Made by a program: the position numbers and the translations under genes. The notes under the pieces were generated by a model. The model was given only the letters and a program-made list of their open reading frames with translations, had not been told where the DNA came from and did not search any database. This document shows positions 1 through 64,000 of a stretch of DNA of 64,000 nt, piece by piece. Location of the stretch: the NCBI GenBank assembly GCA_900215285.1, contig OCMG01000004.1, positions 1,534,001 through 1,598,000 of the forward strand, read 5' to 3'. Source of the stretch: Ensifer adhaerens. GTDB taxonomy: Bacteria; Pseudomonadota; Alphaproteobacteria; Rhizobiales; Rhizobiaceae. The first letter of the stretch is position 1, and each line of letters begins with the position of its first letter.

Positions 1-347
1 ATGTAGCCGGAATTGAAGAGGAGGGCAGCTTCCTTGCCATGCAGGTCCGCGAGCTCGCGCTCGAGCAGGACGTGGTAATGGTTGGTGCCGGAAATGTTCC
101 GGGTGCCGCCGGCACCGGTGCCACACTGGTCGATGGCCGTCTTCATGGCTTCCATCACGGCGGCGTTCTGGCCCATGCCGAGATAGTCGTTGGAACACCA
201 GACGGTCACATCCTGCGGGCCGTTTTCAGTGTGGCGGATCGCCTTGGGGAAGTTTCCACGCTGACGCTCGAGATCGGCGAATACGCGATAGCGGCCTTCC
301 TGGTGCAACCCGTCCAGCTCGTTCTTGAAAAAGGCCTCAAAATCCAT
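1..347 (-). CDS. hemA: 5-aminolevulinate synthase, N-terminal part (cut by window edge)
   Basis: Makes 5-aminolevulinate from glycine and succinyl-CoA, the first committed step of haem synthesis in alphaproteobacteria (PLP-dependent, cytoplasmic). About 115 N-terminal residues are visible; the remainder lies beyond position 1. Translation begins [14 protein letters not shown] and runs through [11 protein letters not shown] and [17 protein letters not shown], both hallmarks of the ALAS branch of the alpha-oxoamine synthases. The ATG at 347-345 is preceded on the minus strand by GGAGACGAG, a good ribosome binding site. A TTGA-N6-TCAA site 175 bases upstream suggests oxygen control. Family assignment is secure; the catalytic lysine is outside the window. 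Confidence 0.96.
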
Positions 348-521
348 TCTCGTCTCCACACCTGCCATGGCGTTTTCAGGTTTCGCACGATCCGCGTCAA
401 GTCCCGACAGTTAGATTCCTTCTAAACTGCGGCAATTCGCGCATCACGTTTTCGTAGGAGCCGCCAATGGGCTATCTGCGCCCCTCATCAACCTTGCTAG
501 CATCGGGAAACACTCATCCAA

Positions 522-535
522 TTGATGTATGTCAA
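522..535. promoter_or_regulatory. FNR/FixK-type anaerobox upstream of hemA
   Basis: TTGATGTATGTCAA fits the FNR/FixK consensus TTGA-N6-TCAA on both half sites and is an inverted repeat. It lies 175 bases upstream of the hemA start, inside the roughly 300-base gap between hemA and the downstream end of the YdcF-type gene. The rest of that gap shows no gene. Rhizobial hemA genes are known targets of FnrN/FixK-type regulators, so control of haem synthesis by oxygen is the natural reading. Confidence 0.6.
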
Positions 536-645
536 CCGTCGGACGATTCGCAGGCTCCATGTCGCTTCCGCCCGACTTGCAGTTGTGTCCCCGTCCAACC
601 ATCTCCACAGAAGTTTAAGGATTGTTTACCACGCGGACCGGGACT

Positions 646-1440
646 TCACGGGGCCGGAAAGAGTGCGCTCGACTTGCCTGTCAGCCAGTAGCCGAAAAGG
701 CCGATCCATTCATGCGCGGCACCGTCAACGAGGGAAAAACCCTCGGAAACGGCATCAGGAAAGATGTCCAGCCGCGAGAGACCGTAGGTCCGGTAATCCA
801 CCGGATAGGGAATGACATTGAAGCCGACTGCGCGAAAGGAGCCGACGGCGCGCGGCATATGGGCAGCGGAGGTCACCAGCAGCCAGCGCTCACCGGGCTT
901 GGGCTTCAGCGCTTCCATGGTGTATTTCGCATTTTCCGCCGTGGTGCGCGACTTCTCCTCCATCTCGATCCTGTCGGCGGGCAGGCCCATTTCCACCAGC
1001 AGCTTTTTCGTCAACGCCGATTCCGTGTTAGTTCCGGGATTACTGAAATGGCCGGAGCCGCCCGAGAGGAAGATGCGTGCCGTGGGATAGCGAACCGCAA
1101 GCACGGCGGTATCCGTCACCCGCTCCGCCGCATTATCCAGCGCGATCGTGTTGCGCGCCGGCGAAAGATCGTCATCGACCGGCCCGCCCAGCATGATGAC
1201 GCCTGTCGGCGGCTCGGTGAGGACGGGTTGCGGAAAGCGATCCTCCAGGATTGCCAGCGGCACATTGGCCAGCGGCGTCAGCCCGAAGACGAATGTCAGC
1301 AGGGCGGATACGGCGCATAGCGCCAGCCCGCGCCTTTGCCGGCGCCGCATGAGAAGAACGACGCCCAGAAGGCCGACGAGGAAAACGGCAGTCGACGGCG
1401 TGGTGACGAAACCGACCAGCTTGGAAATGACGAAGAACAT
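646..1440 (-). CDS. YdcF/ElyC-family membrane protein (DUF218)
   Basis: A 264-residue protein with two hydrophobic segments near the N-terminus (about residues 10-31 and 38-58) followed by a DUF218 domain. The domain shows the family signatures GVIMLGGPVDDD (from about residue 80), IFLSGGSG, the SRTTAENA stretch and LLVTSAAHMPRA. DUF218 proteins such as SanA, ElyC and YdcF are linked to envelope integrity and peptidoglycan or lipid-carrier metabolism, but the reaction is not settled. It lies between hemA and tRNA-Arg on the same strand, without an obvious operon partner. Family confident, function unknown. Confidence 0.85.
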   Translation of the reverse strand: MFFVISKLVGFVTTPSTAVFLVGLLGVVLLMRRRQRRGLALCAVSALLTFVFGLTPLANVPLAILEDRFPQPVLTEPPTGVIMLGGPVDDDLSPARNTIALDNAAERVTDTAVLAVRYPTARIFLSGGSGHFSNPGTNTESALTKKLLVEMGLPADRIEMEEKSRTTAENAKYTMEALKPKPGERWLLVTSAAHMPRAVGSFRAVGFNVIPYPVDYRTYGLSRLDIFPDAVSEGFSLVDGAAHEWIGLFGYWLTGKSSALFPAP

Positions 1441-1470
1441 GAGGTCTCGTAAATGATGCCGGGGGAGGAA

Positions 1471-1547
1471 TGGTGATCCCGACGCGATTCGAACGCGTGA
1501 CCTACAGATTAGGAATCTGTCGCTCTATCCTGCTGAGCTACGGGACC
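1471..1547 (-). tRNA. tRNA-Arg (anticodon CCT)
   Basis: The reverse strand folds as a 77-base tRNA. The acceptor arm GGTCCCG pairs with CGGGATC, followed by discriminator A and an encoded CCA. The anticodon stem AGATT/AATCT holds a loop with CCT, which reads AGG arginine codons. The T-arm GCGTTCGAATCGC is canonical. Confidence 0.95.
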
Positions 1548-1740
1548 ACTGGCCTTCTCAATACTAAAGCAGCCGGGAGAAGCCAAGGTTTTTCTCCCTG
1601 CCTGGCGGCAAGATCAAAAGGTTCCGCCGGCCGGTTGAATACCGCTGATTTGGTTAATCATTCCGAAATGCGCGCCTGCGATACTTCAAGTGGCTGAAAA
1701 GCCGGCTTTGTATCTCGTTGAACGGCAAATGTAGGTCTGA

Positions 1741-3468
1741 GTGGTCAAGCTTCCCAAGAAGGTGGTCATCATCGCGTCCGGTGTGGTTGTGCTCACCGGG
1801 GCGTCGGGTGCGACTGCCTTCTTCATCGGGAAGGATCGGATTCTCGGGCCATCGGCGCAGGAACTGAGCGGCGTGGAATGCACCGACGTGATCCGCGTCG
1901 CCGACATGCGCAGGGATCGCGGACCGTGGCTGCGCAAATATGTGCGCGTGCCGCCCGGCACCGATGGCATGACTCGGGTCAAGACGGCGTTGCGCGTGGC
2001 CAGGAAGGTTCAGGAAACGCTTCCGGCCGATCTCATTGAAATTGCCGTGCTGGACCAGGCCGGACCCGACAAGCGCGCCTTCATGCGCGGACGCGCAATC
2101 GGCGCGGAGGTGATCCTCGTCAAGGACAAGGCGAAGGTTCCCGGTATCACGCAGCCCTATACGATCCAGTACTATCAGGGTGCCGCCAGCGGAACGGGCA
2201 TGTTCTATGGCGAGGAGGCGACCATGACCTCCGCGGAGGCCGAAGAGCTTCTGTCGAAGATGAAGGACCTGACCGACTGCACCCCGCCGCCCGGCAAGGA
2301 AGACGCCGGCGAAAAGAAGGGTGAAAAGAAAAAAGAAACCAAGCACGAAAAGAAGCCGGAGAAAAAGGAAAAGCCGAAGGAAGGCGAGGGCCACGAATCG
2401 GCCGCCAAGGAAGGCGAGGGCGGCGGGCACGAAGCTGCCAAGAAGGAAGAGCCGAAGAAGGAAGAAAAGCCGGAAGTCGTCTTCCCGAACGACGTCTTTG
2501 GCAAGATGCAGAAGGCTGCCTTCGACAAGGCCGAAGAGGCTGCCGCCATTGAGGAAGAGCATAAGAAGGAAGAGGAAGCCAAGAAGCCGGGCATGTTCGG
2601 CAAGATGCTGGGCATGGTCGGTCTTGGCAGCAAGGAAGAGGCCGAGGGCGAACATGGCGCGTCCTCCGAGGGTGAACATGCGGCACCCGCAGAAGAGGGC
2701 GGCGATCATCCCGCTTCTGCCGAAGAGGGGCATGCCGGCGGGCATTCCGCACCTGCCGGATCGACCGGTGCGCAGCACGCGCCGGAGGCCTCCGAGCCTG
2801 CCAGCGGACATGATACCAAGGGTCAGTCAAACGGTGACGCCACGCAGGCCTCCCAGCATGAGACCAAATCCGAAGGCGGCAAGCCTGACAAGCCGGCCAA
2901 GGAAGCGACCGCGCCCGAGGAGAAGAGCGGTGGCATCATGTCGAAGATGCTTGGCATGGTTGGCTTCGGCAAGGACAAGCCCAAGGACACGATCGAGCAT
3001 TCCGGCGGCCCCGCCATCTTCAGCGGCAAGGCCGTGACGAAGGACGAAGCCGGCAAGGCTCCCGCGGGCGAGCAGCCAGCGCATGGCGCGGAAAAGGCAT
3101 CCGACCATGGGGAGGCACATGCCCCCGCCGACCATGGCGCCGCGCCCCAGGAGCCCGCAGGCGGGGAACATTCGGCGCCGGCGGAACACGGCGCTGCCGC
3201 CGAACACGCTCCGGCGACCTCCGAGGAGAGCGGTACATCTTCGGGCAGCAAGCCGGGCGATCATCAGACCGCGGCTGAACACCCCGCCGCACCCGCCGTC
3301 GATGGCGCTCCAGAGCATGATATACCCCCGGCGCAAAAGGCCTCGGCACACCAAGATCCCGATGGCCATGCCGGAAACTCCGCCCACGGTTCCGCTGCAA
3401 GCGAAGGCGAGCAGCCGGTGGAAGAGCAGAACACAGCCGATCATGCGCCCGCCGCCCACGGCGGCTGA
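1741..3468 (+). CDS. membrane-anchored low-complexity protein of unknown function
   Basis: A 575-residue protein that I cannot assign to a family. It starts with GTG directly after an in-frame stop, so no longer start exists; the Shine-Dalgarno is weak. Residues about 5-28 form one hydrophobic segment (signal anchor). A globular-looking region follows to about residue 180 with two cysteines (VECTDV and LTDCTPPP). Then comes a Lys/Glu-rich stretch, and the second half is Ala/Gly/His/Glu-rich with many AEHG- and HAP-like short repeats. An imperfect duplication of KMLGMVGxG occurs at nucleotides about 2590-2634 and 2935-2977. Neighbours give no functional hint. An extracytoplasmic disordered or linker protein is likely. 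Confidence 0.7.
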   Translation: MVKLPKKVVIIASGVVVLTGASGATAFFIGKDRILGPSAQELSGVECTDVIRVADMRRDRGPWLRKYVRVPPGTDGMTRVKTALRVARKVQETLPADLIEIAVLDQAGPDKRAFMRGRAIGAEVILVKDKAKVPGITQPYTIQYYQGAASGTGMFYGEEATMTSAEAEELLSKMKDLTDCTPPPGKEDAGEKKGEKKKETKHEKKPEKKEKPKEGEGHESAAKEGEGGGHEAAKKEEPKKEEKPEVVFPNDVFGKMQKAAFDKAEEAAAIEEEHKKEEEAKKPGMFGKMLGMVGLGSKEEAEGEHGASSEGEHAAPAEEGGDHPASAEEGHAGGHSAPAGSTGAQHAPEASEPASGHDTKGQSNGDATQASQHETKSEGGKPDKPAKEATAPEEKSGGIMSKMLGMVGFGKDKPKDTIEHSGGPAIFSGKAVTKDEAGKAPAGEQPAHGAEKASDHGEAHAPADHGAAPQEPAGGEHSAPAEHGAAAEHAPATSEESGTSSGSKPGDHQTAAEHPAAPAVDGAPEHDIPPAQKASAHQDPDGHAGNSAHGSAASEGEQPVEEQNTADHAPAAHGG

Positions 3469-3558
3469 GGGGGGAGTCTCCGCCTTTCCCCGAAACGCCT
3501 CGTCCGGGTGTGGTGCGTGTGATATGTGTCCTTCCCATTTTCACAGCGAGGGAACAGG

Positions 3559-4053
3559 ATGCAAGCGGAACCTGCGCGAGCGATGATCACGCAAGCATTG
3601 CGAACCGATGTGGAGGGAAGCGTGCTTTGCTGGCTGGCCACTGCGGACGAGCAGGGTCGCCCCAATGTCTCTCCCAAGGAGATATTCACGACCTATGGCG
3701 AAGATGCTCTCGTGATCGCCGATATCGCCTCGCCAATCAGCACCGCTAACATTCGGGTCAACCCTCAAGTCTGTGTCAGTTTCATCGACGTGTTTCGCCA
3801 GCGCGGTTTCAAGGTCGAAGGAAGGGCGCGCCTCATCGACAAAGGTGATCCCGACTTCGAGACCATGGGGTCCGAGCTCCTGACGATCGCAGGGCCGGAT
3901 TTTCCCATTCGTGCGGTGATTGTGGTTGCCATCGAGAGGGTGTCGCGTATCTGGGCGCCGAGTTATAGGCTCTTCCCTGATCGCTCGCTGCAGGAGCGGA
4001 TGCAGGCTGCCTATGATACCTATGGCGTGGAGCCAAAGGCCAAGCCGGAATGA
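3559..4053 (+). CDS. pyridoxamine 5'-phosphate oxidase-like FMN-binding protein
   Basis: A 164-residue split-barrel flavoprotein. The motif WLATADEQGRPNVSPKE followed by VIADIASPISTANIRVNPQVCVSF is typical of the PNPOx-like putative flavin-nucleotide-binding family. Many members reduce small molecules with F420 or FMN, and the substrate here cannot be told. ATG 3559 is chosen because GAGGGAACAGG lies just before it; a GTG at 3526 would add 11 residues but lacks a binding site. It stands alone, convergent with lysS, and its stop codon overlaps the T-run of the lysS terminator. Confidence 0.8.
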   Translation: MQAEPARAMITQALRTDVEGSVLCWLATADEQGRPNVSPKEIFTTYGEDALVIADIASPISTANIRVNPQVCVSFIDVFRQRGFKVEGRARLIDKGDPDFETMGSELLTIAGPDFPIRAVIVVAIERVSRIWAPSYRLFPDRSLQERMQAAYDTYGVEPKAKPE

Positions 4054-4081
4054 AAAAGACCTCCGGAAGCATCCGGAGGTC
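4053..4081 (-). terminator. rho-independent terminator of the gltX-lysS operon
   Basis: On the minus strand a perfect 10-base-pair stem (GACCTCCGGA/TCCGGAGGTC, loop TGCT) is followed by TTTTT. It lies about 30 bases past the lysS stop and overlaps the last codon of the convergent gene. Confidence 0.85.
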
Positions 4082-4111
4082 CTGAAACATTCGAGGTGAT
4101 GATCCTGCCGC

Positions 4112-5620
4112 TCAGTCCGCCTTCTGGCGGCGGGCCGGGAAGAGGATGATGTCGCGGATCGACGGGGCGTTGGTGAGCAGCATGATCAGGCGGTCGATGC
4201 CGATGCCCAGCCCGCCGGCGGGCGGCATGCCCTGGTCGATGGCGTCGAGGAATTCGTCATCCAGCTGCTTGTCCTTTTCGCCGCGGGCATGGGCCTGTTC
4301 AAGCTGCTCCACCATGCGGCGGCGCTGTTCTTCCGGATCGTTGAGTTCGGAAAAGGCGTTGCCGAGTTCCCAGGCGTTGCAATAAGTCTCGAAGCGTTCG
4401 ACAAGGCGCGGTTCGCCCGGCACTTCCTTGGCGAAGGGCGAGATGTCCTTCGGGAAGTGGGTGACATGGCTCGGCTGGATGAGCGTGCCTTCGACCTTTT
4501 CCTCGAAGATGAAGGCGAGGCATTCGCCCCAGGTCCAATCCTTCTCGACTTCGAAGCCGGCCGCCCTGGCGGCCGCGCGAGCCTCTTCGTCGGTCTTGAT
4601 CGACAGGAAGTCGATGCCGGTTGCTTCCTTCACCGCATCTGGCATGGGGACGCGCTTGAACGGGCCCTTGAAGGAGATCTGCTTGTCGCCGAACGGGAAA
4701 TCCGTCGTGCCGTGGATCTGCAAGGCGAGTGCTTCGAACAGACGTTCCACGAGGCCCATGATGTCCTCGTAGTCGGCATAGGCCCAGTAGCACTCCATCA
4801 TGGTGAATTCAGGATTGTGCCGGGTGGAGACGCCTTCGTTGCGGAAGTTGCGGTTCACCTCAAAGACCTTGTCGGTCAGGCCCGAAACCAGCGTGCGCTT
4901 CAAAAACAGTTCCGGCGCGATGCGCAGATACATGTCGAGCTTCAGCGTGTTGTGATGCGTCTTGAAGGGCTCGGCCGTCGCGCCGCCATAGACCGAATGC
5001 AGCATCGGCGTCTCGACTTCCATGAAGCCTTCCTGCTCCATGAAGCGGCGCACGCCCGAGATGATCTTCGAACGCTGCTGGAAACGGAGCTTGGACTCCT
5101 CGTTCGTCATGATGTCGAGATGGCGCTTGCGGTAGCGCAGCTCGATGTCGGAGAGGCCATGCCACTTTTCCGGCATGGGCAGCAGCGCCTTGGTCAGCAT
5201 GGTGATCGTGTGGACGTTGACCGTCAGCTCGCCGCGCTTGGTGCGGCGGACTTCGCCGGTGACGCCGATGATGTCGCCGAGATCGATCAGCGGCAGCAGG
5301 TTGCGCGCCTCTTCCGACGTCACGTCCTTGTGGCTGAAGACCTGCACCTTGCCGGAGGCATCGACGATGTCGATGAACATGCCGGAATTGCGGTTCGAGT
5401 AGACGCGGCCGGCGACGGTGACGATATCGCCCGTCAGCGTGTCCGGTTCGATGTCCTTGTACTTCTCGGCCAGTTCCGCATTGGTGATCGTGCGGTGGAA
5501 ATGCGCCGGATAGACATCGCCGATCGTCTCGCGAAGCTTGGCGAGCTTCTGCGCGCGCACTTCGGTGACATCGGAGGAGAGGGCGGTTTCGGTCTTCTGT
5601 TCGGTCATGGTCTTGATCAT
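4112..5620 (-). CDS. lysS: lysine--tRNA ligase, class II
   Basis: Charges tRNA-Lys with lysine using ATP. It is 502 residues long, normal for bacterial class II LysRS. An N-terminal OB-fold (VAGRVYSNRNSGMFIDI, about residues 68-84) precedes the class II core: RYRKRHLDIM; motif 1 region FMEVETPMLH; motif 2 region FRNEGVSTRHNPEFTMMECY; motif 3 GLGIGIDRLIMLLT near the C-terminus. The start ATG overlaps the gltX stop as ATGA, indicating translational coupling; an internal ATG at 5608 is a possible alternative. Many alphaproteobacteria use the unrelated class I enzyme instead, so the class is worth noting. A strong terminator follows. Confidence 0.96.
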   Translation of the reverse strand: MIKTMTEQKTETALSSDVTEVRAQKLAKLRETIGDVYPAHFHRTITNAELAEKYKDIEPDTLTGDIVTVAGRVYSNRNSGMFIDIVDASGKVQVFSHKDVTSEEARNLLPLIDLGDIIGVTGEVRRTKRGELTVNVHTITMLTKALLPMPEKWHGLSDIELRYRKRHLDIMTNEESKLRFQQRSKIISGVRRFMEQEGFMEVETPMLHSVYGGATAEPFKTHHNTLKLDMYLRIAPELFLKRTLVSGLTDKVFEVNRNFRNEGVSTRHNPEFTMMECYWAYADYEDIMGLVERLFEALALQIHGTTDFPFGDKQISFKGPFKRVPMPDAVKEATGIDFLSIKTDEEARAAARAAGFEVEKDWTWGECLAFIFEEKVEGTLIQPSHVTHFPKDISPFAKEVPGEPRLVERFETYCNAWELGNAFSELNDPEEQRRRMVEQLEQAHARGEKDKQLDDEFLDAIDQGMPPAGGLGIGIDRLIMLLTNAPSIRDIILFPARRQKAD

Positions 5621-7086
5621 CCGTTCTTCTTTTCAGCCTCGACGCCGAGCTTCACGGCGGTGGCTGCGGATTTCAGGCGCTGGCGCACGACGGAGCGGCC
5701 GAGGATGGCCATACTGTCAAAGAGCGGCAGCGAGCGCGACGAGCCGGAAACGGCGATGAAGAGCGGTGCGAGCACGTCGCGCAGCTTCTTGTCCATCCGC
5801 TCCGAGATGGCGCGCAGTTCAGCCTCGATGCTCTCCACATTCCATTCGAAGATCTTCTCGAGATCGGCCTGGGCCGTTTCGAGGATCAGTTGAACGTCGG
5901 CAAGCGGCACCTTCTTGATGTTGGCGAAGTCTGCGGCGGTGAGGCCGAGATCGCCCTTCAGCAGGAAGCCCGCGAGGTCGGGCAGGTCGGACAGACGCGT
6001 GATGCGGCTCTGCGAGAGCTTCATGCCTTCGCGGAAGCGGTCGTTCTCCTGCGCCCAGGCGAGAACGCGGGTCACGAAGCCTTCTTCGGTCAGGCCTTCG
6101 CGCAGCCAGCGGCCATTCAGCCAGTCGAGCTTCTGGATGTCGAAGATCGCGCCGGCCTTGTTGAGGTTTTCCGGGTCGAACTTCTCCGCCAGTTGCTCCA
6201 TCGTCAGCATCTCTTCGCCTTCGGCGATCTGGATGAAGAAGAGGCCAAGGAAGTTCATCAGCGCTTCCGGCAGGTAGCCGAGCGCGGAATAATAGGAGAT
6301 CGAGGTCGGGTTGCGGCGCTTCGAGAGCTTCGTCTTGTCGGCGTTGCGCATCAGCGACAGATGCATGAATTTCGGCGGTTCGAGGCCGAGATACTTGTAG
6401 AGCAGGATGTGCTTCGGCACGGAGGCGAGCCATTCTTCGCCGCGCGCCACATGCGTGATCTTCATCAGATGGTCGTCGACGACGTTGGCCATGTGATAGG
6501 TCGGCATGCCGTCGGCCTTGAGCAGGACCTGCATGTCGACCGAGTCCCACGGGATCGAGACGTCGCCATAGACGCCGTCGTGGAACTCGCAATTGCCTTC
6601 GGTCGGGATCTTCATGCGCACGACGGAGGGCTCGCCCGCATCCATGCGCGTCTTGACCTCTTCCGCCTTCAGCAAAAGGCATTTGCCGTCGTATTTCGGC
6701 TGCTGACCGGCGGCGCGCTGGGCAGCGCGCATCTCTTCCAGACGCTCGGGCGTGCAGAAACAGCGGAAGCCATGGCCGGCGGAGACGATCTTTTCGACAT
6801 AGTCGCCATAGATATGCTTGCGGTCCGACTGGCGATAGGGGCCATAGGGGCCGCCGATATCCGGGCCTTCCGACCATTCCAGCCCGCACCATTTCAGCGC
6901 GTCCAGCACCTTGGTCTCGAATTCCGGCGTCGAGCGGGTCGCGTCGGTGTCTTCGATACGCAGGATGAAGGTGCCGTTGTTCTTCTTGGCGAAGAGGTAG
7001 TTGAAAAGCGCGATATAGGCAGTGCCGACATGCGGCTCGCCGGTGGGCGAGGGGGCAATGCGGACGCGGACGTTGGATGCGGTCAT
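5617..7086 (-). CDS. gltX: glutamate--tRNA ligase
   Basis: Class I synthetase that charges tRNA-Glu, and possibly tRNA-Gln for amidation. It is about 489 residues long. The HIGH-like motif is in APSPTGEPHVGTAYIALFNY near the N-terminus and the KMSKS-like motif is KLSKRRNP. The RIEDTDATRS motif is also present. Rhizobia usually carry two gltX copies; this one reads EPHVGT rather than the more usual HIGN-type signature. Starts at 7104, 7092 and 7086 are all possible, and 7086 (MTASNVRVRIAPSP) is chosen on family length. It is the first gene of a two-gene operon with lysS, overlapping it by four bases. Confidence 0.95.
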   Translation of the reverse strand: MTASNVRVRIAPSPTGEPHVGTAYIALFNYLFAKKNNGTFILRIEDTDATRSTPEFETKVLDALKWCGLEWSEGPDIGGPYGPYRQSDRKHIYGDYVEKIVSAGHGFRCFCTPERLEEMRAAQRAAGQQPKYDGKCLLLKAEEVKTRMDAGEPSVVRMKIPTEGNCEFHDGVYGDVSIPWDSVDMQVLLKADGMPTYHMANVVDDHLMKITHVARGEEWLASVPKHILLYKYLGLEPPKFMHLSLMRNADKTKLSKRRNPTSISYYSALGYLPEALMNFLGLFFIQIAEGEEMLTMEQLAEKFDPENLNKAGAIFDIQKLDWLNGRWLREGLTEEGFVTRVLAWAQENDRFREGMKLSQSRITRLSDLPDLAGFLLKGDLGLTAADFANIKKVPLADVQLILETAQADLEKIFEWNVESIEAELRAISERMDKKLRDVLAPLFIAVSGSSRSLPLFDSMAILGRSVVRQRLKSAATAVKLGVEAEKKNG

Positions 7087-7152
7087 CGTCATGGATCTTT
7101 GCAAGGCAGATTTCAGAGCGCCCGGATGGGCGACGAAATCATGCAGGTTCCG

Positions 7153-7191
7153 AAAAATAGCGCCCCTGCCGGGACGAAGTCGCGGCAGGGG
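7153..7191 (-). terminator. terminator downstream of terC
   Basis: On the minus strand, CCCCTGCCG pairs with CGGCAGGGG around an 11-base loop, followed by CGCTATTTTTC. It separates terC from the gltX-lysS operon, which must therefore have its own promoter between 7087 and about 7150. Confidence 0.75.
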
Positions 7192-7256
7192 ATATCGGTC
7201 TGCGTTAGGCCATATTGGCCGGGAAAGTCAAGTGAAGCGATGGGCTTCGACCTGTC

Positions 7257-7994
7257 TCAGCCTTTGCGTTGCTTGGCGTTGCGCGCCAGCATGTTGAGGA
7301 TCTCGACCAGCGCCGAGAAGCCCATGGCGGCATAGATGTAGCCCTTGGGCACATGATAGCCGAAACCATCGGCAATCAGCGTCATGCCGATCATCAGCAG
7401 GAAGCCCAGCGCCAGCATGACGATGGTCGGGTTGCGCTCGATGAAATTGGCCAGCGGATTGGCGGCGAGCATCATCGTTGCGACGGCGACGAGGACTGCG
7501 ATCACCATGACCGGGAGATGTTCTGTCATGCCCACAGCGGTGATGATGCTGTCGACCGAGAAGACGATGTCGAGCAGGATGATCTGGAAGATCGCGGCAC
7601 CAAAGCCGAGCGTGACCTTGGCGTCCGCCTTCTGGTCTTCCTGTTCGACCGGGTCGGTGCTGTGGTGGATTTCCTTGGTTGCCTTCCAGACGAGGAAGAG
7701 ACCGCCGGCGATCAGGATCATGTCCTTCCACGAGAAGTCATGGCCGAATGCGTTGAACACGGGGGCCGTCAGCTTCACGATCCAGGCGGCGAAGCTCAAG
7801 AGGATGAGGCGCATGACAAGCGCCAGCGAAATGCCGATCATGCGCGATTTGGCGCGATGCTCGACGGGAAGCTTGTTGGTGAGGATCGAGATGAAGATCA
7901 GGTTGTCGATGCCGAGCACGACTTCCATGGCGATCAGCGTGATCAGCGCCGCCCAGACGGCGGGGTCCTGGGCAAGAATGATAAGGTTGTCCAT
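7257..7994 (-). CDS. TerC-family integral membrane protein
   Basis: A 245-residue inner-membrane protein with about seven hydrophobic segments. It carries the two acidic TerC signatures in membrane helices, [11 protein letters not shown] near residue 25 and [14 protein letters not shown] in the middle, typical of the YgdQ/YkoY branch. TerC proteins have been linked to metal ion, chiefly manganese, export associated with protein secretion, and some to tellurite resistance. The substrate here is not determinable. No other ter genes are nearby, so a tellurite operon is unlikely. It is a single gene with its own terminator. Confidence 0.88.
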
Positions 7995-8097
7995 CGTTCA
8001 CCGTCTTGGTTACATTGACGGCGCACATAGGTATTAACGATGCTCCCGCCAAGAGGGCACCCGCAAAACTTGAACTCTGACTTGTGTCCGCAGCCTG

Positions 8098-8769
8098 TCA
8101 GGCGGCATATGCTTTCAGGAACACGCGGATTGCAGACCGAACCGTCTTTTCTATTTCGGAATTATCCGGCTGGCTTCGTTCGTTGAAGAGGCATGGCTTG
8201 AACAGGCCAGCGGTGCACAGATCGGCGAACTGTCGCGCAGCCAGAAGAGGATCTTCCAGAACGAGTTCTCCCTTTTCGGCCCGCGCGGCAAGATAGACTT
8301 TCAACTGATGCGCACCCTTTGTTGGGCCGCAATTGAGAAACATGTTGGCCACTTCCGGCATGTCGTCGATAACGCCCAGCACCATGCGCAAGCTTCGCAC
8401 CGTATCTGCGTTGCTCATATGACGGCCGAACATCATGCCGAAATCGAAGAGAACTTCCTCAAGCGGCTTGGTGTCGACAAGAATGCTGCCAACAGCGTCA
8501 AAGATACGCTCGCGCTCGCGCTGGATGAGCCCCGCGAAGAGTTCTTCCTTGTTGTTGAAGTAGACGTAGATCGTCCCCTTCGAAACGCCGGCCGCCTTCG
8601 TGATATCGTTCATGCTCGCGCCGTCGAAGCCTTTCGCAGCGAAGACCTTCTTCGCTCCGTCGAGAATCTGGTCGCGTTTCGCGGGGTTTTCGCCAGCGCC
8701 AAGCCGGCCCGGGCCTTCGTGGCCGAGACGGCTGAGGCTGACGGCGCCCATTTGGCCAATGGCTGTCAT
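8098..8769 (-). CDS. TetR-family repressor of the adjacent efflux operon
   Basis: A 223-residue regulator. After a variable 25-residue leader, the TetR helix-turn-helix reads ILDGAKKVFAAKGFDGAS and then ITKAAGVSKGTIYVYFNNKE, a textbook family signature. The C-terminal ligand domain is of TetR length. It is transcribed divergently from a HlyD/DHA2 efflux pair. Two GAACCG-type palindromes lie between the two starts, so autoregulation plus repression of the pump, relieved by a toxic ligand, is the likely logic. The ligand is unknown. Confidence 0.93.
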   Translation of the reverse strand: MTAIGQMGAVSLSRLGHEGPGRLGAGENPAKRDQILDGAKKVFAAKGFDGASMNDITKAAGVSKGTIYVYFNNKEELFAGLIQRERERIFDAVGSILVDTKPLEEVLFDFGMMFGRHMSNADTVRSLRMVLGVIDDMPEVANMFLNCGPTKGAHQLKVYLAARAEKGELVLEDPLLAARQFADLCTAGLFKPCLFNERSQPDNSEIEKTVRSAIRVFLKAYAA

Positions 8770-8803
8770 GCCGGATGCTTCCCTAACTCATTTTTAATTA
8801 AGT

Positions 8804-8817
8804 GAACCGATCGGTTC
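8804..8817. promoter_or_regulatory. TetR operator, perfect palindrome
   Basis: GAACCGATCGGTTC is a perfect 14-base palindrome 35 bases upstream of the tetR start. The same GAACCG/CGGTTC half sites recur at 8868, as expected for a TetR-family operator pair in a divergent promoter. Confidence 0.75.
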
Positions 8818-8867
8818 GATTTCCCTTGATATGGGGCAAGACATGGATTATGTCAATGCCAACGACT

Positions 8868-8881
8868 GAACCGTTCGGTTC
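8868..8881. promoter_or_regulatory. second TetR operator
   Basis: GAACCGTTCGGTTC differs from the first operator only at one central base. Its start is 64 bases from that of the other site, and it ends 27 bases before the start of the efflux operon, where bound repressor would block the promoter or early elongation. Confidence 0.72.
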
Positions 8882-8908
8882 GAACATTCCATATCAGGAA
8901 AATGCGCA

Positions 8909-10132
8909 ATGGCCAAGAATGCAGGCAAGGCAGCTGTCCATCTGGTCGATGGAGATCAGGCTGAGGAGATCGTTCGGGATGAGGCGACGTCCAAGTCGGC
9001 CGAGGCGGAGGTTCACGCCGAAGTCAAGCCTGCCGCGACCGTGAAAGAAAACAAGGCGCCTGCCCGCAAAAGCGGCCGCGGCCGCCTCGTGCTTGGCGTG
9101 ATCGTTCTCGCTGCGCTGGCCGGCGGTGCCTATTATGGTCACGAATGGTGGACAAACGGCCGTTTCATGGTTTCAACCGACGACGCCTATATCGGCGGCG
9201 ACATCAACTATGTCGCGCCGAAGGTCGGCGGCTATGTGAAGACCGTCAACGTGAAGGCCAACGAATATGTGAAGGCAGGCGATCCGCTGGTAACGCTCGA
9301 TGATGGCGATTATCGGATCGCGCTCGAGCAGGCCCGCGCCCAGCTTGCGACGCAGCAGCTTGCGCTGAAGTCGATCGATGCCCAGCGTCTGGTCGCCGTG
9401 GCTGCGCAGCAGCAGGCGCAGGCCAAGCTTCGGGCTTCGCAAGCGGCGCTGCATGGCGCGCAACTGACCCAGCAACGTGCCAGCACCCTGCAGTCCAAGG
9501 AATTCGCCAGCGCCTCGTCGCTCGACACCGCCAATGTGGCGCTGGAGCAGGCGCAGGCTGATGTCGGCGCCTCCAACGCCGCCATCCAGTCGGCTATCGC
9601 CAACATTGCCGCCATCGATGCGCAGCATGCCCAGGCCGAAAGCTCCATCAAGTCCCTGCAACTCGCCATCGAAAAGGCGGAGCGCGACGAGAGCTTCACG
9701 GTCCTGCGCGCGCCCTTCGACGGCATCGTCGGCAACCTGTCGGTTCAGGAAGGTGACCTCGTGTCGCCTGGCATGCGCATCGCCGCTGTCGTGCCTTCGG
9801 ATGCCCTTTATATCGACGCCAATTTCAAGGAGACGCAGATCGCTTCGATCCAGCCCGGCCAGTCGGTTGGGATCCATGTCGATGCGCTTGGAGACAAGGA
9901 GATCGAAGGCAAGGTCCTGTCGATTTCGCCGGCCTCCGGTGCGGTCTTCTCGTTGCTTCCCGCGGAAAACGCCACCGGCAACTTCACGAAGATTACCCAG
10001 CGGCTGCCGGTCCGCATATCAATCCCGAAGGATGCGCTCGAAACGCATCGTCTGATGGCCGGTTTGTCGGTCGTGGTCGATGTCGATACGCGTACGACGC
10101 CAGCCACCCCAAAGACGGCGTCCGCGCAGTAA
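8909..10132 (+). CDS. HlyD-family membrane fusion protein (EmrA-like)
   Basis: Periplasmic adaptor subunit of a multidrug efflux pump, 407 residues. A charged cytoplasmic tail of about 55 residues precedes one transmembrane segment (about 58-75). The split lipoyl half-motif follows (YIGGDINYVAPKVGGYVKTV to PLVTLDDGDY), then a long Ala/Gln-rich coiled coil, the second lipoyl half (TVLRAPFDGIVGNLSVQEGD) and a beta-barrel. It is directly upstream of a DHA2-type MFS transporter, the usual EmrAB arrangement, and under the divergent TetR operators. Exported compounds are unknown. Confidence 0.93.
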   Translation: MAKNAGKAAVHLVDGDQAEEIVRDEATSKSAEAEVHAEVKPAATVKENKAPARKSGRGRLVLGVIVLAALAGGAYYGHEWWTNGRFMVSTDDAYIGGDINYVAPKVGGYVKTVNVKANEYVKAGDPLVTLDDGDYRIALEQARAQLATQQLALKSIDAQRLVAVAAQQQAQAKLRASQAALHGAQLTQQRASTLQSKEFASASSLDTANVALEQAQADVGASNAAIQSAIANIAAIDAQHAQAESSIKSLQLAIEKAERDESFTVLRAPFDGIVGNLSVQEGDLVSPGMRIAAVVPSDALYIDANFKETQIASIQPGQSVGIHVDALGDKEIEGKVLSISPASGAVFSLLPAENATGNFTKITQRLPVRISIPKDALETHRLMAGLSVVVDVDTRTTPATPKTASAQ

Positions 10133-10142
10133 CGACATCCAA

Positions 10143-10177
10143 AGCGTTTCGGTGCTCGGTCGATGCACCGAAACGCT
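10143..10177 (+). repeat. AGCGTTTC palindrome between emrA- and emrB-like genes
   Basis: AGCGTTTCGGTGC and GCACCGAAACGCT form a perfect 13-base-pair stem with a 9-base loop. A T-rich stretch (CTCTTTCGGTTTT) follows, so it may act as an attenuator between the adaptor and transporter genes. The AGCGTTTC/GAAACGCT ends recur at 42096. The nearby GGAATTGCTCTAA at about 10230 recurs at 42168, pointing to a dispersed repeat family. Confidence 0.6.
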
Positions 10178-10255
10178 CTCTTTCGGTTTTCATGCAGTTT
10201 CAGACGCGAGACCGCGAGGCCTCCGGTCCGGAATTGCTCTAATTGAGGATTGGCC

Positions 10256-11842
10256 ATGGCCGACGATATCGCGAAGGACGTAAGGACAGGCATACCGCCT
10301 GAACCTCCAGTCTCGCGACGCAATGTCTTTGCGTTCTTCGCGATGGTTCTCGGCATGTTCATGGCCATCCTGGACATCCAGATCGTCTCGGCCTCGCTTT
10401 CCGAGATCCAGGCGGGTCTTGGCGCCAGCACCGATGAGGCGGCATGGGTCCAGACGGCCTATCTCGTTGCCGAAGTCATCATGATACCGCTTTCGGGCAT
10501 GGCCGCACGCATTCTTTCGACGCGCGTCATGTTCACGATCTCGGCAGCCGGGTTCACGGCGGCCAGCGCGCTTGCCGCGACCGCGACCAATATCGACCAG
10601 ATGATCATCTACCGCGCCTTCCAGGGGTTCATCGGCGGTGGCATGATCCCGTCGGTGTTTGCGGCGGCCTTCATCATCTTCCCGCCCTCCAAGCGTCCGA
10701 TCGTGTCGCCGATCATCGGCCTGATCGCCACGCTCGCGCCGACGATCGGTCCGACGGTCGGCGGGTATCTGAGTCACAGTTTCTCCTGGCACTGGCTCTT
10801 CCTCGTCAACGTTCCGCCGGGCATCATTGTTACCATTGCCGCCTGGACGCTGATCGACTTCGACAAGCCGGAACCGGGGCTTGCCCGCAATTTCGACTGG
10901 ACCGGCCTTATCAGCATGGGCGTCTTCCTCGGCGCGCTGGAATATGTTCTCGAAGAGGGCAACAACAAGGGCTGGCTGGAGGATGAGAAGATTGTCCTTG
11001 GCGCCGTCGCCATTGTCATCGCCGGCCTGATCTTCTTCTACCGCGCCTTCACCGCGAAGTTCCCGATCGTCGACCTGAAGGCCTTTACCAACCGCAACTT
11101 TGCCTTCGGCACGGCCTTTTCCTTCATCATGGGCGTCGGCCTATACGGGCTTACCTATCTCTACCCGGTCTACCTGTCTGCGATCCGCGGCTACGACTCG
11201 CTGATGATCGGGGAAACGATGTTCGTCTCTGGTCTTGCCATGTTCATGACCGCGCCCATTGCCGGCATCATGTCGGGCAGGATGGATCCGCGCGTGATGA
11301 TGATGATCGGCTTCTTCGGTTTTGCCTGCGGCACGCTGATGATGACCCGCATGACCGCCGATTGGGACTTCTGGGAGCTCTTCGTTCCGCAGATCCTGCG
11401 CGGCTGCTCGATGATGATCGCCATGGTGCCGATCAACAACGTCGCGCTCGGAACGCTGCCGCCTGAGCGTATACGCAATGCGTCCGGTCTCTACAACCTC
11501 AGTCGTAACCTCGGCGGGGCCGTGGGCCTTGCGGTGATCAACACGATGCTGACGCGCCAGACGCGATCGCATTACGAGCAATTGTCCGAGCATGTCCAAT
11601 GGGGTCGGCCGGAAGCGCGCGACATGGTCACCTCCATGACCAACAAGTTCAACGCGCTGGGCCTGGATGGCAGCACGGTGGCGATCAAGCAGATCGCCGG
11701 CATGGTGCACCAGCAGGCCTATATCCTCTCGTTCATAGACGTGTTCCTGCTGCTGACCTCGCTGTTCGCAGTTCTGGTCGTGTCGAGCTTCCTGATCCAG
11801 AAGCCGCAAGGCCCGGCCGGGGCGTCCGGCGGGGGTCATTGA
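10256..11842 (+). CDS. DHA2-family MFS multidrug transporter (EmrB-like)
   Basis: Proton-driven drug exporter of the inner membrane with about 14 hydrophobic segments, 528 residues. The N-terminal signature FMAILDIQIVSASLSEIQAGL and the stretch AAWVQTAYLVAEVIMIPLSG are characteristic of the EmrB/QacA subfamily. The ATG at 10256 is chosen because GAGGA ends six bases before it; an in-frame TTG two codons upstream is less likely. It works with the HlyD-type adaptor encoded upstream to span the envelope, under control of the divergent TetR regulator. Confidence 0.93.
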   Translation: MADDIAKDVRTGIPPEPPVSRRNVFAFFAMVLGMFMAILDIQIVSASLSEIQAGLGASTDEAAWVQTAYLVAEVIMIPLSGMAARILSTRVMFTISAAGFTAASALAATATNIDQMIIYRAFQGFIGGGMIPSVFAAAFIIFPPSKRPIVSPIIGLIATLAPTIGPTVGGYLSHSFSWHWLFLVNVPPGIIVTIAAWTLIDFDKPEPGLARNFDWTGLISMGVFLGALEYVLEEGNNKGWLEDEKIVLGAVAIVIAGLIFFYRAFTAKFPIVDLKAFTNRNFAFGTAFSFIMGVGLYGLTYLYPVYLSAIRGYDSLMIGETMFVSGLAMFMTAPIAGIMSGRMDPRVMMMIGFFGFACGTLMMTRMTADWDFWELFVPQILRGCSMMIAMVPINNVALGTLPPERIRNASGLYNLSRNLGGAVGLAVINTMLTRQTRSHYEQLSEHVQWGRPEARDMVTSMTNKFNALGLDGSTVAIKQIAGMVHQQAYILSFIDVFLLLTSLFAVLVVSSFLIQKPQGPAGASGGGH

Positions 11843-11879
11843 CCTCAGCTATGTCCGCGATACCGTCTTCCGCAACACA

Positions 11880-12422
11880 GTGAGTCGCGGAAACCGGGGG
11901 TGTATCCTGTCCGAAGAGCCCGTTCTTGAGACCGAACGCCTGATCCTCAGGCCTCCGTGTGCGGATGATCTTCCGGGATGGGCGACCATGATGGCCGATC
12001 CCGACAATTCGCGTTTCATCGGCGGGCCACTCGGCTCACGTGCGGCATGGGCCAGCCTCTCCATCATGGCCGGTGCATGGCGGCTGCATGGATTTGGCAA
12101 TTTCTCCGTTCTTCTGAAGTCCACCGGTCAATGGATCGGCCGCGCCGGCCCCTGGATGCCGCCCGGCTGGCCGGGACCGGAAATCGGCTGGGCCTTCCTG
12201 AAGGACCATTGGGGGCGGGGCTATGCTGCCGAGGCGGCGCAGGCCACCATGGTCTGGTCACGCGAGGTGCTCGGGTGGGACCATGCCATTCACATCATCC
12301 ACCGCGAAAATTCCCCCTCCATGGCGCTGGCGGAGCGTATCGGCTCCGTCTTCGAGCGAGAGCTTCCGCCGCGCGTGCTCGACAATGCGGTCCCCTTGCT
12401 GATCTATTCCCAAAAATTCTGA
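11880..12422 (+). CDS. GNAT-family N-acetyltransferase (RimJ/RimL type)
   Basis: A protein of up to 180 residues with the opening LETERLILRPPCADDL, the family's usual first strand. The acetyl-CoA-binding region reads IGWAFLKDHWGRGYAAEAAQA and the C-terminal part ENSPSMALAERIGSVFERE. The substrate cannot be predicted. The start is uncertain: GTG 11880 is the only conventional codon giving the full domain and its ribosome binding site is poor. It follows the efflux operon by 38 bases and may be read through from it. Confidence 0.85.
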   Translation: MSRGNRGCILSEEPVLETERLILRPPCADDLPGWATMMADPDNSRFIGGPLGSRAAWASLSIMAGAWRLHGFGNFSVLLKSTGQWIGRAGPWMPPGWPGPEIGWAFLKDHWGRGYAAEAAQATMVWSREVLGWDHAIHIIHRENSPSMALAERIGSVFERELPPRVLDNAVPLLIYSQKF

Positions 12423-12468
12423 TTTACGTACCTCAAAATTCTGCTAAGAAAGCGGGCGAGGAGAATTC

Positions 12469-13509
12469 ATGCGCCCGACCGTCCACGACATTGCCGAGAA
12501 AGCCGGCGTCAGCCTGGCGACGGTGGACCGCGTGCTCAACAATCGGCCCGGCGTGAAGGCGAAGACGCGGACGCTGGTCGAGGAGGCGATTGCGGAGATC
12601 GGCTATGTGCGCGATGTCGCGGCCGCCAATCTGGCGCGCCGGCGGCTCTACCGCTTTGAGTTCATCATCCCCGGCAGCGACAACTCGTTTCTTCACGAAC
12701 TGCGCGGTGCAGTGCGCCACATGGCCGCCGTATCGCAGATCGAACGGATCGAGATCGGCCTGCGCGAGGTTGCGGCCTTCGACGCCGGAGCGCTGGTCGC
12801 GGCGATGCGCACTGTCATGGAGGGGGCCGCCGATGGAGTTGCGCCCGACGGCATTGCGATTGTCGCCATTGATGACGATGCCGTGCGTGCGATCGTTTCG
12901 GAGGCCAAAGAGGCCGGCATTGCGGTCGTCACCATCGTTTCCGATCTGCCGGGGTCGGAACGGGTGCATTATGCCGGGATCGACAACCTGGCGGCAGGCC
13001 GGACAGCCGCCGGACTCATCGGCCGCTTCATCGGCGGCACAGGTGCTGTCGGCGTGATTGCCGGCTCCCTGAACGCGCGAGACCATCGCGAGCGTCTGGC
13101 CGGTTTCGAGGAGGCGCTGAAACGCGACTTCCCCGGCGCGTCCGTACTGCCGGTCATCGAGGGGCGCGACGATCCGATGCGGGTCGAGCGCGAGGCTGCG
13201 GCACTTCTGACGTCCTATCCGGATATTGCCGGCCTTTACAGCCTTGGCGCCGGCAATCGCGGCCTGGTCAAGGCGTTGCGTGAGCGGGCGATCGCGCGGC
13301 ACCTGCCGGTGATTGCGCATGAATTGACGGCGACGACGCGAGCCGCGCTGTCCGAAGGTCTTTTCGACGCAGTACTCAATCAGGATGCCGGCCACGAGGT
13401 GCGCAGCGCCGTGCGCGTCATGAAGGCGCATGCCGACGGGCTTCATACCGTGGACGCGCAGGAGCGCATCCGCATCGACATATTCCTGAAGGATAACATG
13501 CCCCAGTAA
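12469..13509 (+). CDS. LacI-family regulator, probably of xylose genes
   Basis: A 346-residue repressor-type protein. The N-terminal helix-turn-helix reads TVHDIAEKAGVSLATVDRVLNNRPGV (its VDR replaces the more common VSR). It is followed by a periplasmic-binding-protein-like sugar domain with YAGIDNLAAGRTAAGLIGRF and GVIAGSLNARDHRERLAGF. GAGGAGA precedes the ATG. It lies 21 bases upstream of xylB and co-directional with xylB-xylA, so pentose-responsive control of that operon is likely; the effector is inferred from position only. Confidence 0.9.
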   Translation: MRPTVHDIAEKAGVSLATVDRVLNNRPGVKAKTRTLVEEAIAEIGYVRDVAAANLARRRLYRFEFIIPGSDNSFLHELRGAVRHMAAVSQIERIEIGLREVAAFDAGALVAAMRTVMEGAADGVAPDGIAIVAIDDDAVRAIVSEAKEAGIAVVTIVSDLPGSERVHYAGIDNLAAGRTAAGLIGRFIGGTGAVGVIAGSLNARDHRERLAGFEEALKRDFPGASVLPVIEGRDDPMRVEREAAALLTSYPDIAGLYSLGAGNRGLVKALRERAIARHLPVIAHELTATTRAALSEGLFDAVLNQDAGHEVRSAVRVMKAHADGLHTVDAQERIRIDIFLKDNMPQ

Positions 13510-13530
13510 AAGCGGGCGGGAGGAAACAGC

Positions 13531-14985
13531 ATGTATCTCGGTCTCGATCTCGGCACGTCCGGCGTCAAGGCGCTTCTCATCGACGACAACCAGACGATCC
13601 TTGCCTCCGGCAACGGGTCGCTGGACGTGTCGCGGCCGCATTCCGGCTGGTCGGAACAGGACCCGGCCCATTGGCTGCGCGCCACCCGCGAGGCCGTGGC
13701 CGCCATCAAGGCAAGCCACCCGGAGGCGCTGGCATCCGTCAAGGGCATCGGCCTTTCGGGCCAGATGCATGGCGCGACGCTGGTGGACAAGGCGGGCCAT
13801 GTGCTGCGCCCCTGCATCCTCTGGAACGACACGCGCTCCTTTGCCGAAGCTGCCACGCTCGATGCCGATCCGCGCTTTCGCGAAATCACCGGCAATATCG
13901 TCTTCCCGGGCTTCACCGCGCCGAAGCTGGTCTGGGTGAAGAACAACGAGCCGGAGATTTTTGCGAAGGTGGCCAAAGTTCTGCTGCCGAAGGACTATCT
14001 GCGCCTTTGGCTGACGGGCGAATATCTTTCCGAAATGTCGGACTCGGCGGGTACCAGCTGGCTCGATACGGCCAAGCGGGCATGGTCGTCCGAACTTCTG
14101 GCTGCGACTGATCTCGATGAGAGCCACATGCCGGGTCTCGTCGAGGGCACCGCCGAAGCGGGCGTGCTGCGGGCCGAGCTTCTGGCCGAATGGGGCATGT
14201 CGGGTCGCGTCGTCGTCGCCGGCGGGGCGGGGGACAATGCCGCCTCGGCGGTCGGCATGGGCACGGTTCATTCCGGCTCCGCCTTCGTGTCGCTCGGCAC
14301 CTCCGGCGTGCTCTTTGCGGCGAACGACCGCTACCTGCCGAACCCCGCCAGCGCCGTGCATGCCTTCTGCCATGCGATCCCCAATACCTGGCACCAGATG
14401 GGCGTCATTCTCTCCGCAACCGATGCGCTGAACTGGCATTCGCATGTGACGGGCAAGAGCGCTGCCGAGCTTTCGACGGAACTCGGCGACACGCTGAAGG
14501 CGCCCTCGGGCGTGACCTTCCTGCCCTATCTCTCGGGCGAGCGCACGCCACATAACGATGCGAAGATTAGGGGCGTCTTTGCCGGGCTGGAGCATGAATC
14601 CTCGCGTGTCGTGCTGACGCAGGCCGTGATGGAAGGCGTGACCTTCGCGATCCGCGACAATCTCGCGGCGCTGAATGCCGCCGGCACCACGATCTCGCGC
14701 GTCACGGCCATCGGCGGCGGCTCGCGCTCGCGCTACTGGCTGAAGTCGATTGCGACCGCGCTGAACATCCCGGTCGATATTCCGGCGGATGGCGATTTCG
14801 GTGCGGCCTTTGGTGCGGCGCGGCTGGGGCTGATCGCCGCGACGGGGGCTGATCCGCTCGCGGTCTGCACTGCACCGAAGACGGCGGAGACGGTCGAGCC
14901 GGAGACGGCGCTGTCCGCCGCTTACGACGAGGCTTACAGACGCTACCGCGCGCTTTACCCGGCGGTGAAGGCGGCGATGAACTGA
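13531..14985 (+). CDS. xylB: xylulokinase
   Basis: Phosphorylates D-xylulose to xylulose 5-phosphate, the entry to the pentose phosphate pathway. It is a 484-residue FGGY-family kinase, the usual length for XylB. The N-terminal phosphate-binding loop is LGLDLGTSGVKALLID. GIGLSGQMHGATLVD, GGAGDNAASAVGMG (with the catalytic aspartate) and the C-terminal adenosine motif AIGGGSRSRYWLKSIA are all present. GGAGG lies just before the ATG. xylA follows after a 150-base gap that holds a palindromic repeat, and a LacI-type regulator precedes it. Confidence 0.96.
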   Translation: MYLGLDLGTSGVKALLIDDNQTILASGNGSLDVSRPHSGWSEQDPAHWLRATREAVAAIKASHPEALASVKGIGLSGQMHGATLVDKAGHVLRPCILWNDTRSFAEAATLDADPRFREITGNIVFPGFTAPKLVWVKNNEPEIFAKVAKVLLPKDYLRLWLTGEYLSEMSDSAGTSWLDTAKRAWSSELLAATDLDESHMPGLVEGTAEAGVLRAELLAEWGMSGRVVVAGGAGDNAASAVGMGTVHSGSAFVSLGTSGVLFAANDRYLPNPASAVHAFCHAIPNTWHQMGVILSATDALNWHSHVTGKSAAELSTELGDTLKAPSGVTFLPYLSGERTPHNDAKIRGVFAGLEHESSRVVLTQAVMEGVTFAIRDNLAALNAAGTTISRVTAIGGGSRSRYWLKSIATALNIPVDIPADGDFGAAFGAARLGLIAATGADPLAVCTAPKTAETVEPETALSAAYDEAYRRYRALYPAVKAAMN

Positions 14986-15061
14986 GACAAGAGCCCGCTC
15001 ATCCGCCTGCCGGCACCTTTTCCCCGAAGGGGCGAAGGGACGGTGCGGCGCCCGCGAGTTT

Positions 15062-15098
15062 CCCCTCTCCCCCACGGGGAGAGGGTAGGGTGAGGGGG
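15062..15098. repeat. CTCTCCCC palindromic repeat in the xylB-xylA gap
   Basis: CTCTCCCC and GGGGAGAG pair around CAC, followed by GGGTAGGGTGAGGGGG. Similar CTCCCC/GGGGAG palindromes occur at 16463, 16615, 19432, 19481, 55025 and 58297. These resemble the mosaic intergenic palindromes common in rhizobial genomes. A hairpin here could modulate xylA expression relative to xylB or protect the message end. Confidence 0.7.
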
Positions 15099-15136
15099 CT
15101 TTCACAACTGACAAACATCACAGGAGGAAACACCCC

Positions 15137-16444
15137 ATGAGCACAGGCTTTTTCGGCGACATTTCAAAGATCAAATATGAAGGGCCGGACAGCACCAATC
15201 CGCTGGCCTTCCGCCACTACAACCCGGACGACATCGTCATGGGCAAGCGGATGGAAGACCATCTGCGCTTTGCAGTGGCCTATTGGCACACGTTTGCCTG
15301 GGAGGGCGGCGATCCCTTTGGCGGGCGCACGTTCGACCGTCCGTGGTTCGACGGCGCGATGGACAAGGCGAAGCTGAAGGCCGACGTGGCGTTCGAATTC
15401 TTCCAGCTGCTCGGCGTGCCGTTCTACTGCTTCCACGATGCCGACGTGCGTCCGGAAGGCAAGAACTTTGCTGAGAACACGAAGAACCTCAACGAGATCG
15501 TCGACTACTTCGCCGAAAGGCAGGCCGCGACCGGCGTCAAGCTGCTCTGGGGCACGGCGAACCTCTTCTCCAACCGCCGCTTCATGTCGGGCGCCTCGAC
15601 CAACCCGGATCCGGATGTGTTCGCTTATTCGGCGGCCACCATCAAGACCTGCATGGATGCCACGATGAAGCTCGGCGGCGAGAACTATGTTCTGTGGGGC
15701 GGCCGCGAGGGTTATGAAACGCTGCTCAACACGGACCTCAAGCGCGAGCTCGACCAGATGGCGCGCATGCTGCACATGGTGGTCGAGTACAAGCACAAGA
15801 TCGGCTTCAAGGGCACGATCCTGGTCGAGCCGAAGCCGCAGGAACCGTCCAAGCACCAGTATGACTACGATGTCGCGACCGTCTATGGCTTCCTCAAGAC
15901 CTATGGTCTGGAAAACGAAGTGAAGCTCAATATCGAGCAGGGCCATGCGATCCTGGCCGGTCACAGCTTCGAGCATGAGCTGGCGCTGGCCAACGCGCTC
16001 GGCGTCTTCGGCTCCATCGACATGAACCGCAACGACTACCAGTCCGGCTGGGATACCGACCAGTTCCCCAACAACGTTCCGGAAATGGCGCTGGCCTATT
16101 ACCACGTTCTTTCCGGCGGCGGCTTCAAGACGGGCGGCACGAACTTCGACGCCAAGCTGCGCCGTCAGTCGCTCGATCCGGAAGATCTGCTCATCGGCCA
16201 TATCGGCGGCATGGATTGCTGCGCCCGCGGCCTCAAGGCGGCGGCCAAGATGATCGAGGACAAGGCGCTCTCCGGCCAGCTCGCCGCCCGTTATGCCGGC
16301 TGGGACAAGGCGGAAAACAAGGCGATGCTCTCGGGCGGAAGCCTGGAGTCGATCGCCGAGCGGGTCTTGGCTCAGGACATCAACCCGCAGCCGAAGTCGG
16401 GCAAGCAGGAACTGCTGGAAAATATCGTCAACCGGTATGTTTGA
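15137..16444 (+). CDS. xylA: xylose isomerase
   Basis: Interconverts D-xylose and D-xylulose using two divalent metal ions. It is 435 residues long, as in the class II enzymes of proteobacteria. Catalytic His100 and Asp103 lie in YCFHDAD; the metal-binding glutamate is in [19 protein letters not shown], and the late ligands are in [25 protein letters not shown] precedes the start. It forms the xylose pathway with xylB upstream. No xylose ABC transporter is directly attached; the Rbs-type transporter at 17.8-21.6 kb is a candidate. Confidence 0.97.
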
Positions 16445-16462
16445 GGCGAATGATGCGCCCCT

Positions 16463-16635
16463 CCTCTCCCCTTGTGGGAGAGGATAGCTCGCCCCAAGAG
16501 GCGAAGCCGATTGGCTTGGCGAGCTTGGTGAGGGGGCAAATTGGTTGCGGCAAATCTCACCCCCTCACCTGCGATTTCTAACACTTAGCTGAAGCTAAGA
16601 TGTTGAAATCGATTCCTCTCCCACAAGGGGAGAGG
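16463..16635. repeat. repeat element bounded by 21-base perfect inverted repeats
   Basis: The 21-base ends at 16463-16483 (CCTCTCCCCTTGTGGGAGAGG, itself a palindrome of 9-base arms) and 16615-16635 are exact reverse complements. Between them lie GCCAAGC/GCTTGGC-type and TTAGCTGAAGCTAA hairpins and a second CACCCCCTCACC/GGTGAGGGGG pair. It fills the gap between convergent xylA and the second lacI gene and encodes nothing evident. It may serve as a bidirectional transcript end. Confidence 0.7.
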
Positions 16636-16661
16636 GGACGGTGGGCTCCAAGCTCTGCGGC

Positions 16662-17684
16662 TTACCGCATCCCCTTCGGCGGCCCCACGGAATTCCGCAC
16701 CACGAGATCCGGCATCAGCAGGATCTCTCCCTCCGGCTGCTCGCTTCCGCCCAGCAGGTCCAGCAGCAGCGCCATGGCGCGCTTGCCGATGGCGGTGCGG
16801 GGCTGGCGGATGGTGGTGAGCGGGGGCGACATGAAGCCGGAGAGCGGCACGTCGTCGAAGCCGGTGACGGAGAAGTCGCGCGGGATGTTATAGCCGCGCG
16901 CTGTCAGCCCCAGCATGACGCCGATGGCGGTCTGGTCGTTGACGCACATGAAGGCGGTGGGCAGGCGGTCCTGCATGAAGAGCTGTTCGAGCGCGAGGCG
17001 GCCGCTTTCGATCGTGCCGTCGCCATCGACGACGATGCGGTTTTCGGGCCGCATGTTGGCGGCGTCCATGCCTTCCTCGAAGCCCTGCCGGCGGCGGCTA
17101 TAGGCGAGACGGGTGCGGCTGTCGCCGATGAAGGCGATCTTGCGATGGCCTTCGGCGAGCAGCAGGTCGATGAGCTTGCGGGCGCCGGCGACATCATCGA
17201 CGCCGACATAGGGCAGGCCGCCATTGTAGATCGGCTCGAAGACGCCGACGGTTGCCGGCAGGCGCGCCGTCATCGTCTGGTGGCCGAAGGGCAGGATGCC
17301 GGTGAAGAGGATGAGGCCGGCCGCCTGGTTGGAATTGAGGAATTTCAGATATTCGAGGCCGCGCTGCGCATCGTTCTGCGTGTGGCCGATCAGGATGCCG
17401 TAGCCATGGGCGCGCGCCTCGTTTTCGAGACCGACGAGGATGTTAGAGAAATTGGGGTCGCCGATATCGGGTGCGACGACAAGGATCATGTTCGACCGGC
17501 CAAGACGCAGGCTGCGGGCCATGGCATTGGTCGTGTAGCCGGTGATGGCGATGGCCTGATGCACCTTGAGGCGCGTCGAGTTGGCCACCTTTTCCGGCGT
17601 GTGGATGGCGCGCGAGACCGTGGCTATGGAAACCTCGGCAATGCGGGCGACATCTTCAATCGTAGCGGGCGTGGAATTCGACAC
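16662..17684 (-). CDS. LacI-family regulator of the sugar ABC transporter operon
   Basis: A 340-residue regulator. The helix-turn-helix is TIEDVARIAEVSIATVSRAI, with the hinge helix TTNAMARSLRLGRSN. The sugar domain includes YVGVDDVAGARKLIDLLL and TGFDDVPLSGFMSPPLTTI, the classical LacI/GalR C-terminal signature. It is divergent from the transporter operon, and two mirror-image 16-base operators sit in the shared promoter. It most likely represses the operon until the imported glycoside or a derivative appears. Its inducer is not known. Confidence 0.94.
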   Translation of the reverse strand: MSNSTPATIEDVARIAEVSIATVSRAIHTPEKVANSTRLKVHQAIAITGYTTNAMARSLRLGRSNMILVVAPDIGDPNFSNILVGLENEARAHGYGILIGHTQNDAQRGLEYLKFLNSNQAAGLILFTGILPFGHQTMTARLPATVGVFEPIYNGGLPYVGVDDVAGARKLIDLLLAEGHRKIAFIGDSRTRLAYSRRRQGFEEGMDAANMRPENRIVVDGDGTIESGRLALEQLFMQDRLPTAFMCVNDQTAIGVMLGLTARGYNIPRDFSVTGFDDVPLSGFMSPPLTTIRQPRTAIGKRAMALLLDLLGGSEQPEGEILLMPDLVVRNSVGPPKGMR

Positions 17685-17776
17685 GGAAAAACCTTGGGTC
17701 TCATGCTCGCCGGGACACTACACGGACTTGGCCGCAGGTCAAATCGACACGGTCAGAAATCGGTGAGTTGTGCTCA

Positions 17777-17792
17777 ATGTAAACCTTTACAT
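17777..17792. promoter_or_regulatory. LacI-type operator 1
   Basis: ATGTAAACCTTTACAT carries half sites ATGTAAA and TTTACAT around a CC centre, like CytR/PurR-class operators. It lies 93 bases upstream of the lacI gene and 86 bases upstream of the ABC ATPase start. Confidence 0.75.
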
Positions 17793-17797
17793 CGCAC

Positions 17798-17813
17798 ATG
17801 TAAAGGTTTACAT
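17798..17813. promoter_or_regulatory. LacI-type operator 2
   Basis: ATGTAAAGGTTTACAT is the exact reverse complement of operator 1, shifted by 21 bases (two helical turns), so two repressor dimers would sit on the same DNA face. It lies upstream of the ATPase gene's GGGAGGA binding site. Confidence 0.75.
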
Positions 17814-17862
17814 CATGGTTCAAAGAGGCGCTTTCGGGAGACGGGCGCCCGGGAGGACGATC

Positions 17863-19386
17863 ATGGAGACCAGCGCTGGGAATGGGCGTACGCCTGTGCT
17901 TGCGGCACGGCGGATCAGCAAATCCTTCAATGGCGTGCAGGTGCTGTTCAGTGTCAATTTCGACCTGCTGCCCGGCGAAATCCATGCGCTTGTGGGCGAA
18001 AACGGCGCCGGCAAATCCACCTTCGTGAAGATCATGTCCGGCTTCGAGCAGCCGAGCTCGGGCGAGATCCTGCTCGACGGCAAGCCCGTGCGGCTGCCGG
18101 CCAATGGGCAGGCCGAACATCTCGGCATCGTCATCATTCACCAGGAATTCAATCTTGCCGAACATCTGACCGTGACCGAGAGCCTGTTTCTCGGGCGCGA
18201 GATCACGCGCTTCGGCGTGCTCGACCGCAAGCGCATGCGCGCCGAGACGCGCCGGGCGCTTGACCTCCTGGGTTCGCGGATCGACGAGAATGCGATGATC
18301 AGTTCGCTGCCTGTCGCCGACCGGCAGATGGTCGAGATCGCCAAGGCGATCAGCAAGGATGCGCGCGTCATCTTCATGGATGAGCCGACGGCGGTTCTGT
18401 CGAAGGAAGAAAGCGGCGTGCTGTTCGAGCAGGTGCGGAAGCTCCGCGACACGGGCACGAGCTTCGTCTTCGTCTCGCACAAGCTGGACGAGGTGCTGGA
18501 ACTGACGGACCGGGTGACGGTGCTGCGCGACGGCCAATGGGTGAAAACTGCGCCGACCTCCATGCTGGACGGTGAGTCTATCGCCCAGCTCATGGTGGGG
18601 CGCGAGCTGTCGAGCCTTTATCCGGCCAAGCGCGAGCCGGATGTGGACGAGGAGATTGTGCTTTCCGCGCGCGGCATCACGACCGGCTTTGTGCGCGATG
18701 CGAGTTTCGATGTGCGCAAGGGCGAGGTGATCGGCTTTTCCGGGCTGATCGGCTCGGGACGCACGGAGCTGATGGAGGCGGTTGCCGGGTTGCGGCCGCG
18801 CCATTCCGGTGAGGTGACGATCAAGGGCGTTTCCATGTCGTCGGGCGATGCGCATGCCGCGAACCGTGCCGGGCTCGCCTACATGACGAAGGACCGCAAG
18901 TCGAAGGGCCTTCTGCTGGGCTCTCGCATGGCGGTGAACCTGACACTGCAATCGCTCGATCAGCATGGCAAGTTCGGTTATCTCAGCCCCAAAAGCGAGG
19001 CAAATGCGCTGGCGCGCGCCATGCGCCGCTTCGATATCCGCGTGCGCGACGGGCGCGTGGTGGCGGGGCGCATGTCGGGCGGCAACCAGCAGAAGCTGAT
19101 GCTCGCCAAGGTCATGGAGACCGAGCCGGAGATCATAATCATCGACGAGCCGACACGCGGCATCGATGTCGGCACCAAGCAGCAGATCTATCATTTCATC
19201 TCTGCGCTGGCGCGCGCCGGCAAGTCGATCGTGGTCGTCTCCTCCGAACTGCAGGAGGTGATCGGGATGTGCACGCGCGTCGCCGTCATGCGCGAGGGCC
19301 GCATCGTCGGCTGGCTTGAGGGCGACGAGATCAATGAGCAGGAAATTATGCGCTATTCGGCCGGGTTGAAGAAGATGGTCGGGTAG
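17863..19386 (+). CDS. sugar ABC transporter ATP-binding protein (RbsA type)
   Basis: Double-ATPase subunit energising sugar import, about 507 residues. The first half has Walker A GENGAGKS (residues 45-52) and Walker B VIFMDEPTAVL. The second half has the degenerate Walker A GLIGSGRTE usual in this family, the signature MSGGNQQKLMLAKVM and Walker B IIIIDEPTRGIDVG. ATG 17863 is chosen because GGGAGGA lies six bases upstream; earlier in-frame codons overlap the operators. It is the first gene of the operon with permease and binding protein. Substrate is not set by sequence. Confidence 0.94.
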   Translation: METSAGNGRTPVLAARRISKSFNGVQVLFSVNFDLLPGEIHALVGENGAGKSTFVKIMSGFEQPSSGEILLDGKPVRLPANGQAEHLGIVIIHQEFNLAEHLTVTESLFLGREITRFGVLDRKRMRAETRRALDLLGSRIDENAMISSLPVADRQMVEIAKAISKDARVIFMDEPTAVLSKEESGVLFEQVRKLRDTGTSFVFVSHKLDEVLELTDRVTVLRDGQWVKTAPTSMLDGESIAQLMVGRELSSLYPAKREPDVDEEIVLSARGITTGFVRDASFDVRKGEVIGFSGLIGSGRTELMEAVAGLRPRHSGEVTIKGVSMSSGDAHAANRAGLAYMTKDRKSKGLLLGSRMAVNLTLQSLDQHGKFGYLSPKSEANALARAMRRFDIRVRDGRVVAGRMSGGNQQKLMLAKVMETEPEIIIIDEPTRGIDVGTKQQIYHFISALARAGKSIVVVSSELQEVIGMCTRVAVMREGRIVGWLEGDEINEQEIMRYSAGLKKMVG

Positions 19387-19431
19387 GGCGATTTACGGAG
19401 TGGGAACCCATCATCCGGCCCTTCGGGCCAC

Positions 19432-19545
19432 CTTCTCCCCAAGGGGAGAAGAGGAAGGGGCCCGCAGCCTCACCGGACCTCCTCTCCCCTCGGGGAGAGG
19501 GTCGCCGAGCGAAGCGGAGGCGGGGTGAGGGGTCCGCTCCTGCAT
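19432..19545. repeat. two CTCCCC palindromes in the ATPase-permease gap
   Basis: CTTCTCCCC/GGGGAGAAG at 19432-19451 and CCTCTCCCC/GGGGAGAGG at 19481-19500 are followed by a GCCGAGCGAAGCGGAGGCGG stretch and GGGTGAGGGG. The element belongs to the same dispersed family as 15062 and 16463. It occupies most of the roughly 220-base gap and may weaken permease expression relative to the ATPase or stabilise mRNA. Confidence 0.65.
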
Positions 19546-19606
19546 CGGAAGAAGAATAGAAAAGGCCGGGCAGAGCCTTGGGTCGAAATGGGAGGATGTC
19601 TTGGAC

Positions 19607-20617
19607 ATGAGTGTGGACGGTGAGGGACAGGCAGCGGAAAAGCCAAGGTCGCTTCTGAAGGAGATCGACCTGCGCGCCGTCGCGCCCTTCGTGGCGCTGG
19701 CGCTGCTTCTGGTGCTGGGCGCGCTGACCAATCCAAATTTCATCAGTATCGACAATCTGTCGAATGTCGCGACGCGAAGCGCCTTCGTGGCGATCATTGC
19801 GGTCGGGGCGACCTTCGTCATCTCCTCGGGCGATCTTGATCTGTCGGTCGGCTCCATGCTCGCCTTTGTCGCGAGCCTGATGATCCTGTTCATGAATTCC
19901 GGTGCGATCGCCGATCCGCATCTGATGCTGGCGGCGGCCGTTGTCTTCGCCATTTTTGCAGGTGCGGCCTGCGGGCTTCTCAACGGGCTCGTGACCACGC
20001 TCGGCCGGATCGAGCCCTTCATCGCCACGCTCGGCACGATGGGCATTTATCGCGGCCTGACGACATGGCTGTCGCAGGGTGGGGCGATCACGCTGCGCTC
20101 TTCGGAAATCCAGAACATCTACCGCCCGGTCTATTTCGGCTCCTTTCTAGGCCTGCCGATCCCGATCGTCTGCATTCTCGTCGTCACGCTCATTGCCGCC
20201 TTCGTGCTCTATCGCACGCGTTATGGCCGGCACGTCGTTGCCGTCGGGTCTAATCGCGATGTGGCGCGCTATTCGGGCATTGCGGTCGATCGGGTGCGCA
20301 CCATCGCCTTCATCATCCAGGGGCTTTGCGTGGCGATTGCCGTGCTTCTCTATGTGCCGCGCCTCGGCTCGACCTCGGCGACGACGGGCATTCTGTGGGA
20401 GTTGCAGGCGATCACCGCCGTCGTCGTCGGCGGGACGGCGCTTAAAGGCGGGGCAGGGCGTGTCTGGGGCACGATCTGCGGGGCCTTCATTCTCGAACTG
20501 GTCGGCAACATCATGCTGCTTTCCAACTTCATCAGCGAATATCTGATCGGCACCATCCAGGGCTCGATCATCATCATTGCGATGCTCGTCCAGCGCTCGC
20601 TGACGCGCAAATCGTGA
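19607..20617 (+). CDS. sugar ABC transporter permease (RbsC type)
   Basis: Inner-membrane channel subunit, about 336 residues, with eight to ten hydrophobic segments. Family signatures include SSGDLDLSVGSMLAFVAS, the GLLNGLVTTLGRIEPFIATLG region and TAVVVGGTALKGGAGRVWGT, all characteristic of the ribose/xylose/AraH permease branch. ATG 19607 is taken as the start; a TTG two codons earlier sits closer to GGAGG (19591) and is possible. It acts with the ATPase upstream and the binding protein downstream. Confidence 0.93.
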   Translation: MSVDGEGQAAEKPRSLLKEIDLRAVAPFVALALLLVLGALTNPNFISIDNLSNVATRSAFVAIIAVGATFVISSGDLDLSVGSMLAFVASLMILFMNSGAIADPHLMLAAAVVFAIFAGAACGLLNGLVTTLGRIEPFIATLGTMGIYRGLTTWLSQGGAITLRSSEIQNIYRPVYFGSFLGLPIPIVCILVVTLIAAFVLYRTRYGRHVVAVGSNRDVARYSGIAVDRVRTIAFIIQGLCVAIAVLLYVPRLGSTSATTGILWELQAITAVVVGGTALKGGAGRVWGTICGAFILELVGNIMLLSNFISEYLIGTIQGSIIIIAMLVQRSLTRKS

Positions 20618-20686
20618 AGCATGGGGCCGGATAACAGGGGCGTCCGGACCTTGGGAGGAAAGACCCCTTCGACAAGGGAGTGAGAC

Positions 20687-21634
20687 ATGTTGAAGAAAAT
20701 GATCGGCACGGCGTTTCTTGCCGTTGCCATGGCCAGCGCTGCCTATGCGGCAGACGTCAAGAAGACCATTGGCGTTTCCATTCCGGCCGCCGACCACGGC
20801 TGGACGGCTGGCGTCGTCTATCACGCCGAGCGCGTGGCAAAGATGGTGGAGAAGGAATATCCGGGCGCCAAGGTCATCGTGAAGACCTCGCCGGATGCCG
20901 CAAGTCAGGCAAACGCGATCCAGGACCTGGCCGTTCAGGGGCTCGATGCGCTCGTCATCCTGCCGACCGATCCGGATCCGCTGGTCAACGCCATCAAGCA
21001 GGTGAAGGACAAGGGCACGTTTGTGACCATCGTCGATCGTGCACCGAGCACGAATGACGATACGGTGCGCGACCTCTATGTCGCCGGCAACAATCCGGCG
21101 CTTGGCGAAGTCGCCGGCAAGTATATCAAGGACAATACGCCGGACGCGGAAGTCGTGGTCATCCGCGGGTTGCCGATCCCGATCGATCAGCAGCGCCAGG
21201 ACGGTTTCGACAAGGGCATTGCCGGTTCCAAGGTCAAGGTTCTCGACCGCCAGTTCGGCAACTGGAGCCGCGACGACGCCTTCAAGGTGATGCAGGACTT
21301 CCTGACCAAATACAAGAAGATCGACGTCGTTTGGTGCCAGGATGACGACATGACCGTCGGCGTGCTGCAGGCCATCGAACAGGCCAAGCGCACCGACATC
21401 AAGTATGTCATCGGCGGCGCGGGCTCCAAGGACATGATCAAGAAGGTCATGGACGGCGACAAGATGATCCCGGTCGACGTGCTCTATCCGCCGGCAATGG
21501 TGGGCACGGCGCTGCAGTTGACGGCGTCTGCGCTCTACAGCCAGGTTCCGGTCAAGGGCACCTATACGCTGGATGCGACGCTCGTCACCAAGGAGAACGC
21601 GAAGAACTTCTACTTCCCGGATTCGCCTTACTGA
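20687..21634 (+). CDS. periplasmic sugar-binding protein of the ABC transporter
   Basis: A 315-residue solute receptor. The signal peptide MLKKMIGTAFLAVAMASAAYA ends at AYA|AD. The mature domain follows the RbsB fold: KKTIGVSIPAADHGWTAGVVYHAERVA, NAIQDLAVQGLDALVILPTDPD, and VVWCQDDDMTVGVLQAIEQA at the hinge. The first strand differs from ribose binders and resembles aldose/oligosaccharide-type receptors, but the ligand cannot be read. A strong terminator 42 bases downstream ends this transcription unit. Confidence 0.93.
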   Translation: MLKKMIGTAFLAVAMASAAYAADVKKTIGVSIPAADHGWTAGVVYHAERVAKMVEKEYPGAKVIVKTSPDAASQANAIQDLAVQGLDALVILPTDPDPLVNAIKQVKDKGTFVTIVDRAPSTNDDTVRDLYVAGNNPALGEVAGKYIKDNTPDAEVVVIRGLPIPIDQQRQDGFDKGIAGSKVKVLDRQFGNWSRDDAFKVMQDFLTKYKKIDVVWCQDDDMTVGVLQAIEQAKRTDIKYVIGGAGSKDMIKKVMDGDKMIPVDVLYPPAMVGTALQLTASALYSQVPVKGTYTLDATLVTKENAKNFYFPDSPY

Positions 21635-21675
21635 GAGTCGCCTTATTGAGGCCGGGTTATCCCTCAAACATCCCC

Positions 21676-21706
21676 GTCTGCCCGGTTTTGCCGGGCAGAC
21701 TTTTTT
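21676..21706 (+). terminator. rho-independent terminator after the transporter genes
   Basis: GTCTGCCCGG pairs perfectly with CCGGGCAGAC around TTTTG and is followed by TTTTTT. The catabolic genes downstream therefore depend on readthrough or on a promoter in 21707-21785. Confidence 0.92.
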
Positions 21707-21785
21707 CAACAGGCACGTTGCGGCTAGACGGTTGAATTCCGCCGCGATCTGCTTACTGTAACGTTGCAGTTCCTGTCGGGAGGAC

Positions 21786-22844
21786 ATGATGAAGACGATC
21801 AAGGGGCCGGGTCTGTTCCTGGCGCAGTTTGCTGGCGATGCAGCGCCGTTCAATTCCTGGAATTCCATCACCAAATGGGCCGCCGATTGCGGCTACAAGG
21901 GCGTGCAGGTTCCGACCTGGGAAGGGCGGCTTTTCGATCTGGAAAAGGCCGCGACCTCGAAGACCTATTGCGACGAGATCGTTGGTGTGGCGAAGGAGAA
22001 CGGCGTCGTCATCACCGAGCTTTCGACCCATCTTCAGGGCCAGCTTGTGGCTGTGCATCCGGCCTATGACGAGGCCTTCGACGGCTTTGCCGCTGACAAG
22101 GTGAAGGGCAATCCCAAAGCCCGGCAGGAATGGGCGGTCGATCAGGTGAAGAAGGCGCTCACCGCGTCGAAGAACCTTGGGCTGACCGAAATGGCGTCCT
22201 TCTCCGGCGCGCTGTGCTGGCCCTATGTCTATCCGTGGCCGCAGCGACCTGCGGGTCTGGCGGAGACAGCCTTTGACGAACTGGCGCGCCGCTGGCTGCC
22301 GATCCTCGATCATGCCGCCGAATGCGGCGTCGATGTCTGCTACGAGATCCACCCGGGCGAAGACCTCCACGATGGCGTCACATTCGAGATGTTCCTTGAG
22401 CGCGTGAAGAACCACACGCGCGCCAACATGCTCTACGACCCGTCGCATTATGTCCTGCAATGCCTGGACTATATCGACCACATCGACATCTATCACGAGC
22501 GGATCAAGATGTTCCACGTCAAGGATGCCGAGTTCAACCCGACCGGGCGGCAGGGCGTCTATGGCGGCTATCAGTCCTGGGTCAACCGGGCCGGGCGCTT
22601 CCGCTCGCCGGGCGACGGGCAGGTGGATTTCGGCGCCATCTTCTCGAAACTTACGGCCTACGATTTCTCGGGCTGGGCGGTTGTCGAATGGGAATGCTGC
22701 CTGAAACATCCGGAAGACGGCGCGCGCGAGGGTGCCGAATTCGTCAAGAACCACATCATCCGCGTCACCGAAAAGGCCTTTGACGATTTCGCCGGCGGCG
22801 GAACCGACGAGGCAGCCAACCGGCGCATGCTCGGCATCGCGTGA
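21786..22844 (+). CDS. sugar phosphate isomerase/epimerase-like TIM-barrel protein
   Basis: A 352-residue protein of the xylose isomerase-like (AP endonuclease 2) superfamily. The barrel's metal ligands are visible in order: a glutamate in VCYEIHPGEDLHDG, an aspartate in LYDPSHYVLQ, a histidine in KMFHVKDAEF and a glutamate in AVVEWECCLKH. Members epimerise or isomerise sugars or keto-sugars, and YcjR of E. coli is a characterised relative in kind. It is followed by a Gfo/Idh/MocA dehydrogenase 23 bases downstream, so the pair probably act on the same imported glycoside. Exact reaction unknown. Confidence 0.88.
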   Translation: MMKTIKGPGLFLAQFAGDAAPFNSWNSITKWAADCGYKGVQVPTWEGRLFDLEKAATSKTYCDEIVGVAKENGVVITELSTHLQGQLVAVHPAYDEAFDGFAADKVKGNPKARQEWAVDQVKKALTASKNLGLTEMASFSGALCWPYVYPWPQRPAGLAETAFDELARRWLPILDHAAECGVDVCYEIHPGEDLHDGVTFEMFLERVKNHTRANMLYDPSHYVLQCLDYIDHIDIYHERIKMFHVKDAEFNPTGRQGVYGGYQSWVNRAGRFRSPGDGQVDFGAIFSKLTAYDFSGWAVVEWECCLKHPEDGAREGAEFVKNHIIRVTEKAFDDFAGGGTDEAANRRMLGIA

Positions 22845-22867
22845 AGCAGAGATAAAGGGAGAGAAAC

Positions 22868-24037
22868 ATGGCCATCGAAGGCACGACGGAAACCCGTGCG
22901 CCGCGCATCCGGCTCGGCATGGTGGGCGGCGGTTCGGGCGCGTTCATCGGCGCGGTGCATCGCATCGCGGCGCGCATCGACGATCATTACGACCTGGTGG
23001 CGGGGGCTCTGTCCTCGACGCCGGAAAAATCGCGCCAGTCGGGCGCGGAACTGGGGCTCGACCCGTCCCGCGTCTATGACGACTTCAAGTCCATGGCGAT
23101 CCGCGAGGCGCGGCTGAAGGACGGGATCGAGGCGGTCGCGATCGTCACGCCCAACCACATGCACTACCCGGCGGCGATCGAGTTCCTGAAGCGCGGCATT
23201 CACGTCATCTGCGACAAGCCGCTGACCTCGAACCTCGCGGATGCCAAGAAGCTGGTGAAGGCGGCGGAGAGCTCCGATGCGCTCTTCGTCCTGACGCATA
23301 ACTATTCGGGCTATCCGATGGTGCGGCAGGCCCGCGAAATGGTGGCGAGGGGCGATCTCGGCGACATCCGTCTCGTGCAGATGGAATATCCGCAGGATTG
23401 GCTTGCCGAACCCGTCGAAAGGTCGGGGAGCAAGCAGGCCGAATGGCGCACCGATCCGGCGCGCTCCGGCGTTGGCGGCTCGACGGGCGATATCGGCACG
23501 CATGCCTATCAGCTTGGCTGCTTCATCTCTGGGCTGGAACTCGATGAGCTGGCGGCGGATGTGCACACCTTCGTTCCGGGGCGTCAGCTCGATGACAATG
23601 CACATGTCATGCTCCGCTTCAAAGGCGGCGCGAAGGGCATGCTGTGGTGCAGCCAGGTCGCTTCCGGCAACGAGAATGCCTTGAAGGTGCGCGTCTACGG
23701 CACCAAGGGCGGGCTCGAATGGGAGCAGGAGAACCCGAACTATCTGTGGTACACGCCGCTTGGCGAGCCGAAGCGTCTGCTGACGCGCGGCGGCGCCGGC
23801 GCCATGGATGTCGCGGCGCGTGTTTCGCGGACGCCCGGTGGTCATCCGGAAGGCTATCTCGAAGGCTTTGCGACGATTTATTCGGAAGCCGCGCGGGCGA
23901 TTCAGGCCAAGCGTGAGGGCAAGAAGGTCGATCCGGCGGTGCTTTATCCCACGGTCGAAGACGGCCTGAAGGGCGTGACCTTCGTCACGGCCTGCATCAG
24001 CTCGTCCAAGCGCAACGGCGCCTGGGTGAAGGTCTGA
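22868..24037 (+). CDS. Gfo/Idh/MocA-family sugar dehydrogenase
   Basis: NAD(P)-dependent oxidoreductase, 389 residues. The Rossmann nucleotide motif is [16 protein letters not shown] near residue 18. [21 protein letters not shown] precedes the family hallmark CDKPLTSN, with Lys117 as the catalytic lysine. [15 protein letters not shown] supplies the downstream catalytic His region. Relatives oxidise C2, C3 or C4 of sugars, including 3-keto-glycoside formation. It lies in a tight pair with the isomerase upstream and before a GH1 glucosidase, consistent with processing an unusual glycoside before or after hydrolysis. Confidence 0.92.
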
Positions 24038-24046
24038 CATTCATTC

Positions 24047-24076
24047 CCCGCCGTCTCGTTCGAGGCGGCGGGTTTT
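24047..24076 (+). terminator. terminator after the dehydrogenase gene
   Basis: CCCGCCGTCTCG pairs with CGAGGCGGCGGG (one G-T pair, TT loop) and is followed by TTTT. It lies between the dehydrogenase and the glucosidase genes, giving another partial transcription break inside the cluster. Confidence 0.78.
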
Positions 24077-24111
24077 CCACCTCAAAGACGAAATTCTGAA
24101 AGAGCATCCTC

Positions 24112-25482
24112 ATGGACCCCAAGGCGCTTGCCTCGCGTTTCCCCGGCGACTTCATCTTCGGTGTCGCCACGGCCTCCTATCAGATCGAGGGCGCAACGAA
24201 GGAAGACGGGCGCAAGCCCTGCATCTGGGACGCCTTTTCCAACATGCCGGGCCGGGTCTATGAGCGCCACAATGGCGATGTCGCCTGCGATCATTATCAC
24301 CGTTGGGAAGAGGACCTCGATCTCATCAAGGAGATGGGCGTTTCGGCCTATCGCTTCTCGATTGCCTGGCCGCGCATCGTGCCCGACGGCACCGGGCCGA
24401 TCAACGAGAAGGGCCTCGATTTCTACGACAAGCTGGTCGATGGCCTCCAGGCGCGCGGCATCAAGGCCTTTGCGACGCTTTACCATTGGGACCTGCCGCT
24501 GGCGCTGATGGGCGACGGCGGCTGGACGGCGCGCTCGACCGCCCATGCCTTCCAGCGCTACACGCAGACGGTGATCCGCCGTCTGGGCGACCGGCTCGAT
24601 GCGGTGGCGACCTTCAACGAGCCATGGTGCTCTGTGATCCTGTCGCATCTGCTTGGCATCCATGCGCCGGGCGAGCGCAACATGCAGGCGACACTTTATG
24701 CTGCGCACTACACCAATCTCGCGCACGGTCTCGGCGTCGAGGCGGTGAGGGCGGAAGCGCCGAAGCTGCCGGTCGGCATCGTCTGCAATGCCATGTCGGT
24801 CGTGCCGGCCAGCGACAGCGCGGCCGACAAGGCGGCTGCCGCCCGCGCGGAGGACTTCCATAACGGTCTCTTCTTCGGGCCGATTTTCAAGGGCGAGTAT
24901 CCAGCTGGCGTCGTCGAAGCGCTGGGGCCGTTGATGCCGAAGATTGAAGACGGCGACATGAAGACGATCTCGCAGAAGATCGACTGGTGGGGCCTGAATT
25001 ACTACACCCCTGCCCGCATCGAGGATGCGCCCGAAGAACCCTATCCGTCGCATCGCTCGGGGGCCTTCGTAAAACCGGAGAAGACCGACATCGGCTGGGA
25101 GATCGACAGTTCCGGCTTCATCGGCGTGGTGCGCACGCTCTACAAGACCTATGACCTTCCGGAATTCTACATCACCGAGAACGGCGCCTGCTACAATATG
25201 GGCGTCGGCGAAGATGGCGAGGTCGATGACCAGCCGCGTCTCGATTACTATGCCGACCACATCTCGGTCGCCGCCGATATGATCGCCGAGGGTTACCCTT
25301 TGCGCGGTTATTTTGCCTGGTCGCTGATGGATAATTTCGAGTGGGCGGAAGGTTATCGGATGCGTTTCGGTCTGGTTCATGTCGATTATGAGACGCAGGT
25401 GAGAACCGTTAAGAAAAGCGGGCACTGGTATAAAGAGCTTGCAGAATGCCTTCCCAAGGGAAATCATATCGTAAAATCTTGA
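24112..25482 (+). CDS. beta-glucosidase, glycoside hydrolase family 1
   Basis: Retaining glycosidase of 456 residues, cytoplasmic (no signal peptide), expected to split beta-glucosides or related beta-glycosides brought in by the ABC transporter. The opening DFIFGVATASYQIEGA is the GH1 N-terminal signature. The acid/base glutamate is Glu170 in TFNEPWCS and the nucleophile is Glu356 in YITENGACY. WSLMDNFEWAEGYRMRFGL near the end is the conserved aglycone-side segment. It is the last gene of the sugar cluster. Confidence 0.95.
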   Translation: MDPKALASRFPGDFIFGVATASYQIEGATKEDGRKPCIWDAFSNMPGRVYERHNGDVACDHYHRWEEDLDLIKEMGVSAYRFSIAWPRIVPDGTGPINEKGLDFYDKLVDGLQARGIKAFATLYHWDLPLALMGDGGWTARSTAHAFQRYTQTVIRRLGDRLDAVATFNEPWCSVILSHLLGIHAPGERNMQATLYAAHYTNLAHGLGVEAVRAEAPKLPVGIVCNAMSVVPASDSAADKAAAARAEDFHNGLFFGPIFKGEYPAGVVEALGPLMPKIEDGDMKTISQKIDWWGLNYYTPARIEDAPEEPYPSHRSGAFVKPEKTDIGWEIDSSGFIGVVRTLYKTYDLPEFYITENGACYNMGVGEDGEVDDQPRLDYYADHISVAADMIAEGYPLRGYFAWSLMDNFEWAEGYRMRFGLVHVDYETQVRTVKKSGHWYKELAECLPKGNHIVKS

Positions 25483-25643
25483 TTTAAAAAGATTTTGTGC
25501 CAAATTTCTGCCTGCAGGCGCTTCTTGCCGGTCAGGCTTAAAACGACCGCATTACAAAAACTGACAGGTGTTTTATCATTCACTGTTTTAAACCATTTCT
25601 GAACAGACGGCGGTGTAAAAGACCAGCTTAGTCGGAGTTCTGA

Positions 25644-27836
25644 ATGGCAGTGTCGGGCGAAAGCAGGATCGGGAGCAAGAAGCTGCGTGCTCCCTTGATG
25701 GTATCGTTGGTGCTCATTGTTTTCGCAGCCGTTGTTGCGGGCGGGACCCTTCTTATCCTGACGGCCATGAACAACATGGCCTTTCATGCCAACAGTCTCG
25801 ACACGCAGCGCGCGCAGCAGACGGCTTCCGGCGCGCTCGCTTCCTTCGAGCAGCAGATTGCCTCCGCCACCAGCGATTACAGCGCCTGGGATGACGCCAC
25901 CAAGGCGATCTATGTCGATCACGATCGCGACTGGATGGAAAAGAACTATGGCGTCTTCACGGGCGCCGGCACGTTGTTCGATACGTATTTTCTGGTCACG
26001 CCTGATGGCCGGACGGCCATGGCCTACAAGGAAGGGTCTCCCCTTTCCGTCCGCTTCGGCGATTATTTCGGTCCCTCGTTCGATCTGCTCCGTGACGGAC
26101 TGGAAACCGACATCGCGCGCGGCATCTATCAGAAGACAGGCTTCGTGGAGACGGCCGACGGTGTGGCTGTCGTCGGGATCGCGGCGGTACGTTCCAGCCA
26201 GGGCAGTCTGACGGTTCCGAGAGACAAGTTAACCTTTGTCATCCTCGCGCGACACCTGAACGAGGCCGTCATCACCCAGCTTGCGCATAACTACATCATC
26301 GACGGTCTACGGCTGATGCCCCAGGTGCCCAAGGACCGCCCGTTTGCTGCCGTGCGCAACAGCAGGGGCGATATTCTCGGCGCACTTGTCTGGGATCTGC
26401 GGGAGCCTGGTTCGCGCAGCTATCGCCAGGTCTTGCCCATCGTGGGGTGGGGCATCGCGGTTATCGGCCTTGTGCTTCTCGGCATGCTTGCCTTCGGCAT
26501 TGTCATCGTGCGTCGCTTGATGTCGGACGAGCGTGCGGCGCGCCAACTCGCCAAGGAAGATCTTCTGACCGGTCTTCTCAACCGAGCCGGTCTTTATGAT
26601 GCGCTTGGGAAGATCGAAGCTGCGGCCGCGCTCAGCCGCAAGGATGCGGTGCTTATCTATCTCGACCTCGACCGGTTCAAGGATGTCAACGATGCCTATG
26701 GCCACTCGGTTGGGGATCAGCTCATCAGGGGCGTAACGGCGGGTCTCCGATATCTGCTGCCGAAGGAGGCGGCCTTCGCGCGCATCGGCGGCGACGAGTT
26801 TGCCATTGCCATGGTCTGCGAAGACACGCAGGCGCGCTGCGCCGAGATCGAGCAGGCTGTCATCTCCTTCTTCCGCGAACCCCTGATCATCAGCGGCCGG
26901 GTGGCGTCCGTCGGCGCCAGCATGGGAATTGCCGTGTCCAGCCACGGGTCGCTTGGCAGCGCGGAACTTCTGCGCCGGGCAGACATGGCGATGTACCGCG
27001 CCAAGGTCATCCGCAGCGGCCGTGCCGTCTTCTACCATCCCTCGATGGACGAAGACCGCGAGGCGCGCGTGAACATGGCCAATGATCTGCGCCACGCCCT
27101 CGACAATGACGCGCTCACGGTGGTCTACCAGCCGGTCTTTGATGCCCATACCCGCATCATTTGCGGAGTCGAGGCTCTGGTGCGGTGGAACCGGCAGGGC
27201 CATGGCCTTGTTGCTCCGGACATTTTCATTCCCATTGCCGAGGACAATGGCCTGATCGGCCGTCTCGGCGAATTCGTGATGCGCCGGGCGCTTCTGGAGG
27301 CGGCAAGCTGGCCGCGCATCAGCGTTGCCATCAATGTCTCGCCGCTGCAGTTGCATGACGTCTCGTTCGTCAATTCGACGGCGGCCATCCTCAACCAGTC
27401 GCGGTTCCCGGCCGAGCGGGTGATCCTGGAGCTCACCGAGGGGTTCTTTGTCCGCAATCCCGATCGCGCCAAGCAATCCATGGCGCAGTTGCAGCGAAAT
27501 GGATTCCGGATTGCCCTCGACGATTTCGGCTCGGGCTTTTCGAGCGTGGGCTATCTGCGGGAATTCGGATTTGATCGGCTGAAGATTGACCGCTCTCTGA
27601 TCAATGCCCTGGGCAAGACGCCGAAAGCCGGCGATCTCCTGAAGGCGACTGTCGCGCTCGCCTCCTCATTCGACATTCCCGTGACGGCGGAGGGGATCGA
27701 AACGCAGGCGCAAGCCGATTACGTCTCGGACTGCGGTTGCGACGAATTGCAGGGCTTCTTCTTCTCCAAGCCCGTCAGCGCGCAGGAAATTTCCCGCATG
27801 CTGGAGAAAACCGGCTGGACGACGACGGCCGCCTGA
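25644..27836 (+). CDS. CHASE4-GGDEF-EAL cyclic-di-GMP enzyme
   Basis: A 730-residue inner-membrane signalling protein that could make and degrade cyclic-di-GMP. One hydrophobic segment at about residues 18-40 and another at about 270-290 flank a periplasmic CHASE4 sensor (SDYSAWDDATKAIYVD). The GGDEF domain follows, with LLNRAGLYDAL, DLDRFKDVNDAYGH and an intact GGDEF near residue 385. The EAL domain has EALVRWN near residue 509, NVSPLQL, LELTEGFF, IALDDFGSGFSSVGYL and the late TAEGIETQAQ. Both active sites look intact, so net activity cannot be predicted. A roughly 160-base AT-rich gap precedes it. Confidence 0.95.
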   Translation: MAVSGESRIGSKKLRAPLMVSLVLIVFAAVVAGGTLLILTAMNNMAFHANSLDTQRAQQTASGALASFEQQIASATSDYSAWDDATKAIYVDHDRDWMEKNYGVFTGAGTLFDTYFLVTPDGRTAMAYKEGSPLSVRFGDYFGPSFDLLRDGLETDIARGIYQKTGFVETADGVAVVGIAAVRSSQGSLTVPRDKLTFVILARHLNEAVITQLAHNYIIDGLRLMPQVPKDRPFAAVRNSRGDILGALVWDLREPGSRSYRQVLPIVGWGIAVIGLVLLGMLAFGIVIVRRLMSDERAARQLAKEDLLTGLLNRAGLYDALGKIEAAAALSRKDAVLIYLDLDRFKDVNDAYGHSVGDQLIRGVTAGLRYLLPKEAAFARIGGDEFAIAMVCEDTQARCAEIEQAVISFFREPLIISGRVASVGASMGIAVSSHGSLGSAELLRRADMAMYRAKVIRSGRAVFYHPSMDEDREARVNMANDLRHALDNDALTVVYQPVFDAHTRIICGVEALVRWNRQGHGLVAPDIFIPIAEDNGLIGRLGEFVMRRALLEAASWPRISVAINVSPLQLHDVSFVNSTAAILNQSRFPAERVILELTEGFFVRNPDRAKQSMAQLQRNGFRIALDDFGSGFSSVGYLREFGFDRLKIDRSLINALGKTPKAGDLLKATVALASSFDIPVTAEGIETQAQADYVSDCGCDELQGFFFSKPVSAQEISRMLEKTGWTTTAA

Positions 27837-27842
27837 CGCGTT

Positions 27843-28262
27843 TCACGCGATCCTCACCAGTTTCTGCCCGGCGCGAGCATCCTGGGTACGGGCATCGAAC
27901 TCGGCGCGAGCCTGCTGGATCAGCGTGTGATTGCTGAAGACCCAGTTGCCAAGCGCAACGATGGGTTCGGCAAAGGATTGGCCAAGAGTGGTCAGCTCAT
28001 ATTCCACGCTCGGCGGAACGGTGTTGAAGACCGTGCGGCGAACCACGCCGTCGCGTTCCAAGGCTCTCAGCGTGAGCGTCAGCATGCGCTGCGAGATGCC
28101 GACCACTTCGCGCTTCAATTCGCTGAAGCGCTTTGGCCCCTCGCGCAGCATCATGATGATCAGCACGCTCCATTTGTCCCCCAGACGGGACAGCATTTCA
28201 CTGACCGTGGGACATTTGGACGGATCGTAGCTACGGCAGCCATCGTTCTCTTGGTGTGACAT
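27843..28262 (-). CDS. HxlR-family transcriptional regulator
   Basis: A 139-residue MarR/HxlR-type winged-helix regulator. The N-terminal CRSYDPSKCPTVSEMLSRLG, the core DKWSVLIIMMLREGPKRFSE, and ISQRMLTLTLRALERDGVV are diagnostic of HxlR. The two cysteines could sense oxidants or electrophiles. The start is set at MSHQENDGC; a longer frame exists but would begin inside the divergent gene's promoter region. It is transcribed away from a nitroreductase-family gene and likely controls it. Confidence 0.92.
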   Translation of the reverse strand: MSHQENDGCRSYDPSKCPTVSEMLSRLGDKWSVLIIMMLREGPKRFSELKREVVGISQRMLTLTLRALERDGVVRRTVFNTVPPSVEYELTTLGQSFAEPIVALGNWVFSNHTLIQQARAEFDARTQDARAGQKLVRIA

Positions 28263-28401
28263 GGTATTCAATTTGTGCCTACTTGCAGGAATTTTCAAGT
28301 TACATATGTAGGCATGGTTACGAATAATTACCAACCTTCCCGCCGAGGTCATGCCTCCCCATGGCGCATCCGGCGGAGAATTGCAACATGAAGGCACACT
28401 T

Positions 28402-29034
28402 ATGCTGATCGACAAACTGAACTGGCGTTATGCCACCAAGAAGATGGACCCCGCGAAGGCTGTTCCCGAGGACAAGGTTGAGCGCATTCTCGAGGCGGCT
28501 CACCTTGCTCCCACGTCCAGCGGCCTGCAGCCCTATGAGATCATCGTCGTGACCAACCCGGACGTTCGCGCCAAAATCCGCGACGCCGCAAATGGTCAGG
28601 CGCAGATCACCGAAGGCTCACACCTCCTCGTCTTCGCCGCCTGGGACACATACACGGAAGAGCGCATCAACAAGGTTTTCGATCAGGTGAACGCAGAACG
28701 CGGTTTCACCAACGAAGGCTGGGAAAACTACCGCAAGATGCTGCTCGGTCTCTACCCGCCGCGCGACGCACAGGTGAATTTCGAGCACGCCGCCCGCCAG
28801 GCCTATATCGGCTTCGGTCTTGCCATCACGGCCGCCGCCTTTGAAGGCGTTGACGCCACCCCGATGGAAGGCTTCGATCCGGCCAAGGTTGACGAAATCC
28901 TCGGTCTCAAGGCGCGCGGCCTGCGTTCCGTCACGCTTCTGCCGCTCGGCTATCGCCAGGCGGATGCCGACTGGCTGGTCAACCTGAAGAAGGTTCGTCG
29001 TCCGAAGGGCGAGTTCATCTCCAAGGTCGCCTGA
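28402..29034 (+). CDS. nitroreductase-family NAD(P)H-dependent oxidoreductase
   Basis: An FMN enzyme of 210 residues close to NfsB/DrgA types, which reduce nitro compounds or quinones. Near the N-terminus it reads WRYATKKMDPAKAVPEDKVE, then ILEAAHLAPTSSGLQPYEIIVV (the FMN phosphate/ribityl region). ARQAYIGFGLAITAAAFEGVDATPMEGF and the C-terminal LPLGYRQADADWL complete the fold. The start ATG at 28402 is the first that gives the family N-terminus. It forms a divergent pair with an HxlR regulator, a common arrangement for electrophile-inducible reductases. Confidence 0.92.
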   Translation: MLIDKLNWRYATKKMDPAKAVPEDKVERILEAAHLAPTSSGLQPYEIIVVTNPDVRAKIRDAANGQAQITEGSHLLVFAAWDTYTEERINKVFDQVNAERGFTNEGWENYRKMLLGLYPPRDAQVNFEHAARQAYIGFGLAITAAAFEGVDATPMEGFDPAKVDEILGLKARGLRSVTLLPLGYRQADADWLVNLKKVRRPKGEFISKVA

Positions 29035-29056
29035 TTTCTCGATGACCCCCGAGAGC

Positions 29057-29088
29057 CCGCTCGCGCCGAAAGGTGCGGGCGGTTTTTT
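29057..29088 (+). terminator. terminator of the nitroreductase gene
   Basis: CCGCTCGCGCC pairs with GGTGCGGGCGG through 11 base pairs (two G-T) around a GAAA tetraloop, then TTTTTT. It also separates the gene from convergent trhO. Confidence 0.92.
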
Positions 29089-29103
29089 CGTACCTGAGAC
29101 TGC

Positions 29104-30051
29104 TCACCCTTGCGGGGCGAGATGCTTCTCGCCGCGCTTCTTCGCGAGCTTCATCTGAAGCTGGCGCTGGCGGAAGCGCTCGCGGTCTTCCTCCGTGCGG
29201 TCGTTATAGCAATGGGGGCAGGAGACGCCCTCCTCGAAGAGCGGGGATGTCATGTCCTCGGCCTTCAGCGGGAAGCGGCAGGCGCGGCAGAGCTTGTATT
29301 CGCCTTCTTCCAGCCCGTGGCCGACGCCGACGCGCTCATCAAAGACGAAGCAATCGCCCTCCCAAAGGCTTTCCTCGGCGGGCACATTCTCCAGATATTT
29401 GAGGATGCCGCCCTTCAGGTGATAGACCTCGTCAAAGCCGAGCTGCTTCATGAAGGCGGTCGACTTTTCGCAGCGAATGCCGCCGGTGCAATACATGGCG
29501 ATCTTCGGCTTGTTGTGCAGGCCGGGATTGTTGCGCACCCAGTCCGGGAACTCCCGAAATGTCTTGATGTTCGGATCGATCGCGCCCTTGAAGATGCCTA
29601 TGGCGGTCTCGTAATCGTTGCGCGTATCGATGACGATGGTTTCCGGATCGGAGATCAGCGCGTTCCAGTCCTTCGCGTCCACATAGGTGCCGACGATCTG
29701 CGTGGGGTCGATATCCTCGACGCCCATCGTCACGATTTCCTTCTTCAGCCGCACCTTCATGCGGAGAAAAGGCTTCTTGGACGCGTGGCTTTCCTTGTGT
29801 TCCAGATTGCGGAACTCAGGACGCGACCGGATGAAGGCGAGGATATTGGCGATGCCTTCAGCGGGGCCTGCGATCGTGCCATTAATGCCCTCGCGGGCGA
29901 TCAGCAGCGAGCCGCAGATATCGTTGGCGCGGCAGGCTTCCAGGAGCGGCTCCCGGAACGACTTGTAATCCGGGAAGGCGGCGAAGTGATAAAGGGCGGC
30001 AACGGTAAAGGCACCGTCGGCTTCGGCTTTTTGGTCTGTGATGTCGGTCAT
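29104..30051 (-). CDS. trhO: tRNA uridine-34 hydroxylase, rhodanese type
   Basis: Oxygen-dependent formation of 5-hydroxyuridine at tRNA position 34 (YceA/TrhO family). It is 315 residues long. The N-terminal acylphosphatase-like region reads [19 protein letters not shown], and the central rhodanese domain has [19 protein letters not shown] and the active-site loop [15 protein letters not shown] near residue 187. A C-terminal CRACRFPL and CPHCYN pair may bind zinc. ATG 30051 gives the usual N-terminus; an upstream in-frame ATG at 30135 would add 28 residues unlike the family. Confidence 0.93.
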
Positions 30052-30138
30052 GGCGCGGAAATACTCCCGTCTGCCGGAAAACTCAATTGTTTCGCGTAGC
30101 CGGATTGTTGGGCAGGGCTGACAATCGTCAAGCATTTC

Positions 30139-31047
30139 TCACTTTTTTGCCGCTGCAAGCTTCCAGAGAGCGGCGAAGCGCCTCATCTCCTGCTTGGCGC
30201 CATCGGGATAGAGGCGGGTGGCAATCTGCATCGCGTCATGCCGAAGGGCTGCCCGCCGCTCCATGATCAGTTCCGCCAAGCGGTCGCGGTTTGCAATCGC
30301 GCCGAAGAGGTGCGGCTCCGAGTGGAGCAGGATGTTGAGCACTTCCAGGTCGTGCTCGTGGCCGAGAAGATCGGTCAGCGATTTGGCCTCCGCGCTCTCC
30401 GCAGCCATGGCGAAAGGCCATGCTGCCGATAGGAACGTCGCCTGGAAAACGGTGGTCTGGGCGCATTTGCGCAGATCGTGAAACGCCTCTGGATGGCCGC
30501 CATGGTGACAGACCTCCAGCGTGGCGCGGGCTTTGCGATGATTACGGCTACGCCCCTCCGCCAGCGTTTCAGCGGCATCGCCATGGCTGCCGAATGAGGC
30601 TTTCTCGATATCCTTCGCGGCCTTACGGCATGCGGCGATCACCGGATTGGTGAGGCGGGTCAGCGAGGGGGCTTCCAGCGCCAGAAGGTCGCGCCGTCGT
30701 TCGACAGCCTCCTTCAGCGGATGCGCCATATCGCCGGCATTGCGGCCCTCAAGGTAGCTTGCAAGCCCGCTGGCGCATTCCACCAACGCGGTTGCGTCAC
30801 GCACTTCGCTCAGGCCGCGGGCCGCGTCCGACAACGCCCGGCGAATCGGCTTCATGTGTTTGGGATCGGTATGCTCGACGAGGCGGATGAGGGCGCGGAC
30901 GCGCTTGAGATGCTTGCGCGCCTGATGGACCGCCGTTTCGATGCCGTTGCGCTGTTCGTCAAGCTGCTCGATGGCGGCGTCGAGATGGACGCGGGCAAGC
31001 TCCGGTACGGAGCGGGAGAGAGGTTTTGCGGGATCAAGCTTCGGCAT
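30139..31047 (-). CDS. CHAD-domain protein
   Basis: A 302-residue, alpha-helical, conserved-histidine domain protein. Two four-helix halves are visible, each with the basic/His pattern: AVHQARKHLKRVRALIRLVE in the first and EAFHDLRKCAQTTVFQA in the second. CHAD domains bind inorganic polyphosphate. It overlaps the upstream CYTH gene by 14 bases, so the two are translated together. Some bacteria fuse the two domains in one protein; here they are split. A role in polyphosphate or nucleotide-phosphate metabolism is likely, but the reaction is unproven. Confidence 0.9.
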   Translation of the reverse strand: MPKLDPAKPLSRSVPELARVHLDAAIEQLDEQRNGIETAVHQARKHLKRVRALIRLVEHTDPKHMKPIRRALSDAARGLSEVRDATALVECASGLASYLEGRNAGDMAHPLKEAVERRRDLLALEAPSLTRLTNPVIAACRKAAKDIEKASFGSHGDAAETLAEGRSRNHRKARATLEVCHHGGHPEAFHDLRKCAQTTVFQATFLSAAWPFAMAAESAEAKSLTDLLGHEHDLEVLNILLHSEPHLFGAIANRDRLAELIMERRAALRHDAMQIATRLYPDGAKQEMRRFAALWKLAAAKK

Positions 31048-31516
31048 AGGAATTGGCCGGCAGGCCCGAAAGCGCCAGCGCCTGGTTGGAATAGGCGGGA
31101 TTGCCGGTGAGTTCCGAGCCGATCCACTCGGGGATCTGCGGAGATTCCTTTTCCGATTTCATCTCGACTTCGGCGACGATCAATCCCTCCAGCGCGCCCG
31201 AATAGACATCGATCTCCCAGACATGCTTGGCGACCTTCACCTTGTAGCGCGTCTTCTCGATCAGATTGCCCAGCTTGAGCTGGAAGAGCGGAAGCGCCTC
31301 GTCCACCGGCACGTCGAACTCAAATTCGTCGCGGGTCATTCCGTGACCGCCGGCCTTGATCGTCAATGTCGCCTTGCGATTGTCGCGCACCCGCACCCGC
31401 ATGTTGCGGCCGTCCATGGCAAGGATGTAAGCTTGGCGGATACGAGAGCCCTTGTCGGCCTCGGCCTTCCAGCGATCGTTGCGTACCAGAAACTTGCGCT
31501 CGATTTCCTTGGCCAT
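31034..31516 (-). CDS. CYTH-domain (triphosphate tunnel) protein
   Basis: A 160-residue protein opening MAKEIERKFLV, the ExExK signature (Glu4, Glu6, Lys8) of triphosphate tunnel metalloenzymes. The basic strands IRQAYILAMDGRNMRVRVRDN, KATLTIKAGG and TRYKVKVAKHVWEIDVYSG line the tunnel, and AEVEMKSEKESP supplies acidic metal ligands. Stand-alone bacterial members hydrolyse inorganic triphosphate or make cAMP; the short single-domain form favours triphosphatase. It overlaps a CHAD gene downstream, linking it to polyphosphate handling. Confidence 0.92.
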   Translation of the reverse strand: MAKEIERKFLVRNDRWKAEADKGSRIRQAYILAMDGRNMRVRVRDNRKATLTIKAGGHGMTRDEFEFDVPVDEALPLFQLKLGNLIEKTRYKVKVAKHVWEIDVYSGALEGLIVAEVEMKSEKESPQIPEWIGSELTGNPAYSNQALALSGLPANSYAEA

Positions 31517-31724
31517 ACGATCAGTATCCTTTTCACCTGTCGCGGTCGCCCTTGTTATAGGCTAACGCACTGGTAAAGCTCAAGCCTCCCTGCTCAATAT
31601 ATGTCGGCGAGGCTATCCCGGTCTTGCCCGATGCGCATTGATGCAGCGCAAAGGGCCTCGACAGAACGGCCCACATTCGCTAACTAGATCTGCAACTTCA
31701 ATCGGTTTAAATGAGGCGATCATC

Positions 31725-32363
31725 ATGTCGGCGAAGACGGAAAAGCTGCTTTCGGTCCTGAAGCTCCAGCCGGTCGTGCCGGTTCTGATCATCGAGGATG
31801 TGGCGCATGCCGTGCCGCTGGCGCGCGCGCTCGTTGCCGGCGGGCTGAAGGCCATCGAGATCACCATGCGCACGGCCGCAGCGCTGGACGCGATCAAGGC
31901 CGTCGCCAACGAGGTCGAGGGTGCCGTGGCCGGCGCCGGCACGATCCTCAATGCGAAGCATTTCGAACAGGCGGTTGCTGCCGGCTCGCAATTCATTGTC
32001 AGCCCCGGCTCGACGCGCGGTCTTCTCCATGCGGCGCGCGACAGCGACATTCCGCTTCTTCCCGGTGCCGTCACCTCCAGCGAGATCATGGCGCTGAAGG
32101 AAGAGGGCTATGATGTGCTGAAATTCTTCCCCGCCGAACAGGCAGGCGGGGCCAATTACATCAAGTCGCTCTCCTCGCCCTTTGCCGGCACGCTGTTCTG
32201 CCCGACGGGCGGCATTTCGCTGAAGAATGCGAAGGATTACCTCAGCCTGCCGAACATCGTCTGCGTTGGCGGTTCCTGGGTTGCGCCGAAGGAACTGGTC
32301 GCTGCCGGCGACTGGGCGGGTATCACCAAGCTCGCGGCGGAAGCCTGCGCTCTTCGCGGCTGA
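31725..32363 (+). CDS. eda: KDPG/KHG aldolase
   Basis: 2-dehydro-3-deoxy-phosphogluconate aldolase, 212 residues: splits KDPG into pyruvate and glyceraldehyde 3-phosphate in the Entner-Doudoroff pathway, the main sugar route of rhizobia. Glu45 in AIEITMRT and the Schiff-base Lys133 in VLKFFPAEQAGG fall at the same numbers as in the E. coli enzyme. The phosphate loop FCPTGGISLKNAKDYL is present. ATG 31725 is chosen over an upstream in-frame ATG for family length. No edd or zwf is adjacent in this window. Confidence 0.96.
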   Translation: MSAKTEKLLSVLKLQPVVPVLIIEDVAHAVPLARALVAGGLKAIEITMRTAAALDAIKAVANEVEGAVAGAGTILNAKHFEQAVAAGSQFIVSPGSTRGLLHAARDSDIPLLPGAVTSSEIMALKEEGYDVLKFFPAEQAGGANYIKSLSSPFAGTLFCPTGGISLKNAKDYLSLPNIVCVGGSWVAPKELVAAGDWAGITKLAAEACALRG

Positions 32364-32401
32364 TCTTGAGCCGGATTTGAAAAGTCGCACTGCGGCACCT
32401 A

Positions 32402-32426
32402 TCTCCGTCCCGATACGAGACGGAGA
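32402..32426 (+). promoter_or_regulatory. hairpin covering the ribosome binding site of the DUF533 gene
   Basis: TCTCCGTC pairs with GACGGAGA through eight perfect base pairs around a 9-base loop. The GGAG within the 3' arm is the only Shine-Dalgarno for the ATG at 32433. No T-run follows, so it is less likely to be the eda terminator. Confidence 0.5.
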
Positions 32427-32432
32427 TTCTCA

Positions 32433-33137
32433 ATGTTTGACGCCAAGAAACTGCTGGAACAATTTCTCGGGAGCCAGGTGCCGGGAACGGGCAAGTCGGT
32501 CAGCGGCTCTGCCGGGAGCGCGCTGGACATGGCGCGGCGCAACCCGCTTGCTGCCGGCGCGATTGCCGGCCTGCTGCTCGGCACCAAGACCGGGCGCAAG
32601 CTTTCGACCTCCGCGCTGAAGGTCGGCGGGCTCGCCGCCATCGCCGGGCTTGGCTATCAGGCCTACAAGAATTACCAGGCCGGCAAGTCGCCGGAGCAGG
32701 CAACCCCGCAACTGACATCCGACAGCCCGCTGGCGCTGCCGCCGCCGCAATCGCCCTTCCATCCGGACTCCGAGACCAATGATGAGGCCTTTGCGCTTGT
32801 TCTGGTGCGCGCGATGATTTCCGCCGCGCGCGCCGACGGGCATATCGATGACGTGGAGCGCGGTCGCATCATCGGCAAGATTTCCGCCGCCGGACTGGAC
32901 CCCGATGCGGAAGTCTTTCTTGAAAGCGAGCTTTCCCGCCCTGCCGATCTCGACAGCCTGATCATGGCCGCTCAGACCGAGGAGCAGAAGGTGGAGCTTT
33001 ACACCGCTTCGCGGCTGGCGATCGAGCCCGATACGCGCGCCGAGCGCGGCTATCTCGATCTGCTCGCCGGAAGGCTGGAATTGCCGGATGCGCTTGTCGA
33101 TCATATCGACGTTGCGGTGACGGCGGCAAAGGCCTGA
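32433..33137 (+). CDS. DUF533 / TerB-like protein
   Basis: A 234-residue protein similar in layout to YebE. The N-terminal half is Gly/Ala-rich with a short hydrophobic hairpin (NPLAAGAIAGLLLGTKTGRK, then VGGLAAIAGLGYQAYKNYQAG). The C-terminal half is a TerB-like helical domain: ALVLVRAMISAARADGHIDDVERGRIIGKI and VELYTASRLAIEPDTRAERGYLDLLA. Function unknown; relatives are envelope-stress-associated inner-membrane proteins. It follows eda by 70 bases but has its own structured leader. A bidirectional terminator follows. Confidence 0.88.
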   Translation: MFDAKKLLEQFLGSQVPGTGKSVSGSAGSALDMARRNPLAAGAIAGLLLGTKTGRKLSTSALKVGGLAAIAGLGYQAYKNYQAGKSPEQATPQLTSDSPLALPPPQSPFHPDSETNDEAFALVLVRAMISAARADGHIDDVERGRIIGKISAAGLDPDAEVFLESELSRPADLDSLIMAAQTEEQKVELYTASRLAIEPDTRAERGYLDLLAGRLELPDALVDHIDVAVTAAKA

Positions 33138-33142
33138 TACGG

Positions 33143-33169
33143 AAAAGCGCCGGGGTTTCCGGCGCTTTT
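33143..33169. terminator. bidirectional terminator between DUF533 gene and chemoreceptor gene
   Basis: AAAAGCGCCGG pairs perfectly with CCGGCGCTTTT (11 base pairs, GGTTT loop), giving T-runs on both strands. It serves the two convergent genes. Confidence 0.9.
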
Positions 33170-33208
33170 CAAGGTCTTCGTGAGTTGAGGCGACGACTCC
33201 CGTCGCCA

Positions 33209-35050
33209 CTAAGCCGCTTTAGCTTGCCTGCTTTCCTGCAAATTGAATGCGGCGATGATGTCGGCGAGATTGCGGGCATCTCCGGCGAGCCGATGCGTGA
33301 GAGCTGCGGTCTCTTCGACCATGGCCGCATTCTGCTGCGTCATCTGATCCATGCGGGTTACGGCATGGTTGATTTCGCCCAGCCCAGTCGACTGCTCTTT
33401 GGCGCTTGTCGCGATGACCGAGATGTATTCGTTGATGCTGGCAACCTGGTCGGCAATACCCTTTAGTGCATCGCCCGTCTTGCGCACCAGTGTGACGCCG
33501 GCATTCACTTCATCGCCAGATTTCTGAATCAGGCCCTTGATGTCCTTGGCTGCCGCGGCTGAGCGCTGTGCCAGTTCGCGCACTTCCTGGGCCACGACCG
33601 CAAAGCCCTTTCCGGCTTCGCCGGCGCGGGCGGCTTCAACGCCTGCATTCAACGCCAGCAGGTTGGTCTGGAAGGCTATTTCGTCGATGACGTTGATGAT
33701 GCTCGAGATTTCGGTGGAGGCCACCTCGATGCGCCCCATCGCGGAGATTGCGTCACCGACAACCAGGCTGGAAGCTTCCGAATTCTGCTTGGCGGCGCTG
33801 ACCAGCCGGGCTGCCTCGTTCGCCTTCTCGGAGGCGTTGCGGATGGTCGTGGTTATTTCATCCAGCGCGGCGGAGGTCTGTTCCAGCGAAGCGGCCTGTT
33901 GTTCCGTCCGGGAGGCCAGGCTGTCGGACGCAGAGCGCATTTCGCCTGCGCTGTCATCGATCGAATGAATGTTTGCCGAGATCTGGCCAAGCGTCTCGCG
34001 CAGGCGTTCCACGGCTTGATTGAAATTATTGCGCAGAGGCTCAAGTTCCGCATGGAAACGCGTTGAGATGTTGATTGTCAGATCGCCTTGGGCGAGCTTC
34101 GCAATACCCCCGGCGAGACTGTGAACGGATGACTTGATCTCTTCCATGTCCGCATTGCGCGAGGCCTCGCGTGCGAGGCGTTCTTCGCGGTTCGTTTCGC
34201 GCAGCCGGGCCGCTTCTTCTTCTGTCCGCTGCGCAGTGAGCGCGTTTTCTCGGAAGCGGTTGACGGCACGTGAGAGTTCGCCGATCTCGTTGCGCAGGGT
34301 GAGGTTCGGAACGTCAGCGTCCAGATTGCCCTCCGTCATCGCGCGGGCCTTCGCGGTCAACCGCTTCAGCCCGCCAAGGATGTTGCTCGACATCAGCACT
34401 GTTGCGCCTGCAGCCAGCAGTAGCGCCACGAGAGCTGCAGCAGCGACCCGATACAGGATGGTCGTGGAAATCTGGTTGATCTTGGCGGCCTTGACACCCG
34501 CATAGAGGATGCCAATCACATTACCGTTTTCAGACACGATCGGCTGATAGATCGTGTAATAGTCGTTGCCAAGGATCACCGCCGCGCCGCGATAGGTCTT
34601 GCCTGCAACGACGAAAGGATAGGCTGCACTCTTCTCGCCAAGTTGCGTACCGACGGCCCGCTTGCCGTCCGGCTTGACGATGTTCGTCGTCATGCGCCAG
34701 AAGTCCTTCGTCTTGTCATCCCAACGGAAGATCGTCGCGGTCTCTCCGGAAATGCGTCCAACAGTGTCGATCATCTCGTGGCTTTCAAATCGCGAAGGAA
34801 TGTCCTTCATCACCACCTTGTCGACATTGCCATTGCTATCGTAGCTCACTTTCGCGTCAGGAAATTGGGTGCCGACGATCTGTGCGGCGATCCTGAGGCT
34901 GCGGTCCTGCCCTGTGATCGCCTCCTCGCGAATGCGATCGTTGACAGTGGTCGCTGTGACATAGCCGACAAGAGAAATTGACAGCAGCACGATGGCGACG
35001 ACGACGGCGGTCATCGTCGGGACAAGCCCATAGCGTGAGAGTATCTTCAT
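33209..35050 (-). CDS. methyl-accepting chemotaxis protein with periplasmic Cache domain
   Basis: A 613-residue chemoreceptor. TM1 at about residues 7-31 ([21 protein letters not shown] region) and TM2 at about 200-222 enclose a single-Cache-type sensor with the [17 protein letters not shown] and [23 protein letters not shown] stretches. A HAMP domain ([20 protein letters not shown]) and the methyl-accepting helices follow. The signalling tip is [41 protein letters not shown], given here as positions near 480-515. The C-terminus ends without a CheR-binding pentapeptide. The ligand is unknown. Confidence 0.95.
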
Positions 35051-35270
35051 CTAGATTATCCGCTCCGGTCGAGTTGAGCATTTTTCAGCAAAAGTGAATT
35101 AAGGCTTTTCTGTGTGAATAAATTGATAATATGAAGGTGTAGAGCTTGGGATATCGCGCGCAGGCGTTGTTTGGGCCCTGTATTTCGGTGCGAGAAATCG
35201 ATTGTGCGGGACTTCCGGTTATGCTCCATTGCTATTCAAATTCAGCATGCCGCATGAAGTCAGGCTTGAA

Positions 35271-35960
35271 ATGATCGACCTTGAACACTGGACCCCGCGT
35301 CCCGCACCTGCTCCCGTGACGCTTGTCGGACGCTACGTCACCATCCTTCCCTACAAGCGCGAAGAGCACGGAGAGGCGCTGTTTGCCGCACTCGGCGGGG
35401 CAGACGAAATCAACGACTTGCTCGCCTATTTTGCCGCACCGGACTTTCATTCGGCGGCCGAATTCATGGACTGGCTGGATGCTGTTAAAAAAGCCGGCTG
35501 GCTGACCGAAGTCTTCGTGGACAATGTCTCGCAGCGGGTCGTCGGCATGGCGAACTACATGCGCGCCGACCCGGCCAATGGCGTCGTGGAAGTGGGCGGC
35601 GTGGCGCATGGAAAGGCGATGGCCGGGACGCGGCTTTCGACCGAGGCGCATTATCTGATGGCCAAGCATGTCTTCGAGGATCTCGGCTATCGCCGCTATG
35701 AGTGGAAGTGTCACAACGGCAATGCCGCCAGCAAGCGCGCGGCCGAACGCTACGGTTTCCAGTTCGAGGGCGTCTTCCGCCAGCACATCATCTCGCGCGG
35801 CAAGAACCGCGATACCGCCTGGTATTCGATGATCGACGCTGAATGGCCGGCGCTCAACGAAGCGTTCGAGACGTGGCTCGCCACAGACAATTTCGACCCC
35901 CACGGCCAGCAGATCCGGTCGCTCCAGCAGATCCGCTCCGATCTCGCCGAGGACATCTGA
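35271..35960 (+). CDS. GNAT acetyltransferase, RimL-like
   Basis: An N-acetyltransferase of about 229 residues. The opening is LEHWTPRPAPAPVTLVGRYV. The acetyl-CoA region is LSTEAHYLMAKHVFEDLGYRRYEWKC, then HNGNAASKRAAERYGFQFEGVFRQH, typical of the RimJ/RimL branch that modifies proteins or small amines. Start codons at 35247 (MPHEV) and 35271 (MIDLEHW) are both possible; 35271 matches the usual family start, but neither has a strong binding site. A 67-residue membrane protein follows after one base. Confidence 0.88.
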   Translation: MIDLEHWTPRPAPAPVTLVGRYVTILPYKREEHGEALFAALGGADEINDLLAYFAAPDFHSAAEFMDWLDAVKKAGWLTEVFVDNVSQRVVGMANYMRADPANGVVEVGGVAHGKAMAGTRLSTEAHYLMAKHVFEDLGYRRYEWKCHNGNAASKRAAERYGFQFEGVFRQHIISRGKNRDTAWYSMIDAEWPALNEAFETWLATDNFDPHGQQIRSLQQIRSDLAEDI

Positions 35961-35961
35961 C

Positions 35962-36165
35962 ATGGCGGGCGAAAACGACAACCGCCAATCCGCCATCGCC
36001 GCCGGGATCTTTCTCCTCGTCGCGGGGCTGGCGCTCTATTTCATGCCCAACATCGTGCTCTGGATCGGCGGGTTTTCGCCGGTGCTGGCGGTGATTGTGG
36101 GCGTGGCGGTAATCGCGGCGTTTTTCGGGGTGTTCTGGGTGAGGGCGTGGTTTCAGAAGCGGTGA
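35962..36165 (+). CDS. small two-helix membrane protein
   Basis: A 67-residue protein consisting almost entirely of two hydrophobic segments (about residues 10-37 and 40-62) with a basic C-terminal end RAWFQKR. It starts two bases after the stop of the acetyltransferase gene, so co-translation is likely. I do not recognise a family beyond small inner-membrane proteins, and no function can be assigned. Confidence 0.7.
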   Translation: MAGENDNRQSAIAAGIFLLVAGLALYFMPNIVLWIGGFSPVLAVIVGVAVIAAFFGVFWVRAWFQKR

Positions 36166-36260
36166 GCGGACTAGTCTCGACCCTTTGGCGCCGTTGACGA
36201 TTTGCAAATCTGTTGGCCTCTCTGTTTGAAGAGGTCGCGTGGTTGCATGGGCGAGATACA

Positions 36261-36617
36261 ATGAACTATCGAGCTATGAAGATTGGCTTGACCTGCGACG
36301 AGCCGAGAGTGCGAGCATGGGCGAGCTTCATGAAACAGCACCTCGACGAGGTTTCGGAGGCCCTGCGCAACGAGAATGTGCGGCATGAGATGTGGTTCAT
36401 GGGCAGAGATGCCGCCCTATACGTTATTGGCGTCATGGACGTTGATGATCACAGCGGATCTCAGCACGTGTCCGCCAAATCAAACTTGCAGGTGGACGCG
36501 GTGCACCGCGAATTTAAGAAATTTTGGGATAAAGAGAGGGTTGAGCTAGTCCCTATCGACCCAGCGAGACCTCCACAGTTCAAAGACTGTGATTTGCTTT
36601 TCGAGGCCTATAGCTGA
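36261..36617 (+). CDS. DUF6176-like protein
   Basis: A 118-residue soluble protein. KIGLTCDEPRVRAWASFMKQHLDEVSEAL and MWFMGRDAALYVIGVMDVDD recall the small DUF6176 ferredoxin-fold-like proteins, and HREFKKFWDKERVELVPID the C-terminal part. Function unknown. ATG 36261 gives the family-like start; an upstream in-frame ATG at 36213 is less likely. Its base composition is visibly lower in GC than its neighbours and it sits next to tRNA-Thr, so it may be a recent arrival. Confidence 0.72.
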   Translation: MNYRAMKIGLTCDEPRVRAWASFMKQHLDEVSEALRNENVRHEMWFMGRDAALYVIGVMDVDDHSGSQHVSAKSNLQVDAVHREFKKFWDKERVELVPIDPARPPQFKDCDLLFEAYS

Positions 36618-36670
36618 CACGGCTTCTGCCCGACGACCTTAAATACGCTTGACGCTGCGAGAAATAAAAC

Positions 36671-36745
36671 TGGTGCTGCGAGAGAGGATTGAACTCTCGA
36701 CCTCACCCTTACCAAGGGTGTGCTCTACCACTGAGCTACCGCAGC
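36671..36745 (-). tRNA. tRNA-Thr (anticodon GGT)
   Basis: The reverse strand gives a 75-base tRNA with encoded CCA. Acceptor GCTGCGG pairs with TCGCAGC (one G-T). Anticodon stem ACCCT/AGGGT holds TTGGTAA with anticodon GGT (threonine ACC/ACT). The T-arm GAGAGTTCAATCCTCTC is canonical. Confidence 0.95.
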
Positions 36746-36927
36746 ATCCGAACCCGGAACGACGCGTTGGCGTGTCGGGTGAAGCGGGGTGCCTATTGCC
36801 ACATGTTCTCCGGCGGCGCAAGCGCTGGTGTTCAAGTTTTTTCAGAAGTTCTGCGAGCTTTCGCGGCAACGCGTTCTGCGCTATGGGCTTTCCTTCATTT
36901 TCAACGACGTGAGACGGGGGCGGGGCG

Positions 36928-37179
36928 ATGACGTCCGGCGCAGACGAGACAGGCGACAAGGGCGAGAAGCTTGACGACGTTCGCGATGGGGAATCGCGCA
37001 AGCGCGCCAAGGAGGCGTTGCGGCGCGAGAAGGAAGCGGAGAAGAAGCGGCTGGCCGGCGCGCTTCGGGCCAATCTCATGCGGCGCAAGGTGCAATCGCG
37101 GGCGAGGCGCGAGGGCGAGGCGGATGAGCGGGACGAGGGTTTGCCGGGCGCGGGGCCTTCCGATTCCGGGGATCAATGA
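36928..37179 (+). CDS. small highly charged protein upstream of murA
   Basis: An 83-residue protein rich in Lys, Arg and Glu: GESRKRAKEALRREKEAEKK, then RLAGALRANLMRRKVQSRARR, then an acidic tail. Small basic coiled-coil proteins of this type are often found beside murA in rhizobia, but I cannot name a domain. The GGGGCGGGGCG before the ATG is a plausible binding site. The following 300 bases to murA hold no convincing gene and presumably carry its promoter. Confidence 0.55.
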   Translation: MTSGADETGDKGEKLDDVRDGESRKRAKEALRREKEAEKKRLAGALRANLMRRKVQSRARREGEADERDEGLPGAGPSDSGDQ

Positions 37180-37479
37180 GGGAGCTGGCCGCGACGCGGG
37201 CCGTTCTGCGGATTGCGCGCGAGGTTTCGCCGGGCACGCTGCCGGCGATTCGCGGGGCTTCCGGGCTTTGAGCCGCAAATCTCCCTACTGGAGCGTCGTC
37301 ACTCTCGAAACGGCAGGACCGCTGCCCTAAATCATCCGCATTCGCGGTGGAAACCATGCGTCCGACTGGCCGAGGGGGCCATATTTTCGGCCTTTCTTGA
37401 AGGCGCTGCGCCTTTGGGTTATGGGGACCGTCACATCTGACACACCGGCGTCATCCGGACGCCTGAAAGAGATACATCC

Positions 37480-38772
37480 ATGGATCGCATTCGCATTGTC
37501 GGCGGCAAGCCGCTGAACGGCATCATTCCCATTTCCGGCGCGAAGAATGCCGCCCTGCCGTTGATGATCGCCTCGCTGCTCACCAGCGATACGCTGACGC
37601 TGGAAAACGTGCCGCATCTGGCGGATGTCGAGCAGCTCCTGCGCATTCTCGGCAACCACGGCGTCGACATTGCCGTGAACGGCCGCCGCGAGCATCAGGA
37701 CGGGTCCTATTCCCGCACCATTCATTTCACCTGCCGCACCATTGCGGACACGACCGCGCCTTATGAGCTCGTCTCCAAGATGCGCGCCTCCTTCTGGGTC
37801 ATCGGGCCGTTGCTCGCCCGCGAAGGGCGTGCCCGCGTTTCGCTGCCGGGCGGCTGCGCCATCGGCACGCGTCCGGTCGATCTGTTCATCGAGGGTCTGA
37901 CGGCGCTCGGCGCGGAGATGGAAATCGACGGCGGCTATATCAATGCCAAGGCGCCGAAGGGCGGCCTCGTCGGCACGCGCTACACCTTCCCCAAGGTCTC
38001 GGTCGGCGCAACCCATGTTCTCATCATGGCGGCGGCGCTGGCGAACGGCACGACCGTCATTGGCAATGCCGCGCGCGAGCCGGAAATCGTCGACCTCGCC
38101 AATTGCCTGAATGCCATGGGCGCGAAGATCTCGGGTGCCGGCACGTCCACGATCACCATCGAGGGCGTCAAGTCGCTCTCCGGCGCGCGCCACCGCGTGC
38201 TGCCCGACCGGATCGAGACCGGCACCTACGCCATGGCAGCGGCCATGGCCGGCGGCGACGTGACGCTGGACGGCACGAGCGTCGATCTACTCGACACGGC
38301 TGTTGAAGCGATCCGCCGTGCGGGCGCGGAAGTCATCGCAGTGCCGAACGGTATCCGCGTGATCGGCCATGGCGATGCGATCAAGCCGGTCGATGTCGTC
38401 ACCGACCCCTATCCGGGCTTCCCGACCGACCTGCAGGCGCAGTTCATGGGCCTGATGACCCGCTCCACCGGGATTTCGCACATCACCGAGACGATCTTCG
38501 AAAATCGCTTCATGCATGTGCAGGAGCTGGCTCGTCTTGGCGCCAAGATCTCGCTCAACGGCCAGACGGCCCGTGTCGAGGGCGTGTCGAGGCTGAAGGG
38601 CGCACAGGTCATGGCGACCGACCTTCGCGCCTCGGTGTCGCTGGTCATTGCCGGTCTGGCGGCCGAAGGCGAGACGATCGTCTCGCGCGTCTACCATCTC
38701 GACCGAGGCTTCGAGCGGCTGGAAGAAAAGCTGACCCGTTGCGGCGCCATTGTCGAGCGCATCAGCGATTGA
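37480..38772 (+). CDS. murA: UDP-N-acetylglucosamine 1-carboxyvinyltransferase
   Basis: Transfers enolpyruvate from PEP to UDP-GlcNAc, the first committed step of peptidoglycan synthesis, in the cytoplasm. It is 430 residues long as expected. The N-terminal [17 protein letters not shown] supplies the catalytic lysine and asparagine. Cys126 in [20 protein letters not shown] is the residue attacked by fosfomycin. [19 protein letters not shown] and [14 protein letters not shown] are also conserved. It is followed by DUF2948 and hisD on the same strand. Confidence 0.97.
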
Positions 38773-38894
38773 CGTTATGCCCCCGGCTTGCTCGCGGTTG
38801 CGCGGCGGGCTATCGCTTCTTATCTGCGTGTAAAGGATCGCTGCCCGGGAGCAATGATGCGTACGGGCGGCGCGCAAGACGCAAAGGTGAGACT

Positions 38895-39335
38895 ATGAGT
38901 GGTTTGAAACTGCTGGCGCTGGATGAGGAAGATCTCGACATCGTATCGGCCCATATGCAGGATTCGGTTTTCAAGGTGGCGGAATGCGCCTTCGATGCCC
39001 GGATGAAGCAATTTTCCCTGACGGCCAATCGCTTCGTCTGGGAAACGGCCTCGGAAAAGGGCCGGCCGCTGGAGCGGCGCAAGGCGGCGCTGGTGTTCAA
39101 GCGGGTCAGTGGTGTCAAATCTGCCGGCGTCGACCGCAAGAACAAGGATGCGGTGCTTGACTTGCTGGCCATCCGCTTCGAAAAGCAGGGCGAGGGGCCG
39201 GAAGGCGTGATCGAGCTGGTTCTGGCCGGCGGCGGCGTCGTGCGGCTGGATGTGGAATGTATCGAAGCACAGCTTGCCGATGTCGGCGGCGCGTGGGAAA
39301 CGAAATCGAAGCCGCAGCATCGCGTTGATGCCTGA
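38895..39335 (+). CDS. DUF2948 family protein
   Basis: A 146-residue protein conserved in alphaproteobacteria between murA and hisD. LLALDEEDLDIVSAHMQDSVFKVAE opens the domain, followed by RFVWETASEKGRPLERRKAALVFKRV and GGVVRLDVECIEAQLADVGGAWET. No catalytic motif is visible and the function is unknown. AAGGTGAG precedes the ATG at 38895. Position in a murA-to-infA housekeeping block suggests a basic cellular role. Confidence 0.88.
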   Translation: MSGLKLLALDEEDLDIVSAHMQDSVFKVAECAFDARMKQFSLTANRFVWETASEKGRPLERRKAALVFKRVSGVKSAGVDRKNKDAVLDLLAIRFEKQGEGPEGVIELVLAGGGVVRLDVECIEAQLADVGGAWETKSKPQHRVDA

Positions 39336-39394
39336 TCGCGGGTTTTGATCTAGCCGCCCCTCCCAGGGGCGGGACGTCGAAAGGGAATGGGGCA

Positions 39395-40693
39395 TTGGCA
39401 ATTTGGCTTGACTGGAGCGAGGCGGATTTCGAAGCGAAATTCGCCGCTTTCCTGACGACGAAGCGTGAAGTGTCGGAAGATGTCGGGCAGACGGTGCGCG
39501 AAATCATAGCCGATGTGCGCGCCCGCGGTGATGCGGCGCTGGCCGACTACACGTTGCGCTTCGACCAGCTCGATTTTGCCGAAACGCCGATGCGCGTGAC
39601 GACCGAGGAGATCGAGGACGCGCTTGCTCAGGTCGATCCAGAAGTGCTGGATGCGCTGCACCTCGCCGCTGCCCGCATCACCAAGCACCATGCCCGGCAG
39701 ATGCCGAAGGATGATATCTATGAAGACGATATCGGCGTCGGGCTCGGCTCGCGCTGGACAGCGATCGAGGCGGTCGGGCTCTATGTCCCCGGCGGTTCGG
39801 CGAGCTATCCGAGTTCGGTTCTGATGAATGCGCTGCCGGCGAAGGTTGCCGGTGTGCCGCGCGTCGTCATGGTCGTGCCGGCCATGCGCGGCAAGATCAA
39901 CCCGACGGTGCTGGCCGCCGCCCGCATTGCCGGCGTGGACGAGATCTACCGCATCGGCGGCGCCCAGGCTGTCGCAGCCCTTGCCTATGGCACCGAGACG
40001 ATCGCGCCGGTTGCCAAGATCGTCGGGCCGGGCAATGCCTATGTGGCCGCCGCCAAGCGCGAAGTCTTCGGCACGGTCGGCATCGACATGATCGCCGGGC
40101 CGTCCGAAGTGCTGGCCATTGCCGACAAGGACAACGATCCGGACTGGATCGCCGCCGATCTTCTCGCCCAGGCCGAACATGACCCGGCCGCGCAGGCGAT
40201 CCTGATTTCCGACGATGCGGCTTTTGCCAAGTCGGTCAGCGATGCGGTGGAGCGCCAGCTTCGCCTGCTCCCGCGCGCCGACACCGCCGCCGCCAGCTGG
40301 CGCGACTATGGTGCGGTGATCATCGTGCCGGCGCTGGAGCGCGCCGTGCCGCTGGCCAATCGCATCGCCGCCGAACATCTGGAACTGGCCGTGGCCGATC
40401 CCGATGCGCTGATGGCGGGCATCCGCAATGCCGGTGCGATCTTCGTCGGCCGCCACACGCCGGAAGTCATCGGCGATTATGTCGGCGGCTCCAACCACGT
40501 TCTTCCGACGGCGCGTTCGGCACGCTTCTCGTCTGGGCTTTCCGTGCTGGAATATGTAAAGCGCACGTCGATCCTCCGCCTCGGGCCCGATCAGCTTCGC
40601 GCGCTGGGACCCTCGGCCATTGCGCTCGCCAAGTCCGAAGGGTTGGATGCCCATGCCCGCTCGGTCGGCATCCGCCTCAACCTCGGGAGCTGA
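39395..40693 (+). CDS. hisD: histidinol dehydrogenase
   Basis: Catalyses the last two oxidations from L-histidinol to L-histidine with zinc and NAD. It is 432 residues long. [69 protein letters not shown] and the zinc-binding [12 protein letters not shown] are all present, as is GGSNHVLPT. The start is TTG at 39395, with AAGGGAATGGGG upstream; no ATG or GTG gives the family N-terminus. UPF0262 follows after two bases. Confidence 0.96.
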
Positions 40694-40694
40694 G

Positions 40695-41171
40695 ATGGCG
40701 AACAAAGCCACGCAAAGGCTCTGCGATGTCGTTCTGGACGAGACGATCGGCCGTTCGACGCCCGATGTGGAGCATGAGCGTGCGGTCGCCATCTTCGACC
40801 TGCTGGAGGACAATTCCTTCGCGCCCGAGGGCCACGAGAAGGGTCCCTACAAGCTCTATCTGTCGCTGGTCGAACAGCGCCTCGTCTTCACCATCAAGAC
40901 GGAGGGCGACGAGCCGGTGGCGACGCATATCCTGTCGCTGACGCCGTTCAGGCGGATCATCAAGGATTACTTCATGATTTGCGACAGCTATTACCAGGCG
41001 ATCCGCTCGTCCACGCCCAGCCAGATCGAGGCCATAGACATGGGCCGGCGTGGCATCCATAACGAGGGCTCGCAGACGCTGATGGACCGGCTGTCCGGCA
41101 AGATCAGGATCGATTTCGATACGGCGCGGCGGCTCTTCACGCTGGTCTGCGTGCTCTACTGGCGCGGTTGA
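40695..41171 (+). CDS. UPF0262 family protein
   Basis: A 158-residue protein conserved in alphaproteobacteria directly after his[31 protein letters not shown] and [20 protein letters not shown] are family signatures, and the C-terminal [22 protein letters not shown] is typical. Biochemical role unknown. It is tightly packed between hisD (one-base gap) and the phosphatase gene (four-base gap), so it belongs to the same operon. Confidence 0.93.
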
Positions 41172-41175
41172 GCCC

Positions 41176-41625
41176 ATGGAGGAGGAGGCCGCCAGCGGAA
41201 GCACGGAGAAACGGCCGGGCGCCATCCTGTTCATGTGCGGCATGAATGCCATCCGCTCGCCGATGGCCGAGGCGCTGGCGAAATCCATGCTGCCCAAGGG
41301 AACCTATATCGCATCCGCCGGCGTGCGCACGGGCGAACGCGACCCCTTCGTCGATGTCGTGCTGGACGAAGTCGGCCTCTCCATCGGCCGCCATCAACCG
41401 CAGACGCTGGACGAGTTGGAGGACGATTATTTCGACCTCATCGTCACGCTGGCGCCGGAAGCGCATCACGCGGCACTCGAGTTGACCCGCTCGCTCTCCG
41501 TCGATGTCAAATACTGGCCGACGCCGGACCCGAGCGTGGCGCGCGGCACACGCGAGCAGATATTGGCTGCCTATCGCGAGGTGCGGGATCATCTGAAGAC
41601 GCTCATTGAGAAGCGGCTCGCCTGA
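41176..41625 (+). CDS. low-molecular-weight phosphotyrosine phosphatase-like protein
   Basis: A 149-residue protein of the LMW-PTP/arsenate reductase fold. The P-loop is LFMCGMNAIRSPMAEAL, with Cys21 and Arg27 in the C-x5-R spacing, and the general-acid aspartate lies in WPTPDPSVARG. The loop CGMNAIRS differs from the arsenate reductase type, which favours a phosphatase. It closes the hisD-UPF0262 operon, four bases after the previous stop. Confidence 0.88.
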   Translation: MEEEAASGSTEKRPGAILFMCGMNAIRSPMAEALAKSMLPKGTYIASAGVRTGERDPFVDVVLDEVGLSIGRHQPQTLDELEDDYFDLIVTLAPEAHHAALELTRSLSVDVKYWPTPDPSVARGTREQILAAYREVRDHLKTLIEKRLA

Positions 41626-41756
41626 ACCTGCTTGGAATATGAACGTTTTTTGCAACATGCTGCCCTTTTCGGCATGTCAGAGGTTCACAAAGGCCCACGC
41701 ATTGTGTAGTTTCCGCAAAATTTTCGCCGGCGCCCTCCGCCCCGGCCCATAAACCT

Positions 41757-41798
41757 CTGGAGCCTCGGGCGATAGACTGCTATCGCCCGATGCTCCAG
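41757..41798 (+). terminator. strong hairpin ending the hisD operon
   Basis: CTGGAGCCTCGGGCGATAG pairs with CTATCGCCCGATGCTCCAG over 19 positions with a single mismatch and an ACTG loop. TTTATCG follows. It could terminate the upstream operon or be part of the infA leader. No gene is seen in the roughly 250-base gap. Confidence 0.6.
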
Positions 41799-41811
41799 TT
41801 TATCGCTTGTC

Positions 41812-41856
41812 GCGTCGGGTTAGCGAAAAACCGGTACCCACTTTTTCGCCCGACGC
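41812..41856. repeat. CCGGTNCCCAC-core palindrome upstream of infA
   Basis: GCGTCGGG/CCCGACGC and the inner GCGAAAAA/TTTTTCGC form a two-step inverted repeat around CCGGTACCCAC. The same core, GCGAAACCGGTTCCCACTTTCGC, occurs at 42142-42166 on the other side of infA. It ends 20 bases before the infA start. Confidence 0.65.
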
Positions 41857-41875
41857 TTAGGAAAGACCTGTCTGA

Positions 41876-42094
41876 ATGGCAAAAGAAGAAGTTCTCGAAT
41901 TCCCGGGAATCGTGACCGAACTCCTGCCCAACGCGACCTTCCGCGTGAAGCTGGAAAACGAACATGAAATCATCGCCCACACCGCGGGCCGCATGCGCAA
42001 GAATCGCATCCGCGTTCTGGCCGGCGACAAGGTTCTCGTCGAAATGACGCCTTACGACCTCTCCAAGGGCCGTATCACCTACCGTTTCAGATAG
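41876..42094 (+). CDS. infA: translation initiation factor IF-1
   Basis: A 72-residue OB-fold protein that binds the 30S A-site during initiation. The whole chain matches the family: [66 protein letters not shown]. It is followed by a rho-independent terminator and then maf and yacG on the same strand. The leader contains two long inverted repeats. Confidence 0.98.
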
Positions 42095-42095
42095 A

Positions 42096-42127
42096 GCGTT
42101 TCTGGCGAAACGCCCTATTTGTTTTTT
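42096..42127 (+). terminator. infA terminator
   Basis: GCGTTTC pairs with GAAACGC around TGGC, followed by CCTATTTGTTTTTT. It starts two bases after the infA stop. The AGCGTTTC arm resembles the palindrome at 10143. Confidence 0.8.
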
Positions 42128-42131
42128 CAAC

Positions 42132-42175
42132 GCAATTCCGGACGCGAAACCGGTTCCCACTTTCGCTGGAATTGC
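42132..42175. repeat. GCAATTCC palindrome between infA and maf
   Basis: GCAATTCC/GGAATTGC ends enclose GCGAAACCGGTTCCCACTTTCGC, itself an inverted repeat. The centre matches the element at 41812, and the end GGAATTGCTCTAA matches the sequence near 10230. AGCAATTCCGGA near 50930 is another partial copy, so this is a dispersed repeat family. Confidence 0.65.
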
Positions 42176-42219
42176 TCTAAACCGGAGCAGCGCCGCCTCA
42201 GGCGCATCGACCGTATCCC

Positions 42220-42840
42220 ATGGCGACCGAACAAGCCCTCATTCTTGCCTCTGGTTCGCCGCGCCGCGTCGAACTCCTCGCGCAAGCGCGCATCGAGCCT
42301 GCCCGTCTCCTGCCGATGGATATCGACGAGACGCCGAAGCGCTCGGAAAATCCGCGCACGCTCGCCCAGCGCCTTGCCCGTGAAAAGGCGGAGGCCGCGT
42401 TCGCTGTCGTGCGCGCGGATGAGGAGTTGAAGGGCGGCTGGGTTCTGGCGGCCGATACGGTCGTCGCCGTTGGCCGGCGCATCCTGCCCAAGGCTGAATA
42501 CGAGGCGGATGCCTTTTCCTGCCTCAACCTGCTCTCCGGCCGTGCGCACTGGGTCTATACCGGCGTGACGCTCATTGCGCCGTCCGGCCACACGCGCGGC
42601 CGCATCGTCGAGACCAAGGTGCGCTTCAAGCGCCTTTCCAATGCGGAAATCGATGCCTATGTGCAGAGCGGCGAATGGCGCGGCAAGGCGGGTGGCTATG
42701 GCATCCAAGGCATTGCAGGCTCCTTCGTGCAGAAGCTCGCCGGCTCCTATACCAGCGTTGTCGGGCTTCCGCTGACCGAAACGCTGCAGCTTCTGGATGG
42801 CGAAGGCTTCGACATCCGCCGGGGCTGGAAGGAAGGCTGA
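42220..42840 (+). CDS. maf: Maf/YceF-family nucleotide pyrophosphatase
   Basis: A 206-residue house-cleaning enzyme that hydrolyses non-canonical or modified nucleoside triphosphates. The N-terminal [20 protein letters not shown] holds the SxSPRR motif. [13 protein letters not shown] and [23 protein letters not shown] give the catalytic acid, and [18 protein letters not shown] the substrate-binding segment. It lies upstream of yacG with an eight-base gap, the usual alphaproteobacterial order infA-maf-yacG. Confidence 0.94.
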
Positions 42841-42848
42841 GAGGCCCG

Positions 42849-43049
42849 ATGACCGCAAAAGTCGAACCTTTGAGAAAACCGCGCCCATGCCCCGAATGCG
42901 GGCAGCCGTCGGCGCGCGAACACTATCCCTTCTGCTCCGACCGCTGCCGCAATGTCGACCTGTCGCGCTGGCTCAACGGCTCCTATTCCATCCCCGTTTC
43001 CGAAGATGAAGAGAAGGCCGACGGCTTCGAGCGCGACTTTGAACGTTGA
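42849..43049 (+). CDS. yacG: DNA gyrase inhibitor YacG, zinc protein
   Basis: A 66-residue zinc-binding protein. CPECGQPS and PFCSDRCRNVDLSRWLNGSY carry the four cysteine ligands (CxxC and CxxxC spacing) that define YacG. It binds GyrB and inhibits gyrase in E. coli; the acidic tail is usual. It starts eight bases after maf, so translational coupling is probable. A tRNA-Phe gene follows 156 bases downstream. Confidence 0.95.
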   Translation: MTAKVEPLRKPRPCPECGQPSAREHYPFCSDRCRNVDLSRWLNGSYSIPVSEDEEKADGFERDFER

Positions 43050-43205
43050 TTTTGCTTCGCTTTCCGGACAGCCGAATTTTCTTCAAAAAACAGTCAAAAA
43101 ACTTCCCGTCGGTGCTGGACACGCGCGAACAAGATGCTATAACCTCGCTCGCTTCCGGGGAAAACCCGGCGGGTTTTGAAAAACCCGGTCACACAAGCGA
43201 CAAGT

Positions 43206-43281
43206 GCCCGGATAGCTCAGTTGGTAGAGCAGCGGATTGAAAATCCGCGTGTCGGTGGTTCAAATCCGCCTCCGGGCACCA
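43206..43281 (+). tRNA. tRNA-Phe (anticodon GAA)
   Basis: A 76-base tRNA: acceptor GCCCGGA/TCCGGGC, D-arm GCTCAGTTGGTAGAGC, anticodon stem GCGGA/TCCGC with GAA in the loop TTGAAAA, T-arm GGTGGTTCAAATCCGCC, and an encoded CCA. The AT-rich accessory segment begins immediately after its 3' end. Confidence 0.96.
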
Positions 43282-43338
43282 TTTTTCATCTTAGTAACAT
43301 CGATGTTGAAAAGATTGTGGTGTTAGGTTGACGCTGCG

Positions 43339-45147
43339 TTATTTTTTCGTAAATATCACTTCTGGTCCATTTTGACCAATCACTCGAAAAGTGACAGGTG
43401 CCGGGGCTCGCGATTCACCAATCCTGCGGGCTTCTGCGAAAAGCGCGTCAAGCTCTTCCATTGCGGTAGATTCCTCAAGGATTTGGTTCGCGTCCAACAG
43501 TCTTTGTCTGCAAATGCTGTAAGCTTCTGCCCCACATTCAACATACGCTGTAGTCATTGCATCAAGCATCATCTCGTGCTCCGAAATGAGAAAGCAGATA
43601 TGGAGAAAACCGGCCCAAGGTTCCGGCATTTGTGGCGTTAGAAGTGCTAGGGCCAAAAGAGCACAGTGTGCGTTGAGCAAGTCCTCACGCTCGATAGATT
43701 CAACCATAATGGTGTGGAGCTTTTTCGCGTCAGACGGCTTGACGTCAAAATTGCTCCATATTAGCCATTTCGTTAAGTAAGTTTTCAGCCTGATTTCTGC
43801 GGACAGGCTTGCTTCGGAAGTCTGTTCGATTTCTTCGAAGGCAGCGGCGGCCTCCTCAAAGGAACCGGTATATAGTCTAGCATCCGCTAATCGAAACTGT
43901 GCCGTTGCTGTCTTTTCAATCGAGAAGGCAGCCTCGTAGGCTCTTACTGCGCACTTGTATTTATTCGCAAAAAACAGAGAGCCTCCCAACTCACTTAGAA
44001 AATAAAACCTTGAGAGATAGTCTGGTTCAAATTTGCGCGCGCGGTTGAATGACCTGATGGCGTGACGGTACAATCCCATGGAAGCTTGGCTATTGCCTAG
44101 CGAGTAGAATATAGTTGAAGGATTACGGCCTCGTTCAATTGCCGCTTCTGCCGCCGCTCCGTTTAATTTCTCAAGGGCCTGCGAAACACGGTTATCATTC
44201 CCATTGCTCCCCATCAGCGACATGACAAAACTGCCGTAGAAATTGTCCTGTTCTGCGTGGACGTCATTCAGTATCGCTAGATCGGTTGCGTTCTGAGGGT
44301 CGCCTAGCAACGCTCGGCAAACTTCAAGTGCCAAACCCTTTTGCTGCGTGCGTATATTTTCCCTCAGGCAGAACAATGCGGCTGATTTGGCGTGTGCAGA
44401 GAGACCCATCTTGAGAAGGACAGCAGGCACGCCATAAACCAGTGCTGCCGCAATTTTTTCTAAGGAATACTCATCTACTTTGATATCCAGATAGCCTACA
44501 TGGGCGAAATCAATTCTTAGAAAACCATCTTTAAGCTGTATTTTTAGGCTCAGGCTTTTAGTATCTCCCTTTCTGAATTTTATAAAAGAAAGCATTTTCG
44601 AATATTCGCGGAGAACCTTTTCACAGGCGGAAAAATACGCAAATGATGCTGTGTGATTTTCAACTTCAATGAAAACGCTTTCATTTTGATCCGCGTTCTG
44701 CATTCTACGCAGTGCATTAATGTAGCTTGCTATCCCTGACGGGGTCTCTTGAGTCCAATCGTTGGGAACATCGAGGCTGACGGTTTGTGCGTCCTGCCCA
44801 ACCTGAGCAAATGCTTCATGATTCCAAATCCATTTCCAACCATTGGTGGGTTCGCAATATCTCGCGATTATGGCTGGAACGTTTAATGAAGCCAGATAGT
44901 TCAATCGATCTATTTTGACCGTGACTTTGTCGAATTTCTCGGCGTCGTCCGTAGCTTTGAGTTGAACGTAGAAGAAGAATCCTGTTGCTTGACCAGTGTC
45001 ATCAAAAATTTCGACTTCTAGGTCGACGCCATAGTCGCGACCTTTTTCCCGGCATACCCATTGTTCTGGCAGTAGCCTTTTGAATTCGTTTATTGACTTG
45101 TCTTCAAGCTGGTGTGTCCGGGATCGTTGGGGCAAGTTGCGTTCCAA
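43339..45147 (-). CDS. DUF4365 nuclease-like protein with TPR-like repeats
   Basis: A 602-residue orphan. Residues 12-110 match the DUF4365 pattern: HQLEDKSINEFKRLL, then YGVDLEVEI with Asp42, then FYVQLKAT with Gln62 and Lys64, the D...QxK arrangement of PD-(D/E)xK nuclease folds. The middle (about 120-300) is unassigned. From about 320 to 560, helical repeats such as SMGLYRHAIRSFNRARKFEP and FANKYKCAVRAYEAAFSIEK look like TPRs. The gene is AT-rich and uses AGA, ATA and TTA codons unlike its neighbours, and it lies just behind tRNA-Phe. DUF4365 domains occur in anti-phage contexts. Nuclease activity is inferred, not shown. Confidence 0.8.
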   Translation of the reverse strand: MERNLPQRSRTHQLEDKSINEFKRLLPEQWVCREKGRDYGVDLEVEIFDDTGQATGFFFYVQLKATDDAEKFDKVTVKIDRLNYLASLNVPAIIARYCEPTNGWKWIWNHEAFAQVGQDAQTVSLDVPNDWTQETPSGIASYINALRRMQNADQNESVFIEVENHTASFAYFSACEKVLREYSKMLSFIKFRKGDTKSLSLKIQLKDGFLRIDFAHVGYLDIKVDEYSLEKIAAALVYGVPAVLLKMGLSAHAKSAALFCLRENIRTQQKGLALEVCRALLGDPQNATDLAILNDVHAEQDNFYGSFVMSLMGSNGNDNRVSQALEKLNGAAAEAAIERGRNPSTIFYSLGNSQASMGLYRHAIRSFNRARKFEPDYLSRFYFLSELGGSLFFANKYKCAVRAYEAAFSIEKTATAQFRLADARLYTGSFEEAAAAFEEIEQTSEASLSAEIRLKTYLTKWLIWSNFDVKPSDAKKLHTIMVESIEREDLLNAHCALLALALLTPQMPEPWAGFLHICFLISEHEMMLDAMTTAYVECGAEAYSICRQRLLDANQILEESTAMEELDALFAEARRIGESRAPAPVTFRVIGQNGPEVIFTKK

Positions 45148-45315
45148 TATAGAGCAAACATGATTCCCGTATTGTATATATCGCCTTTAAGCTGAATTAC
45201 ACCGCCATACCCTTGTAAAGGGTGCCAAATCTCGACCTTTTGTCAGCCTGTGGAGACGTGCGGCGCTTTGCCAGTGAAGCATTTTCCGTCGTCTGAGGAC
45301 TCGAAAATCCTCACC

Positions 45316-46461
45316 TCAATGCGCAAACTGCAACGTCGCCAGAAACAGCACGATCCCCAGCGCCATCACAAAGGCCGCGCCCAATATTTCGATCGCCGTG
45401 CCGATTTTCTCGCCCACCGTGCCATCGCCTGCGAGCTTCACGGCCAGACCCTTGGCTGACACGGCGGTGATGGCGAGAGCCGAGACGGTGATGGCGGTGC
45501 CGATGGACATGGCGAGGACGGAGAGGATGCCGCCGAGATAGAGGCTGTTGAGCAGCGAGAAGGTCACGACGATGATCGCGCCGGAACAGGGGCGCAGGCC
45601 CACAGCCAGCACGGCGGAAAAGGCTGCCTTGAGGCTAAAGTTCTCGCCGCCGAGCGATTGCGGGGAGGGCATGTGGGCGTGGCCGCATTCCTCGCAGAAA
45701 TCGGCGACGGCGGTCCTGTTCGTCTTGCCCGAGCCGAGGAAGCCGGTCGGCTGGCCAGAGCCCGGGCCGAGTTTGAAACCGGATTTGGCGGGTGCCAGGC
45801 GCTGGACGGTGGTGTGGTCGCAGGCGCACAGCGCGTCGTCGTCATGCGCGTGAAACTGCATCCCCGCCGGCATGCCGGCCATGGCCGGCGCGTTGGCGCG
45901 GCGAGGGGCCGATTTGGTGACCAGGCTGCGCACCTTGCGCACCAGCATCCAGAAGCCGAAGCCGGCGACCAGAAGATAGCTGGCCTGTTCGAGGAAATCG
46001 GTGGCGTTGGTCAGCGTGATCGAGGTGCTGCGCAGGACGACATAGGCTGTCCCCACGACGAGCAGCGCCGTAATGCCCTGCAGGAAGGAGGAGATGATCG
46101 CAATCAGGATGCCGCGTTTCAGCTGGATCTCGTTGGCGATCATGTAGGAGGAAATGACGGCCTTGCCGTGTCCCGGACCTGCTGCGTGGAAGACGCCGTA
46201 GAGGAAGGAGAGGCTGACCAGCGTCCAAAGCTTCCAGGGATCCTGGCGCATGGCGACCAGCGCCTGGGTCAGGGCTCGATAGAAGCGTTGCTGCTCCATG
46301 TTGACCCACATGAGAAACGTGCCGCCAAAGCCTGTCGTGTTGAACGAGGGTTCGGCAGTGCCGATGCCAAGCGGCGAGCCGGCATGGGCCGCGAGCGGGG
46401 CAAGGAGGGCGGTGGCGGCAAGCGCCAGGGCGAGGCGTCGGATGTTTTTCGTGGTCAGCAT
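45316..46461 (-). CDS. NicO-family nickel/cobalt (or zinc) membrane transporter
   Basis: A 381-residue inner-membrane protein with a signal-like first segment and about six further hydrophobic segments. The family signature is HAAGPGHGKAVISSYMIANE. GLRPCSGAIIVVTFSLLNSLYLGGILSVLAMSIGTAI is the second conserved block, between about residues 290 and 326. A long cytoplasmic loop contains HAHDDDALCACDHTT and CEECGHAH, likely metal-binding. It overlaps the upstream DUF1007 gene by seven bases, the standard pairing for this family. Metal identity is unresolved. Confidence 0.9.
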   Translation of the reverse strand: MLTTKNIRRLALALAATALLAPLAAHAGSPLGIGTAEPSFNTTGFGGTFLMWVNMEQQRFYRALTQALVAMRQDPWKLWTLVSLSFLYGVFHAAGPGHGKAVISSYMIANEIQLKRGILIAIISSFLQGITALLVVGTAYVVLRSTSITLTNATDFLEQASYLLVAGFGFWMLVRKVRSLVTKSAPRRANAPAMAGMPAGMQFHAHDDDALCACDHTTVQRLAPAKSGFKLGPGSGQPTGFLGSGKTNRTAVADFCEECGHAHMPSPQSLGGENFSLKAAFSAVLAVGLRPCSGAIIVVTFSLLNSLYLGGILSVLAMSIGTAITVSALAITAVSAKGLAVKLAGDGTVGEKIGTAIEILGAAFVMALGIVLFLATLQFAH

Positions 46462-47099
46462 GTCACTTCGATCCGCGTTGCGAAGAGCTTCGACATGGTC
46501 GTTCCCATCGGGTCGTTGAAGAAGGCTTGCGTCAGTGTCTTCTGGTTCTGGGCGATCACCTCGTCCGGGTTCGGACGGACGACCTTGTGGGTGCAGGCCT
46601 TGAAGCCCGCGCCTTCGACGACAATGTCCTTGTCGGTGGCGAAGTCGAGCGAGGTGTAGAGCGTCGGGTCCCAGACGCCGAAGGTCATGTCGCCCTTCAG
46701 CGGCATGGGGGTTGCCGGCTTCACGGCGAAAAACATCAGGAGCTGGCCGTCCTTGTAGTCGACATTGATGACATCGGGCGGCGCGATGTCGATCTTCTTC
46801 CCGTTCTGCGTAATGTTGGTATAGTAATCGAAATCGGCCAGCGACTGTTTCACGGTCTTGCCGACGGCCTTCAGCTCGTCCGGGTCAAGCTTCAGGTTCC
46901 TGTTCTTGTCGAAATCCAGAAGCACGGTCGAGGAGAACACTTCGTCGAAGCGCCAGACATTGCGCAGCTCCTTCACATTGCCGTCGTCGCCGGCGATCAC
47001 TTCCAGTCGCGCCTCCACGAAGATGTGCGGATGGGCGAAGGCTGCGGCCGGGACGAGAAGGCCGAACAGCGTCGTGAGAAGGGCAAGCTTGCGGATCAT
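46455..47099 (-). CDS. DUF1007 periplasmic protein, partner of the NicO transporter
   Basis: A 214-residue secreted protein. The signal peptide MIRKLALLTTLFGLLVPAAAFA ends before HPHIFVEARLEV, the hallmark start of DUF1007; the two exposed histidines could bind metal at the new N-terminus. SSTVLLDFDKNRNLKLDPDEL resembles an EF-hand-like loop. ATG 47099 is preceded by the signal; a longer frame to 47144 is unlikely. It is the first gene of a two-gene metal-transport operon. The 200-base upstream gap shows no recognisable riboswitch. Confidence 0.88.
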   Translation of the reverse strand: MIRKLALLTTLFGLLVPAAAFAHPHIFVEARLEVIAGDDGNVKELRNVWRFDEVFSSTVLLDFDKNRNLKLDPDELKAVGKTVKQSLADFDYYTNITQNGKKIDIAPPDVINVDYKDGQLLMFFAVKPATPMPLKGDMTFGVWDPTLYTSLDFATDKDIVVEGAGFKACTHKVVRPNPDEVIAQNQKTLTQAFFNDPMGTTMSKLFATRIEVTC

Positions 47100-47316
47100 G
47101 GAACCATCGTCTGTCGGAATTGCATGCCAGATCCCCCGGTGCATCAGGACGATTGCCTGTTGATCTGCCTGTTCATCTTGTCATGCCGGCCTGGCGAAAA
47201 AAACCGGATTCCTCTGCTTCGCCGACGCCTTGAGTGATCCTCAATCTGGACGAAAATGAGCCCGCGCCCGAAGCAGCCTGTGCGGCACCATGTCACGACC
47301 GGCATGACCGGCAAAG

Positions 47317-48207
47317 TTACAATTTCTTAAACCACGCCTGCAGGAAGTCGACAAAGGTGCGCACCTTGGCCGGAAGGTGGCGTCGATGCGGATAGACTGC
47401 ATAGATGCCGCGATCGCTCGGCAGGTAATCGGCAAAGAGCACGACGAGCTCTCCGTTTTCAATATGCTTGCGTGCGACGAAGTCGGGCAGAAGCGCCACG
47501 CCGAGGCCGGCGAGCGCGCCGCGCAGCGTCGCCGTCGGGCTGTTGACCTCGATCGGGCCGGAGACCTGCACGGAGAAGGACGAGCCGTCCGGCTCGAAGA
47601 AGCGCAGCACGCCCTTGCGGCGGCTGTTGGAGTCAATCAGGCAGGGAACCTGGGACAGACCCGTCGGGTGCTCCAGACCCTTGTGGCTGGCCAGGAAGTC
47701 CGGCGTCGCGCAGATATTGAGGCCGAAATCGGTGATCTTGCGGGCAATCAGGCCGGAGTCTTCCAGCTTGGTCACGCGGATGGCGAGGTCGAAGCCTTCT
47801 TCCACCAGATCGACGAAGCGATCCTCCGCCATGATCTCCAGAGACAGGTCGGGATGCAGCTTGGCGAAATCGATGAGGCAGCGGCCGACATCGGCATCCA
47901 CGAAGGTGCGCGGCACGGAGACCTTCAGCCTTCCCTTCAGATCGGCATTGTTTTCCCGCACCAGATCGGCGAGCTCGTCAATCTCCTTCAGGATTTCGGA
48001 GGCCGAGCGGTAATAGGTCTTGCCGGCTTCGGTCAGCGAGAACTGCCGTGTCGTGCGGTTGAGAAGGAGTGCGCCGAGTTCGTCCTCGAGTTCGCGCACA
48101 TATTTCGACAAGAGGGCCTTCGAACGTCCCAGCTTGCGGGCAGCGGCCGAAAAGCCCTCCGCGTCCACGACGTCGATGAAGGCCCTGATCCGCGTGAGAG
48201 TATCCAT
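47317..48207 (-). CDS. LysR-family transcriptional regulator
   Basis: A 296-residue regulator. The winged helix-turn-helix TRIRAFIDVVDAEGFSAAARKLGRSKALLSKYVRELEDELGA (residues about 4-45) and LLNRTTRQFSLTEAGKTYY are typical of the CrgA-like LysR branch. The effector domain has LKGRLKVSVPRTFVDADVGR and DLAIRVTKLEDSGL. ATG 48207 (MDTLTRIRAF) is the family start. It is divergent from the decarboxylase gene 600 bases away, so it may regulate it or another target; no operator was identified. Confidence 0.93.
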   Translation of the reverse strand: MDTLTRIRAFIDVVDAEGFSAAARKLGRSKALLSKYVRELEDELGALLLNRTTRQFSLTEAGKTYYRSASEILKEIDELADLVRENNADLKGRLKVSVPRTFVDADVGRCLIDFAKLHPDLSLEIMAEDRFVDLVEEGFDLAIRVTKLEDSGLIARKITDFGLNICATPDFLASHKGLEHPTGLSQVPCLIDSNSRRKGVLRFFEPDGSSFSVQVSGPIEVNSPTATLRGALAGLGVALLPDFVARKHIENGELVVLFADYLPSDRGIYAVYPHRRHLPAKVRTFVDFLQAWFKKL

Positions 48208-48299
48208 TTTGCCTCGCTCTATTTTTTCGGGAATATAGGTCCTCCGTACGACCCATTTCAATCATTTGGGAAAATTTGGCTAGGGTCAAAAAAACTCTT

Positions 48300-48811
48300 G
48301 ATTACGACAGCGAATGTTCTTATCTCCGCGGTTGCCCAAAGTCGCACGTGCCTGTGGGTGTCCGCCGACCCTCGAACTGGGATTTAATCCCTAAGGTGAG
48401 GGTATCGGTAAGGTACCTGGAACTAACCGCTCCAGTCGCTATTCCGGCCAACCGGGAAATGCGAGGACATCTTGAAGCAACGACGGTGCGGGCCTTTCTG
48501 GTGTCTGCCGGCTTTCCAACAGCCGGGGTTACTGAAGAGGCACACCTTCATTGCCGGAAGTGCGGTCGGGTTCTCCCCTCCAATCCAAGGCAGACAAAGT
48601 GAATGATCGCTCGGGCTTGAGCGTTTGTTCGTCATTTGCGTTTGCGTTTCGCTCAGGTTCCGGGGTCTCCACCGGCTGGTTCCTGGTCTTTTCGTCATCC
48701 GCGCTTTGTCCTTCGGGAATATCTGATTCCCGAAGCCATGCCGTTCCAACGCCCCGCGTGATGATCGCCCGGGACGATGGGTATTTGACTCTGGATTTTT
48801 GGAGACCCGCC
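48300..48811 (+). promoter_or_regulatory. long structured leader of the ornithine decarboxylase gene (speF-motif candidate)
   Basis: The 500-base stretch before the decarboxylase has no convincing gene on either strand but contains several clear hairpins. They are ACCCTC...GAGGGT enclosing GGGAT/ATCCC (48368-48403), CCGGCT/AGCCGG (48508-48526) and a perfect 10-base-pair stem CTTCGGGAAT/ATTCCCGAAG (48711-48735), 77 bases before the ATG. A cis-regulatory RNA called the speF motif is known upstream of this gene class in alphaproteobacteria. Position and structure fit, but I did not align it to the family. Confidence 0.5.
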
Positions 48812-49945
48812 ATGACCTCGCAGCGCATCCTCGACTTCTTCAAGACCCGCCAGCCGGAAGGTCCCTGCCTCGTCGTCGATCTCGATGTCGTCGCCGGCAA
48901 TTTCAAGGCATTTCGTCATGCCCTGCCGGACAGCCATATCTATTATGCGGTCAAGGCGAACCCCGCTCCGGAAGTCCTGCGCCTTCTCGCAGGCATGGGC
49001 TCCAACTTCGATTGCGCGTCCGTCGCCGAAATCGAAATGGCGCTCGATGCCGGTGCGACGCCTGCGCGCATTTCCTATGGCAACACGATCAAGAAGGAAC
49101 GCGACGTTGCCCGTGCTCATGCGCTGGGCGTCAACCTGTTTGCCGTCGACAGTCACGAGGAAGTCGAGAAGATCGCACGCGCCGCTCCCGGCGCCCGCGT
49201 CTTCTGCCGCGTGCTGACCAATGGCGAAGGCGCCGAATGGCCGCTGTCGCGCAAGTTCGGTTGCGTTCCGCAGATGGCCGTTGACGTGCTCGTCTATGCG
49301 CACCAGCTCGGTCTCGAATCCTTCGGCGTCTCGTTCCATGTCGGTTCGCAGATGACCAAGGTCGATGCCTGGGACGCAGCGCTCTCCGACGCCAAGCGCG
49401 TTTTCGTGTCGCTGGCCAAGCAGGGCATCGAGCTGAAGATGGTCAACATGGGCGGCGGCTTCCCGACGAAGTACCTGAAGGACATTCCGTCGGCCGAAGC
49501 CTATGGCCAGGCGATCTTCGCATCGCTGTCCAAGCATTTCGGCAACCGGATTCCGATGACCATCATCGAGCCGGGCCGCGGCATGGTCGGCAATGCGGGC
49601 GTCATCAAGTCGGAAGTCGTCCTGATCTCGAAGAAGTCGGACAATGACGAGCATCGCTGGGTCTTCCTCGACATCGGCAAGTTCGGCGGTCTGGCCGAAA
49701 CGATGGACGAAGCCATCCGCTACCCGATCCGCACGACACGCGATGCCGACGACATGGGCCTCTGCGTGCTGGCCGGCCCGACCTGCGACTCGGCGGATGT
49801 TCTTTACGAAAAGAACATGTATCCGCTGCCGCTCTCGCTCACCATCGGTGACGAGGTGCTGATCGAAGGCACGGGCGCCTACACGACGACCTATTCGGCC
49901 GTCGCCTTCAACGGTTTCGAGCCGCTGAAGTCTTACTGCATCTGA
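48812..49945 (+). CDS. ornithine/lysine decarboxylase, fold-III PLP enzyme
   Basis: Makes putrescine (or cadaverine) from ornithine (or lysine), the start of polyamine synthesis. It is 377 residues long, like rhizobial Odc2-type enzymes. Lys48 in YYAVKANPAPEVL binds PLP. FGVSFHVGSQ, MVNMGGGFPTKY and IIEPGRGMVG form the cofactor pocket, and Cys325 in GPTCDSADVLYEKN comes from the partner subunit of the dimer. GGAGAC precedes the ATG. An in-frame reading extends far upstream but crosses the structured leader and is not coding. Regulation probably acts through that leader. Confidence 0.94.
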   Translation: MTSQRILDFFKTRQPEGPCLVVDLDVVAGNFKAFRHALPDSHIYYAVKANPAPEVLRLLAGMGSNFDCASVAEIEMALDAGATPARISYGNTIKKERDVARAHALGVNLFAVDSHEEVEKIARAAPGARVFCRVLTNGEGAEWPLSRKFGCVPQMAVDVLVYAHQLGLESFGVSFHVGSQMTKVDAWDAALSDAKRVFVSLAKQGIELKMVNMGGGFPTKYLKDIPSAEAYGQAIFASLSKHFGNRIPMTIIEPGRGMVGNAGVIKSEVVLISKKSDNDEHRWVFLDIGKFGGLAETMDEAIRYPIRTTRDADDMGLCVLAGPTCDSADVLYEKNMYPLPLSLTIGDEVLIEGTGAYTTTYSAVAFNGFEPLKSYCI

Positions 49946-49951
49946 TCGATA

Positions 49952-49972
49952 CGCCCCGGCTGGCCCGGGGCG
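49952..49972 (+). terminator. GC-rich hairpin after the decarboxylase gene
   Basis: CGCCCCGG pairs with CCGGGGCG around CTGGC, seven bases past the stop codon. No T-run follows, so it is a weak terminator candidate or a 3'-end stabiliser. Confidence 0.45.
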
Positions 49973-50173
49973 CTTCAAGCCGGCCCCGAAACCGTCACAA
50001 AGCCTTCATCTGCCGTTCAGGCAGGAGCGACTAGAACGGTTTCCAGGCTGAATTGATACAGGTTTGGAAGCAGATCGGTCCCTGTGGATCGCCGCCGTCG
50101 CCCTTTGCGGGGCGAGGCATTCACCCAAAATATCCGGGCCGCATTGAGCGGTATTGAAGTTCGGGAGGCCACG

Positions 50174-50761
50174 ATGGCCCTTGTTCTTGATGTCCTTCGC
50201 GCGAAAAACGCGCCTGAATTCGTGATCGAGCCGGAAGCTGCCGGCGATGTCGTCGCGCGCGAGCGCCTGTTGGATGCGGCTATGGGTCCGAACCGCCGCA
50301 AGAAGTCGTCCGAAAAGCTGCGCCGTGGACGTCTGCCCGCCGAAGGCCTGGCTTTCGTCGCCCGCGACAGCGCCGGCCATGTCATCGGCACCGTACGCCT
50401 GTGGAACGTTCATGCCGGCATCACGCCGGGCGGAGCGCCGCTGCCCGCGCTGCTGCTCGGCCCTCTCGCCGTCGATGCCGCCCATGAAGGCAAGGGCATC
50501 GGCGCGGCGCTGATGCGCGCGGCGGTCTTCGAAGCCCGCCGGCTTGGCCATGGGGCAATCCTGCTTGTCGGCGACGCACCTTATTACGAGCGCTTCGGCT
50601 TCTTTGCCGACAAGACCTCGACCCTGATGATGCCCGGCCCGTTCGAGCGCGCGCGCTTCCTGGCGCTGGAACTCGAAGACGGTTGGCTGAAGGGTGCTGC
50701 CGGCCTTCTCGTGCCGTGCGGCCGAAAGCTTTCGGTCGCCCCGATCAAGAAGGCGGCTTGA
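50174..50761 (+). CDS. GNAT-family N-acetyltransferase
   Basis: A 195-residue protein close to the YhbS-type acetyltransferases. FVIEPEAAGDVVARERLLDAAMG opens it. The acetyl-CoA loop is LLGPLAVDAAHEGKGIGAALMRAA, with the Q/R-x-x-G-x-G/A pattern as EGKGIG, followed by GDAPYYERFGFFAD. The C-terminal part has the ALELEDGWLKGAAG segment of this branch. ATG 50174 is preceded by GGGAGG. Its substrate is unknown. A terminator follows. Confidence 0.9.
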   Translation: MALVLDVLRAKNAPEFVIEPEAAGDVVARERLLDAAMGPNRRKKSSEKLRRGRLPAEGLAFVARDSAGHVIGTVRLWNVHAGITPGGAPLPALLLGPLAVDAAHEGKGIGAALMRAAVFEARRLGHGAILLVGDAPYYERFGFFADKTSTLMMPGPFERARFLALELEDGWLKGAAGLLVPCGRKLSVAPIKKAA

Positions 50762-50788
50762 ACCGCCCGAAGTGATGCGTCAATTGAT

Positions 50789-50818
50789 ATGCCGGTTCCG
50801 CGAGGAGCCGGCATTTTT
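50789..50818 (+). terminator. terminator after the GNAT gene
   Basis: GCCGGTTCC pairs with GGAGCCGGC (one G-T pair) around GCGA, with flanking AT/AT pairs, followed by TTTTT. The remaining 300 bases to pstS hold no gene but contain the Pho box. Confidence 0.85.
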
Positions 50819-50997
50819 GCGTCCGCTTGTCCGTGCCGGGTGCATCACGGCGCCGGACTCGCGACGCTTGCATTGCCGCTGTGACAATCGCTGTCGCAGA
50901 ACGCACCCGCGCGGGCGTTTCAGGAGCAATTCCGGAAACATGGTTAACAATTTGATAATATGTAACTATTCCGGCTCGTCCCGCGTGCCGATCCGGG

Positions 50998-51037
50998 CTG
51001 TCATATATCCTTCATACAAGTGTCACATAAGCGTAAC
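50998..51037 (+). promoter_or_regulatory. four-unit Pho box of pstS
   Basis: CTGTCAT, CCTTCAT, GTGTCAC and GCGTAAC recur every 11 bases, separated by AT-rich tetranucleotides (ATAT, ACAA, ATAA). This is the PhoB direct-repeat architecture, with the first three units close to consensus. It ends 88 bases before the pstS start. PhoB binding under phosphate limitation is expected. Confidence 0.85.
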
Positions 51038-51125
51038 TCCCGGAGCCTAATGAACCCCCGCAGCCGTGTTCCTTGCAATGAGGAGCGGCTTTCGGAATTA
51101 CAAATCACGTACAGGGAGAACTGCC

Positions 51126-52154
51126 GTGAACTTCATCCGCAAATTCGCCGTCGGCGCCGCTGCCGCCGCTCTCAGCCTTTCGCTCGCCGGCGCTTCGCTG
51201 GCCGCTGACATCACCGGCGCAGGCTCCAGCTTCATCAACCCGGTTCTGTCCAAGTGGGCTGAAGGCTACAAGGCCGCCACGAACAACACCATCAACTATC
51301 AGTCGGTCGGTTCGGGTGCAGGTATCAAGCAGCTTCTCGCCAAGACTGTTGTCTTCGGCGCTTCGGACAAGCCGATGAGCGATGGCGACCTTGAGAAGAA
51401 CGGCCTTGCCCAGTTCCCGATGATCTCCGGCGGCATCGTCGTCACGTATAACATCGAAGGCGTAAAGCCGGGCGAACTGGTTTTCGACGGCGAAACGCTC
51501 GCCGGCATCTTCCTCGGCAAGATCACCAAGTGGGACGACGCTGCTCTCAAGAAGCTGAACCCCGACGTCAAGCTGCCCTCCACGCCGATCTCCGTCGTCT
51601 ACCGCGCTGACGGTTCGGGCACGACCTTCAACTTCACGAACTACCTCTCGAAGGTTTCGCCGGAGTGGAAGGAAAAGGTTGGTTCCGACACCGCCGTTCA
51701 GTGGCCGGTCGGTTTCGGCGCCAAGGGCTCTGAAGGCGTTTCCACGACGGTTGCGCAGACCGCCGGTTCGATCTCCTATGTCGAGTATTCCTACGTTGTC
51801 GCCAACAAGATGGGCTTCTCGAAGATGAAGAACGCCGCTGGCAAGGTTGTCGAGCCGAAGCTCGACACGTTTGCCGCTGCCGCTTCGAACGCCGACTGGA
51901 AGGGTGCGAAGAACTTCAACGTCATCATCACCAACCAGCCGGGCGACAACACCTGGCCGATCGCTGCCTCGACCTGGGTCATTCTCTACAAGGACCCCGC
52001 CGACAAGGCTCTGAACCAGGGCGCTCTCGACTTCTTCAAGTGGGCCTATGAAAAGGGGCAGAAGGATGCCACCACGCTCAACTACGTTGCCATTCCGGAA
52101 AACGTAACGAAGGTCGTGATGGACTCCTGGAAGAAGGACTTCGCTGCGAAGTAA
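51126..52154 (+). CDS. pstS: phosphate ABC transporter substrate-binding protein
   Basis: Periplasmic high-affinity phosphate receptor, 342 residues. The signal peptide [26 protein letters not shown] is cut before [18 protein letters not shown]. The [26 protein letters not shown] and [12 protein letters not shown] loops bind phosphate. The start is GTG at 51126 with GGGAGAA before it. A strong terminator hairpin separates it from pstC, so pstS is probably made in excess over the permease subunits. Confidence 0.96.
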
Positions 52155-52176
52155 TCTGCGCCACGGCGCGAAATCG

Positions 52177-52206
52177 GCGGACAGAGATGATCTCTGTCCG
52201 CTTTTT
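52177..52206 (+). terminator. terminator/attenuator between pstS and pstC
   Basis: GCGGACAGAGA pairs perfectly with TCTCTGTCCGC around TGA and is followed by TTTTT. Partial readthrough would set a high PstS to PstCAB ratio. Confidence 0.9.
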
Positions 52207-52228
52207 ATGACCGGACAGGGGTTGCAGA

Positions 52229-53200
52229 ATGGTCGACGCGACGAACGGGGCTGAGTTTTCGAGGGTGGACGTTGCTGCCATCACGAAAACGTTTAAGCTG
52301 CAGGACCGCATATTCTACTTCATGACGCTGGCATCGGCCGCTCTGGTCGTCCTGATGCTGCTTGCCATTCTCGTCGTTCTCGTCATCGACGCGCTACCGA
52401 CGTTCCAGGCTTTCGGCCTGTCCTTCCTGTGGGGCACGTCCTGGAGTGCACCGACAGATCATTATGGCGCCGTCCCTGCCGTCATGGGCACGCTGATCAG
52501 CTCGCTGATCGCCATGCTGATCGCCGTACCGCTCTCCTTCGGCATCGCCATCTTCCTGACGGAACTCTGCCCCGGCCCGCTGCGCCGCCCGATCGGCACG
52601 GCCATCGAGCTGCTCGCCGGCGTTCCCTCCATCATCTACGGCATTGTCGGTCTCTTCGTGCTGGTGCCGCTGATGCAGCTTTACATTCTGCCCTTCCTGA
52701 TCGCGACCGTCGGCCAGGTCCCGGTCATCGGCTACCTGTTCCAGCCGCCGGCACCGGGCGTCGGCCTGCTGACGGCCAGCTTCGTGCTCGCCATCATGGT
52801 TCTGCCCTTCATCACTGCCATCACCCGCGACGTCTTCCTGACCGTTCCGCCGATGCTGCGTGAGTCCGCTTACGGCATGGGCATGACCACATGGGAAGTC
52901 GCCCGCAACATCCTGATCCCCTATACGCGCCGCGGTCTCGTCGGCGGCATCATGCTGGGTCTCGGCCGCGCGCTCGGGGAAACCATGGCCGTGACCTTCG
53001 TGGTCGGCTCGGTGACGCGGCTTCAGTCCTCGATCATCTCGCCCTCGACGACGATCTCCGCGCAGATCGCCAACACGTTCGGCGAGGCCGACGGGTTGCA
53101 GCTTTCCAGCCTGATCGCGCTTGGCCTCCTGCTCTTCATCCTGTCGTTTTGCGTGCTTGCGCTGGCGAAGTGGATGATCGGCCGCTCTGACTCATTCTGA
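52229..53200 (+). CDS. pstC: phosphate ABC transporter permease PstC
   Basis: Inner-membrane permease subunit of 323 residues, close to the E. coli length and shorter than some rhizobial PstC proteins. Six hydrophobic segments are visible. FLTELCPGPLRRPIGTAIELLAGVPSIIYGIVGLFV is the conserved block near residues 107-142. The EAA-type coupling loop is RESAYGMGMTTWEVARNILIPYTRRG, and ALGETMAVTFVVG follows. pstA begins 10 bases downstream. Confidence 0.95.
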   Translation: MVDATNGAEFSRVDVAAITKTFKLQDRIFYFMTLASAALVVLMLLAILVVLVIDALPTFQAFGLSFLWGTSWSAPTDHYGAVPAVMGTLISSLIAMLIAVPLSFGIAIFLTELCPGPLRRPIGTAIELLAGVPSIIYGIVGLFVLVPLMQLYILPFLIATVGQVPVIGYLFQPPAPGVGLLTASFVLAIMVLPFITAITRDVFLTVPPMLRESAYGMGMTTWEVARNILIPYTRRGLVGGIMLGLGRALGETMAVTFVVGSVTRLQSSIISPSTTISAQIANTFGEADGLQLSSLIALGLLLFILSFCVLALAKWMIGRSDSF

Positions 53201-53210
53201 GGATCGCTCC

Positions 53211-54062
53211 ATGGAAGATACCATTCGTCAGAACATCATGTCGCGGCGCTACGGGCGCAACCGTCTGATGATGACGCTTTCCGTCATCGCAGCCGCGCTC
53301 GGCATGTTCTTCCTGGCCGTCATTCTCGGCACGCTGCTTTTCCACGGTGTTTCGGCGCTCAGCCTCGACGTCTTCACGATGAGCATCCCCGCCGAAGGGT
53401 CGCGCGGCGGTCTGCTCAATGCGATCTACGGCACCTTCCTGGTCACCTTCTTCGCGATCCTGATTGCAGCCCCCATAGGCATTCTCGCCGGCACTTACCT
53501 CATCGAATACGCCAACGGCTCGAAGCTCGCGGAAGTCGCCAAGTTCATCAACGACATCCTGCTTTCCGCACCCTCGATCATCATCGGCGTTTTCGTCTAT
53601 GGCGCGATTGTCGTGCCGATGCGCGGCAATTCGGCGATCGCCGGCATTGCGGCGCTGGCGCTGATCGCGCTGCCCGTCGTCAACCGCACGACGCAGGACA
53701 TGCTTCTTCTGGTGCCCAATGCGCTGCGTGAAGCGACAGCCGCTCTCGGTGCGCCGCGCTGGAAGGCGATGACTCATGTCATCTATCGTTCGGCATGGAC
53801 GGGTATCCTCACCGGCATCCTGCTGGCGGTCGCCCGCATCAGCGGCGAAACGGCACCCTTGCTCTTCACGGCCGGCTATTCCAAGTTCATGAATGGCGGC
53901 TTTACGGGACCGATTGCCACGCTGCCGGTCGCCATCAATACGCTTGCCGCCGATCCGGGTGAGGATCTGAAGCAGCTGGCCTGGGCCGGTGCGCTGATCA
54001 TCACCGTCGCGATCCTCGCCATCAACATCCTTGCCCGCCTCATGGGCGGCCGCCGCCAGTGA
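53211..54062 (+). CDS. pstA: phosphate ABC transporter permease PstA
   Basis: Second permease subunit, 283 residues, with six hydrophobic segments. LAGTYLIEYANGSKLAEVAKFINDILLSAPSIIIGVF is the conserved family block (residues about 90-126). The coupling loop is LREATAALGAPRWKAMTHVIY and RISGETAPLLFTAGYS is typical. It forms the membrane channel with PstC and is followed by pstB after 27 bases. Confidence 0.95.
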   Translation: MEDTIRQNIMSRRYGRNRLMMTLSVIAAALGMFFLAVILGTLLFHGVSALSLDVFTMSIPAEGSRGGLLNAIYGTFLVTFFAILIAAPIGILAGTYLIEYANGSKLAEVAKFINDILLSAPSIIIGVFVYGAIVVPMRGNSAIAGIAALALIALPVVNRTTQDMLLLVPNALREATAALGAPRWKAMTHVIYRSAWTGILTGILLAVARISGETAPLLFTAGYSKFMNGGFTGPIATLPVAINTLAADPGEDLKQLAWAGALIITVAILAINILARLMGGRRQ

Positions 54063-54089
54063 CGCGGACGCAACGATAGGATTGGAATT

Positions 54090-54923
54090 ATGAATATGAC
54101 CGATATGAATTCCCAGAGCGTCATCCAGAATCGCGGCGGTTCCTTCGGCCCGGCCGATCTGGAAATGCCCGTCAAGGTGGAAGTCAAGAACCTCGACTTC
54201 ACCTATCAGAACGGCCACCGCGTCCTGAAGAACGTCAACATGAAGATCCGCGACAAGACGGTCACGGCCTTCATCGGCCCGTCGGGTTGCGGCAAGTCCA
54301 CGCTGCTGCGCACCTTCAACCGCATGTACGATCTCTATCCGGGCCAGAAGGTCGAGGGCGAGATCCTGCTCGACGGCAAGAACATCCTGGCCAAGGACGT
54401 TGACCTCAACAACCTGCGCGCCAAGGTCGGCATGGTGTTCCAGAAGCCGACGCCGTTCCCGATGTCGATCTATGAGAACATCGCCTTCGGTATCCGCCTC
54501 TACGAAAAGATCTCGAAGTCCGAGATGAACGACCGCGTCGAAGCCGCGCTGACCGAAGCGGCGCTCTGGAGCGAAGTGAAGGACAAGATCAACCAGTCGG
54601 GTCTCGGCCTTTCCGGCGGTCAGCAGCAGCGCCTCTGCATTGCCCGCGCGATTGCCGTCAAGCCGTCGGTCCTGCTCCTCGACGAGCCGGCCTCGGCGCT
54701 CGATCCGATCTCCACCGCCAAGATTGAGGAGTTGATCGAATCGCTCCGTTCGCAGTATTGCATCGCCATCGTGACGCATAACATGCAGCAGGCAGCGCGT
54801 ACGTCGCAGTACACCGCCTTCATGTATCTCGGCGAACTGGTCGAATTCGACAGTACCGACAAGCTCTTCAGCGCGCCGAGTCAGCAGCGCACGAGCGATT
54901 ACATCACCGGCCGCTTCGGCTGA
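54090..54923 (+). CDS. pstB: phosphate ABC transporter ATP-binding protein PstB
   Basis: ATPase of the Pst importer, 277 residues. Walker A is GPSGCGKST; the Q-loop is [18 protein letters not shown], specific to PstB. The signature is [16 protein letters not shown], Walker [14 protein letters not shown], and the switch histidine lies in [13 protein letters not shown]. No phoU or phoB follows; a terminator ends the operon. Their absence here implies that Pho signalling genes are elsewhere. Confidence 0.97.
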
Positions 54924-54962
54924 TCGGTTTGTCAAGCGAAATACGGGACGTTCGCGTTCCTG

Positions 54963-54996
54963 CCGGCGGGTTGTCTGGAGGCGACCCGCCGGTTTT
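54963..54996 (+). terminator. pst operon terminator
   Basis: CCGGCGGGTTG pairs with CGACCCGCCGG (one G-T pair, 8-base loop), followed by TTTTCGTTTT, 40 bases past the pstB stop. Confidence 0.88.
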
Positions 54997-55024
54997 CGTT
55001 TTGGGGGGTGAGTGTTGGGGCGAG

Positions 55025-55071
55025 GGCGGTGCTCCATCCGTCTCCCCCGCTTCAAGGGGGAGATGGTGGCA
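55025..55071. repeat. palindromic repeat, left copy flanking the EF-P module
   Basis: GGCGGTGCTCCATCCGTCTC then CCCC, a short spacer and GGGGGAGATGGTGGCA. The same sequence in reverse orientation lies at 58297-58341. Another CTCCCC/GGGGAG palindrome (CCCTCCCCACAAGGGGGAGGG) sits at about 55132-55152 in the same gap. It lies between the pst terminator and the convergent epmB end; no gene is present there. Confidence 0.72.
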
Positions 55072-55167
55072 ACCAGAGTGGGACTTAGCCGCACCCGCTG
55101 AGTAGGCCTAGAGAAAGACCCCTCCCCAACCCTCCCCACAAGGGGGAGGGAGAGTGACCGTCCTGCC

Positions 55168-56205
55168 TTATTCCGGGTACCTATGCTGCCCGCCACGAAA
55201 ATCGGTGACGGTCAGCCCGCTTGCATCGCTGCCATGCTCCGCCGCATTCACATAGGCCTTGCCATGACCGCCCGGAATGTCGAGCACGTAATGCGGCTGG
55301 CAGAGGCCGGACAGCCTTCCCCGCAAAGATGCGACCAGCGCCTGACCTTCCGCGACCGTGAGTCGGAAATGCGACGTGCCCGGCGCGAGATCCGGGTGGT
55401 GCAGGTAATAGGGCTTGATGCGGTTTTCGACGAAGGTGCGCATCAGCTTCGCGAGCACTTCCGCGTCGTCATTGACGCCTCTCAGAAGCACCGACTGGCT
55501 GACCATGGCGATGCCGGCGTCCACGAGCCGCGCGCAGGCCCTGCGGCCCGAATCCGTAAACTCGTCCGGATGGTTGGCGTGGAGGGCGACATAGACCGTC
55601 TTGCCGGTGGCTCTCAGCAGCGCGATCAGCTCGCCGGAAATCCGTTCCGGATCGACGAGCGGCACGCGGGAATGGATGCGGATGACCTTCACATGGTCGA
55701 TCTGGCTCAGTGGTTCCAGCAGCCGCTCCAGCCGGCGGGGCGAGAGCACAAGCGGGTCGCCGCCGGTGAGGATGACTTCCCAGATGCCTGCGTACTCGCG
55801 GATATAGCTTAGCGCGGCGTCCAGTTTTTCCGCCGCCAGCAGCCCGTCGCCTGCGGGGCCGACCATTTCGCGGCGGAAACAGAAGCGGCAATAGACCGGG
55901 CAGACATGCACCGCCTTCAACAGAACCCGGTCCGGATAGCGATGCACCACGCCCTCGACGGGTGTGAAGCGCTTGTCCGAGATCGGGTCGGCGCTTTCCT
56001 CCGGCAGGGTTTCGAGCTCGCGGGCGTCGGGAAGGAATTGCCGCGCCATCGGCCCTTGCGCATCGGCGGCGATCAGCGCGGCCATTTCCGGCGTCACGGC
56101 GACCGCATAGCGGGCGGCCACGGCCTCAAGCGCAGGGGAGGGTTCTGCGAGCCCGGCCAGGGCGAGATCATCGAGCGAGTTGAGGGAAACGCCGGCCTTG
56201 ATCAT
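55168..56205 (-). CDS. epmB: EF-P beta-lysylation protein EpmB (lysine 2,3-aminomutase-like)
   Basis: Radical SAM/PLP enzyme that converts L-alpha-lysine to beta-lysine for attachment to elongation factor P. It is 345 residues long, the length of EpmB rather than of catabolic lysine 2,3-aminomutases. The iron-sulphur CxxxCxxC motif is Cys102, Cys106 and Cys109 in VHVCPVYCRFCFR. GVVHRYPDRVLLK precedes it, EVILTGGDPLVLSPRRLERLL follows, and VLDIPGGHGKAYV near the C-terminus is the PLP-lysine region. Its start overlaps the epmA stop by four bases. Confidence 0.94.
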   Translation of the reverse strand: MIKAGVSLNSLDDLALAGLAEPSPALEAVAARYAVAVTPEMAALIAADAQGPMARQFLPDARELETLPEESADPISDKRFTPVEGVVHRYPDRVLLKAVHVCPVYCRFCFRREMVGPAGDGLLAAEKLDAALSYIREYAGIWEVILTGGDPLVLSPRRLERLLEPLSQIDHVKVIRIHSRVPLVDPERISGELIALLRATGKTVYVALHANHPDEFTDSGRRACARLVDAGIAMVSQSVLLRGVNDDAEVLAKLMRTFVENRIKPYYLHHPDLAPGTSHFRLTVAEGQALVASLRGRLSGLCQPHYVLDIPGGHGKAYVNAAEHGSDASGLTVTDFRGGQHRYPE

Positions 56206-57266
56206 GGCTCGAACTCCGCCACCGGCGTCCAGATGACGTCCTCGATCTTGCGCGCGCCGGTGGCGAGCATGGCCAGCCGATCGAAGCCGAGCGCGATGCC
56301 GCTGGCCTCGGGCATGATCGCGAGCGCGTCCAGAAAATCCTCGTCGAGCGGATAGCGTTCGCCATAGATGCGGGCCTTCTCCGCCATTTCCATCTCGAAG
56401 CGGCGGCGCTGTTCGGCGGCGTCGGTGAGTTCGCCAAAGGCGTTGGCGAGTTCCACGCCGCAGGCGTAAAGCTCGAAGCGCTCGGCCACGCGGACATCGT
56501 GACGGCAGGGGCGGGCGAGGGCTGCTTCCGCCACCGGATACTCGCAGAGAATGGTTGCGCGGCCCTGGCCCAGATGCGGCTCGACCTTGCCGACGATGAC
56601 CTTGGAGAAGAGATCGGCCCAGGTGTCGTCATCGGAGACGGAGAGGCCAAGCGCGCGCATTTGCGCCGCCAGCGCCTCACGGTCCGTCGCGCCATCGGCA
56701 TGGATCGTCGCCAGCAGGTCGATCTCGGCGTGGCGCTGAAACGCCTCCGCCACCGTCGGCCGTTCAGGCTCGGCAAAGGGGTCGCAGTCGTGGCCGCCAA
56801 AGCGGAATCTGTCGATGCCGGTGGTCCTGGCGGCGAGCTTTAGAAGATCGGCGCAGTCGCTCATCAGCTGATCATAGGTCTCGCCCGCGCGATACCATTC
56901 CAGCATGGTGAACTCGGGATGGTGCAGCGGCCCGCGCTCGCGGTTGCGCCAGACATGGGTGAAGGTGCAGAGCCGCGTTTCGCCGGCGGCCAGCAGCTTC
57001 TTGGCGGCGAATTCCGGCGAGGTGTGGAGATAGAAGGGCAGGGCCCGTCCGTCGATCGTCAGCGCTTCTGTCTTGAAGGCGTGCAGATGCGCCTCGTTGC
57101 CGGGCGAGATCTGAAGCGCGGCCGTCTCCACCTCGACGAAGTCGCGCTCGGCAAACCATGTCCGAAAGGCGGCCATCAGACGATTGCGGCCGAGGAGCAG
57201 GGGCCGGCGGTCGGCATGGATATGCGGCTCCCACCAACGGCTTTTCTCGTGGCTCTTCTCGGTCAT
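56202..57266 (-). CDS. epmA: EF-P--lysine lysyltransferase EpmA
   Basis: LysRS paralogue (GenX/PoxA) without a tRNA anticodon domain that ligates beta-lysine to EF-P. It is 354 residues long. [22 protein letters not shown] is motif 1. [21 protein letters not shown] is motif 2, with the family-specific [28 protein letters not shown] and [22 protein letters not shown] (motif 3) close the core. It is divergent from efp and coupled to epmB downstream, so the modification enzymes sit next to their substrate gene. Confidence 0.95.
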
Positions 57267-57419
57267 CGTCCGGTTACTCTCGAAGTCCGGCGAAATCTTC
57301 GCGCGCGGACTGGCCTTTTGCCTGAAATTGCGTTAGTGCGGCCCGATCAAGCATTTCGGAACGCGGACCGGCCTTTCCGGTCCTTTAAGGTGCGTTTCAT
57401 CGAGATACAAGGACGTCTT

Positions 57420-57989
57420 ATGGTCAAGATCATCGCCTCGTCGGTCCGCAAGGGCAATGTCCTCGAAGTCGAGGGCAAGCTCTATGTCGTTCTGACCGCC
57501 CAGAACTTCCACCCCGGCAAGGGCACGCCGGTGACGCAGGTCGACATGCGCCGCATCGTTGACGGGGTGAAGGTGTCGGAGCGCTGGAAGACGACGGAAC
57601 AGGTCGAGCGCGCCTTCGTCGAAGACACGGCGCATTCGTACCTCTACAACGATGATGAAGGCTTCCACTTCATGAACCCGGAATCCTATGACCAGCTGGT
57701 CATGGACAAGGAGTCCGTTGGCGATGCCGCTGCCTATCTCGAAGAAGGCATGAGCGTCATTCTCTCGGTGCACGAAGGCCGCGCGCTGGCGCTCGAACTG
57801 CCGCGCCACGCAACACTCGAAGTCATGGAAACCGAGCCTGTCGTCAAGGGCCAGACGGCGTCGTCCTCCTACAAGCCGGCGATCCTGTCGAACGGCGTTC
57901 GCACGCTGGTTCCGGGCCACATCACCCCCGGCACGCGCGTCGTTATCCTGACGGAAGACGGTTCCTACGTCGAACGCGCCAAGGACTGA
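57420..57989 (+). CDS. efp: elongation factor P
   Basis: Relieves ribosome stalling at polyproline stretches. It is 189 residues long in three beta-barrel domains. Lys34 in [19 protein letters not shown] is the residue modified by EpmA/EpmB, at the same number as in E. coli. [30 protein letters not shown] spans the domain I-II region and [20 protein letters not shown] ends the chain. The start is ATG 57420 with AAGGACG before it. A terminator follows 33 bases downstream. Confidence 0.97.
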
Positions 57990-58022
57990 TCTGGCTCTTC
58001 GTTCAGATATCCCATGAATGAC

Positions 58023-58057
58023 AAAGGGCGCTCAACCCGGATAGGGGAGCGCCCTTT
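58023..58057 (+). terminator. efp terminator
   Basis: AAAGGGCGCTC pairs perfectly with GAGCGCCCTTT around a 13-base loop. The T content after the stem is modest (GCTTTGA), but the position fits transcript release after efp. Confidence 0.75.
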
Positions 58058-58296
58058 GCTTTGACCCGGACAACCGCGAACGCGCAGCCGATTGGCGCAG
58101 CAGGCGATCTTCGATGACGGGTAGTGAGTGATAGATATGATGGCGCAGTGGGATTTCAAGGGCTGACGCGCCCTCCCATCTTCCCCTGGTGGGGGAGAAA
58201 GCAAAATCACGGTCTTAGCCGCAGGCCAAGTCGTAGATTTTGCAAGCGATTGGGAAGTTACAAGGATAGACCGCGGCTGCCGCCCCCCCCCTTGGC

Positions 58297-58341
58297 TGCC
58301 GCCATCTCTCCCAAAAGGGGGGAGACGGATGGAGCACCGCC
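58297..58341. repeat. palindromic repeat, right copy flanking the EF-P module
   Basis: The reverse complement of the repeat at 55025, with near-identical ends GGCGGTGCTCCATCCGTCTC. Just before it lies a run of nine cytosines (58283-58291) and a CTTCCCC/GGGGGAG palindrome near 58175. The whole 58058-58440 stretch shows no gene. Confidence 0.7.
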
Positions 58342-58448
58342 TTGCCTCGCCCGATCCGTCTGCATCCTCGACATTCAAGCCACCGTACACCATCCCCAAA
58401 CTGCGGCGGAATGTCTCATGTTTCCGGGCAAAGAATATGTTCAGAAAA

Positions 58449-58466
58449 CTGTCACAGAACTGTCGT
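58449..58466 (+). promoter_or_regulatory. Pho box upstream of the secreted phosphoesterase
   Basis: CTGTCAC-AGAA-CTGTCGT matches the PhoB consensus of two CTGTCAT units 11 bases apart. A weaker unit, CGGTTCT, follows at 58471. It lies 113 bases before the phosphoesterase start. Confidence 0.8.
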
Positions 58467-58579
58467 GCGACGGTTCTAGTACTCGCAGCGTCGTCGAGGG
58501 GGCGGCATCGATTAGTCCCGAACGGATGGGCCCGGAGGCGGGCCTGCATCCGTTCGCCATCATGGCAAAGGAAACACTG

Positions 58580-60205
58580 ATGACCCTTCTCAATACCCGG
58601 CGGCTGCTGGCCTGCAGCGCAGCGCTGCTTGCCTTCCAGAGCCCGATTGCGCATGCAGATGAGGCGAAGACCGCGACGCCGATCAAGCATCTGGTCGTGA
58701 TCTTCCAGGAAAACGTCTCCTTCGACCATTATTTCGGCACCTATCCGAAGGCTGCCAACCCGGCAGGGGAGCCGGTATTCACGGCTGACGCAAAAACGCC
58801 GACCGACATCGACACGCTCGCCCATGCCGGCCTTCTCGACAATAATCCGAACAAGACCAATCCCGGCAACGGTGCCGACGCCACCGCGCCCTTCCGTCTC
58901 GACCGCTCGCAGGCCGCGACCGCCGACCAGGATCATGGTTACACGGCCGAGCAGGCCGCCTTCAATGAAGGCAAGATGGATCTCTTCCCGGCGCATACAG
59001 GCAAGGGCACGAAGGGCGCTGCCGGCGTCTTCGGGTCCAAGGGTCTCGTCATGGGCTATTACGACGGCAACACCGTCACGGCGCTGTGGAACTATGCCCA
59101 GCACTATGCCATGAGCGACAATTCCTTCTCCACCAATTTCGGCCCTTCGACCCCCGGCGCGATCAATCTGATCTCCGGCCAGACCAATGGCGCAATCCTG
59201 CCGGCTGGCTACAAGCTGGAGAAGGACGGCACCTATGACGGCGGCCGCATCGTGCCGGACGGCAATGGCGGCTGGACGATCATTTCCGACCTCGACCCGA
59301 CCGGCGACGTCTGTTCCAGTCCCAAATATCCGACCGCGCTTATGGCCGGCAAGAATATCGGCGACCTGATGAACGAGGCCGGGATCACCTGGGGCTTCTT
59401 CGAGGGCGGCTTCGACCTGACGGCCAAGAATGCCGACGGCTCGACGGGCTGTGGCCGTGCGACCGCTGCAACGGTGACCGGCGTCAAGGTCAACGACTAT
59501 ATCCCGCATCACCAGCCGTTCCAGTATTACAAGTCGACGGCCAATTTCGACCACAAGCGTCCGTCTTCGGTCGATGCCATCGGCACGTCGAAGGATGGTG
59601 GGGCGAACCATGAATATGACCTGAAGGATTACGAGGCTGCGCTGAAGAACGGCAACCTGCCCGCCGTCACCTTCCTCAAGGCATCCGCCTATCAGGATGG
59701 CCATGCCGGCTACTCGAACCCGATCGACGAGCAGACCTTCATCGTCAACACCGTCAACGAGCTGCAGACGTCGAAATACTGGAATGATACGGCCATCGTG
59801 ATCGCCTATGACGATTCCGACGGCTGGTATGACCATTCGATGAAGGTCGTCAATCCGTCCGACATTCCGGTGAAGGGCTATGACGTCCTGAACGGCCCGT
59901 CCTGCGGCACCGGCACGCCGCTCGATGGCGTTGACGGCAAGCCGGCGCAGGGCCGTTGCGGCTATGGCACGCGCCAGCCGCTTCTCGTCATCTCGCCCTA
60001 TGCCAAGGCTAACTATGTCGACCACACGCTGACCGACCAGACCTCCATCACGCGCTTCATCGAAGACAACTGGCTCGGCGGCAAGCGCATCGGTCAGGGC
60101 TCGTTCGATGCCAAGGCCAATCCGATTGACGGCATGTTCGACTGGCAGCACGCCACCAACACGACACTGACGCTCGATCCGGCCACGGGCGAGAAGAAGG
60201 GCTGA
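58580..60205 (+). CDS. secreted phosphoesterase (AcpA/phospholipase C family)
   Basis: A 541-residue exported phosphatase or phospholipase C-type enzyme, likely to release phosphate outside the cytoplasm. The signal peptide MTLLNTRRLLACSAALLAFQ...AHA is followed by KHLVVIFQENVSFDHYFGTYP, the family's metal-binding opening. FGPSTPGAINLISGQTNGA holds the likely nucleophile region, IAYDDSDGWYDHSMKVV the second metal site, and SPYAKANYVDHTLTDQTSI the last conserved block. ATG 58580 has GGAA seven bases upstream. A Pho box precedes it, and the next gene overlaps its stop by one base. Confidence 0.9.
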   Translation: MTLLNTRRLLACSAALLAFQSPIAHADEAKTATPIKHLVVIFQENVSFDHYFGTYPKAANPAGEPVFTADAKTPTDIDTLAHAGLLDNNPNKTNPGNGADATAPFRLDRSQAATADQDHGYTAEQAAFNEGKMDLFPAHTGKGTKGAAGVFGSKGLVMGYYDGNTVTALWNYAQHYAMSDNSFSTNFGPSTPGAINLISGQTNGAILPAGYKLEKDGTYDGGRIVPDGNGGWTIISDLDPTGDVCSSPKYPTALMAGKNIGDLMNEAGITWGFFEGGFDLTAKNADGSTGCGRATAATVTGVKVNDYIPHHQPFQYYKSTANFDHKRPSSVDAIGTSKDGGANHEYDLKDYEAALKNGNLPAVTFLKASAYQDGHAGYSNPIDEQTFIVNTVNELQTSKYWNDTAIVIAYDDSDGWYDHSMKVVNPSDIPVKGYDVLNGPSCGTGTPLDGVDGKPAQGRCGYGTRQPLLVISPYAKANYVDHTLTDQTSITRFIEDNWLGGKRIGQGSFDAKANPIDGMFDWQHATNTTLTLDPATGEKKG

Positions 60206-61491
60206 TGCGCCGCGCATCCACAGCAATCCTTGCTGCCGCAGGCGTGATGCTTGCGGCAGCGGGGGCCTCTGCACAGCCGGTGCAGTTGAGCGCGATGGCT
60301 GCGCTCGGCAAGGACATGTTCTTCGACCGCAGCCTGTCGGGCAGCGGGGCCATGTCTTGCGCCACCTGCCACGACCCGGCGCATCACTTCGCGCCGGTCA
60401 ATGATCAGGCCGTGCAGATCGGCGGGCCCTACCTCAGCGAGCCCGGCATACGCGCCACGCCCTCGCTCACCTATCGCTCCTTCACGCCGACCTTCTCGGT
60501 GGGTCCGGCGGACGAGGCGAGCGAGGCGGGCGATGCGACGCCGATGGCGGCGGCCAACGGGGCGGTGAGCGGCGGTCCGGCAGGACCATTGGGGGCTGCG
60601 CCACCGGCGACCGGCAAGAGCGGCACCGACAACGCCGCCAATATGGTGCCGCGTGGCGGCATGTTCTGGGACGGGCGGGTCGATACGCTTCAGGACCAGG
60701 CGCTGGGGCCGCTGATGTCGCCCTTCGAAATGGCCAATCCCGATATCGCGACGCTGGCCGACAAGGTGCGCAAGGGCTATGGCGATCGCATCGCGCAGCT
60801 GGCGGGCAAAAATGTTCTGGACGACCCGCAGGCGCTGGTCGGCGAGGCCGGCTTTGCCATTGCCCGCTATCAGATCGAAGACCCGGTCTTCCACCCGTTC
60901 AACAGCCGCTATGACGATTATCTCGCCGGCAAGGCGACGCTCAGCGAGCAGGAAATGCGGGGCCTCAAGGTCTATGAGGATCGCAACAGGGGCAATTGCG
61001 CCGATTGCCATCCCGACAAGCCGGCAGCGGATGGCACGCCGCCGCTCTTCACGGACTTCCAGTATGAGGCGCTGGGCGCACCGCGCAATATGGCGATCCC
61101 GGCGAACGCCGATCCGAAGTATTTCGATCTCGGCCTCTGCGGGCCGATGCGCGATGACGACTATTCCAGGCAGAAGGAAAATTGCGGACTGTTCAAGACG
61201 CCGAGCCTGCGCAATGCGGCGGCGCGGGGCGTCTTCTTCCACAATGGCGTGTTCCATTCGCTCGAAGATGTCATGCGCTTCTATGCCGAACGCAATACCG
61301 ATCCGGGGCGCTTCTATGGCAAAGGGGCGGATGGCAAGGTCGTGGCCTATGGCGACATGCCGGCCGAATATCGCGGCAATATCGATGTCATCGATCCGCC
61401 CTTCAACCGAAAGGCGGGCGACAAGCCGGCGCTCAAGGATCAGGACATTGCTGATCTCGTGGCCTTCCTGAAGACGCTGACCGATCGATGA
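60205..61491 (+). CDS. di-heme cytochrome-c peroxidase/MauG-like protein
   Basis: A 428-residue periplasmic haem protein. The signal peptide ends near AGASA|QPVQLSA. Two c-type haem sites are visible: CATCH (Cys52, Cys55, His56) and CADCH near residue 268. FFDRSLSGSGAMSCATCHDP, GIRATPSLTYRSF and FKTPSLRNAAARGVFFHNGVFHSLEDVMRFY are family segments. It may reduce peroxide or, like MauG, oxidise protein residues. The start codon overlaps the phosphoesterase stop, so both share the Pho-controlled transcript. Confidence 0.92.
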   Translation: MRRASTAILAAAGVMLAAAGASAQPVQLSAMAALGKDMFFDRSLSGSGAMSCATCHDPAHHFAPVNDQAVQIGGPYLSEPGIRATPSLTYRSFTPTFSVGPADEASEAGDATPMAAANGAVSGGPAGPLGAAPPATGKSGTDNAANMVPRGGMFWDGRVDTLQDQALGPLMSPFEMANPDIATLADKVRKGYGDRIAQLAGKNVLDDPQALVGEAGFAIARYQIEDPVFHPFNSRYDDYLAGKATLSEQEMRGLKVYEDRNRGNCADCHPDKPAADGTPPLFTDFQYEALGAPRNMAIPANADPKYFDLGLCGPMRDDDYSRQKENCGLFKTPSLRNAAARGVFFHNGVFHSLEDVMRFYAERNTDPGRFYGKGADGKVVAYGDMPAEYRGNIDVIDPPFNRKAGDKPALKDQDIADLVAFLKTLTDR

Positions 61492-61591
61492 ACCGCTTCT
61501 GTTGATCGGGCGGGTCACAGGGCGGGATGTGCTTGCTATCCGGTCATGGACGCGGCAACGTGGCGACTTGCGATCAACCGGAGCCCCATGC

Positions 61592-62446
61592 ATGTCTCTC
61601 GATACCCGCCCCGCCCCGCCCGCCGATGCCGCCGCGCGCCGGGCTGTCAAACCCGTGGTCTGCTACCCGGTCGAAACCCTGCCGGTGCCGGACATGGATT
61701 GGCTCAATGCCGTGCGGGAGACGTTGACGAAGATCGACGAGGTGATCGTGCCGCCGCGCGAGGGCAAGGCGTTCAATGTGCCGAAGGGTCATTTCTTTCG
61801 CATCGTCAGCGTGGAGGGGCCGCAGGTCGGCGACCTTAACCTCTGGAACGCCAACGATCTCAACGAGCGCTTCTTCAGCGGCAAGACGCGGGCGTTGCAT
61901 GCGACCCATGTCACGACCGGCAACCGGCTGTGGAGCAATCTGCCGAACCTGCGTCCCATGGCGACGATTACCCATGACACGCTCGGCTGGTATGGCTTCG
62001 ACGAATACGGCGGCGGGGTGCATGACGTGATCGGCACGCGCTGCGATCCCTATACGCACAAACTTCTCTCTGGCGGCGACTATCATCATTGCTGCCATTC
62101 CAACCTCTGCGGTGCGCTGTCGGAAGCTCGGGGCATCTCGATGAAGGAGGCGGAGGTGTATGTTCACGACGTCCTCAACGTCTTCATGTGCACCGGCTTC
62201 ACGCATGACACGCATCAGTATTTCATGAAGGCGAGCCCGGTGCGGCCCGGCGACTTCCTCGAGATGTTCGCCGAGATCGATCTGCTCGGCGGCTTGTCGG
62301 CCTGCCCGGGCGGCGATTGCAGTTCCGAACATTCCAGCGATACGGCGGCCTGCTATCCGCTGATGGTGGAGGTGTTCCGGCCCGATATGGCGCTTCTGAA
62401 AGACTGGCCGTTCCCCGAGCGCAGCGCCTATCGCGGCAGACCCTGA
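61592..62446 (+). CDS. DUF1989 (urea carboxylase-associated) family protein
   Basis: A 284-residue protein. It shows VPPREGKAFNVPKGHFFRIVSVEGPQVGDLNLWNANDLNERF, here residues about 52-93; then RCDPYTHKLLSGGDYHHCCHSNL; and GDFLEMFAEIDLLGGLSACPGGDCS. These are the features of DUF1989, found near urea amidolyase genes and other amine-degradation loci. Conserved His and Cys residues suggest metal binding. No urea genes are nearby. It is 100 bases after the peroxidase gene, and whether it is Pho-regulated is unclear. Confidence 0.88.
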   Translation: MSLDTRPAPPADAAARRAVKPVVCYPVETLPVPDMDWLNAVRETLTKIDEVIVPPREGKAFNVPKGHFFRIVSVEGPQVGDLNLWNANDLNERFFSGKTRALHATHVTTGNRLWSNLPNLRPMATITHDTLGWYGFDEYGGGVHDVIGTRCDPYTHKLLSGGDYHHCCHSNLCGALSEARGISMKEAEVYVHDVLNVFMCTGFTHDTHQYFMKASPVRPGDFLEMFAEIDLLGGLSACPGGDCSSEHSSDTAACYPLMVEVFRPDMALLKDWPFPERSAYRGRP

Positions 62447-62450
62447 GGGG

Positions 62451-62484
62451 CGAAAAAGAAAAGGCGGCGCCCGAAAGCGCCGCC
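62451..62484 (-). terminator. terminator of the partial chemoreceptor gene
   Basis: On the minus strand GGCGGCGC pairs with GCGCCGCC around TTTCGG, followed by TTTTCTTTTT. It lies between the convergent DUF1989 and chemoreceptor genes. Confidence 0.88.
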
Positions 62485-62525
62485 CCATCTCTGATCGAAT
62501 TGTCTCTGGCCAGAAAGGCCAGTTC

Positions 62526-64000
62526 TCAGAATTCTTCCCAATCAGAAGACGCCAGCGCCGTGTTGCCGGAAACGGCAGGGGCCCGGCGTGCCGGGGCAGG
62601 CGCCGTGCGGACCTGTGGCGCACGGGCTTGCTGCTGACCGTATGCACGGGCCGGAGCCGCCGCTTGGGCAGAGGACGCGCTGGTGCGGAAGCGGTTGACC
62701 AGCGACATCAGAACGCCGACTTCGGCATTGAGCGCTGCACTTGCGGCGGTTGCCTCTTCGACCATCGCGGCGTTCTGCTGGGTCACCTGGTCCATCTGGT
62801 TGACGGCGGCGTTGATTTCGCGCAAGCCCACGGCCTGCTCGGTCGAGGAAGACGAGATTTCCTGGATCAGGCCGTTGATCTGGAGAACCTGCGTCGCGAT
62901 GCTGGCGAGCGCTTCACCTGCCTTGTTGACGAGGCCGACGCCTTCGGTCACCTGGCTTTCCGAGGCGTTGAGCAGTGCCTTGATCTCCTTGGCGGCGGTG
63001 GCCGAACGCTGGGCGAGTTCGCGCACTTCCTGGGCCACGACTGCAAAGCCCTTGCCGGCTTCGCCCGCACGGGCGGCCTCGACGCCGGCATTGAGCGCCA
63101 GAAGGTTCGTCTGGAAAGCGATCTCGTCGATGACGCCGATGATGCGGTTGATGTCCTGCGAGGACTGCTCGATGCCGTGCATCGCCGAAATCGCCTTGTG
63201 GACGATCTCGCCGGACTTGTCGGCATTGGCATTGGCGGCTTCGACCGAGCGGGCGGCGCGGCCGGCATTGTCGGCGCTGGAATTGACCTGCGTCGTCAGC
63301 TCGTCGAGAGCGGCCGCCGTTTCTTCGAGGCTTGCCGCCTGCTTCTCGGTGCGCAGCGACAGATCGGATGAGGCGCTGGAGATTTCGCCGGCGCCACCGC
63401 TGATGTTGCGCACAGAGTGGTGGAGCGTCTGGATGGTTTCCTCGAGGCTGGCAAGTGCCGAATCGAAGTCGTTCTTCAACTGGCCGTATTCGGCCGGGAA
63501 GTTGGCCGGCAGGCGATAGGTGAGGTTGCCAGACGAAAGTTCCGAAAGGCCTTGGCCGAGATGGGTGACCACCTGCTGCTGGAGCGCGGCATTGGCAAGG
63601 CGCTCCTGCTCGTTCTGGCGGCGTGCCGCATCGGCCGCGTCGCGCTGCTCTTCGGCAGCGGCTTCGAGGCGTACGGCGTCGGCGAGCTTGTGGCGGAAGC
63701 CTTCGAGTGCTGCCGCAACGTGGCCCGTCTCGTCTGCGCTGTCCTGGCCGGCGACCGGCTTGTCATACTGGCCGCGGCTCAGGCGCTGAACGTCGGCGAC
63801 AAGGCCGTCGATCGGGCGTTGGACGAGGCTGCGGACGGAGAGATAGAGCCCGATGATGACGGCGAGGAGCACGACCACGCCGCCGACGACCATCAGAAGG
63901 GTCTGTTCACGAACCTGCGTGGCGACGACTGCCGTCGGGATGTCAACGAGGACGACCCAGCGGGCGTTGAGGCCGGGCAGATCGAAGGGATAGACGAGGC
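62526..64000 (-). CDS. methyl-accepting chemotaxis protein, C-terminal part (cut by window edge)
   Basis: Chemoreceptor lacking its N-terminus, which lies past 64000. About 491 residues are visible. The first, [20 protein letters not shown], is the end of a periplasmic Cache domain. A transmembrane segment ([20 protein letters not shown]) and a HAMP domain follow. The signalling domain has [20 protein letters not shown] and the tip [20 protein letters not shown]. The last five residues DWEEF resemble the NWETF tail that tethers CheR/CheB. The reading frame is open to the edge, so the ATG at 63893 is not the true start. Confidence 0.95.

Follow-up and report, generated by a model that had tools for sequence, protein, structure and literature searches.

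An exchangeable slot behind tRNA-Phe of Ensifer adhaerens holds a single-gene candidate defence effector that joins a predicted DREN-type nuclease domain to a TPR solenoid

We analyzed a 64,000-nucleotide stretch of the Ensifer adhaerens genome (the window; coordinates refer to it unless a locus handle precedes them). ARAGORN and Rfam both placed tRNA-Phe(GAA) on the plus strand at 43206..43281, where it forms the left border of a slot. Behind it, an AT-rich segment with 46.7% GC runs from the tRNA-Phe CCA to the stop codon of a NicO/RcnA-like transporter gene (segment 43282..45315; transporter gene 45316..46461, minus strand), compared with 54-68% GC in the rest of the window (1-kb steps). 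We found one gene in the segment (43339..45147, minus strand, TTG start), which encodes a 602-aa protein and has a GC3 of 47% vs 77-84% in the seven neighboring genes measured; the sole other ORF of at least 80 aa is an 89-aa antisense frame. An earlier note on this DNA had described a low-GC, single-gene segment with rare codons that starts at the tRNA-Phe CCA, and this description held, but the end it gave (45240) is too early, as the low-GC stretch runs to about the NicO stop near 45315.

Among the ORFs of at least 80 aa listed for the segment, we found no integrase, and Rfam at its gathering thresholds found nothing besides tRNA-Phe between 42800 and 46500. The 3' 17-mer of tRNA-Phe has no second copy genome-wide at up to 1 mismatch and none within 12 kb around the segment at up to 3 mismatches; the 64-kb window holds two distant 3-mismatch matches, at 15003 and 60643. 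By the uniqueness of this 17-mer, the gene is apparently the sole tRNA-Phe of the genome. For the window genome, we reject an island that brought its own integrase and left a second tRNA 3' end, since neither was found, in agreement with the earlier note, which had seen neither. The tRNA anticodon arm and 45303-45310 share 8 bases (GAAAATCC), which we dismissed as likely chance.

Three other features of the window were recorded. At 41750-41866, about 105 bases are absent at the same point in the aligned congeners G001, G003, G004 and G005; this stretch has a 42-base inverted repeat (86%) and one partial copy elsewhere in the genome (47 bases, 87%), and from its sequence it looks like a small palindromic repeat element. 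Another stretch of about 100 bases (47127-47227) is missing in G003 and has no blastn match to 41750-41866. Further left, AT skew is locally strong at 2001-3500, reaching 0.40 in one window and 0.36 in another, with GC not lowered.

The 602-aa protein has three parts. At the N-terminus (aa 1-150, 44698..45147, minus strand), Pfam matched DUF4365 over residues 15-141 (E 3.6e-17, family positions 1-137 of 139) with 63.1 bits against a cut-off of 24.3. This domain carries the motif D38xGxD42...Q62xK64, and D42, Q62 and K64, which the earlier note had placed at exactly these positions in a DUF4365 context, are invariant in five homologue alignments (A1, A2, A4, A5 and A8). HMM alignment to 9jsb_D, the DREN of NbaSPARDA, pairs them with D41/Q60/K62, the reported catalytic residues of NbaSPARDA (PMC12205087). 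PADLOC matches to the whole protein were weak (an Argonaute-associated REase model, 3.9e-5, residues 30-103, and the candidate PDC-M02A, 0.0017), and the one PHROGs family matched, over residues 4-85, is of unknown function.

The C-terminal part (about aa 229-582, 43402..44463, minus strand) is predicted by Pfam, AF2, Foldseek and VIA to be a helical TPR solenoid, in line with the TPR-like C-terminal half proposed earlier; Pfam TPR_2 matches residues 346-377 (E 1.8e-7) and weaker TPR families extend as far as 450. Between the two parts, a middle region (about aa 151-228, 44464..44697, minus strand) is predicted as alpha/beta with low confidence (AF2 10-residue means about 35-59) and has no family match in the Pfam scan. 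In the TPR half, 10-residue mean pLDDT is 62-88 over 381-580 and 27-55 over 231-380. We modeled the N-terminal domain separately (aa 1-150, pLDDT 86.2), as AF2 predicted this part too poorly in the full-length model; since mean pLDDT of the full-length model is 54.6, the domain arrangement and a TPR-driven oligomer are guesses. In structure comparison (Foldseek/VIA), the N-terminal model has a PD-(D/E)xK core with SPARDA DREN closest, where the earlier note had named a structure lacking a nuclease-like core as evidence against its reading; the viral structure library gave no match to this model at E ≤0.001. The lowest SPARDA rows score Z 11.9-12.2 vs 11.5 for the best Hjc row, and rows less than 1 Z apart count as tied, so these are not separated; a fold shared with DREN in itself proves no function. 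Family, residues and predicted fold together support a DREN-type PD-(D/E)xK nuclease domain.

We compared the slot in six genomes of the genus, including the window genome (G000). YacG-tRNA-Phe lies on the left in all six, with five different contents behind it. On the right, NicO was found by tblastn and border alignment in 5/6 (in G005 matched by an 86-aa piece only), and tblastn did not find it at the G002 slot. The contents are the DUF4365-TPR gene (G000 and G003), a 294-aa AT-rich gene (G005, L043:4513-5397), a 247-aa gene with 44% GC followed by a HigBA pair (G004, L044:4716-5459 for the 247-aa gene), a type I-like N6-methylase with a 199-aa specificity-type gene (G001), and a complete Gabija system with 48% GC (G002, L046:7024-10673; GajA 3.8e-218, GajB 2.8e-183). 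We searched 10 other genomes for the G002 GajA and found no match over its full length. In G004, the HigBA stretch is at native GC (about 0.62), so it may not be cargo. Cassettes are 1.1-2.3 kb in the five congeners measured to NicO, and the Gabija genes of G002 occupy about 3.7 kb. At the left border, the alignment diverges 4-6 bases past the CCA (G001 and G004 share a few more), and at the right border it diverges just outside the NicO stop. These six genomes, one with a known complete Gabija system, support a defense hotspot behind tRNA-Phe in the genus. Not all occupants are known defense: the 294-aa and 247-aa genes have no PADLOC, Pfam or PHROGs family match, which leaves them as candidates for undescribed defense genes, and no restriction subunit was seen in the G001 interval.

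The two carriers of the DUF4365-TPR gene allowed its movement to be dated relative to their separation. At four-fold sites, the gene differs between G000 and G003 at 1/268, whereas the surrounding genes differ at 65/269 (HisD), 5/78 (UPF0262), 16/84 (LMWP), 17/130 (Maf), 3/32 (YacG), 61/240 (NicO), 38/115 (DUF1007), 64/177 (LysR) and 32/212 (ODC). Likewise, all seven 250-base windows spanning 43500 to 45249 have 98.4-100% identity, compared with 80.8-98.4% in the windows on either side, which start at 39000 and reach 50749 (excluding the last, partial ones). Since the segment is near-identical and its flanks are diverged, the segment is the unit that moved, after G000 and G003 separated. Hence, the slot is exchanged between congeners, which answers in part how the segment arrived, a point the earlier note had called unclear. 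Given that neither an integrase nor a tRNA-end repeat was found, we infer that cassettes are most likely swapped by homologous recombination through the conserved flanks, as this is the simplest route.

In the wider family, Pfam confirmed an integrase near tRNA-Phe in 3/13 further genomes (G008, G009 and G012). The integrase ORFs of G012 and G009, which from their Pfam domains we read as P4-type, start 123 and 95 bp behind tRNA-Phe, respectively (L051:4069-8575 and L056:3927-7636); at both loci, TIR-domain proteins follow (672 and 591 aa), and L056 also has a DUF4231/SLATT-like gene. G008 has a phage integrase, and an identical 23-base copy of its tRNA end lies 26 kb away. Other genomes, G013, G014 and G018 among them, have only native-GC genes behind tRNA-Phe, and YacG was not found beside tRNA-Phe in G009, G010 and G011. 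PADLOC matched 5/10 chosen cargo proteins from four family genomes, several weakly; by Pfam, the mad2 match in G015 is probably an isoaspartate methyltransferase.

The gene is rare in the family, where universal presence had been named in the earlier note as an observation against its reading: the full-length protein occurs in 2/201 genomes (the window genome and 200 relatives), namely G000 and G003 of the same genus, and a third genome matches in the TPR part only. DUF4365 itself was found in 28 of a phylum-wide sample of 398 genomes, where the frames that carry it vary in length. When alignment A1 served as the profile for a search of the class, 138/385 genomes matched; as TPR stretches make up most of the listed rows, this is not taken as a count of DUF4365-TPR proteins.

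Relatives also lie on plasmids. By tblastn, 13/72,556 plasmid records have relatives; four Agrobacterium records match across the whole query (33% identity), and these are the only ones that cover at least 80% of it. Homologues of similar length (about 596-647 aa) are found on plasmids of Agrobacterium (Ach5 pAt, WP_038496277.1), Aliarcobacter (WP_148572017.1), Vibrio (pW7G, WP_175247384.1) and Curtobacterium (WP_198658829.1). All four have an N-terminal DUF4365, C-terminal similarity over TPR stretches and invariant catalytic residues at 22-34% identity in alignment, and all are annotated merely as 'DUF4365 domain-containing protein'. The V. anguillarum and E. coli relatives are short proteins of 251 and 282 aa, and their similarity is confined to the N-terminal domain. 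At the DNA level, no relative of the segment was found among the plasmids. Seven scans of viral contigs turned up two from IMG/VR that encode full-length relatives (L095/L128, best segment 31%; L096/L127, best segment 39%) and six others with more distant DUF4365 proteins; one of the two has an HNH gene with PADLOC effector matches nearby, and its neighbors read, from their translations, as terminase, protease and capsid proteins. The 50,697 phage records gave no protein relative of either the 602-aa protein or the L096 homologue.

Several homologues lie beside defense genes. Next to the Ach5 plasmid homologue (L036), 8/10 chosen neighbors have a PADLOC match at E 1e-3, strong and weak, including AbiEii (2.5e-99), HerA (7e-159), DUF4297 (1.3e-36) and a SMEK protein that matches Argonaute-associated REase and Avs2. 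Across L036:14053-25040, a HerA-DUF4297 pair lies directly downstream of the homologue, and further on there are a SMEK/Avs2-like protein and a viperin-like radical SAM gene. At four other homologue loci, 9/10 chosen genes matched, including bSEFIR (1.4e-83) and a type III methyltransferase (1.4e-204). These neighbors were hand-picked (10 as plausible from 25 other listed features at Ach5 and 10 more from the four further loci), so the PADLOC rates are biased upward and give no unbiased measure of enrichment. In the window, 0/9 core genes flanking the segment matched. Hence, the vicinity of defense genes that the earlier note had proposed to look for is supported for the homologues, at biased rates, and does not extend to the core genes around the segment.

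Each element of this arrangement has known counterparts. In the SPARDA and short-Argonaute systems (NbaSPARDA, XauSPARDA and TmuRE-Ago), DREN precedes APAZ, whereas here it precedes the middle region and the TPR solenoid. Membership in SPARDA is ruled out, as TPR replaces APAZ and no Argonaute gene lies between tRNA-Phe and NicO; the absence of APAZ was judged from Pfam and from a model showing TPR, and the PADLOC Argonaute-associated model covers residues 30-103 only. Neither carrier genome (0/2) had a Piwi match in Pfam, a model that may miss divergent short Argonautes. With a single gene, TPR in place of APAZ and no Piwi match, guide-directed recognition is not expected. STAND-TPR defense proteins (Avs/AVAST and the TIR-STAND-TPR protein of P4 satellites) are described as likewise joining an N-terminal effector to a C-terminal repeat sensor in one gene (PMC9122126); unlike them, the 602-aa protein has no STAND NTPase or P-loop family among the nine listed in the Pfam scan to E 10.

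The slot, too, has parallels. Core defense hotspots of P. aeruginosa (cDHS1 and cDHS2) and E. coli are reported to have core flanks that include tRNA genes, variable defense cargo and often no identifiable mobile element, and flank recombination was proposed for the P. aeruginosa cDHS (PMC10250203, PMC10121019). The cassettes behind tRNA-Phe are small compared with the reported 26-kb median of cDHS1 (PMC10250203). ICEMlSymR7A, the Mesorhizobium symbiosis island, is reported to attach at the same target, the only phe-tRNA, and to have its P4-type integrase 198 bp downstream (PMC4334631); unlike it, the window genome has neither an integrase nor a repeated tRNA 3' end. None of the papers searched contains DUF4365 and TPR together as whole words. 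The nuclease domain, the effector-plus-repeat design and defense hotspots are already known, and our literature searches found no published account of their combination in an Argonaute-free, STAND-free DREN-TPR protein.

We propose, with a probability of roughly 70%, that the gene is a horizontally exchanged single-gene defense effector in which a DREN nuclease with an intact D42/Q62/K64 triad is joined to a TPR sensor or scaffold; this supports the single-gene anti-phage or abortive-infection system that the earlier note had expected from the architecture. DUF4365-APAZ with short Argonaute is reported to degrade DNA nonspecifically once activated (PMC10810196), and the isolated DREN of NbaSPARDA is described as monomeric with no detectable activity until tetramerization switches it on (PMC12205087). 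Since the motif is kept and TPRs replace the Argonaute scaffold, sensing and DREN gathering by the TPRs is the most economical proposal. In the resting cell, the protein would be inactive. The TPR half would bind a phage or plasmid component, or a host protein altered by infection, and binding would gather several copies so that the DREN domains multimerize, as on the SPARDA filament. The multimerized DREN would cut DNA, and perhaps RNA too, without sequence specificity, and so stop the invader, the cell or both. The site itself may first have been opened by integrating elements, with cassettes afterwards swapped via the conserved flanks. At its fullest, this becomes Argonaute-free, stand-alone DREN immunity: one polypeptide whose TPRs directly recognize an invader-derived or invader-altered protein and drive multimerization and guide-independent collateral degradation of nucleic acid. 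Plasmids and phages would have carried it between distant phyla, and in Rhizobiaceae it would be swapped as a one-gene cassette at an integrase-less tRNA-Phe exchange site. We hold this full version to have even odds.

The protein could instead defend a mobile element rather than the cell, through plasmid or phage exclusion or competition between elements, and be selected as plasmid or prophage cargo. The same-architecture homologues on the four plasmids and the two IMG/VR contigs fit this, as does a DUF4365 gene reported in SGI1-related elements (PMC9035990), but the gene is chromosomal in the window genome, its segment has no mobility gene, and the phage records gave no match. We consider this alternative improbable; it differs from cellular defense chiefly in the beneficiary. 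A more distant alternative is a DNA-repair or recombination nuclease that resembles a Holliday-junction resolvase, uses its TPRs to bind partners and has no immune role. We rate a repair role as very unlikely.

Only slightly below it we place an intercellular toxin or the toxin of a toxin-antitoxin pair. EAT16, an injected toxin with DUF4365, is reported to be toxicity-positive in E. coli, and mutating three of the four DxGxD...QxK residues is reported to have led to loss, by the sense of the report, of activity (PMC11297309). The segment, however, offers no second ORF of at least 80 aa on the strand of the gene, and the conserved fusion to TPRs points to a regulated, intracellular activity. 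That the gene is a decayed or domesticated, inactive fragment of a larger island would agree with the missing integrase and second border repeat, but it is scarcely credible, as the frame and catalytic residues are intact in both carriers (9 differences in 1808 aligned bases) and the same slot of a congener holds the complete Gabija system.

DREN (DUF4365) is known as a collateral nuclease that short Argonautes switch on with guide RNA. If a defense effector made of DREN and TPR is borne out, a widespread single-gene TPR version would mean that protein sensing is enough to control this effector, and DREN-TPR would be a minimal, easily tested activation system. It would also mean that a tRNA-Phe site of the kind used by the symbiosis island houses a slot for the exchange of defense genes.
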